IMG/VR virus record: IMGVR_UViG_3300045747_000289
Location: 1 to 23,887 of that record
Direction: 5' to 3' (one strand)
DNA from: a virus
DNA length: 23,887 bases
The translations under genes and the position numbers were made by a program. Of this stretch, positions 1 to 23,887 are shown in pieces. The first letter of the stretch is position 1. Every line of letters begins with the position of its first letter. The notes beneath the pieces were generated by a model that was not told where the DNA came from, searched no databases, and saw only the letters and a list, made by a program, of their open reading frames with translations.

Positions 1-214
1 CGTATCTTATATAAATCGGGCGTTTTAGACTAAAAAAGGTTGCGTCGGCCGGTTTCTCAAACGTTACGCATAAATCGTCTGCCTTACATTCTTCTGAACA
101 GCCTGTTTTAAACGCAATACCCGGCATATTTTGTGTTATCCAAAGTTTCCAATAGTGCTGATCGTTTGCCCATTCCCAATCACCACCATTGCCACATTTA
201 ACGATTACATCCAT
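1..214 (-). CDS. Hypothetical protein, 3' end beyond window
   Basis: An open frame starts with ATG at 212-214 and runs off the left edge with about 71 codons and no stop. The protein begins MDVIVKCGNGGDWEWANDQ and is rich in Trp, Cys and acidic residues (CSEECKADDLC in the middle), so it could bind a metal. It starts 2 nt after the stop of the gene at 217-534 and so continues the same operon. I recognise no family. Reality of the frame is supported by the tight junction and continuous coding; function is unknown. Confidence 0.6.
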   Translation of the reverse strand, partial: MDVIVKCGNGGDWEWANDQHYWKLWITQNMPGIAFKTGCSEECKADDLCVTFEKPADATFFSLKRPIYIRY

Positions 215-216
215 AA

Positions 217-534
217 TTAAAACGGAATGTCGTCGTCCATATCTGCAAAGAAAACTTCTTCTGCTTTGGGCGCAACATAGTCCGGATTGTCAAAGTTGTA
301 AAACACTGTGTTGTAGTCACCGCGCAGTCTATCTTGATTAGAGCAGAGGATTTCCGTGGTACCTAAATCAGAATAGTCTCCTCCGTGAGGCATATGCACT
401 GTTACATGCCCGTCAGTAAATACTCCTTCCCATGATCCGTTTACAACATAGAATTTGAAGTACGAGGGCTCGTATTCATGTAGTACGGTTACTAACAGAC
501 TTGGCTCGCCCTCAGTTCCGAGCATTAATCTCAT
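217..534 (-). CDS. Hypothetical protein with SSB-type C-terminal tip
   Basis: A 105-residue protein whose body (about residues 1-90) looks beta-rich and matches no family I know. It ends FFADMDDDIPF. The last residues MDDDIPF nearly equal the E. coli SSB C-terminal tip (MDFDDDIPF). In SSB that tip docks on replication and repair partners such as RecO, PriA, ExoI and the Pol III chi subunit. The sequence shows the tail directly; a role in recruiting or titrating SSB partners is inference. No classic SSB OB-fold signature is visible, so this is either a very divergent single-strand-binding protein or an SSB-tail mimic. Its start overlaps the stop of the SLOG gene (ATGA), which indicates translational coupling. 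Confidence 0.75.
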   Translation of the reverse strand: MRLMLGTEGEPSLLVTVLHEYEPSYFKFYVVNGSWEGVFTDGHVTVHMPHGGDYSDLGTTEILCSNQDRLRGDYNTVFYNFDNPDYVAPKAEEVFFADMDDDIPF

Positions 535-932
535 GTTGACTCCGGATAGATAATGTGGACTGGTTTATCCTTTTTCACAGCATAATCATGTGTATACCAA
601 GTACCGCCAGTTGGCTGATGTGACATTTGAAAGGGCACAACTAAAACAACATCTGCCTCATCTACTAGCGTACGATTACGTGCAAAGTATGTTCCGGGCT
701 TGCGGAACTCGTCTGATTTATGAAATGCCCGTAAATCGTTCTTTGCCGGGGGATGACTTACGATTTTATACCGCATCATCTTTGCAATATCTGCAGCTTC
801 GACATCTACCCCCACGCAATCACCGTGATGGAACTCTGCGCCTTCGACCCAACTGTTTTGTAGGAAGCGGGCAATAACTTGTTTTTGATGTTCGGTCATC
901 CCCGAACGTGTTCCTGTTATTCCGATTTTCAT
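531..932 (-). CDS. SLOG-superfamily nucleotide-binding protein
   Basis: A 133-residue Rossmann-like protein with SLOG hallmarks: GITGTR at residues 4-9 after the first strand, HGDCVGVD at 36-43, RNRTLVDEADVV at 85-96 and GGTW at 109-112. SLOG domains (DprA, LOG, YpsA, the ThsA C-terminal domain) bind nucleotides or NAD-derived ligands. Here the gene overlaps the macro-domain gene upstream by ATGA, so the two are probably translated together. A ligand related to NAD or ADP-ribose is inference from this context. No extra catalytic or DNA-binding domain is present; this is a stand-alone SLOG domain. Confidence 0.8.
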   Translation of the reverse strand: MKIGITGTRSGMTEHQKQVIARFLQNSWVEGAEFHHGDCVGVDVEAADIAKMMRYKIVSHPPAKNDLRAFHKSDEFRKPGTYFARNRTLVDEADVVLVVPFQMSHQPTGGTWYTHDYAVKKDKPVHIIYPEST

Positions 933-1549
933 GCAAACTCCACTAAAGTAACGGTTCCACCAGTAGCGTTGACTGCTTCTGCAAACGCATCTAGCAATGT
1001 CATAATAACATCTTTGTCACCTTTTGCAAGTCCCATACCAATGTAGGGGAAGCCAAATTTACCTTTGGGATACCTGCGAGCAAGTTTTTGCAGGATAAGT
1101 GCAAACGCCGTGTATTCAAACACATCTTCGCCTGTACTCATGTTGTATTGTGTGTAGGCATTTACAATCTCAAATTTTGTTGTGCCATTATTGCGTATAA
1201 CGATTTCAGAAGTCCAGTCCCCTAGCTTATTGTAATCGCCGCGGTCTGTCATACTATCAACTGCCGCAACTTCAGGATAGCGTTCACGAATCTCTCGAGC
1301 AATGCCACCGCCCATTTTGTTAAAACAGTTGCAACCTTGTACTACAACATCAAACTCACCTGCCTCCGCAAGGTCGAGCAAGTTGCCTTTTACATGTTTC
1401 AATTTTGAAGTAGTCATAGGAAAATCAATCGGGTTATCTGTATTTGTAAAATGTGGGAAACTAATTCCCATTTTTGCTGCTAGCTTTAGCTTTTCGCTGT
1501 TCGACATAACCTCGCTAATTGTGCTAGTATCTTTAAATAGTGGTGTCAT
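929..1549 (-). CDS. Macro-domain protein (ADP-ribose binding or hydrolysing)
   Basis: A 206-residue protein. Residues about 48-206 form a macro domain: KGNLLDLAE near 54-62, then VVVQGCNCFNKMGGGIA (68-84, the ligand-binding loop with Asn74) and FGFPYIGMGLAKGD (about 166-179, the phosphate loop). Family members bind ADP-ribose or remove it or its 1''-phosphate. T4 Tk.4 is a comparable phage macro protein. The first 45 residues are an extension of unknown role; an internal Met at 45 could be an alternative start, but the upstream ATG overlaps the stop of the bL12-like gene in the usual ATGA manner, so I keep it. It lies between bL12-like and SLOG genes. Confidence 0.85.
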   Translation of the reverse strand: MTPLFKDTSTISEVMSNSEKLKLAAKMGISFPHFTNTDNPIDFPMTTSKLKHVKGNLLDLAEAGEFDVVVQGCNCFNKMGGGIAREIRERYPEVAAVDSMTDRGDYNKLGDWTSEIVIRNNGTTKFEIVNAYTQYNMSTGEDVFEYTAFALILQKLARRYPKGKFGFPYIGMGLAKGDKDVIMTLLDAFAEAVNATGGTVTLVEFA

Positions 1550-1935
1550 ACTCTAATCCCTACGTCGCGGAACTCGCGAATTGTGTTTGCACGGTTTGCT
1601 GGTTTTTGCAATGTGATTACCTTTGTCTTGCCAGTTACCATTTCGTCTGAAATATCTTTTGCTTCTTTTAGCCCTAATCCAGTTGCTACACGAATTGCCT
1701 TAATCTGTGCAACTCGATTCGTTACATTAGATTCACAACTAATGTTTAGTCGATCAGCATGTTGCCCTGTTAACATTGCAAAGAAGATCTCACCCTTTAC
1801 AGATGGATCTAACACACTTGCAATCTGATCCCATAGTTTCATGCCATCATCGGGGCCGTAGCATTCTGTAATGGAACGCATAAAGTGTATTCCATCTTGG
1901 ATGATAGCTTGTTTGTGATCAGCTGGGATAGACAT
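1546..1935 (-). CDS. bL12 (L7/L12) C-terminal-domain-like protein
   Basis: About 129 residues from the ATG at 1933-1935; an upstream TTG at 1953 would overlap the previous gene and is less likely. The C-terminal half contains QIKAIRVATGLGLKEAKD, a close match to helices 1 and 2 of the bL12 C-terminal domain, the part of the ribosomal stalk that recruits EF-Tu, EF-G and IF2. The hinge and the N-terminal dimerisation domain of true bL12 are absent. Instead the N-terminal 75 residues are unrelated (GIHFMRSITECYGPDDGMKL). It may mimic the stalk or bind translation factors (inference). Partial bL12 proteins are known in environmental phages. Confidence 0.8.
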   Translation of the reverse strand: MSIPADHKQAIIQDGIHFMRSITECYGPDDGMKLWDQIASVLDPSVKGEIFFAMLTGQHADRLNISCESNVTNRVAQIKAIRVATGLGLKEAKDISDEMVTGKTKVITLQKPANRANTIREFRDVGIRV

Positions 1936-1936
1936 T

Positions 1937-2239
1937 TTAATCTGATGAGTCAATAGTATAATAATCTCCGCAATGCTTGCAGGTATACCCTGTATAGCAA
2001 CGGCCTAAGTTCTTACTTTCGTAGGAATGTTTGCACGGATCACCGTTATCTGTACGCAATCTTACAAGACCGGTTGACCTACCAAACATATATTGTCCAC
2101 CGCAGTTAGAGCAACCAAATGTATCAGTTGCTGCATCGTAACTCGATGATACCGTTTTATATCGTTGCTGTTCTTCGGGTACCGGAACCCGTCCCGAACC
2201 GTGACAGCAAGGACAAATACCTTTTTCAATTGTAGTCAT
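1937..2239 (-). CDS. Zinc-ribbon / DnaJ-type Cys-rich protein
   Basis: A 100-residue protein with four Cys clusters: CPCCHGSGR (residues 9-17, like the CxxCxGxG repeat of the DnaJ zinc centre), CSNC near 43-46, a single C near 69 and CKHC near 87-90. These probably bind two zinc ions. No catalytic domain is seen, so it may be a nucleic-acid- or protein-binding adaptor; function unknown. Its ATG overlaps the stop of the upstream gene (ATGA). Confidence 0.7.
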   Translation of the reverse strand: MTTIEKGICPCCHGSGRVPVPEEQQRYKTVSSSYDAATDTFGCSNCGGQYMFGRSTGLVRLRTDNGDPCKHSYESKNLGRCYTGYTCKHCGDYYTIDSSD

Positions 2240-2436
2240 AGCTCGTATCGTTTAAAATAAACTTTTGATAGTTGCTGATAGCGATGCCACCGTTCCTCAA
2301 CTTGAACATACAGCCTTGTAAACGAATCCTCAAGCACATGATGTACAATTACTTCGTTATCAGTATATTTGTCACGAATCATTTGTGCCAACGCAATCTG
2401 CTGGCTTCGTGTTGGACGATAATTTGTTTTATGCAT
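2236..2436 (-). CDS. Small hypothetical protein
   Basis: 66 residues from the ATG at 2434-2436 (MHKTNYRPTRSQQ). The frame is open up to a TTG three codons earlier, but ATG is preferred. Predicted mostly helical, basic, with aromatic residues (RWHRYQQLSKVYFKRYEL at the C-terminus). No family recognised. There is no clear Shine-Dalgarno sequence; a possible hairpin (2453-2478) lies just upstream, so translation may depend on it. It is followed by an ATGA-coupled zinc-ribbon gene. Confidence 0.6.
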   Translation of the reverse strand: MHKTNYRPTRSQQIALAQMIRDKYTDNEVIVHHVLEDSFTRLYVQVEERWHRYQQLSKVYFKRYEL

Positions 2437-2452
2437 TATTTTCAATCAATTC

Positions 2453-2478
2453 GGGCAGCTACCCCTCGGTAACTACCC
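2453..2478 (-). other. Possible RNA hairpin between two small genes
   Basis: In minus-strand RNA, GGGTAG (2478-2473) can pair with CTGCCC (2458-2453) as six base pairs with one G-U. A competing hairpin GGTA/TACC lies inside. No U-tract follows, so it does not look like a standard terminator; it could modulate read-through or translation of the next gene. Confidence 0.35.
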
Positions 2479-2495
2479 ACTGTTAATGATAAACT

Positions 2496-2603
2496 TTACT
2501 TTTCCTTTTTTGGAAAACGTTTGCCAAGTTTAAAACATGCTGTACCTACTACCCAAAGGACACATAATAGTCCAATGAGTATTAGTGCCTCCACTATGAT
2601 CAT
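2496..2603 (-). CDS. 35-residue single-pass membrane microprotein
   Basis: An ATG at 2601-2603 overlaps the TGA of the lipoprotein gene (ATGA). The 35-codon frame gives a hydrophobic segment (about residues 2-24, IIVEALILIGLLCVLW then VVGTACF) and a basic tail KLGKRFPKKEK, as in an inner-membrane protein with a cytoplasmic C-terminus. The coupling to a lipoprotein suggests they act together at the envelope. A spanin-type pair is possible, but the arrangement and short length do not establish it. Function unknown. Confidence 0.6.
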   Translation of the reverse strand: MIIVEALILIGLLCVLWVVGTACFKLGKRFPKKEK

Positions 2604-3019
2604 TTTGCGATCTTAGGCAGCGGGTAAGGAACACGATTCAACGGTGCGCAAACACCATCTTCGGCAGCAAACGGTTTGGTTTTAAAGTCTGCATCTTCCA
2701 GGCAACCAGTGTTACCAGAAACCGTAGAGCACTTAGCCTTAACAATCTTTGTCTTTTCCGGATTTACGAATTCCATTGTTGCCCAACCATCGCCTTGGGG
2801 GCATGCATTTGATTGGGTAGAATCACCACGGCCGATCAAATCCCATCCTTTGTACAAAATATTGCTTTGGCGATACATTTGTGCGTTGAACATTGCGTTT
2901 TCACGGGCGGTGCCTTTTGCTTCTTCGAGCGATGCAAAAGATACTTCTTGTTTAGCATCATTACATGCTGCGAGCATAGTTGCTGCGATAACTGCGGATG
3001 CGATCAAAATACGTTTCAT
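2600..3019 (-). CDS. Phage lipoprotein
   Basis: A 139-residue protein with a type II signal peptide: basic MKR, a hydrophobic stretch and lipobox LAAC, with Cys19 as the lipidated residue. The mature part has further Cys residues (about 73, 97, 105 and 118) that could form disulfides in the periplasm, consistent with export. AAGGA lies about 10 nt before the ATG. The gene is the first of the operon led by the promoter at 3079-3107. Possible roles include superinfection exclusion or lysis control; neither is shown. No named family recognised. Confidence 0.8.
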   Translation of the reverse strand: MKRILIASAVIAATMLAACNDAKQEVSFASLEEAKGTARENAMFNAQMYRQSNILYKGWDLIGRGDSTQSNACPQGDGWATMEFVNPEKTKIVKAKCSTVSGNTGCLEDADFKTKPFAAEDGVCAPLNRVPYPLPKIAK

Positions 3020-3078
3020 GTCTGTGTGTCCTTAAAATTAAATACAGTTGTTAAAAGTAGTGTGTTCACTACATAATA

Positions 3079-3107
3079 ATTATAACATAAGTTGCAGGTT
3101 TTGTCAA
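3079..3107 (-). promoter_or_regulatory. Consensus sigma70-type promoter
   Basis: On the minus strand TTGACA (3107-3102), a 17-nt spacer and TATAAT (3084-3079): both boxes are perfect consensus. It sits about 60 nt before the lipoprotein start and probably drives the operon from 3019 to the left edge. Confidence 0.85.
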
Positions 3108-3114
3108 CTTATGT
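3085..3114. repeat. Perfect inverted repeat overlapping a promoter (possible operator)
   Basis: ACATAAGTTG (3085-3094) and CAACTTATGT (3105-3114) are perfect 10-bp arms with a 10-bp spacer. The dyad covers the whole -35 box and abuts the -10 box of the promoter at 3079-3107, as expected for a repressor site. Confidence 0.6.
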
Positions 3115-3119
3115 ACATC

Positions 3120-3365
3120 TTAATTTGCTCGTTTATTTTCGAAGTAATCGTTAATCTTCTTAACACTTCGAGTGTATTCTTCCATTGCCAAATCACTTGT
3201 GTTACACTCTTCTGTCAACAACGCTATTTGGCATTCTTTGATGAGAAGTTCCGCAAATCTTTCTTCCCAAATCCATGCCTTATTCGTACCGTCGGGGTTT
3301 GGGTCCTGGGCGATGCAATAGTCAACCGCCTCTTCATACAATTTTGTCAATAGTTCTCGGTTCAT
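3120..3365 (-). CDS. Small protein of the FAEL-EC paralogous family
   Basis: 81 residues: a helical N-terminus (MNRELLTKLYEEAVDYC), an acidic linker, then ERFAELLIKECQ. The motif (K/R)FAELxIxEC recurs in the proteins at 5293-5493 and 16385-16651, so these are paralogs. Similar small proteins are frequent in T4-like phages, with unknown function. The start overlaps the previous gene's stop (ATGA). It is the last gene of the NadR operon, before the promoter at 3079-3107. Confidence 0.7.
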   Translation of the reverse strand: MNRELLTKLYEEAVDYCIAQDPNPDGTNKAWIWEERFAELLIKECQIALLTEECNTSDLAMEEYTRSVKKINDYFENKRAN

Positions 3366-3874
3366 ACAATCTCAGTATAACTGTTCAAAAAGATCTTCTT
3401 ATCAACAATCCAAGTGTCGCTGTGGTCTTCGCGATTGCGTACCACAAAGTCGCCGGGTTTAAATCGTTGTAGATTACAACCGAACCCTACTACCGTTTCA
3501 CCCCAATTGCCTTGAATGTATCCGCTATTAGTCTCACCTGTCCAATTTATTTGATCAAGTGCATCAGTTGTAATTTGCGAAAACTCAACGCTACTTTCTT
3601 GCTTGGGATTACACACCATCCAACCATCCGGATCAATTGCATCCACTGTATATTTGGCAAGCAACTTCTTTGCTGATTGCTGCCAGGCATCATTGCTTTC
3701 ACCGATACAAAACATTGCATCTGCATGTACTGGCTCTTTAGCCTCAAGTGTATCCACAAGGAACTTTGCCATTACAGTGCGATCGACCAACAGGGTTACC
3801 ATCGGTTTTGCCCGTAGGCCTTTTGTTTTACGACCTACTTTGTAGGTCAATTTGGTTGTGTTGAGTAATTCCAT
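3362..3874 (-). CDS. Hypothetical protein downstream of the NadR-like gene
   Basis: 170 residues, no family recognised with confidence. The C-terminal third (GYIQGNWGETVVGFGCN, then FKPGDFVVRNREDHSDTW) looks like a small beta-barrel with a PGDFVV turn. The N-terminal half has a helical, Lys-rich region. Its ATG overlaps the NadR stop (TAATG), so it is translated together with that enzyme and may have a related role (inference from context only). Confidence 0.65.
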   Translation of the reverse strand: MELLNTTKLTYKVGRKTKGLRAKPMVTLLVDRTVMAKFLVDTLEAKEPVHADAMFCIGESNDAWQQSAKKLLAKYTVDAIDPDGWMVCNPKQESSVEFSQITTDALDQINWTGETNSGYIQGNWGETVVGFGCNLQRFKPGDFVVRNREDHSDTWIVDKKIFLNSYTEIV

Positions 3875-4863
3875 TATAGTCCTAAATCCTTCATCACGAA
3901 GTTTATACGTTCATCGAGAGTCCCTGATACAATTTTATAAGGAATATTATCAGTTGTCAATCGATTAACATACCAATTGTGTCCTATCATTCTAAATGTA
4001 GAATCTTTGCGTGTACCATCTTGCTCAAAATCAATATTTGGATCACACAGATAAATCTTGTGATATTCGCGATCCGCCATCCGATGTAGTGCAGCTGATG
4101 CTCGTCCAAACAGTTGTTCACTGTAGAATAGAGTAGTAAGTGGAGTTGTGTCGCAAATTAGATATTTGCCAATGCTGTGCTTACGCTCGTCGTCGATTTG
4201 TGTTCTCGCGATCAGTTCCATATCTTCGTAATTCAACTTGCCTTTACGTTCGTCGTACAGTTGACGTCCATATTCGGGTACCCAATTCATTCCGGTAAAC
4301 AGTGCCAGTTCTCTAGCTAGAGTAGTCTTGCCACTTGATTCACCACCAAGGAACGCAATGCGCGGAATGAAGTCTCGTGCTACATAGTGATTCAACCATT
4401 TGGGATCTATCTTGTTTCGTAATACAGTGCCAGAGATCGGAAACTGTGCTCTTTCCTTATCTACAAGAATGTGATCTACTTTAATATCAGTTCTCAACTC
4501 TAAGCTGAAAAATTTCGAAAGATATGCTGCAAATCCATCGCCGTAATCTTCGCTTGTAAACACTGCTTGAACAGTGGTGTTCATCTTGTTTAGCAAGTAG
4601 TTTGCACAGAATAAGCGATGCATATCATCGGGCATATCATCATCCGGTACTTCGCGTGGATTTAGCACAACAACCGTTGCAGTTGGGAATGTCTTTGTCA
4701 ACCACTCCTTGCGCCTTTCAGGTTCGCAACCGGTGAAGTTTTTAGAAGTGTAGGAAAGGATGATAACTTTTTCGCAATTGGACAGTGCGGTACGAATTAC
4801 CTTTTCGTGTCCGAGGTGTAGTGGACAGAACTTACCTACTACTAATCCAGTTGCGTATCTCAT
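3874..4863 (-). CDS. nadR: NadR-like bifunctional NMN adenylyltransferase / ribosylnicotinamide kinase
   Basis: 329 residues with two domains. The N-terminal NMNAT domain has GKFCPLHLGH (10-19, the HxGH nucleotidyltransferase motif) and PISGT (142-146). The C-terminal riboside kinase domain has the P-loop GGESSGKTT (173-181), DTTPLTT (238-244) and CDPNIDFEQDGTR (273-285), typical of the NadR kinase. Together they convert nicotinamide riboside to NMN and then NAD. The DNA-binding domain of enterobacterial NadR is missing, so no repressor role is expected. The transporter PnuC, which supplies the riboside, is encoded at 5655-6272. Phage NAD synthesis can support replication and can offset NAD-depleting defences. 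Confidence 0.93.
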   Translation of the reverse strand: MRYATGLVVGKFCPLHLGHEKVIRTALSNCEKVIILSYTSKNFTGCEPERRKEWLTKTFPTATVVVLNPREVPDDDMPDDMHRLFCANYLLNKMNTTVQAVFTSEDYGDGFAAYLSKFFSLELRTDIKVDHILVDKERAQFPISGTVLRNKIDPKWLNHYVARDFIPRIAFLGGESSGKTTLARELALFTGMNWVPEYGRQLYDERKGKLNYEDMELIARTQIDDERKHSIGKYLICDTTPLTTLFYSEQLFGRASAALHRMADREYHKIYLCDPNIDFEQDGTRKDSTFRMIGHNWYVNRLTTDNIPYKIVSGTLDERINFVMKDLGL

Positions 4864-5076
4864 TTACTTCACTTTTAAATTTCTTATCTCATTTGCCGAC
4901 AGAGGATGTGATCTTGCCATTAAGTGTGTTGCGCAAAAATCTATGATTGAGTTTGCGAATGTTACTAATTCTTCGTCATCGAAGCAATGAATGTCTCCCA
5001 CATTTCCAGTTTCTGGAAAGGGGTTATGAGGATTCTTTAGTGCTTTGAATGCAAGCTCTTTAAATAATTCTATCAT
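4864..5076 (-). CDS. Small hypothetical protein, possible divergent FAEL-EC paralog
   Basis: 70 residues. FANSIIDFCA (about 39-48) resembles the FAELIxxECA motif of neighbours, so it may be a divergent member of that family. Coupled by ATGA to the membrane protein upstream and directly abutting the NadR-like start. Function unknown. Confidence 0.6.
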   Translation of the reverse strand: MIELFKELAFKALKNPHNPFPETGNVGDIHCFDDEELVTFANSIIDFCATHLMARSHPLSANEIRNLKVK

Positions 5077-5291
5077 TTTCTACCTTTTAGGATAGTAATG
5101 TCGAACGCTTTCCGGTTGTCACTTACAATACAAATGATCATAAACGCAGCCGCAAAAAGATTTACTAACGGAATGATAGATGAAAATACATATAGTCCCA
5201 GCGCCGTGATAGTTAAGTCTTCTTTTGCAAACCAAGTACATGCTATCATTACTACCAAACATACTGCACTTATAGTTAGATATAGTTCCAT
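5073..5291 (-). CDS. Small two-helix membrane protein
   Basis: 72 residues from the ATG at 5289-5291, with GGAG 9 nt upstream; a TTG three codons earlier is rejected. Two hydrophobic segments (about residues 3-20 and 30-56) flank a short KEDLT loop, and the C-terminus is basic (DNRKAF, LKGRK). Probably an inner-membrane protein. It lies within the NadR operon; a link with riboside uptake is possible but unproven. Confidence 0.65.
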   Translation of the reverse strand: MELYLTISAVCLVVMIACTWFAKEDLTITALGLYVFSSIIPLVNLFAAAFMIICIVSDNRKAFDITILKGRK

Positions 5292-5292
5292 T

Positions 5293-5493
5293 TTATTCAA
5301 CTCCGAAGTGATTTAGCATTTCCCACGCTTCAGGTGCATCAACTACTGCGCCATCATCGTTAACTTTCGTATTTGTTTCCATAAACCATGCACATTCGCG
5401 CACAATCAACTCAGCAAACTTTTCTAAGTCAATTTGGTGTTCTGAATACCTATGATGACATTGTATAGCAATTGCTCTAATTCGTTCGTTCAT
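5293..5493 (-). CDS. Small protein of the FAEL-EC paralogous family
   Basis: 66 residues from the ATG at 5491-5493 (MNERIRAIAIQ), which follows a GGAG and overlaps the stop of the 34-codon gene (ATGA). A longer frame upstream is not used because the microprotein occupies it. It contains KFAELIVRECAWF and ends MLNHFGVE, as does the paralog at 16385-16651 (GHFGVEE). This is a widespread family of unknown function in T4-like phages. Confidence 0.75.
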   Translation of the reverse strand: MNERIRAIAIQCHHRYSEHQIDLEKFAELIVRECAWFMETNTKVNDDGAVVDAPEAWEMLNHFGVE

Positions 5494-5594
5494 AATACAT
5501 GTTCTCCAAACCATTGTGCAAGTGTACTAACCGCCCAAAATGCAATAACAACCTTTATAAAAAATTCAACTGCTAATTTGTCTTTTGGCGTCAT
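5490..5594 (-). CDS. 34-residue membrane microprotein
   Basis: ATG at 5592-5594, 34 codons, TGA overlapping the next ATG. The product has a charged N-terminus (MTPKDKLAVE), a hydrophobic segment FFIKVVIAFWAVSTLA and a short tail. It is the first frame after the promoter at 5625-5653, and its start lies inside the proximal arm of an inverted repeat. Probably a real membrane microprotein of unknown function. Confidence 0.55.
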   Translation of the reverse strand: MTPKDKLAVEFFIKVVIAFWAVSTLAQWFGEHVL

Positions 5595-5640
5595 AAAACC
5601 TGCTATGTTAATTTCTATGTATTAATTATAGCAGGTTTTA
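5594..5640. repeat. 13-bp perfect inverted repeat spanning a promoter start site
   Basis: TAAAACCTGCTAT (5594-5606) and ATAGCAGGTTTTA (5628-5640) are perfect complements, 21 bp apart. One arm lies in the spacer/-10 region of the promoter at 5625-5653 and the other at the start codon of the first gene. Since one arm is upstream of the start site, this is more likely a DNA operator than an RNA hairpin. Confidence 0.6.
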
Positions 5641-5653
5641 CCGGTCTAGTCAA
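5625..5653 (-). promoter_or_regulatory. Sigma70-type promoter of the NadR operon
   Basis: TTGACT (5653-5648), 17-nt spacer, TATAAT (5630-5625) on the minus strand. The spacer end AAACCTGC plus the -10 box is shared with the promoter at 7764-7792. The -35 box directly follows the pnuC stop codon. Confidence 0.85.
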
Positions 5654-5654
5654 T

Positions 5655-6272
5655 TTACTTCTTTGCCAAATTAACCCAAGTCTTCCACGACCACAATGCG
5701 TTTACCCAAAACACTGCGTACAGTGCAGATGTCATATACAGTCCTCGGCTCCAGTACAGCGGTACACTTAATGTGTTCACTAGCACCCACAGTGGCCAAT
5801 TTTCTACATTACGACGCATTAGCAACAGTTGAGCAATAACACTGAATGTGAGTACAGTTGAGTCAATCCACGGCGCATACGCATTAGTGTATTTGTGTAG
5901 CATCCAGCCGTATCCAGCAGCAACTACAATAGCAATTCCTGCCATAGTAACTACGGTAGACCATCCGGCATATGCTACCTTCATTGATTCTATTTTATCC
6001 TGTAGTTCCGAACCATCGCCGGCTGTGGACACATCCATTGGGATATTTTTGTTCGCCCAATTCCACCATCCAATGAAACTAGTAGCAATGAAGAACACTT
6101 GCAGCGTTACATCAGCATACAGTTGTGATGTATAGAACAACCAGCCAAACAATCCACATGCAACAATACCCGTCCACCAAGTATGTACGTTATTGCGCCC
6201 TGCCAGAAAAATACAAACTGCGGTCATTACGTTTGCCGCAAGTTCTAAAGGTGTCCATGTAAACCATTCCAT
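5655..6272 (-). CDS. pnuC: Nicotinamide riboside transporter PnuC
   Basis: 205 residues, highly hydrophobic with about seven membrane segments and many Trp residues. The PnuC signatures are visible: FFIATSFIGWWNWANK near 80-95 and NVENWPLWVLVNTLSVPLYW near 155-175. PnuC carries nicotinamide riboside across the inner membrane by facilitated diffusion, with trapping by phosphorylation; the NadR-like kinase encoded next door would do the trapping. It lies downstream of the NMNAT-Nudix gene in the transcript from the promoter at 7764-7792, so transport and synthesis are split between two neighbouring operons. Confidence 0.93.
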   Translation of the reverse strand: MEWFTWTPLELAANVMTAVCIFLAGRNNVHTWWTGIVACGLFGWLFYTSQLYADVTLQVFFIATSFIGWWNWANKNIPMDVSTAGDGSELQDKIESMKVAYAGWSTVVTMAGIAIVVAAGYGWMLHKYTNAYAPWIDSTVLTFSVIAQLLLMRRNVENWPLWVLVNTLSVPLYWSRGLYMTSALYAVFWVNALWSWKTWVNLAKK

Positions 6273-6273
6273 T

Positions 6274-6471
6274 TTAATACTCCTTTGTTATTACTTCGTT
6301 ACCACAATTTGGGCAAGAAATATACTTCACGACATTGTTGTCGCCACCGTAATCCATCCATGTCCGGGTTTGCACTTCGTTTGGAACATATTCCAACGTT
6401 GCACCACAACCCTTACACACGACTTCTTTCACCACAGTTGGGTGAGGTTCAATTTTTACAATGCGTACCAT
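6274..6471 (-). CDS. Small zinc-ribbon protein
   Basis: 65 residues with CKGC (about 19-22) and CPNC (about 53-56), a classic four-Cys zinc ribbon. It overlaps the upstream gene's stop by TAATG and ends just before pnuC. Nucleic-acid or protein binding is likely; specific function unknown. Confidence 0.7.
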   Translation of the reverse strand: MVRIVKIEPHPTVVKEVVCKGCGATLEYVPNEVQTRTWMDYGGDNNVVKYISCPNCGNEVITKEY

Positions 6472-6680
6472 TATTCTGTCCTCCGGGGATAACCCCTAAA
6501 TAAGCAACTATTAATTTTGTAAACAACCACAGCTAACGTTGGGTCAATCAGTGCACCCTTGTCGTTAAATGCTGTCGCAACCAACTCATCGCGGAGCCGT
6601 GTTAGGTCTTCGGCAATGTGCTCATTCTGTTTGCGATCTTCAACATACTTTGAGTATTGTTCGTATCCTTGTGCAATCAT
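6471..6680 (-). CDS. Small hypothetical protein
   Basis: 69 residues, helical and charged in the first half (YEQYSKYVEDRKQNEHIAEDLTRL reads as a short amphipathic helix), ending FRGYPRRTE. It starts just after the stop of the NMNAT-Nudix gene and overlaps the zinc-ribbon gene. No family recognised. Confidence 0.6.
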   Translation of the reverse strand: MIAQGYEQYSKYVEDRKQNEHIAEDLTRLRDELVATAFNDKGALIDPTLAVVVYKINSCLFRGYPRRTE

Positions 6681-6681
6681 A

Positions 6682-7707
6682 TTACGCTCCTAAAAAGTGT
6701 TGTAGAATTTCGTAGTGGTCTTCGAAGCATTCTTCGCTCTTTACACTTGCAATAGGAACCCACTTTGCCTTTTCAGCATCATCGGCACCTTTAACCTTTG
6801 GCAGTTCACCGTCGGACAATTTGATAAAGAATGCATGTGTAATGATCCGTCCTCGTGGGCTACGGTCAATTGCATCAAAAACCTTACTTCGTACAATGCT
6901 GCCACGGAGGACCGGAGCAGGAACCTTAATCATCGTTTCTTCACGCAGCTCACGCAGCATAGCATCTTCAACAGTGCGGTCAGTATTTGCATTCACATAG
7001 CCCCCGGGCAATGCCCATAGTCCTTTACCGGGTTCTGCACGACGCTTCACCATCAGTACGTGACCGCTTTGGATAACCACAGCATCGGCAGTGCTAAAGA
7101 TTGGCGGGTAGGGCAGCGACTCGTATTGCTTTTTGTAATGTGCAATAAATGCACGTTCCTTGATGATCTGCTCGTAGTCCTTTGTGTCCTTAAAGTAATT
7201 CAGTATATCGAATGTGGACGGTGGAACAACATTCTTAATGAAGTTCATATTCACATCACACCTGAAATACAAGTCTCGAATGTCAGTTGCATCGAGCGGT
7301 TCTAATAGTTCTACTGATTCAAATTCCCATTGCGGAAACATATCTAAGTAGAAACTTGAAGGGTCTTTCTTGTGTCCGATAATGCCAATCTTGTCGCCAG
7401 GCTTAGTATGCTTTGCGACTGCTGCTTGAACACGAACGGCCCATGCTTGATCGTTATACAGACTATCAGGGTTTGGCTCGGTGTGAAACGAAAGTGTTCC
7501 TGCCATTCCGCGGGTTGCTTCGTAGATCATAACCTTTCGCTCTGCGAAAGAAAATGGATTCTTATAAGTACGCGGTTGATTTGCTGAGCCCACAATAAAC
7601 ACAACATTTTTGGCAAGTGCAGTAGCACGTTGAACCAGCAGTAAGTGTGCCGAGTGGAATGGTTGAAAGCGTCCGATTAGGACGAGGGTATCATATTTCT
7701 TAGTCAT
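6682..7707 (-). CDS. Bifunctional NMN adenylyltransferase / Nudix ADP-ribose pyrophosphatase
   Basis: 341 residues. Residues 1-185 are an NMNAT domain with GRFQPFHSAH (12-21) and ATDIR (140-144). Residues 200-341 are a Nudix hydrolase with LPGGYVNANTDRTVEDAML followed by RELREET (to 259), the Nudix box with the small insertion typical of this family. The architecture matches the NMNAT-Nudix enzyme of Synechocystis and of vibriophage KVP40: NMN plus ATP gives NAD, and ADP-ribose is hydrolysed. It is the first gene after the promoter at 7764-7792, in an operon with pnuC. The NMNAT activity duplicates that of the NadR-like protein; the Nudix half adds ADP-ribose removal. Confidence 0.93.
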   Translation of the reverse strand: MTKKYDTLVLIGRFQPFHSAHLLLVQRATALAKNVVFIVGSANQPRTYKNPFSFAERKVMIYEATRGMAGTLSFHTEPNPDSLYNDQAWAVRVQAAVAKHTKPGDKIGIIGHKKDPSSFYLDMFPQWEFESVELLEPLDATDIRDLYFRCDVNMNFIKNVVPPSTFDILNYFKDTKDYEQIIKERAFIAHYKKQYESLPYPPIFSTADAVVIQSGHVLMVKRRAEPGKGLWALPGGYVNANTDRTVEDAMLRELREETMIKVPAPVLRGSIVRSKVFDAIDRSPRGRIITHAFFIKLSDGELPKVKGADDAEKAKWVPIASVKSEECFEDHYEILQHFLGA

Positions 7708-7763
7708 ACATAAATCCTATGTAAAGTATGTGCATCGAGTCTATCTCTTTGCTGCATGTATTT

Positions 7764-7792
7764 ATTATAGCAGGTTTATTACCCGCTGTCAA
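7764..7792 (-). promoter_or_regulatory. Consensus sigma70-type promoter of the NMNAT-Nudix/pnuC operon
   Basis: TTGACA (7792-7787), 17-nt spacer, TATAAT (7769-7764). The -35 box overlaps the stop codon of the zinc peptidase gene. AAACCTGC before the -10 box and AATACAT after it match the promoter at 5625-5653. Confidence 0.85.
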
Positions 7793-8220
7793 TAGAGTTC
7801 GATAGCCCTTCGCAAAATAATTTCTTGTCTGGCAAATGCATCCAATTCCCAAGGCTGATCCAAATACTTTGTTTTTTTAGTGTACTTCTTACCCTTCCAT
7901 ATGCGAGCATTATTGGGTAACATCTGCATAATACCTTTGGAAAGTTGTCTTACATGGACCATTTCGTGTGCAAGAGTTAGTGCGATATCTAACAATGATG
8001 ATTCTGTAACTCGCTTTGGAGGAGTAATGAGCACAAGCATGCAATCTGCAAATTTAAGATCATAAGTTGCACCTATAAACCCTTCGGGAGTGTCCGGAGT
8101 AACTTTGATTAGAACTGCTTTTCTGCTATTAGTAAGTCCGAGTTGGTCAACTATGGACGGCATAATTGCTTCAAACAGTTTGTCAATTTTCTTATTACTT
8201 GCTTCAATTGCGTATTCCAT
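7789..8220 (-). CDS. SprT-like zinc metallopeptidase domain protein
   Basis: 143 residues with HEMVH at 85-89 (zinc-binding HExxH and catalytic Glu) and PWELDAFARQ at 123-132, whose Glu125 is a candidate third ligand. This minimal peptidase with a downstream WExxA motif recurs in phages. Substrate unknown. No signal peptide, so it is cytoplasmic or virion-associated. It is a single-gene unit between the promoters at 8249-8277 and 7764-7792. Confidence 0.75.
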   Translation of the reverse strand: MEYAIEASNKKIDKLFEAIMPSIVDQLGLTNSRKAVLIKVTPDTPEGFIGATYDLKFADCMLVLITPPKRVTESSLLDIALTLAHEMVHVRQLSKGIMQMLPNNARIWKGKKYTKKTKYLDQPWELDAFARQEIILRRAIELY

Positions 8221-8225
8221 TAGAC

Positions 8226-8262
8226 ACCTGTGTTATTACTATAATTACAGTATAACACAGGT
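8226..8262. repeat. 11-bp perfect inverted repeat over a promoter start site
   Basis: ACCTGTGTTAT (8226-8236) and ATAACACAGGT (8252-8262) are perfect complements 15 bp apart, centred near the predicted start site of the promoter at 8249-8277. Layout matches the repeat at 5594-5640, which suggests a common regulator. Confidence 0.6.
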
Positions 8263-8277
8263 TTTACCTTTTGTCAA
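8249..8277 (-). promoter_or_regulatory. Sigma70-type promoter of the zinc peptidase gene
   Basis: TTGACA (8277-8272), 17-nt spacer ending AAAACCTGTGT, TATACT (8254-8249). The -35 box overlaps the stop codon of the Pth2-like gene. Confidence 0.85.
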
Positions 8278-8579
8278 GCCGTCTTTAGCCGAAACTTCTT
8301 TAACGGTGCTCTCTCAGTGCCTCTTAATGGGCGAGTTGCAATCGCAGTGTGCGCACCGATATCTGGCTCAAAGAACATTTCGTAATCGATCTCGTTTTTG
8401 TCCAAACATTCTGCAATTGTGAGCAGGTGTTCTTCGTTAGTTGCTCCACACAATACCATGTAATTAGTACCATCGGATTTGTAACGCATTCCTATCTCGT
8501 CTACAGCATGTGCAGTTTGAACAATCTGTTGCGGTGCCGACAAGTCGCTTCGAACGAACAAATACATGTACGGGTTCAT
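8274..8579 (-). CDS. Pth2-like (peptidyl-tRNA hydrolase 2 family) protein
   Basis: 101 residues. MYLFVRSDLSAPQQIVQTAHAV (4-25) resembles the first strand and helix of Pth2 with His24, and FFEPDIGAHTAIATRPL (69-85) resembles the Pth2 end motif D-x-G-x-T with Asp73 and Thr78. Pth2 enzymes cleave peptidyl-tRNA that drops off ribosomes. The usual Gly-Lys before the AQ/HA helix is not seen, so the activity is uncertain; related domains of unknown activity (DUF2000-like) are possible. Coupled by ATGA to the gene at 8576-8899. The link with the phage tmRNA and ClpX is suggestive. Confidence 0.65.
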   Translation of the reverse strand: MNPYMYLFVRSDLSAPQQIVQTAHAVDEIGMRYKSDGTNYMVLCGATNEEHLLTIAECLDKNEIDYEMFFEPDIGAHTAIATRPLRGTERAPLKKFRLKTA

Positions 8580-8899
8580 TTCTTTGCTCCTTCTAACTTT
8601 GCTGCGATATCGTCGGGAGCATCGAATCCGAAAGTTTTCTTAAACGCTTCTTTACGTGCTTCCAGTCCGGAACTTGTAATTCTCACGCGATTACGAGCAA
8701 GGAACAACGCATTGTGGTACGCGAACCAAGGATCGTTTCCTTGTATGTTTTTACCCTTTGCAGTAAAGCCCCTATCTGCAGGCTTTGTTCGCAAGATGTT
8801 GTAGAGGATTTGATCCGCTGCATCGTGCGCCTTCTTTGCTCTCCAAGTTGAAAGCATAGTAAGGTATTGTTCTTTAGTGATGTTAAATTGGTTTTCCAT
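8576..8899 (-). CDS. Hypothetical protein
   Basis: 107 residues, mostly helical and Lys/Ala-rich (AKKAHDAADQILYNIL; AYHNALFLARNRVRI; ARKEAFKKTFGFDAPDDIAAKLEGAKK). Good Shine-Dalgarno AGGAG 7-8 nt before ATG. It is preceded by an unusually long structured leader (8900-9091). No family recognised. Confidence 0.65.
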   Translation of the reverse strand: MENQFNITKEQYLTMLSTWRAKKAHDAADQILYNILRTKPADRGFTAKGKNIQGNDPWFAYHNALFLARNRVRITSSGLEARKEAFKKTFGFDAPDDIAAKLEGAKK

Positions 8900-9091
8900 T
8901 TGATTTCTCCTGATGTTAAGTGTTTGGAAATTTGATTACTGACTTGAAAAGTGTAATCCACTTAAGGAGGGCCGTTAATATGAATCTACATATTTCCTCC
9001 AATCAAAAGAAAGCCCAAACGTAAGCGATTGCTCGCTACACAGCTCGGGCATTGTTAAATGGTTGATGATCTACATTTGCATGATGTATTT
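8900..9091 (-). other. Structured 190-nt leader region, no ordinary gene
   Basis: Between the promoter at 9092-9120 and the gene at 8899 lie three inverted repeats. GCCC...GGGC (9050-9047 and 9016-9013) encloses an inner stem TAGCGA/TCGCT and is followed by TTTCTTTT (9012-9005), like an attenuator. GGAGG-AATATG...CATATT-CCTCC (9000-8966) forms an 11-bp stem that buries a Shine-Dalgarno sequence and an ATG. AAGTG/CACTT (8963-8949) is third. The minus strand also has GGAGG followed by ATGTAG, a start-stop element. The plus strand has AAGGAGG and a 14-codon frame (8980-9024). An attenuator, small RNA or riboswitch-like element are all possible. Confidence 0.5.
9005..9050 (-). terminator. Possible intrinsic terminator or attenuator
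   Basis: Hairpin with outer stem GCCCGAG/TTTGGGC (7 bp with G-U pairs) and an inner stem, then the U-rich TTTCTTTT. It lies only 35-40 nt after the predicted start of the transcript from 9092-9120, so it would make an about 80-nt RNA if it terminates. Confidence 0.45.
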
Positions 9092-9120
9092 AGTATAGCA
9101 CTATCTGCTTCGACAGTCAA
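9092..9120 (-). promoter_or_regulatory. Sigma70-type promoter inside the end of the glycosyltransferase gene
   Basis: TTGACT (9120-9115), 17-nt spacer, TATACT (9097-9092). It overlaps the last codons and stop of the glycosyltransferase gene and is followed by AAATACAT, as in the promoter at 7764-7792. Confidence 0.8.
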
Positions 9121-10105
9121 TCAGATTATCGCGGAATATTTTCCAAGCATTTTCCCAACTCCAACGCATACTACCGTTTAACACAGTTTGTCTATCTAAC
9201 TGTATGGCGCTTTTAACTGCCGATGTTAAGTCTTCGTCCATACATCCGGTGACACCTTCATCAATAACATCTTCAGGACCTTGACACGGATAAGCGGCAA
9301 CTGGCGTGCCGCACGCCATTGCTTCAATCATTACAATGCCAAATGTTTCCCAACGTGATGGGAATACAAACACATCTGCCAATCTGTAATATTCTGCTAA
9401 ATCTGCACCAATTTTAAAACCTACGAATTCCACATCCGGATATTTCTTTTCGTATGCTGCTCGCATTGGTCCGTCACCGACCATAATCTTACGTGCGCCC
9501 GGATAGTCCAACTCAAAGAAATCTTCTAAATTCTTTTCTTTGCTTACGCGGCTAACACATACTAATGTTACCTGCTTGTTAAGAGCATGGTCGGGATAAA
9601 ATATGCTTCTATCGACTCCGCGTGTCCAAGGAATAATATCCCCATCAAACCCGTGGGCTTGCAATTCTTTAACCATTGAGTCTGTAGTAGTAAGTACCTT
9701 GCCGCTATGCTTGTGGAACCAACGAACAAACTTCCAAGTAATAGATTCCGGTATTCCGAATAGTGCTTTTAGCCCTTCAGGGAATTTAGTATGATAAGCG
9801 GTATTGTGCCTAATATTATATAGTGAAAGATACTTTCTAGCCCACATACCAAGAGGACCTTCTGTGGCGATATGGATATAATCCGGATCGATCTCCGCAA
9901 TCTTCTTGCCCATCTGCCGCGGATAGGTAATCTTGACTTCGTTGTAGCGAGGGCAATCAACATAGCTGAACCACCCGGGATGAAGCACCACAACGTTATA
10001 ATTATCACGAGTCGCGCAAATCTCAATGTTTTTGTAAGTCGTGACAACGCCATTTATTTGGTCCGGTAAATTATCTGTTATTATCAGTATCGTCTTTTGT
10101 TTCAT
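9101..10105 (-). CDS. GT4-family glycosyltransferase, Agt-like
   Basis: 334 residues, GT-B fold, CAZy GT4 type. INGVVTTY (18-24) is the N-terminal Gly loop; HIATEGPLGMWARKYL (78-93) is typical of the lipid and mannosyl GT4 branch; VSRVSKEKNLE (184-194), VGDGP (209-213) and FPSRWETFGIVMIEAMACGTPVA (248-270, with EX7E at Glu253 and Glu261) form the nucleotide-sugar site. It starts 35 nt inside the end of the upstream metallophosphoesterase gene. That pair and order match the PlcP-Agt operon, in which Agt glycosylates diacylglycerol to make glycolipids during phosphate starvation. Modification of host surface sugars is the alternative. It ends with TAG, one of few in the window. Confidence 0.85.
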   Translation of the reverse strand: MKQKTILIITDNLPDQINGVVTTYKNIEICATRDNYNVVVLHPGWFSYVDCPRYNEVKITYPRQMGKKIAEIDPDYIHIATEGPLGMWARKYLSLYNIRHNTAYHTKFPEGLKALFGIPESITWKFVRWFHKHSGKVLTTTDSMVKELQAHGFDGDIIPWTRGVDRSIFYPDHALNKQVTLVCVSRVSKEKNLEDFFELDYPGARKIMVGDGPMRAAYEKKYPDVEFVGFKIGADLAEYYRLADVFVFPSRWETFGIVMIEAMACGTPVAAYPCQGPEDVIDEGVTGCMDEDLTSAVKSAIQLDRQTVLNGSMRWSWENAWKIFRDNLIDCRSR

Positions 10106-10856
10106 CGCTTGCCTGTGTCCAATGTATTATCTCCCAACGTCCGTTGTGATGTTCTACTAATGCAGTCATTGATTCTACCCAATCACCGTCGTTCATATAT
10201 GTAATACCGTCAATTTCTTTAATTTCAGCGTGGTGTATGTGCCCGCAGATTATGCCGTCAAATCCGCGCTTCTTACAGTAGTCTGCTAAATTCTGTTCAA
10301 ACTTAAACATAAAGTCTACAGCTTTCTTAACTCGCGCTTTGAGATATTTACTTAGTGACCAATACCCGAATCCCATCTTGTGGCGAAACCAGTTAAACTT
10401 GCCATTTAGATTTAGGATAAAATCATATGCTTTATCCCCAAGGAACGCAAGCCAAGGAGCTAATCGTGTTATTCCATCAAATAAATCTCCATGCACTACT
10501 AGGTAATGCTTGCCGTCTGCACCAATATGCTCTATTTGATTACAAATTTCGACATGCCCAAAAGAAAACCCATATGGTATCATGGGTCTTAGAAATTCGT
10601 CGTGATTGCCTGCTATATAGACTACGCGAGTACCACGCTTTGCATGTCCTAACACACGTCGGACAACATTTGTATGACTTTGCTTCCAGCGCCACTTGTT
10701 TTGCTGAATACGCCATGCATCTATAATATCGCCTACCATATATAGCGTTTCGCAGGAGTTATGTTTGAGGAAGTTGTTTAGTTGTTCTGCTTTACAGTCC
10801 CTTGTACCTAAATGTACATCAGAGATAAAAATAGAGCGATAAGTTTTGGCTTTCAT
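10071..10856 (-). CDS. Metallophosphoesterase, PlcP/LpxH-like
   Basis: 261 residues with all motifs of the calcineurin-like family: SDVH (12-15), GDIID (42-46), GNHD (83-86), VHGD (121-124) and GHIHH (205-209). YMNDGDWVESMTALVEHHNG (220-239) is characteristic of the branch that includes the phosphate-starvation phospholipase C PlcP, commonly annotated as UDP-2,3-diacylglucosamine hydrolase. PlcP splits phospholipids to diacylglycerol, which Agt then glycosylates. The downstream GT4 gene overlaps by 35 nt, which supports this reading. An LpxH-like lipid A role cannot be excluded. No signal peptide; it should act at the cytoplasmic face. GATAAATA lies 4 nt before its ATG. Confidence 0.85.
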   Translation of the reverse strand: MKAKTYRSIFISDVHLGTRDCKAEQLNNFLKHNSCETLYMVGDIIDAWRIQQNKWRWKQSHTNVVRRVLGHAKRGTRVVYIAGNHDEFLRPMIPYGFSFGHVEICNQIEHIGADGKHYLVVHGDLFDGITRLAPWLAFLGDKAYDFILNLNGKFNWFRHKMGFGYWSLSKYLKARVKKAVDFMFKFEQNLADYCKKRGFDGIICGHIHHAEIKEIDGITYMNDGDWVESMTALVEHHNGRWEIIHWTQASDETKDDTDNNR

Positions 10857-10860
10857 GCCT

Positions 10861-10868
10861 TATTTATC
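10861..10868 (-). promoter_or_regulatory. GATAAATA element (late-promoter-like)
   Basis: Minus-strand GATAAATA directly before AGGC and the ATG of the metallophosphoesterase gene. It resembles the T4 late -10 box TATAAATA with one change; the distance would make the transcript nearly leaderless. Confidence 0.4.
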
Positions 10869-10900
10869 GCTCTAAACTAGGGGCTAAGATTGCAATTAGA

Positions 10901-11062
10901 TTACAAACGTACTATAGCCCATTTTGGTGAAGTAAATGCTTTACCTTCTGCTTTTCTCTTTAAAATTTTGCGGAACTCTTCAATACGGAGTTCAACTAAT
11001 TTCTCAAGATTGTGCTCGATGCAAGCCTTATAAACTTCTTTGATCAATTTGCGTTGTTTCAT
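10901..11062 (-). CDS. Small basic hypothetical protein
   Basis: ATG at 11060-11062 after a good AAAGGAG, 53 codons. The product is helical and very basic (MKQRKLIKEVYKACIEHN; RIEEFRKILKRKAEGKAF), ending SPKWAIVRL. Small proteins of this kind recur in T4-like phages. It could bind nucleic acid (inference). It is the first gene after the promoter at 11091-11119 and precedes the PlcP-like gene by 44 nt. Confidence 0.7.
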   Translation of the reverse strand: MKQRKLIKEVYKACIEHNLEKLVELRIEEFRKILKRKAEGKAFTSPKWAIVRL

Positions 11063-11090
11063 ATTACTCCTTTATCGAAACTGTATAAAC

Positions 11091-11119
11091 AGTATACACT
11101 ATTTATGCGTATACCACAA
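11091..11119 (-). promoter_or_regulatory. Sigma70-type promoter with a small dyad
   Basis: TTGTGG (11119-11114), 17-nt spacer, TATACT (11096-11091). The -35 box lies within the end of the upstream gene. A dyad GTATA-N5-TATAC (11083-11097) covers the -10 box. It drives the 53-codon gene and probably the PlcP-Agt-like pair. Confidence 0.75.
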
Positions 11120-12005
11120 GAGAAGTACCGCAGTGTGCGCAGAACTTTGCATTACGTTTACTTTGTATTCCGCAGGTAGTGCACTTTGTTTTTGTATCAA
11201 CTGTCACTGGATCTAGCACTGGCCTGTTATCAGGAGTTTCGCCTAACAGTTTTAGCACAATGGAATGCTTCTCAACTTCTAACGCACCCATTGTCACATT
11301 TTGAAACTGCTGAGTACTCTTACTGCCTGCTACCGTAATACCGACATCATTTTTCGGAACAAAGCTATCCATTGTAGCGGCACCGTCGTGAACCTCTGAT
11401 GTGATTCCGTTAGTTGCGCAAAATTGATTTATTGCAGCACTTGCTGATGCTTGCATTGTAGCACCATTTTGGCTTGTATCAACTCCACGTAGCGCGCCAC
11501 CGATGTTTACTTGATTAAACATGCCGGCTGCTGTTACGCTAAAACGATCGCCTGCTGTATCTCGAGCAATACTTCCGAAGAATGGACCATGGTACGGTTG
11601 TTGAGGTAATATTTGCTTTTGATACCAATCATTTACATTTAAGGAAGGATATGCTTTTTCAAACTGATATTCAACACGGATAAGACCATCTTCGAGTTTA
11701 ACACCACGAGGACCGTCTTCAATTGCACCAGTACGTTCAATAAACTTAAACTTGTTACCTGCGCTTAGATTCCCATTTTTAACCGAACGCTCGAGATCAA
11801 CTGTTTGACCGGCTCCCAACACGACTCCGCCAGGAACCATATTATCGCCGTCAATGAACACATTAACAACACACCGAACAGTATTAAGATTTTTAAGAAG
11901 GATGCTATATTCAGCACCAAATGGGATATAAACTGTATCTTTGAATTCACGGAGGATTTTGCCCTTTACTTTAATGGAGGCGACCATTTTTTGATTATAC
12001 ATCAT
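11103..12005 (-). CDS. Conserved phage protein with C-terminal zinc ribbon
   Basis: 300 residues. The N-terminal domain (about 8-115) reads as a beta-sandwich: KDTVYIPFGAEYSILLKNL, RCVVNVFIDGDN, then VDLERSVKNGN and KFKFIERTG. This is a recurrent domain in large-phage proteins of unknown function. The middle is low in complexity and rich in Gly, Ala and Asn. The C-terminus (about 274-297) is a zinc ribbon CTTCGIQSKRNAKFCAHCG with four Cys. Two adjacent ATGs follow AAGGA. The gene stands alone behind a leader with two perfect hairpins, which suggests strong or controlled expression, as for a structural or abundant protein. Confidence 0.75.
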   Translation of the reverse strand: MMYNQKMVASIKVKGKILREFKDTVYIPFGAEYSILLKNLNTVRCVVNVFIDGDNMVPGGVVLGAGQTVDLERSVKNGNLSAGNKFKFIERTGAIEDGPRGVKLEDGLIRVEYQFEKAYPSLNVNDWYQKQILPQQPYHGPFFGSIARDTAGDRFSVTAAGMFNQVNIGGALRGVDTSQNGATMQASASAAINQFCATNGITSEVHDGAATMDSFVPKNDVGITVAGSKSTQQFQNVTMGALEVEKHSIVLKLLGETPDNRPVLDPVTVDTKTKCTTCGIQSKRNAKFCAHCGTSLVVYA

Positions 12006-12058
12006 GATTTTCCTTTTTACTGCACACAGACTAAGTGCATATTGTTAAAGTCTGTCGG

Positions 12059-12079
12059 TTTGTAGCCCTGCGCTACAAA
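12059..12079 (-). other. Perfect leader hairpin
   Basis: TTTGTAGC/GCTACAAA arms (8 bp) with a 5-nt loop, 54 nt before the start codon of the gene at 12005. No U-tract follows on the minus strand, so a leader stability element is likelier than a terminator. Confidence 0.5.
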
Positions 12080-12087
12080 TTTATTTA

Positions 12088-12109
12088 TTAGGGAGACAAT
12101 GCTCCCTAA
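12088..12109 (-). terminator. Perfect hairpin after the gene at 12116, possible terminator
   Basis: TTAGGGAG/CTCCCTAA arms (8 bp) with a 6-nt loop directly after the stop of the 12116-12478 gene. The following minus-strand sequence is TAAATAAATTT rather than a pure U-tract, so termination may be weak; that A/T stretch also resembles a late promoter. Confidence 0.5.
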
Positions 12110-12115
12110 TGTGAT

Positions 12116-12478
12116 TTAGAATCCCAAGCCGGTCTTGTAAGAAGTTGTGCTTCCGACAAATTGGCGCTTCCACGACCATTCATCGAGTACTAGTTGGTTG
12201 AATATATCTTCTTCAACTTCGATTACGTCTTCAATGGATAGTTCTAACATACGAATCGCTCGTTTGTAGCTATCTTCAAAAGATTCCGGAGTTGTTGGCC
12301 AATGTTTAAAATTCTTAATAGTAGTATTATCGTTTGCGATTTTAGAATTAGCTTCGGCTACTTTAATTACAAGTTGTTTATAATCAATGACAGCTTCTAC
12401 GTATTCTGCAATGTGCTTTTCTTTGTTTGCACGAACAATGTCTAGAAGCTCTAGACGTTTCATTTTAATTGCGTTCAT
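12116..12478 (-). CDS. Conserved phage helical protein
   Basis: 120 residues from the ATG at 12476-12478 (MNAIKMKRLELL), preceded by GAGGAAA. The open frame extends upstream through the tRNA gene, but that part is tRNA sequence and is rejected. The protein is a long helix or coiled coil (KRLELLDIVRANKEKHIAEY) followed by SFEDSYKRAIRMLELSIEDV and a conserved-looking end FNQLVLDEWSWKRQF. Proteins with this pattern are common in T4-like phages of aquatic bacteria; function unknown. Confidence 0.75.
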   Translation of the reverse strand: MNAIKMKRLELLDIVRANKEKHIAEYVEAVIDYKQLVIKVAEANSKIANDNTTIKNFKHWPTTPESFEDSYKRAIRMLELSIEDVIEVEEDIFNQLVLDEWSWKRQFVGSTTSYKTGLGF

Positions 12479-12515
12479 AACGTTTCTGTTTCCTCTTTGC
12501 ATAATGTTATCCTGT

Positions 12516-12591
12516 TGGTGCGATATGAGAGAATCGAACTCTCGACCCGGGAGTTTAGAAGTCCACGCTCTAACCACTGAGCTAATACCGC
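12516..12591 (-). tRNA. tRNA, anticodon counts as CTA (or Arg-TCT if shifted)
   Basis: A 76-nt cloverleaf with encoded CCA. Acceptor GCGGTAT/ATATCGC (7 bp, one G-U), D arm GCTC-AGTGGTTA-GAGC, T arm GAGAG-TTCGATT-CTCTC, 5-nt variable loop, A73. By standard numbering the anticodon arm is TGGAC-TTCTAAA-CTCCC, which puts U33 before C34 U35 A36, i.e. an amber (UAG) decoder, with A36 A37 A38. The anticodon stem pairs only in its three central positions; positions 27-43 and 31-39 mismatch. A one-base shift gives TCT (Arg) but pairs worse. Either it is an unusual suppressor-type tRNA or a decayed tRNA-Arg. It has its own promoter at 12600-12627. Confidence 0.8.
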
Positions 12592-12599
12592 ATATATAC

Positions 12600-12627
12600 A
12601 GTATAACACAAAACTACAATATTTCAA
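12600..12627 (-). promoter_or_regulatory. Sigma70-type promoter of the tRNA gene
   Basis: TTGAAA (12627-12622), 16-nt spacer, TATACT (12605-12600), with the start expected only a few nt before the tRNA 5' end at 12591. The -35 box overlaps the bS21 stop codon. Confidence 0.75.
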
Positions 12628-12866
12628 TATAGCTTTGGAGGTAATTGTTGATCGCGTAGTTGTTTTTTTAGACGGGCTTTTGCAGCACCTTTTTTACGCT
12701 TACGTTCTGTTGTGGGCTTTTCGTAAAATTCATGTTTCTGAACATCCAACAGGAGACCAGCATCTTCTACTTTTTGTTTTAGCTTACGCAGGGCAACGCT
12801 AATATTAGCGTCGCCTACTTCTACTTTAAGTCCAGTAAGCTTAGGACTGTTCGGATTTTTTGCCAT
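12624..12866 (-). CDS. rpsU: Ribosomal protein bS21
   Basis: 80 residues with the bS21 pattern: a short N-terminal strand (LKVEVGDANISVALRKLKQKV), the conserved two-helix body with KHEFYEKPTTERKRKKGAAKARLKK, and a basic C-terminus. bS21 is a small-subunit protein near the 3' end of 16S rRNA that helps initiation. Phage copies may replace the host protein and favour phage mRNAs (inference from the family). The N-terminal 12 residues (NPNSPKLTG) are an extension. It starts 26 nt inside the end of clpX, so the two are co-translated. Confidence 0.9.
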   Translation of the reverse strand: MAKNPNSPKLTGLKVEVGDANISVALRKLKQKVEDAGLLLDVQKHEFYEKPTTERKRKKGAAKARLKKQLRDQQLPPKLY

Positions 12867-14091
12867 GCTCTTTATTAAAAATTAAAACAGCTTTGCCTCC
12901 TTGGGCTGTATCCTTGGTTATCACAATTCGCTCTAACCCGCGCTCTGCAAGGTCCATCGCTTCAAATTGATAATTTAACAACATCTTTTCGATGATTTGT
13001 TTTAGGCCACGTGCGTTAGTTTTAAGTTCTTTTGCTTTTTCTGCAATAACACGAAGTGCTTCATCTTCAAACTTCAATTCAACACCGTCTAACTTAAAAA
13101 TATACTGGTACTGCTGGATAATGCTATTCTTAGGTTCTTTAAGAATCTGCATTAAATCTTCGACGCTTAGTTCGTTAACGTTTACTGTAAGTCCAAAGCG
13201 CCCCACAAACTCGGGAATAAGTCCAAAGCTAATAAGATCCTTTGTAGTAAAGTCGTCTAGATAGCTGCTCTCTGATTTGTCTTTCTTCTTTGCAGGAGTA
13301 TGGAAGCCGATACTGTTTGCATCCTTGCGATTTGCAATTTGCTTATCTAAGCCCACAAATGCGCCGCCACAAATGAACAAAATGTTTGAAGTGTCAATTT
13401 CAATCATATCGCCCTTAGGATGCTTACGCTTATCGCCTGCAGGTACCCGGGCAATTGTGCCTTCGATAATTTTCAACAATGCTTGTTGTACACCTTCACC
13501 GCTCACATCACGGGTGATACTCATATTTTCGCCCTTACGAGCAATCTTATCAATTTCATCGACGTAAACAATACCGTGTTCTGCACGTTCTACATCGCCG
13601 TCAGCTACTGCTAACAATCGAATAAGAATACTTTCTACATCGTCGCCGACATATCCTGCTTCAGTTAGCCCTGTTGCATCGCAAACTGCAAACGGCAGAT
13701 CGAGAAATTCTGCAACCTTCTTTGCCATCATTGTCTTGCCGCATCCTGTAGGGCCGAGCATAAGCACATTTGTCTTTTCAAGTTTAATATCCTTGGATGG
13801 ACTAAACACACGCTTAAAGTGTTGAGCAACTCCCACACTTAACGCAATCTTTGCTCGCTCTTGTCCGATAACATATTCGTCAAGGAAGTCTTTAATTTTT
13901 GTGGGATTAAATTGCTTTTTATCACCCTTAGACGGAAAGTCTTTTACCTTTTTATCGTCTAATATATTAGTACATAGATCTACACAATCATTGCAGATTG
14001 CAGCGCCGTCTCCAACAATCATTTTTTCAACGTCTTCCTTGTGTTTTCCACAAAAACTACATTGGTGATCGTCGTTCTTATTCTTTTCCAT
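12841..14091 (-). CDS. clpX: ATP-dependent protease ATPase subunit ClpX
   Basis: 416 residues, the length of bacterial ClpX. The N-terminal zinc-binding domain has Cys 11, 14, 33 and 36. AAA+ motifs: Walker A GPTGCGKT (113-120), pore-1 loop GYVG (146-149), Walker B IVYVDEID (174-181), RKH loop (222-224), IGF ClpP-docking loop (261-263), arginine finger in PEFVGRFG (293-300) and sensor 2 NARGL (359-363). ClpX unfolds tagged proteins, notably ssrA-tagged ones ending in LAA, and feeds them to ClpP. All elements for tag recognition and ClpP docking are kept, so an active enzyme working with host ClpP is likely. No ClpP is encoded in this window. It overlaps bS21 downstream and the gene upstream by 14 nt. 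Confidence 0.96.
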
Positions 14092-14473
14092 TAAATGCTC
14101 TCTTTAAAAATGTTTGTACATCGGGCACAAATTGGTTATTGATATGAGACATCAGTTCTTGTATGCTAGGGTCTTTTGTGCTATAATACACATTCGGGCG
14201 TCCTAGAATATAACTGCCGAGTAAATTAATTATAGCACTATCTGTGTCGAAGTTCAAGAACTTTACATCTGCTCTATTTAATGCATACAGCAACCAAGTC
14301 AAATTATCTTCACCTTGGTAGTAGTAAAAGTTTGTTTCCGGATAGCCTTCGTTTTGTCCTAACCAGAGACTTGCATCATCTTGATCAGTCTCACTAAGCC
14401 CTAAGAACAAAATACTGAAGTTCGAATTCTCGTATATGTCAGGCGGTGTGATTAATGTTATTTTATTGGACAT
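14078..14473 (-). CDS. Conserved phage protein, Rossmann-like
   Basis: 131 residues. Alternating strands and helices (ITLITPPDIYENSNFSILFL at the start, then SLWLGQ and NLTWLLYALNRADVKFLNFD) suggest a small alpha/beta fold of response-regulator or nucleotide-binding type. I see no catalytic motif. Such proteins are common in T4-like phages from marine and fresh water. It overlaps the membrane protein gene upstream by 11 nt and clpX downstream by 14 nt, so the three form one translational chain. Confidence 0.7.
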   Translation of the reverse strand: MSNKITLITPPDIYENSNFSILFLGLSETDQDDASLWLGQNEGYPETNFYYYQGEDNLTWLLYALNRADVKFLNFDTDSAIINLLGSYILGRPNVYYSTKDPSIQELMSHINNQFVPDVQTFLKRAFNGKE

Positions 14474-15992
14474 CAGAATTTCGTAGTTTGGACATCAGTA
14501 GATATTTTGGTTCAGTAATCGGCTTACTTGCAATATCATCCCACTTTCCAGTTGCAATCTTACTCCAAAGCCCGCCTTCGTTTTGTTCTTCATTTTGAAC
14601 ATACCCTGCACTTGCAAGCTTCTCTGCGTCAGTGGGACTATCTTTCACTTCATCTGCTTGTTCAGTGATTATAGTTTCACTTTCACTTGGCACTTCTTCC
14701 TTTTCCGGAACTATAAAGTCTGGCTCATACTCCTCGTCGATAAATTCATAATCTACTGTAGACTGAGTAATTGCACCCGGGATACCTTCAAGGCTTTCTC
14801 CAGCATCTAACCTACGTGCTACTTCCCTGCCGCGCTCGAAGAATTCTCTTATCGGCCTATCTTCCTCTTCTGGAAACAATATATCTAGAGGAACAGGAGC
14901 ATTATGATTTATGTTAGGGAACGGGTCGTGCTCAATATTTTCCGGGAAGATAGATTCTTGTGCATCTAATCTCGATTCCAACGACAATAAATCCTGATCA
15001 GCTGTTAACGGATCGTCATTCAGTTCTTCGTATATTGGTTGAACTAATTCAGGTAATATACTTTCTACTGATTGTGCATACACCCCCACTCCGAGGTCCG
15101 GTAATGGAATCATTGTTGGATCTTCATCCGGTTCAACGATTGCTTCTTCTCGTGATACTACTTGCGGAGTATCGTCGTCATCTTTCGTTGGTACATGATA
15201 TCCCCCCAATTCTATTTTATCCAAATCATCTTCTATTTTTTTAAGTTGTTGGAAACTATATTGACTTGCTAATAGCAGCATAATGGCTAAAGGATCGAAT
15301 ACAGCAACAATTAGTATAATAACCCATGTAACTGCTTTTTCTAATACATTCTCAGTTGGGTTATCCCCGTAGATAAATGCCGCAATGTATTTGATCGGGC
15401 CGACTTCTGCTTCGACCTTTCGTACATCTGCACGTAACGGTATGGATTCGTCAGTAAGTCTTGCAATTGTTTGTTGCTCGGCTTCAATTTCGCGGGCAAT
15501 ACGAGTTCTATCGCCTTGTTGACTTTTACGGATTTGAACAGATTTGGTGGCACCCGTTTCTGTTGTTGAGCGTGCCATGACTTGGTCCACTGCCTCGTCC
15601 AACTGTTTAAGCGTTTTCCTGTTAGCCTCAACATTTTCACGGGCCGTTTTAATTTTTTCATCATATATTGCTACCTTTGAAGTTGCATCTCCACTTACTA
15701 AACTTTGATCGCTGTGCGCTTTACTTAGGTATCCAAAGATGCCCATACTAGTAATGCCCATAAGCAGTACAACAGCAATAAGTAAATACGCTTTTAGAAA
15801 CCTAGGGGCAAATGACCAGTTCTGTTTTAGCCAAACAGTAGCTACTAGCTTTGCTACTTCGAGACTCGATCCCATAATGATAATGGGCCATGCAGCCGCA
15901 GAGAAGATGCTAGTTAGTCCCGAAACTGAATAAAAGATTGCCACACCGCTTATAAGCAGTCCGGATAATAGAGTTAGATAAGCCATTAACAT
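14463..15992 (-). CDS. Large phage membrane protein with coiled coil
   Basis: 509 residues. Three hydrophobic segments near 5-27, 30-55 and 67-89; a charged helical coiled coil at about 105-205 (KIKTARENVEANRKTLKQLD; IEAEQQTIARLTDE); a fourth hydrophobic segment at about 219-245 (VTWVIILIVAVFDPLAIMLLL); then 230 residues of acidic, Pro- and Glu-rich sequence and a compact basic end GLWSKIATGKWDDIASKPI with EPKYLL. This build is recurrent in aquatic T4-like phages, where it is unannotated. The long tail would be cytoplasmic and could tether another factor by its terminal motif (inference). GATAAATA lies 7 nt before the ATG and there is no Shine-Dalgarno sequence. Confidence 0.75.
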   Translation of the reverse strand: MLMAYLTLLSGLLISGVAIFYSVSGLTSIFSAAAWPIIIMGSSLEVAKLVATVWLKQNWSFAPRFLKAYLLIAVVLLMGITSMGIFGYLSKAHSDQSLVSGDATSKVAIYDEKIKTARENVEANRKTLKQLDEAVDQVMARSTTETGATKSVQIRKSQQGDRTRIAREIEAEQQTIARLTDESIPLRADVRKVEAEVGPIKYIAAFIYGDNPTENVLEKAVTWVIILIVAVFDPLAIMLLLASQYSFQQLKKIEDDLDKIELGGYHVPTKDDDDTPQVVSREEAIVEPDEDPTMIPLPDLGVGVYAQSVESILPELVQPIYEELNDDPLTADQDLLSLESRLDAQESIFPENIEHDPFPNINHNAPVPLDILFPEEEDRPIREFFERGREVARRLDAGESLEGIPGAITQSTVDYEFIDEEYEPDFIVPEKEEVPSESETIITEQADEVKDSPTDAEKLASAGYVQNEEQNEGGLWSKIATGKWDDIASKPITEPKYLLMSKLRNSDVQ

Positions 15993-15999
15993 AGTGTGA

Positions 16000-16007
16000 T
16001 ATTTATC
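16000..16007 (-). promoter_or_regulatory. GATAAATA element (late-promoter-like)
   Basis: Minus-strand GATAAATA followed by TCACACT and the ATG of the membrane protein gene. Same element as at 10861-10868 and 21417-21424. Confidence 0.45.
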
Positions 16008-16013
16008 GTATTG

Positions 16014-16388
16014 TTATCGACGCATCCTGGCTATATTTACAACTTCGTCTGAGCTAAAAACAGGTACCGCATTGCTTTTGTGCAATTGCCCAATTCCTAA
16101 CATCTTATCCCCAGTGTAAACTTTAGCAGGTTGCAATGTAGCAGTACCGCCTTCGGTAACTTTGCTCTTAATATGAGCAGTAGTATTACGACCTTCGGGA
16201 ATTGATAGGTCGTCAAACTTTGCGTTTGTACTACTCACATTGATTTTGGCAACATATTTCTTTTGTAGTTGTTTCCAACTCTCATCGAGCTCGCGCGCCT
16301 TTCGCGCTTCTTCGGCATTGCGGAATTTTACCTTGCCCTTTTTCTTCCCTGCCATTGACAGTGAAGGGTGGTGTAGGTGCATACTCAT
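16014..16388 (-). CDS. Conserved phage protein
   Basis: 124 residues; GGAG lies 8 nt before the ATG at 16388. An internal start (MAGKKKGK, residue 12) is possible. The N-terminal region is very basic (AGKKKGKVKFRNAEEARKAREL), and the C-terminus LGIGQLHKSNAVPVF, then IARMRR, matches a pattern seen in many tailed phages of unknown function. Nucleic-acid binding is plausible from charge only. Confidence 0.7.
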   Translation of the reverse strand: MSMHLHHPSLSMAGKKKGKVKFRNAEEARKARELDESWKQLQKKYVAKINVSSTNAKFDDLSIPEGRNTTAHIKSKVTEGGTATLQPAKVYTGDKMLGIGQLHKSNAVPVFSSDEVVNIARMRR

Positions 16389-16651
16389 TCTTCAACTCCG
16401 AAGTGTCCGTTTAACAAACTATCAACATCTACTTTCATATAACCCGATCCGTCGTTAAATATCCAGCGTAACTTAGCATCCCAGTCGTCGGTTCGATAGT
16501 TGATGTAGTCGGCGCATTCTTGAATAATCAACTCGGCAAATTTTTTATCAATTGCCACGCCCCATTCGTATTCGTTTAGCTGATCTGGGTCTAGGGTTTC
16601 TACTGCCCATAACAATGATTCTTCTTTAAGTTCGTCAATTCGATTGTTCAT
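16385..16651 (-). CDS. Small protein of the FAEL-EC paralogous family
   Basis: 88 residues, acidic. DKKFAELIIQECADYI (about 35-50) and the end NGHFGVEE match the protein at 5293-5493, and the FAEL core matches 3120-3365. Overlaps both neighbours by ATGA. Function unknown. Confidence 0.75.
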   Translation of the reverse strand: MNNRIDELKEESLLWAVETLDPDQLNEYEWGVAIDKKFAELIIQECADYINYRTDDWDAKLRWIFNDGSGYMKVDVDSLLNGHFGVEE

Positions 16652-16854
16652 TTTATAATGTATCCAGTCTTTGTTTTAGTAACACACTGTCCTTCGATCA
16701 TTCTATATGTTTCTGTTTTAGCTCTGATTTCGGCCCACGGCGGACTACCTTCTGGTGGATAGTCCTTTCCAAAAATTACCATATCCGGATCGCAATAGTT
16801 GGTTAACTGTTGCATTTCCGGAATTGAATAAGTAAACCGGATTGATTTTTTCAT
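16648..16854 (-). CDS. Small hypothetical protein
   Basis: 68 residues with no family recognised. FTYSIPEMQQLTNYCDPDMV, then PPEGSPPWAEIRAKTETYRM suggests a compact alpha/beta domain. ATGA-coupled on both sides in the 16385-17524 cluster. Confidence 0.6.
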   Translation of the reverse strand: MKKSIRFTYSIPEMQQLTNYCDPDMVIFGKDYPPEGSPPWAEIRAKTETYRMIEGQCVTKTKTGYIIK

Positions 16855-17216
16855 TCAATTGTACCTGCTACTAATACAATATACGTTAGCGCATGTAAAA
16901 ATTGATCAAGTCCAGTCAACCACCAAAATTCTTCGTGGGTAGTTGGACCCCATCCCATTTTCTTATTGATGTTCATTTTTGCCCAATCAATATGATAATG
17001 TATTAACGCATCGGCCCAAGCAATAATGGTAGCAGTCTCGATATCAAAGAAAAACCAAAAGATAGCGAAGGTAGGAACTAAGTGCAAGAATGCGTGAAGC
17101 ACTCCGCCCGGATGCCCGTATGTGCCCTTATTGCTATACATATAGCGTGGTTGTAGAGGGAAGTCTACAATGAAATGCTTTGTAAAAAGCAATGTAAGCA
17201 CACACAGCTCAGTCAT
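16851..17216 (-). CDS. DUF3307-like membrane protein
   Basis: 121 residues with three or four hydrophobic segments. KHFIVDFPLQPRYMYSNKG (13-31), HAFLHL (41-46), IHYHIDWAKM (about 72-81) and TGLDQFLHALTY (about 101-112) keep the spaced His and Asp residues typical of DUF3307, a predicted metal-binding integral membrane family seen in phages and bacteria. Function unknown. Confidence 0.75.
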   Translation of the reverse strand: MTELCVLTLLFTKHFIVDFPLQPRYMYSNKGTYGHPGGVLHAFLHLVPTFAIFWFFFDIETATIIAWADALIHYHIDWAKMNINKKMGWGPTTHEEFWWLTGLDQFLHALTYIVLVAGTIE

Positions 17217-17524
17217 ATAGTTTCCTGATAACTTTCCAATATCTCAACCTTGTTAGGTAGTTCTTCTTGCCATCCGCTCAGTATCATAGAGGTGTAGTTG
17301 CTCATACCGTATGCTTTTTTGTAGCAGATGTAAGTGCTTCCACTGAAGTTCAAAAACTCATAGCGGTTATCAAACTCTTTAGTTTCGGTTACTCCCGAAC
17401 TGAGCTTCCAACTATCGCTGCCGGCGTAGCCACCGTAGTACGAGGCAAGGACTTTCTTAAGTTTGGTTCCGTCATCTGCTGTCATTTCAAGCATGACCCA
17501 ACGGTCCGGGGTATATGTACTCAT
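17213..17524 (-). CDS. Hypothetical protein
   Basis: 103 residues. A beta-rich protein beginning YTPDRWVMLEM and containing KVLASYYGGYAGSDSWKLSSG near 24-44, rich in Tyr, Trp and Gly. This motif recurs in phage proteins of unknown role. ATGA-coupled on both sides. Confidence 0.65.
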   Translation of the reverse strand: MSTYTPDRWVMLEMTADDGTKLKKVLASYYGGYAGSDSWKLSSGVTETKEFDNRYEFLNFSGSTYICYKKAYGMSNYTSMILSGWQEELPNKVEILESYQETI

Positions 17525-17790
17525 TTTAAATTATCCAAATAAAAACTTGCTACTCGTAGCATTGCTTCTGCATGTCCCTTACTTGATGGAAGTACCACTT
17601 CTGTTCCATTTTGTAATGCAGTTAATTTAGTTTGTAGTTCTTCAATATCGCCGAAGTTTTCGTGTCCTACTCGTCCTCGCCACTGTAATGCTAATGCACT
17701 ATCATTGAACACCGGACTTAGCATATTATGCTGTTCTGGAAACAGTGGATTAACATACCAGTATAAACCGTTATCTTCGATTAGGATCAT
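17521..17790 (-). CDS. Small hypothetical protein
   Basis: 89 residues from the ATG at 17788-17790, which overlaps the upstream stop (ATGA); a longer upstream reading is rejected since it would overlap the 42-codon gene. YWYVNPLFPEQHNMLSP near the start and an alpha-helical C-terminus (AEAMLRVASFYLDNLK). No family recognised. Confidence 0.6.
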   Translation of the reverse strand: MILIEDNGLYWYVNPLFPEQHNMLSPVFNDSALALQWRGRVGHENFGDIEELQTKLTALQNGTEVVLPSSKGHAEAMLRVASFYLDNLK

Positions 17791-17915
17791 AATCCGGCAA
17801 TCAATATCGCCAAGGAGACCCACCAGCCGCTATATGGACTTTGAATAATCCATACTGTAAATGCCAAGACTGATAAAACTCGAATCGTTGTGGACAGGCC
17901 AAACTTTTCATCCAT
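17787..17915 (-). CDS. 42-residue membrane microprotein
   Basis: ATG at 17913-17915 within the last codons of the upstream gene, 42 codons. The product MDEKFGLSTTIRVLSVLAF continues into two short hydrophobic segments separated by SPYSGWW. An ATG further upstream would overlap the conserved gene at 17908-18189 and is rejected. Function unknown. Confidence 0.5.
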   Translation of the reverse strand: MDEKFGLSTTIRVLSVLAFTVWIIQSPYSGWWVSLAILIAGL

Positions 17916-18189
17916 TGTATTTTTCCCAATCGTTAGTTTTGTCATTCCAATGACGCGTGTCATAAAAGTTAAAGTCAAATCTATAGAACAGCAAACCCAC
18001 TGCAATCTGTAGTCCTGCATGGTCACTTCTTGTTGTAACATTGAAACTTCCGTTTAATATAGTATCGTCGGAATAGCAAACTTCGAGTTCAATTGCTTTT
18101 TGTTTTGTAACAAGCCAACTTTTATTCCATAGGTTTTCGAACCTATCCTTGTTCCAAGGATTCGAAATTCTAAATCCCAGATACAACAT
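17908..18189 (-). CDS. Conserved phage protein
   Basis: 93 residues. MLYLGFRISNPWNKDRFENL at the start, SDHAGLQIAVGLLFY in the middle and FNFYDTRHWND near the end form a pattern I recognise from many tailed phages, all unannotated. Its start lies 20 nt inside the upstream gene. Function unknown. Confidence 0.7.
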   Translation of the reverse strand: MLYLGFRISNPWNKDRFENLWNKSWLVTKQKAIELEVCYSDDTILNGSFNVTTRSDHAGLQIAVGLLFYRFDFNFYDTRHWNDKTNDWEKYNG

Positions 18190-18511
18190 CTGCTGTCTCC
18201 GTTACTTCTTTAGGTGCGGTAGTTAATGCAACTTTACTCATAATGTCGGAGATGAACTTTTTTGGCATTCCTGTAAAGCGGGCGATGGTACCGTCGGGCA
18301 TAATCTTAAGACTGCCCGCGACTGCCCAAATCTGCTTTCCGCTAACATCAATACCCGCTAACTTTCGCACTACACCATTTACTATTCCAATCGATGTAAC
18401 TTTACCGATATTCCAATGATATGTGCTTTTATTGCCATTCCAAATTTGCTCATCGCTGCTGCTCGCCTTGCAAAATTGTTTAATAGCGTTAATGGTTTGA
18501 TCTGTGTTCAT
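18170..18511 (-). CDS. Hypothetical protein
   Basis: 113 residues from the ATG at 18509-18511 (MNTDQTINAIKQFC). The frame is open for 30 more codons upstream but these run through the promoter at 18535-18563, so the shorter start is chosen. A beta-rich middle (KVTSIGIVNGVVRKLAGIDV; AVAGSLKIMPDGTIARFTG) follows a helical N-terminus. It ends with TAG, unusual here. First gene of the leftward operon. Confidence 0.65.
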   Translation of the reverse strand: MNTDQTINAIKQFCKASSSDEQIWNGNKSTYHWNIGKVTSIGIVNGVVRKLAGIDVSGKQIWAVAGSLKIMPDGTIARFTGMPKKFISDIMSKVALTTAPKEVTETADVVSGI

Positions 18512-18528
18512 AAAATTCCTGTTGTTAT

Positions 18529-18563
18529 GTATACAGTATACGACAAAACCTAATAAAACACAA
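18529..18563 (-). promoter_or_regulatory. Sigma70-type promoter with palindrome on the -10 box
   Basis: TTGTGT (18563-18558), 17-nt spacer, TATACT (18540-18535). A palindrome GTATAC-A-GTATAC (18529-18541) is centred on the -10 box, a likely operator. It starts the operon 18511 to 16014 or beyond, and lies back-to-back with the plus-strand lipoprotein gene. Confidence 0.7.
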
Positions 18564-18588
18564 GAAATATTTTTACCAAATTCTAACC

Positions 18589-18607
18589 AATAAATAATCA
18601 AAAGGAG
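18589..18607 (+). promoter_or_regulatory. AATAAATA element and strong RBS of the plus-strand cassette
   Basis: AATAAATA (18589-18596), similar to a T4 late box, then AAGGAG (18602-18607) 5 nt before the ATG at 18613. A sigma70 promoter is not obvious, so late-type expression is likely. Confidence 0.4.
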
Positions 18608-18612
18608 TTCTC

Positions 18613-18990
18613 ATGAAGAAACTTGTAATTTTAGGAGTATTGTTGTTAGTCGGGTGCGCAGCAACACCGTTTGACAACATCGAGTACAATGAGCTTAATA
18701 AGATTTACACATATGCTGGACATTATAAATCAGATTGTGGCGATCTTGTCCAAACTAAAACTAATATTAATACACTAGCACTGGCAAGCGAATCGTTAGC
18801 AAATTACGGAGCAGACTTTCCGGACGATGCTGTTGCACGTAAAGCTTTTACCGATCTAGATACATTAGTGCAACGCGCAGCTACTCAATTAAAAGACCCG
18901 CACAGTAAAACATTCTGCGAAACTAAATTCGACATGATACGATTATCAACTGGTGTAATTAAATCCGCCATTGCTCAAAGGAAAAAATAA
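18613..18990 (+). CDS. Phage lipoprotein (plus strand)
   Basis: 125 residues with MKK, a hydrophobic stretch and lipobox LLVGC (Cys15). The mature domain is helical with Cys residues at about 42 and 97 that could pair. Unlike nearly all other genes, it is on the plus strand, with an excellent Shine-Dalgarno sequence. Followed by a TAATG-coupled small gene and a bidirectional terminator. It could serve in superinfection exclusion or lysis; not shown. Confidence 0.8.
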   Translation: MKKLVILGVLLLVGCAATPFDNIEYNELNKIYTYAGHYKSDCGDLVQTKTNINTLALASESLANYGADFPDDAVARKAFTDLDTLVQRAATQLKDPHSKTFCETKFDMIRLSTGVIKSAIAQRKK

Positions 18991-19247
18991 TGTTAGATCT
19001 ACACACGCTCATTAAGTTAGCCGATCACGATAATTCAGTTGTTGGTAAAAATGCAACACAGGCTATAACTATTGCACAGAATCTCGAGAATAAGCTTATT
19101 ACAAAAGAAGAGGCAACTGAATTATTAAATGATGTTGCGTTACAGAATCAAATTGTAACAGATGCTGAAGATATTGAAATAAAAGCAGTAATCGATAACG
19201 CCATTGCAGATTTACTTACTGCAATAAGCATTTTGCCTATTCCCTAA
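18990..19247 (+). CDS. Small helical protein coupled to the lipoprotein
   Basis: 85 residues, acidic and helical (LHTLIKLADHDN; ATQAITIAQNLENKL; KEEATELLNDVALQNQ), ending in the hydrophobic AISILPIP. Starts within the lipoprotein stop (TAATG). No signal peptide or membrane segment. Family not recognised; it resembles small phage chaperone-like helical proteins only in composition. Confidence 0.65.
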   Translation: MLDLHTLIKLADHDNSVVGKNATQAITIAQNLENKLITKEEATELLNDVALQNQIVTDAEDIEIKAVIDNAIADLLTAISILPIP

Positions 19248-19264
19248 ATTGTTTTGTCAAAGAA

Positions 19265-19286
19265 AAAAGCACCATCGGGTGCTTTT
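19265..19286. terminator. Bidirectional intrinsic terminator
   Basis: AAAAGCACC-ATCG-GGTGCTTTT: 9-bp arms with a 4-nt loop, T-rich on the right for the plus strand and TTTTTTC on the minus strand. It separates the convergent plus-strand cassette from the minus-strand kinase-like gene. A second hairpin GCTGG/CCAGC lies just right of it. Confidence 0.85.
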
Positions 19287-19372
19287 ATGCTGGTTACGCA
19301 AATCCAGCGACACGCTATCTTGTGTCCGTACTATTATTTATATAGCAGTTGATTACGATTTGATTACTAGTT

Positions 19373-20734
19373 TCAAATAAACGGGTCAGTTATTACAATT
19401 GTGCCGTTATTTCGTTCCATTACATTGTCAGTATGCATATCCCATTCTACGCCTGCTTTCTTACCTGCTGCGTATAAGCCTTGCATTGTTGCAAATAGTC
19501 CGCTCCATTGTTTTGTAAATGCAGGATCATTATCTATTTCATATTTAATATGACCTGGCATTTCTTTTGTTGCTTGCATACCTAATGCATTCCACGACGC
19601 TGGATTTAGTAACTGTTTAACTACATCTTTCCATTTAATAAAAGCGACTTTTGTTAGTTCTCCCAATTGCCAAACCATGTGTTCGGCAAACCCAGAACTA
19701 ATTGGGTGCAATCGTTCCATTGCAATTTGTCTATACGGCGACCCATTTATTTCAAATGTTGAATGTCCGGCCCCATTAATTTCCGTGAATATGGGAAGAT
19801 TTGGATTGCCTTTGTTCTGTTGACAAAAATTATAGAAAGTTAGAAAGTTTAGATCTGCACGGTCTCGACCGCCTTGATTAGGTGCTGTCGGCATTAAAAT
19901 TTTAATAACGTGCCCTTCTTCTTTAGTCCATACCGTTGCATCAACTCCACTACCTAACATAGTGTAGCCCATTGCTTTTAATTTTTGTAATATTTGTTTA
20001 CTATTATCTGTACCGTTCTCAAACTCATTAATTGTAGTTTCTTTTAACGATGCAGTTAGATGCGGGTTGCCAAATACAGTTTCGGTAATTTGTCCAGATC
20101 CGATTGTTCGAGTATATGTGTCGGCATCTACCATTTCTAAATTTGGATCGTTAAACAACGAACGCAATAACTCAACATCAGTTACTGCTTGCACATTGTA
20201 CTTTTTTAGGATCGAGCGCATTGCATCGCTACTTTCAATCCATACTCCGGGCTTGCTTAACAAAGCTTGTACCTTGCCGATTGCTTTGTCTTTACTCGTG
20301 CGTGTACCATCGTGCCCTAATCCTTGGATTTTATGTCCACTCCAACTTTCGCCTGCTCTGTTTTTGCGATAGAAAACGGCTGCGTCTACATCCGGATCGT
20401 GATCCCAATCAATTACATTCCAGTCTGACGGAATAACATCTTTCATGCTATTCACAAAGCTACCTTGTGATGTGCCGCCGTATGCATTTTGCACCAACCC
20501 GATTAAGTCAGAACCTGCTTCTTCCTTGTCTGCATTTGATATAAACAGTTCCCACTGATTTTTCGTAAGTTGGAATTCTGTTAAAGAACCGCCACCTTCC
20601 ATTATTGCAATTTCGAGCGGAGTAAATTTTGTGGATGGGAAATTGTCTAAACACTTGTTGAGCTTGCGCTGTAAACTTTCTGTGTAAGACAGTTTTACAG
20701 GTGCTTTTGATTTAGTAAGGTCGTTGAATCTCAT
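19373..20734 (-). CDS. Fusion of a GNAT-like domain and a protein-kinase-like domain
   Basis: 453 residues. Residues about 55-225 look like an acetyltransferase-type fold (DVDAAVFYRKNRAGESW, then IQGLGHDGTRTSKDKAIGKV at 136-155, WIESSDAM, FNDPNLEMVDADTY). Residues about 245-453 are kinase-like: Gly-rich loop MLGSGVDATVW (259-269), VIKI with Lys278, catalytic-loop-like DMHTDNVM (432-439) and ITDPF (448-452) in place of DFG. The protein ends one residue after DPF, so there is no activation segment or distal C-lobe, as in small aminoglycoside-phosphotransferase-like kinases. Substrate unknown. Last gene before the terminator; coupled to the two genes upstream. GNAT assignment is less sure than the kinase one. 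Confidence 0.75.
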   Translation of the reverse strand: MRFNDLTKSKAPVKLSYTESLQRKLNKCLDNFPSTKFTPLEIAIMEGGGSLTEFQLTKNQWELFISNADKEEAGSDLIGLVQNAYGGTSQGSFVNSMKDVIPSDWNVIDWDHDPDVDAAVFYRKNRAGESWSGHKIQGLGHDGTRTSKDKAIGKVQALLSKPGVWIESSDAMRSILKKYNVQAVTDVELLRSLFNDPNLEMVDADTYTRTIGSGQITETVFGNPHLTASLKETTINEFENGTDNSKQILQKLKAMGYTMLGSGVDATVWTKEEGHVIKILMPTAPNQGGRDRADLNFLTFYNFCQQNKGNPNLPIFTEINGAGHSTFEINGSPYRQIAMERLHPISSGFAEHMVWQLGELTKVAFIKWKDVVKQLLNPASWNALGMQATKEMPGHIKYEIDNDPAFTKQWSGLFATMQGLYAAGKKAGVEWDMHTDNVMERNNGTIVITDPFI

Positions 20735-21108
20735 TTTACTACATACGCCGGGTCAGGACTTGTAAAGTTACGTTTACGCATAACTGTTTTACCTACTAAC
20801 TGTTTCTGGCCACCGGTGTTCTTTAACACAAACGGGATATTGATGCTAGACAATAAATCTTTTAATACTGCTTCCGGGCGACGCATATTAGAAATCTGAA
20901 TACCGTTTGTTCGAAACTCTTTCTGAAACATTGCTACTAGCTCATCTGCTGTAATAGGTTTTCCGTTTCTTTCGTCATTTACACGATCAAAAAAATGTCT
21001 AGTAAACTCAACATCAATTCCCAACTTTGCCCACAAAGCATCGGCAACTTGTTCAACATGATCTAATTCAGGTTGAGTTATATCTTCAAATAGCTCGTAT
21101 ATTTTCAT
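20731..21108 (-). CDS. Conserved phage protein with prohead-protease-like N-terminus
   Basis: 125 residues. MKIYELFED opens the protein and contains LFE before Asp, compatible with the T4 prohead protease rule L/I-x-E. Then FTRHFFDRVNDERNGKPITADEL (about 35-57) and, at the end, GKTVMRKRNFTSPDPAYVV, patterns that recur in T4-like phages. The body could adopt a small toxin-like alpha/beta fold, but I cannot assign it. Possibly an internal head protein. Confidence 0.65.
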   Translation of the reverse strand: MKIYELFEDITQPELDHVEQVADALWAKLGIDVEFTRHFFDRVNDERNGKPITADELVAMFQKEFRTNGIQISNMRRPEAVLKDLLSSINIPFVLKNTGGQKQLVGKTVMRKRNFTSPDPAYVVK

Positions 21109-21109
21109 C

Positions 21110-21412
21110 TTATTGATCAGTGTTATTTGTTTGCTTTGTAACTATATCTGAAATATGTCGTTTAACAATCTCACCTGCCTGCTTTACTTTTTGATCCCAG
21201 TTATCTGTATTGAGTTGATCTTGTAAAAACTTGTATCCGGCTTCTGCGGCATCTTGTAATTGCTCGTATGTAGGTTTAGGGCCTTTTACAACTTGATTTA
21301 ACATGTTAAACACATTAGGGATAGTCTTCTTTACGTTCGCATAATACTCGTCCGCCTTTATTTGTACCCCGGCGTTAACTATGTTTTCAATTAATAGATC
21401 TTTTATTCGCAT
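21110..21412 (-). CDS. Small helical protein with prohead-protease-like N-terminus
   Basis: 100 residues. MRIKDLLIEN starts the protein, again fitting the L-x-E site after a short basic amphipathic leader, much like the next gene. The rest is helical and Lys-rich (KKTIPNVFNMLNQVVKGPK; KVKQAGEIVKRHI). There is no Shine-Dalgarno sequence; GATAAATA lies 4 nt before the ATG. Possibly a packaged internal protein (inference). Confidence 0.65.
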   Translation of the reverse strand: MRIKDLLIENIVNAGVQIKADEYYANVKKTIPNVFNMLNQVVKGPKPTYEQLQDAAEAGYKFLQDQLNTDNWDQKVKQAGEIVKRHISDIVTKQTNNTDQ

Positions 21413-21416
21413 TGAA

Positions 21417-21424
21417 TATTTATC
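21417..21424 (-). promoter_or_regulatory. GATAAATA element (late-promoter-like)
   Basis: Minus-strand GATAAATA, then TTCA and the ATG at 21412. If it acts as a late promoter, the mRNA would start at or near the start codon. Confidence 0.45.
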
Positions 21425-21427
21425 TCA

Positions 21428-21571
21428 TTAATTCTTCACAAAGTAAACATGATACAGTATAATGCATTGTAAAGTGATAACGACAACAGGAGCAACAGAT
21501 CTTAACAATTCCAGGCGATAATGGTATCGTTTTACCCATTTTTCGATTCGTTTTCCTCGCTTTTCTTCCAT
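21428..21571 (-). CDS. 47-residue membrane microprotein
   Basis: ATG at 21569-21571 with an ideal AAGGAG 6 nt upstream; 47 codons. A basic N-terminus (MEEKRGKRIEKWVKRYHYRL) precedes one hydrophobic segment (about 24-42). Probably an inner-membrane protein of unknown function. It sits just downstream of the tmRNA terminator and before the GATAAATA-led gene. Confidence 0.65.
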   Translation of the reverse strand: MEEKRGKRIEKWVKRYHYRLELLRSVAPVVVITLQCIILYHVYFVKN

Positions 21572-21604
21572 ATAATCTCCTTATATAGTAGTTATACATT
21601 CCAC

Positions 21605-21627
21605 ATAAGAAACCCGCCGAAGCGGGT
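21605..21627 (-). terminator. Intrinsic terminator after the tmRNA
   Basis: ACCCGC-TTCG-GCGGGT, a 6-bp GC stem with a UUCG tetraloop, followed by TTTCTT on the minus strand. It ends the csp-tmRNA transcript. Confidence 0.85.
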
Positions 21628-21960
21628 CCTTGTTAGTTTCTGTTACGAGGTATAACTACCCTAAGCGGCTGTTAAGCTGCTAATGCGTAAACTGAATCGT
21701 TTGCGGTTGTTTTTGTTTTACTTTTTACGACTATCTGTGTCGTGCTGTCTGCTTATGTACTCTTTGCGAAGTCGATCCTGTGTCATCCCCATCATAAAGA
21801 AACTATGTAATACACACCAATAAAAATAGTTTATCGGAACTGCAAGACACAGCAATATCTGATACCATTCTAAATGTTTCATAACTTCCCTTATGGTGGA
21901 GATGCCGGGCACTGCCCCCGGGTGTTCCACTTATTTCTATTTGCTTCGTACAGCAATAAC
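21628..21960 (-). ncRNA. ssrA: tmRNA, circularly permuted (two-piece) gene
   Basis: Order on the minus strand: acceptor piece, spacer, coding piece. The acceptor piece ends with a T-arm-like CCGGG-GGCAGTG-CCCGG (21921-21905), then CATCTCC-A-CCA (21904-21894). The coding piece starts GGGGATG (21790-21784). These strands form a perfect 7-bp acceptor stem with the G3-U70 alanine identity pair. GGATCGAC follows as in the tmRNA D-arm region. A hairpin ACGAC/GTCGT (21743-21727) and GTCGTAAAAAG match pseudoknot 1. The resume codon GCA at 21704 opens the tag ANDSVYALAA and TAA (21672). GGTA-GTTA-TACC with a later TAAC can form a small pseudoknot. ACAGCA in the coding piece can pair with TGCTGT (about 21955-21950) in the acceptor piece. 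Piece ends are approximate. The T-loop lacks the usual TTCRA. Confidence 0.88.
21718..21882 (-). CDS. Possible membrane microprotein inside the tmRNA gene
   Basis: An ATG at 21880-21882 with AAGGGAAG just upstream opens a 54-codon frame through the tmRNA spacer and into the coding piece, ending before the tag. The product MKHLEWYQILLCLAVPINYF continues hydrophobic to about residue 33 (WCVLHSFFMMGM) and ends basic (TQDRLRKEYISRQ, DSRKK). The downstream part overlaps RNA sequence conserved for tmRNA function, so the frame may be fortuitous. Low confidence, but the Shine-Dalgarno sequence and membrane profile are suggestive. Confidence 0.3.
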   Translation of the reverse strand: MKHLEWYQILLCLAVPINYFYWCVLHSFFMMGMTQDRLRKEYISRQHDTDSRKK

Positions 21961-21963
21961 CTT

Positions 21964-22167
21964 TTAGACTAACTGAATATTGCTAGCCTGAGGACCCTTT
22001 TGGCCTTGCGTAACTTCAAAAGTTACTGCTTGACCTTCGTCTAGGCTCTTATATCCTTGCGAGTTAATTTGACTGAAGTGTGCAAACAAGTCTGCTCCAC
22101 CGTTATCAGGGGTAATGAACCCGAAACCCTTAGGGGCGCTAAACCATTTTACTTTACCTGTTGCCAT
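21964..22167 (-). CDS. csp: Cold-shock domain protein
   Basis: 67 residues, the usual size of CspA-type proteins. [20 protein letters not shown] holds RNP1 (KGFGFI), and DLFAHFSQI corresponds to RNP2. The end [22 protein letters not shown] is standard. It binds single-stranded RNA/DNA and melts RNA structure, and could aid phage translation or antitermination. It has its own promoter (22195-22223), and the tmRNA follows within a few nt of the stop, apparently on the same transcript. Confidence 0.95.
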
Positions 22168-22194
22168 TGTGTTACCTTATTACCTTAAAAATTA

Positions 22195-22223
22195 ATTTTA
22201 CAACAATCTAGGAATGTTGTCAA
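22195..22223 (-). promoter_or_regulatory. Sigma70-type promoter of csp and tmRNA
   Basis: TTGACA (22223-22218), 17-nt spacer, TAAAAT (22200-22195), about 28 nt before the csp ATG. A small dyad CAACA/TGTTG (22201-22219) lies in the spacer. Confidence 0.8.
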
Positions 22224-22255
22224 CCTGACGAAATCCGAGGGCACAGTTCTTCGTC

Positions 22256-22279
22256 AAAAAGGATAGACTCTCACTATCC
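22256..22279 (-). terminator. Intrinsic terminator
   Basis: GGATAG-TGAGAGT-CTATCC followed by TTTTT on the minus strand, ending the PAAR transcript before the csp promoter. Between it and the PAAR stop lie CTAAATAATTTAG (22323-22311) and AAACCTGCATAG (about 22300-22288), the latter similar to the promoter motif seen elsewhere. Confidence 0.8.
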
Positions 22280-22335
22280 CAACCACGCTATGCAGGTTTG
22301 CTCCCTCTAGACTAAATTATTTAGTTCTGACTTAA

Positions 22336-22641
22336 TTAACCACCGGCAAATACATCAGAACTGCCGCCTGCGATCTTATCAGCACCGTCTACTGTGTCTC
22401 CGATCCTTGCTAGCGGTTTGCCATTGACAAATACTGTACCAGAACCCGAAACTGTTTCCCCCACTTCTCCGGAATGAACATCAGGAGGAATTCCTCCGTG
22501 TGGTGCCCAATCATCACCTACCCTGCTTACTGCAATTCCGTTTACAAACACATCACTACTTCCACCTGTACTCGGTCTTGGGAGGTACGGTCCATGCCCT
22601 GTTGTTTTATCGCCTATTCTTGCTATTGGTTGTGAACTCAC
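22336..22641 (-). CDS. PAAR-domain spike-tip protein
   Basis: 101 residues. PIARIGDKTTGHG (about 5-17), VFVNGIAVSRVGDDWAPHG (31-49) and VFVNGKPLARIGDTVDG (69-85) are the repeating PAAR-like strands with His residues for a bound metal. Equivalent to T4 gp5.4, which caps the central spike of the contractile tail and sharpens its tip. The start is GTG, chosen because GGAG lies 7 nt upstream and it overlaps the upstream stop (GTGA). Marks the phage as contractile-tailed. Confidence 0.9.
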   Translation of the reverse strand: MSSQPIARIGDKTTGHGPYLPRPSTGGSSDVFVNGIAVSRVGDDWAPHGGIPPDVHSGEVGETVSGSGTVFVNGKPLARIGDTVDGADKIAGGSSDVFAGG

Positions 22642-23084
22642 GGTTTTACTCCTGCTAATAATCCAGTTAGTATATCGGCAACTTTAGTGAAGCTATCAAC
22701 GATTACGTGGTCAACATATGTATCAGTTATTGTGCCCGAATCGTATGCTGTAGTAATTGTGTATGTGCAATCTGCAGATGTACTAGCTGGAGAATCAATC
22801 TTTATAAACTTTTGATACTCACCTGCATTTGGAGCAGTTGTTCCAGTTTTTAGATTAAAACTATTGTCGCGCCATGTGTACCCGATTGGGATAATAGTTT
22901 TATACATTCCCGATATTGTAACTAATCCAGAGATATCAGACGTAATTACAATGCCGGGGTCAACAAAACTTGCCGATACAACAGGAGCCGAAACTATAGT
23001 TGTTCCACTACTTGTATTAGTTACTAGTATGCCAACAGAGAACGCAGAATAAAAATTAGTGGTGTTCGCTGCCGGCGTAATCAT
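22638..23084 (-). CDS. Putative baseplate/tail structural protein
   Basis: 148 residues, Ser/Thr-rich and almost wholly beta (FSVGILVTNTSSGTTIVSAP; VTISGMYKTIIPIGYTW; DCTYTITTAYDSGTI), ending in a short helix VADILTGLLAGVKP. Composition and its GTGA coupling to the PAAR gene suggest a virion protein of the baseplate or spike region. No named family recognised. Confidence 0.6.
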   Translation of the reverse strand: MITPAANTTNFYSAFSVGILVTNTSSGTTIVSAPVVSASFVDPGIVITSDISGLVTISGMYKTIIPIGYTWRDNSFNLKTGTTAPNAGEYQKFIKIDSPASTSADCTYTITTAYDSGTITDTYVDHVIVDSFTKVADILTGLLAGVKP

Positions 23085-23092
23085 AAAACTAT

Positions 23093-23383
23093 TTAACTCA
23101 GTGCAATGCCAGTTGTACCAGTAAGATAGCTATCTGCCATTTCTTTCATGGTAGAATCGATGATGATAACTTTATCCTTTGGGAACTTGATTGTCTTCTC
23201 TGTGTCTACTGTGAACAACCACGGTTGCAATCCTAGTCCCTTAGGTCCTGCTACTAGCGTAAGGGGACGAGCGATACCGTAATGTGTATCTGTCTCTGTT
23301 GCTAGCTTGCCGATGATTTCTTCTCCTGTAACTAACTTCATAGTTACAACTTCGCCAATTGAGGCGCCTTTAGTGATAAGCAT
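23093..23383 (-). CDS. Small beta-barrel (LSm-like) protein
   Basis: 96 residues. VVTMKLVTGEEIIGKLATE (12-30) followed by HYGIARPLTLVAG and a strand ending KDKVIIID resembles an Sm/LSm-type barrel. Similar short proteins occur in T4-like phages of aquatic bacteria, often near ThyX or structural genes. RNA binding is inference. AAGGAT lies 6 nt before the ATG and overlaps the thyX end. Confidence 0.6.
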   Translation of the reverse strand: MLITKGASIGEVVTMKLVTGEEIIGKLATETDTHYGIARPLTLVAGPKGLGLQPWLFTVDTEKTIKFPKDKVIIIDSTMKEMADSYLTGTTGIALS

Positions 23384-23384
23384 T

Positions 23385-23887
23385 TTAATCCTTTACAAAT
23401 TCTGATGCCATTGGGAATACTTCCACAATAGCCTGTGCACACGCTCGAGCAACCGCTTGGTGCTCTTTTTGTGTACCGTTTGAGCTACGCAATTCAATGA
23501 AATGAATCCACGAGCGTAGTGTACCGTTCATATACAATCGACTAACTGTATTACCTTCGGGCAAAATAGATCGGGCTTGTTCTTTAGCAATACCTTTCTC
23601 GATTGCTTCTGCATATGTAGCCTTTACATAATCGATTAAGAATTTCTGTTTAGCATCCCACCATACTTGTAATTCAGCATCAGTCGTTTCTATGCTGTTT
23701 TGTCTATTTTTAGTATCTTGTAATCTTGCTTCCCGCAATACGAAATCTAGATCCTTTGTAGGGTCGGCGTATCGTTGGCTAAACTCTTGAAAGCTAAAGC
23801 TACGATGACGTAGTATTTGTCTTGCTATATCACGGGTTGTTTCGATCTCAATACACGCAGACACCATCTCTAGTGGGGACCAGTGTT
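23385..23887 (-). CDS. thyX: Flavin-dependent thymidylate synthase ThyX, 5' end beyond window
   Basis: The frame continues past the internal Met at 23867 to the right edge with HWSPLE, so the N-terminus is cut off. The ThyX motif RHRSFSFQEFSQRY (RHRxxSxxxxSxRY) is intact. The C-terminal LYMNGTLRSWIHFIELRSS region and the helix with EHQAVARACAQAIVEVFP complete the family pattern. ThyX makes dTMP from dUMP with FAD and methylene-tetrahydrofolate and supports phage DNA synthesis. Confidence 0.95.
   Translation of the reverse strand, partial: HWSPLEMVSACIEIETTRDIARQILRHRSFSFQEFSQRYADPTKDLDFVLREARLQDTKNRQNSIETTDAELQVWWDAKQKFLIDYVKATYAEAIEKGIAKEQARSILPEGNTVSRLYMNGTLRSWIHFIELRSSNGTQKEHQAVARACAQAIVEVFPMASEFVKD

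Follow-up and report, generated by a model that had tools for sequence, protein, structure and literature searches.

The minus strand of the viral DNA analysed here (one stretch of 23,887 nucleotides, referred to below as the window) carries at 21629-22008 a circularly permuted two-piece tmRNA gene, recognised by cmscan and from the sequence, and the question that this locus raises is what lies in the intervening sequence (IVS) between the two pieces. A sequence-only reading of the window had put forward such a gene as unusual for a phage, and this, its main claim to novelty, fails, since two-piece phage tmRNAs have already been published: the accessible part of PMC9004378 has 53 of them among 133 unique phage tmRNA structures, and that of PMC11915505 lists 79 phage tmRNA sequences and describes the Rfam model RF04321. 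The accessible part of PMC11915505 also has tRNA processing enzymes cleaving two-piece tmRNA, says of the IVS only that it is 'absent in mature tmRNA', and mentions one IVS with a tRNA-Ala and another with a repeat. No report of a protein gene in the IVS of a two-piece tmRNA was found in the accessible parts of the literature searched, the founding papers aside.

The two-piece tmRNA gene of the window

The model of permuted tmRNA (RF04321, tmRNA_permuted) matches 21955-21672 in cmscan with 96 bits against a cut-off of 47 (E 8.7e-18), and RF01849 (alpha_tmRNA) matches the same strand with 70.5 bits against a cut-off of 50 (E 1.2e-17), which bears out the permuted order of the pieces that had been read from the letters. 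RF01850 (beta_tmRNA) reaches 62.7 bits, under its own cut-off of 84, and the gene thus does not qualify as beta-type. At the gathering threshold, tmRNA models are the only matches in 21600-22010, with neither an intron nor an endonuclease among them. ARAGORN, proposed beforehand as a further check, did not detect the permuted gene and reported only a tRNA elsewhere in the window. The acceptor stem, which joins the acceptor piece to the downstream coding piece, is indeed paired at seven of seven positions with G3-U70; in 34 distinct relatives all of its pairs form (100%), three of the seven having varied on both strands, and the G-U pair is the same in all 34, so that the covariation by which the earlier reading could be checked is present. 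The tag frame likewise holds up in the sequence and the model alignment, ending in a hydrophobic degron, ANDSVYALAA, directly before TAA. The gene is probably a working one.

Two supposed oddities are not odd: the T-loop GGCAGTG is typically alphaproteobacterial, since the Rfam alpha consensus at the same place is GGCgGUA, and the ALAA ending of the tag, which had been called gamma-like, is shared by the tags of two Alphaproteobacteria (ANDNVAPVALAA and ANDNRTQVALAA). From the description of the gene as a hybrid, the parts that leaned on an unusual phage copy and a gamma-like tag therefore fall away, whereas the mixed character persists in the scores, at 70.5 bits for alpha and 62.7 for beta. 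Furthermore, in three relatives whose T-loop is of alpha type the beta score, though under its cut-off in each, exceeds the alpha score (80.8 versus 71.8 bits in L125, 73.3 versus 58.8 in L124 and 81.8 versus 78.0 in L180). The tmRNAs of the window's phage relatives thus lie between the alpha and beta bacterial types, and in this intermediate position they differ from the two-piece tmRNA of Alphaproteobacteria (RF01849/RF04321), with which the window shares piece order, acceptor stem, G3-U70, T-loop class and tag frame. Taken as a whole, the earlier interpretation is partly supported. No SmpB, and thus no self-contained trans-translation, was found in six phage records, which include the 157,925-base contig holding the window's ORF and may be fragments.

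Table 1. Positions in the window of the tmRNA gene, its IVS and the neighbouring elements
Feature	Position	Strand	Basis and remarks
Acceptor piece	21894..21955, 5' end approximate	-	Ends CCACCA (TCCACCA at 21900-21894); first part of the RF04321 match
T-arm CCGGG-GGCAGTG-CCCGG	within acceptor piece	-	Sequence
IVS, 103 nt	21791..21893	-	Between CCA and GGGGATG
Coding piece, 5' end GGGGATG at 21790	21629..21790, 3' end approximate	-	RF04321 and RF01849 alignments
Putative RNase P site	between 21791 and 21790	-	5' end of coding piece
Tag ANDSVYALAA (21704-21675) and TAA (21674-21672)	21672..21704	-	Sequence and model alignment
Terminator-like hairpin ACCCGCTTCGGCGGGT, then TTCTT	21612..21627	-	Palindromic stem listed on the plus strand only; minus-strand reading from the sequence
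Cold-shock protein gene (cspA-like), directly upstream	21964..22167	-	PF00313, E 4.3e-30
Sigma-70-like promoter TTGACA-17-TAAAAT, upstream of cspA and tmRNA	22195..22223	-	11/12 consensus; not evidence of function
Shine-Dalgarno AAGGG, beginning two bases past CCA	21888..21892	-	Sequence
IVS ORF (family A), 54 aa, MKHLEWYQILLCLAVPINYFYWCVLHSFFMMGMTQDRLRKEYISRQHDTDSRKK; ATG at 21882, stop TAA 21720-21718	21718..21882	-	Comparison of six tmRNA genes
IVS-end helix, 5' strand AAGGGAAGT, contains the Shine-Dalgarno	21884..21892	-	8/9 pairs in window; covariation; predicted fold
IVS-end helix, 3' strand AGTTTCTTT, just before ATGAT and coding piece	21796..21804	-	Covariation; predicted fold

The reading frame in the intervening sequence

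The spacer had been put at about 103 nt and listed among the oddities; it measures exactly 103 nt and was rightly flagged, although its gene content had not been read. An ATG five bases after the AAGGG opens a frame of 54 codons (family A) that runs through the whole spacer into the 5' acceptor strand of the coding piece, where its C-terminus is encoded. A protein scan of viral contigs with this sequence gave eight loci, seven of which, representing four distinct sequences, are permuted tmRNA genes that carry the ORF at the corresponding position. The set compared comprises six distinct tmRNA genes (L122, L123, L125, L128, L180 and L213), all of which pass RF04321; the ORF of L122 is identical to that of the window and thus not independent of it, L180 was found by the TAAGG pattern scan described below and L213 was added by a further search. 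Over 28 codons in the six genes the differences number 68, 29 and 115 at codon positions 1, 2 and 3, a pattern of selection at the protein level. In-frame pN/pS is 0.10-0.63 and lies below 1 in 15 of 15 pairs; in the +2 frame it exceeds 1 in all 14 pairs giving a value, and in the +1 frame it is also low in many pairs and falls below that of the true frame in 3 of 15, so that it is the codon positions that carry the coding argument. In none of the six genes does the IVS contain an in-frame stop, and their frames, of 33 to 54 codons in total, end at differing places in the coding piece, which itself supplies a TAG in this frame in L123, L128 and L213. On this comparison, the spacer of the window is a small protein gene conserved in related viral tmRNAs.

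Residues 1-37 of the family A protein are predicted to form a single helix (2-36; mean pLDDT 84.6) and its best hydropathy window begins at residue 9; according to these predictions it is a one-helix membrane protein. Searches of Pfam and PHROG returned no match at E 0.1, and neither 50,697 phage records (best E 8) nor genome_contigs held a meaningful one. Matches in 18 Xanthomonas plasmid records have E 2 or worse, those listed lie inside trbL, and they are regarded as chance, as is a Gordonia phage match at E 8. Two viral loci were rejected as members, namely L129, a beta-type gene at 132 bits that matches in the coding-piece part only, and L228, with a short unrelated match; another eight local alignments of family A with other loci (E 3e-6 to 4e-4) were taken as shared tmRNA coding sequence. 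A free-standing ORF with the motif LAVPINYxYW, found in L214-L227 among candidates pre-chosen by pattern, matches family A over about 20 residues, and from this resemblance homology is likely but not certain. As for L213 (3998-4219), the T-loop region of this family A tmRNA is different (TGCGAAT); the contig stops soon after the expected tag start, the model match reaching position 185 of 213 and no further.

Cargo in the IVS and its distribution

A pattern combining an alpha-type T-arm, CCACCA and TAAGG detected 82 stretches in viral contigs, in 74 of which both pieces were paired, yielding 54 distinct IVS of 65-382 nt. Three of the eight dropped stretches lie at a contig end; the other five (L042, L147, L171, L176 and L182), which have TTGA or TAGA and not TCGA, were left out of the count and all show an ORF of 30-32 aa. 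Two of 36 sequence strings, being incomplete, were also left out. RF04321 scores above its cut-off in all 15 further cargo-carrying loci submitted (66.6-122.6 bits). In 52 of the 54 cases at least 80% of the IVS is taken up by an ORF whose start lies within the first 31 nt, as against about 2.3 in total (0.54+0.74+1.02) expected when the interior is shuffled and the ends are kept. The IVS ORFs form 24 groups at blastp E 1e-3, of which two (L155 and L148) are without a filling ORF, leaving 22 dissimilar groups; the largest has 16 members (MEIIWHILLTVC...), that of the window five and the others one to three. This cargo is varied, some of it with and some without hydrophobic stretches: 1) that of L137 is DUF2061 (E 3.5e-20); 2) that of L140 is DUF2061 by similarity; 3) that of L151 resembles, by eye, an acetyltransferase and that of L138 an ADP-ribosyltransferase-like protein, both below the Pfam cut-off. 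A tblastn search with the 41-aa cargo found nothing in the phage records. Nine of the ten other groups with equal-length pairs have a mean pN/pS of 0.10-0.34, one of these values resting on two differences, and the tenth (group 8; one pair, seven differences) has 1.39. The stop codon lies within the IVS in 46 of the 54 cargo ORFs, in 35 exactly 1 nt before the coding piece, where it is mostly the TGA of a common leader TTTATGAT, and in 11 at 12-14 nt before it; in family A and L169 the ORF is in the third frame and continues into the coding piece.

Dissimilar cargo sits on closely similar backbones. Between L137 and L133 the acceptor pieces (60 nt) do not differ and the coding pieces (190 nt) are 98% identical, yet the former carries DUF2061, the latter a dissimilar ORF of 72 aa; among 291 pairs with acceptor identity of at least 80%, which share members and are not independent, 227 differ in cargo group. 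Moreover, among the loci compared, six cargo families have homologues outside any tmRNA (judged by the absence of TCCACC from the 45 nt that precede the start): the 62-aa family in L020 and in Methylophilales phage Melnitz; the L191 cargo in L181; DUF2061 in L194 and L016; the L133 cargo in L223 and L217; the L151 cargo in L010 (57% over 109 aa, E 1.8e-40); and the L031 cargo in L120, L030, L033 and L061. As part of the explanation favoured below, and with the same good likelihood, we take the IVS of these viruses to be an exchangeable slot for small protein genes.

Filled IVS are a minority in a viral-contig sample drawn with the T-arm only, which has at least 120 matches. Both pieces were found in 110 of these, 51 with an IVS under 60 nt, and 10 matches in which no coding piece was found were left out. 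By a strict test the filled distinct IVS number 0 of 24 at 60-89 nt, 3 of 19 at 90-139 nt, which equals the shuffled maximum, and 6 of 13 at 140 nt and above. Two further pattern scans gave no stretch and one, L296, which has another IVS ORF. In bacteria, the TAAGG pattern found 28 stretches in genome_contigs, mostly of Sphingomonas and Robiginitomaculum, 27 of them with an IVS of 28-48 nt and the last, cut by a contig end, with the same short sequence; read by eye, none of the 28 holds a comparable ORF. RF04321 scores above its cut-off in 174 of 190 genomes from the class of a Sphingomonas. The best 30 of these 174 Alphaproteobacteria loci gave 28 parsed IVS (L277 and L286 being left out) of 5-48 nt, none filled, and their median of 30 nt contrasts with the 103 nt and the protein gene of the window. 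Among the matches listed, four Alphaproteobacteria loci exceed 280 nt, and neither these nor two more are filled (0/6), with an IVS of 165 nt in L288, 232 nt in L289 and 44 nt in L290.

Phage isolates give a similar picture, 12 of 24 phage records having been examined, Melnitz among them. Seven have an IVS of 88-109 nt (Rhodobacter phages L297 and L302, Mesorhizobium phage L299, DSS3_MAL1 L300, Phaeobacter phage L301, Erythrobacter phage L303 and Ruegeria phage L307), and five of the seven are without an ORF covering 75% of it; the frames of L303 and L307 cover 95% and 87%, respectively, with no visible ribosome-binding site before the longest start. The IVS of L306, a faecal phage contig, measures 14 nt, and the regular expression gave no two-piece structure in two Caulobacter phages (L304 and L305) and a Rhodobacter phage (L298). 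With the bacterial and most of these isolate IVS unfilled and filled ones a minority among viral contigs, the filled slot belongs to some phages and not to permuted tmRNA as such. Two annotations beside these genes may be mentioned: in L303 (vB_EliS-L02) a proteasome subunit alpha/beta is annotated at 1615, about 0.8 kb past the end of the acceptor piece, and in L297 (RcRudolph) an annotated hypothetical protein of 111 aa (725-1060), probably a misannotation, spans the unannotated tmRNA and ends in the tag ANDNVRMDAQALAA.

A close published counterpart is the ssrA of Melnitz (MZ577097, L293; accessible part of PMC9004378), like that of the window a phage-borne alpha-type two-piece tmRNA. Its IVS of 142 nt contains TTGGAG, an ATG and a putative ORF (MFKWLSKTRLVVITRDYFRERNRKADAKIPKYLSGTRS...) that, as in the window, reads into the coding piece; the cargo differs from that of the window and has no homologue among the loci compared, and the record annotates only tmRNA there. 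Melnitz further differs in carrying its homologue of the 62-aa cargo family outside the IVS, as gene 85 directly upstream of the tmRNA, and in having a glutamine riboswitch downstream of it.

These data bear on the possibility that the window has an ordinary phage two-piece tmRNA in which the ORF is a chance frame, conserved through the structure of the precursor RNA. Such a view could draw on the RNA constraint on the IVS ends described below, on the folding of the window stretch, which is better than that of shuffles (z -2.5), and on a leader like TTTATGAT that also precedes the coding piece of bacterial L232, whose IVS has no ORF. It is nevertheless very improbable in the face of the codon pattern in family A and in nine of the ten other comparable groups, the filling of 52 of 54 IVS where about two are expected, the DUF2061 of L137 and, by similarity, of L140, and the cargo homologues that exist as free-standing genes; on the codon pattern, the filling and these homologues we reject a chance frame for the window.

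The end helix and the two proposed outputs

The two ends of the IVS, its first ten bases and its last fourteen, pair with each other (AAGGACACT with AGTGTCTTT, and variants), forming a helix that extends the acceptor stem and adjoins it in the minimum-energy fold of the window. In 30 distinct end pairs a mean of 8.57 of 9 pairs form, against 7.65 when the ends are re-partnered (0/5000 as high), and in 34 sequences the helix is 95.8% paired, with both-side changes at three of nine pairs. Counting the acceptor stem and the IVS helix together, 58 cells have both-side changes, as against 14.8 in shuffles (0/500), although the number of pairs with such changes, 6, is not above shuffles (138/500 reach 6); sliding the partner by one column lowers pairing from 97.6% to about 62%. 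By eye, the IVS ends of bacterial L232 pair as well; since such bacterial IVS do so, the helix probably predates the cargo. Comparison thus suggests that the phage IVS probably fitted a ribosome-binding site into a pre-existing helix. The presence of that site in the helix is partly selected, as the 54 IVS were chosen for TAAGG, and the AAGG common to these loci is part of the pattern that found them; by our reading the likely site of Melnitz (TTGGAG) lies mostly behind the helix strand. The site in the helix could also simply be poor for translation.

Sequence comparison establishes the tmRNA itself, the coding nature of family A, the end-to-end filling with dissimilar cargo and the covarying end helix. 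The explanation that best joins them, and which we consider likely, is that of a two-piece phage tmRNA whose IVS is an exchangeable slot for small protein genes and whose cargo and tmRNA outputs compete. In this scheme a single transcript, probably of cspA and tmRNA, would be cut by host RNase P where the coding piece begins and processed 3' after CCA, and the resulting two tmRNA pieces would work with host SmpB; the cargo would be translated from the uncut precursor or from the excised IVS. The paired IVS ends would favour cutting and hide the ribosome-binding site, and an initiating ribosome would open the helix. Since the helix would both draw the cut sites together and hide this site, cargo translation and tmRNA maturation are expected to compete. 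As the family A stop codon lies beyond the cut, a complete family A protein could come from the uncut precursor only.

A simpler account would have the IVS as a safe harbour, in which little apart from the ends would matter for the tmRNA, into which cargo recombines and from which it is expressed like any gene of an operon, with no coupling to the tmRNA. This account has somewhat less than an even chance of being right: the cargo is of great variety and is exchanged on near-identical backbones, the same families are found elsewhere, and the 62-aa family of Melnitz sits just upstream of the tmRNA instead. What speaks for coupling is the ribosome-binding site inside the end helix, though it was part of the search pattern, and the distance of the stops from the cut, which in 46 of 54 IVS is 1 nt or 12-14 nt and may in turn follow from a full slot.

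A different kind of coupling is conceivable for family A, whose IVS might be a built-in non-stop message: RNase P would remove the stop, the tmRNA of the same precursor would rescue ribosomes that stall on the cut IVS and the tagged cargo would be destroyed, so that the cargo level would report on tmRNA activity. The lack of an in-frame stop inside the IVS in six of six family A genes fits this proposal, as do a ClpX homologue in the window (12841-14091, minus strand; zinc finger E 8.1e-15, AAA_2 E 3.8e-30), whose phage also specifies a ClpXP-type degradation tag, and the pair of ClpP genes present in both G004 and G005, the other four records searched having none; with these, tagged proteins could be degraded by partly phage-made machinery. 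Read-through may, however, be simply what the frame gives, the coding piece itself supplying the TAG in three of the genes, and 46 of the 54 cargo ORFs have their stop in the IVS, so that we regard the proposal as unlikely, at perhaps one chance in a few. Slightly less probable still is a self-sensing switch, in which the RNase P cut would make both the tmRNA and a non-stop cargo mRNA and the tmRNA would destroy its own cargo, complete cargo accumulating only when maturation or rescue is saturated, for example late in infection. Under such a switch a small membrane cargo might act in lysis timing; in L222, weakly similar ORFs lie beside ORFs that look holin- and endolysin-like.

If the favoured explanation, an exchangeable slot with competing outputs, is true, a class of small phage genes can be missed in annotation when their region passes for tmRNA, the Melnitz record being an example. 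It would also provide a simple system where a single RNA serves either as a message or in ribosome rescue, make testable what phages gain from carrying tmRNA, and offer a naturally occurring site for insertions that is flanked by tRNA-type cuts and has already diversified. Two arrangements in the accessible part of PMC11915505 invite comparison. Group I introns with homing endonuclease genes in tmRNA also nest a protein gene that is removed on maturation, but they are self-splicing and lie in the T-loop, whereas here the natural IVS of the permuted gene is presumably cut by tRNA enzymes and its cargo in the window matched no endonuclease family. The IVS with a tRNA-Ala likewise carries another gene; it is, in that part of the source, a single case and an RNA gene, in contrast to the many protein genes with shared fitting rules seen here.

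Several minor observations concern other genes of these phages. N-termini such as MRIKDL, MKIYEL, MRIKEL, MKISEL and MRINEI are shared by window genes at 20731-21412 (minus strand) and the cargo of L132, L138, L144 and L151, perhaps as a common signal. The L170 locus belongs to a phage record of 300 kb in which a cargo-carrying tmRNA is found too; it includes 36 tRNA genes (ARAGORN) and at 9451-9914 a GOLLD RNA (192.6 bits) with a tRNA-Asn inside. In the window, a tRNA at 12516-12591 (minus strand; Rfam 58.3 bits) is called tRNA-Pyl with anticodon CTA by ARAGORN; its anticodon stem pairs poorly, and an amber suppressor and a miscalled tRNA-Arg(TCT) are both conceivable. The window further encodes, on the minus strand, a protein with the C-terminal domain of ribosomal protein L7/L12 (1546-1953; PF00542, E 1.1e-6) and a set of NAD salvage genes (3874-4863, 5655-6272 and 6682-7707) comprising an NMN adenylyltransferase-like protein, a PnuC-type transporter (PF04973, E 1.2e-45) and a nucleotidyltransferase-NUDIX fusion.
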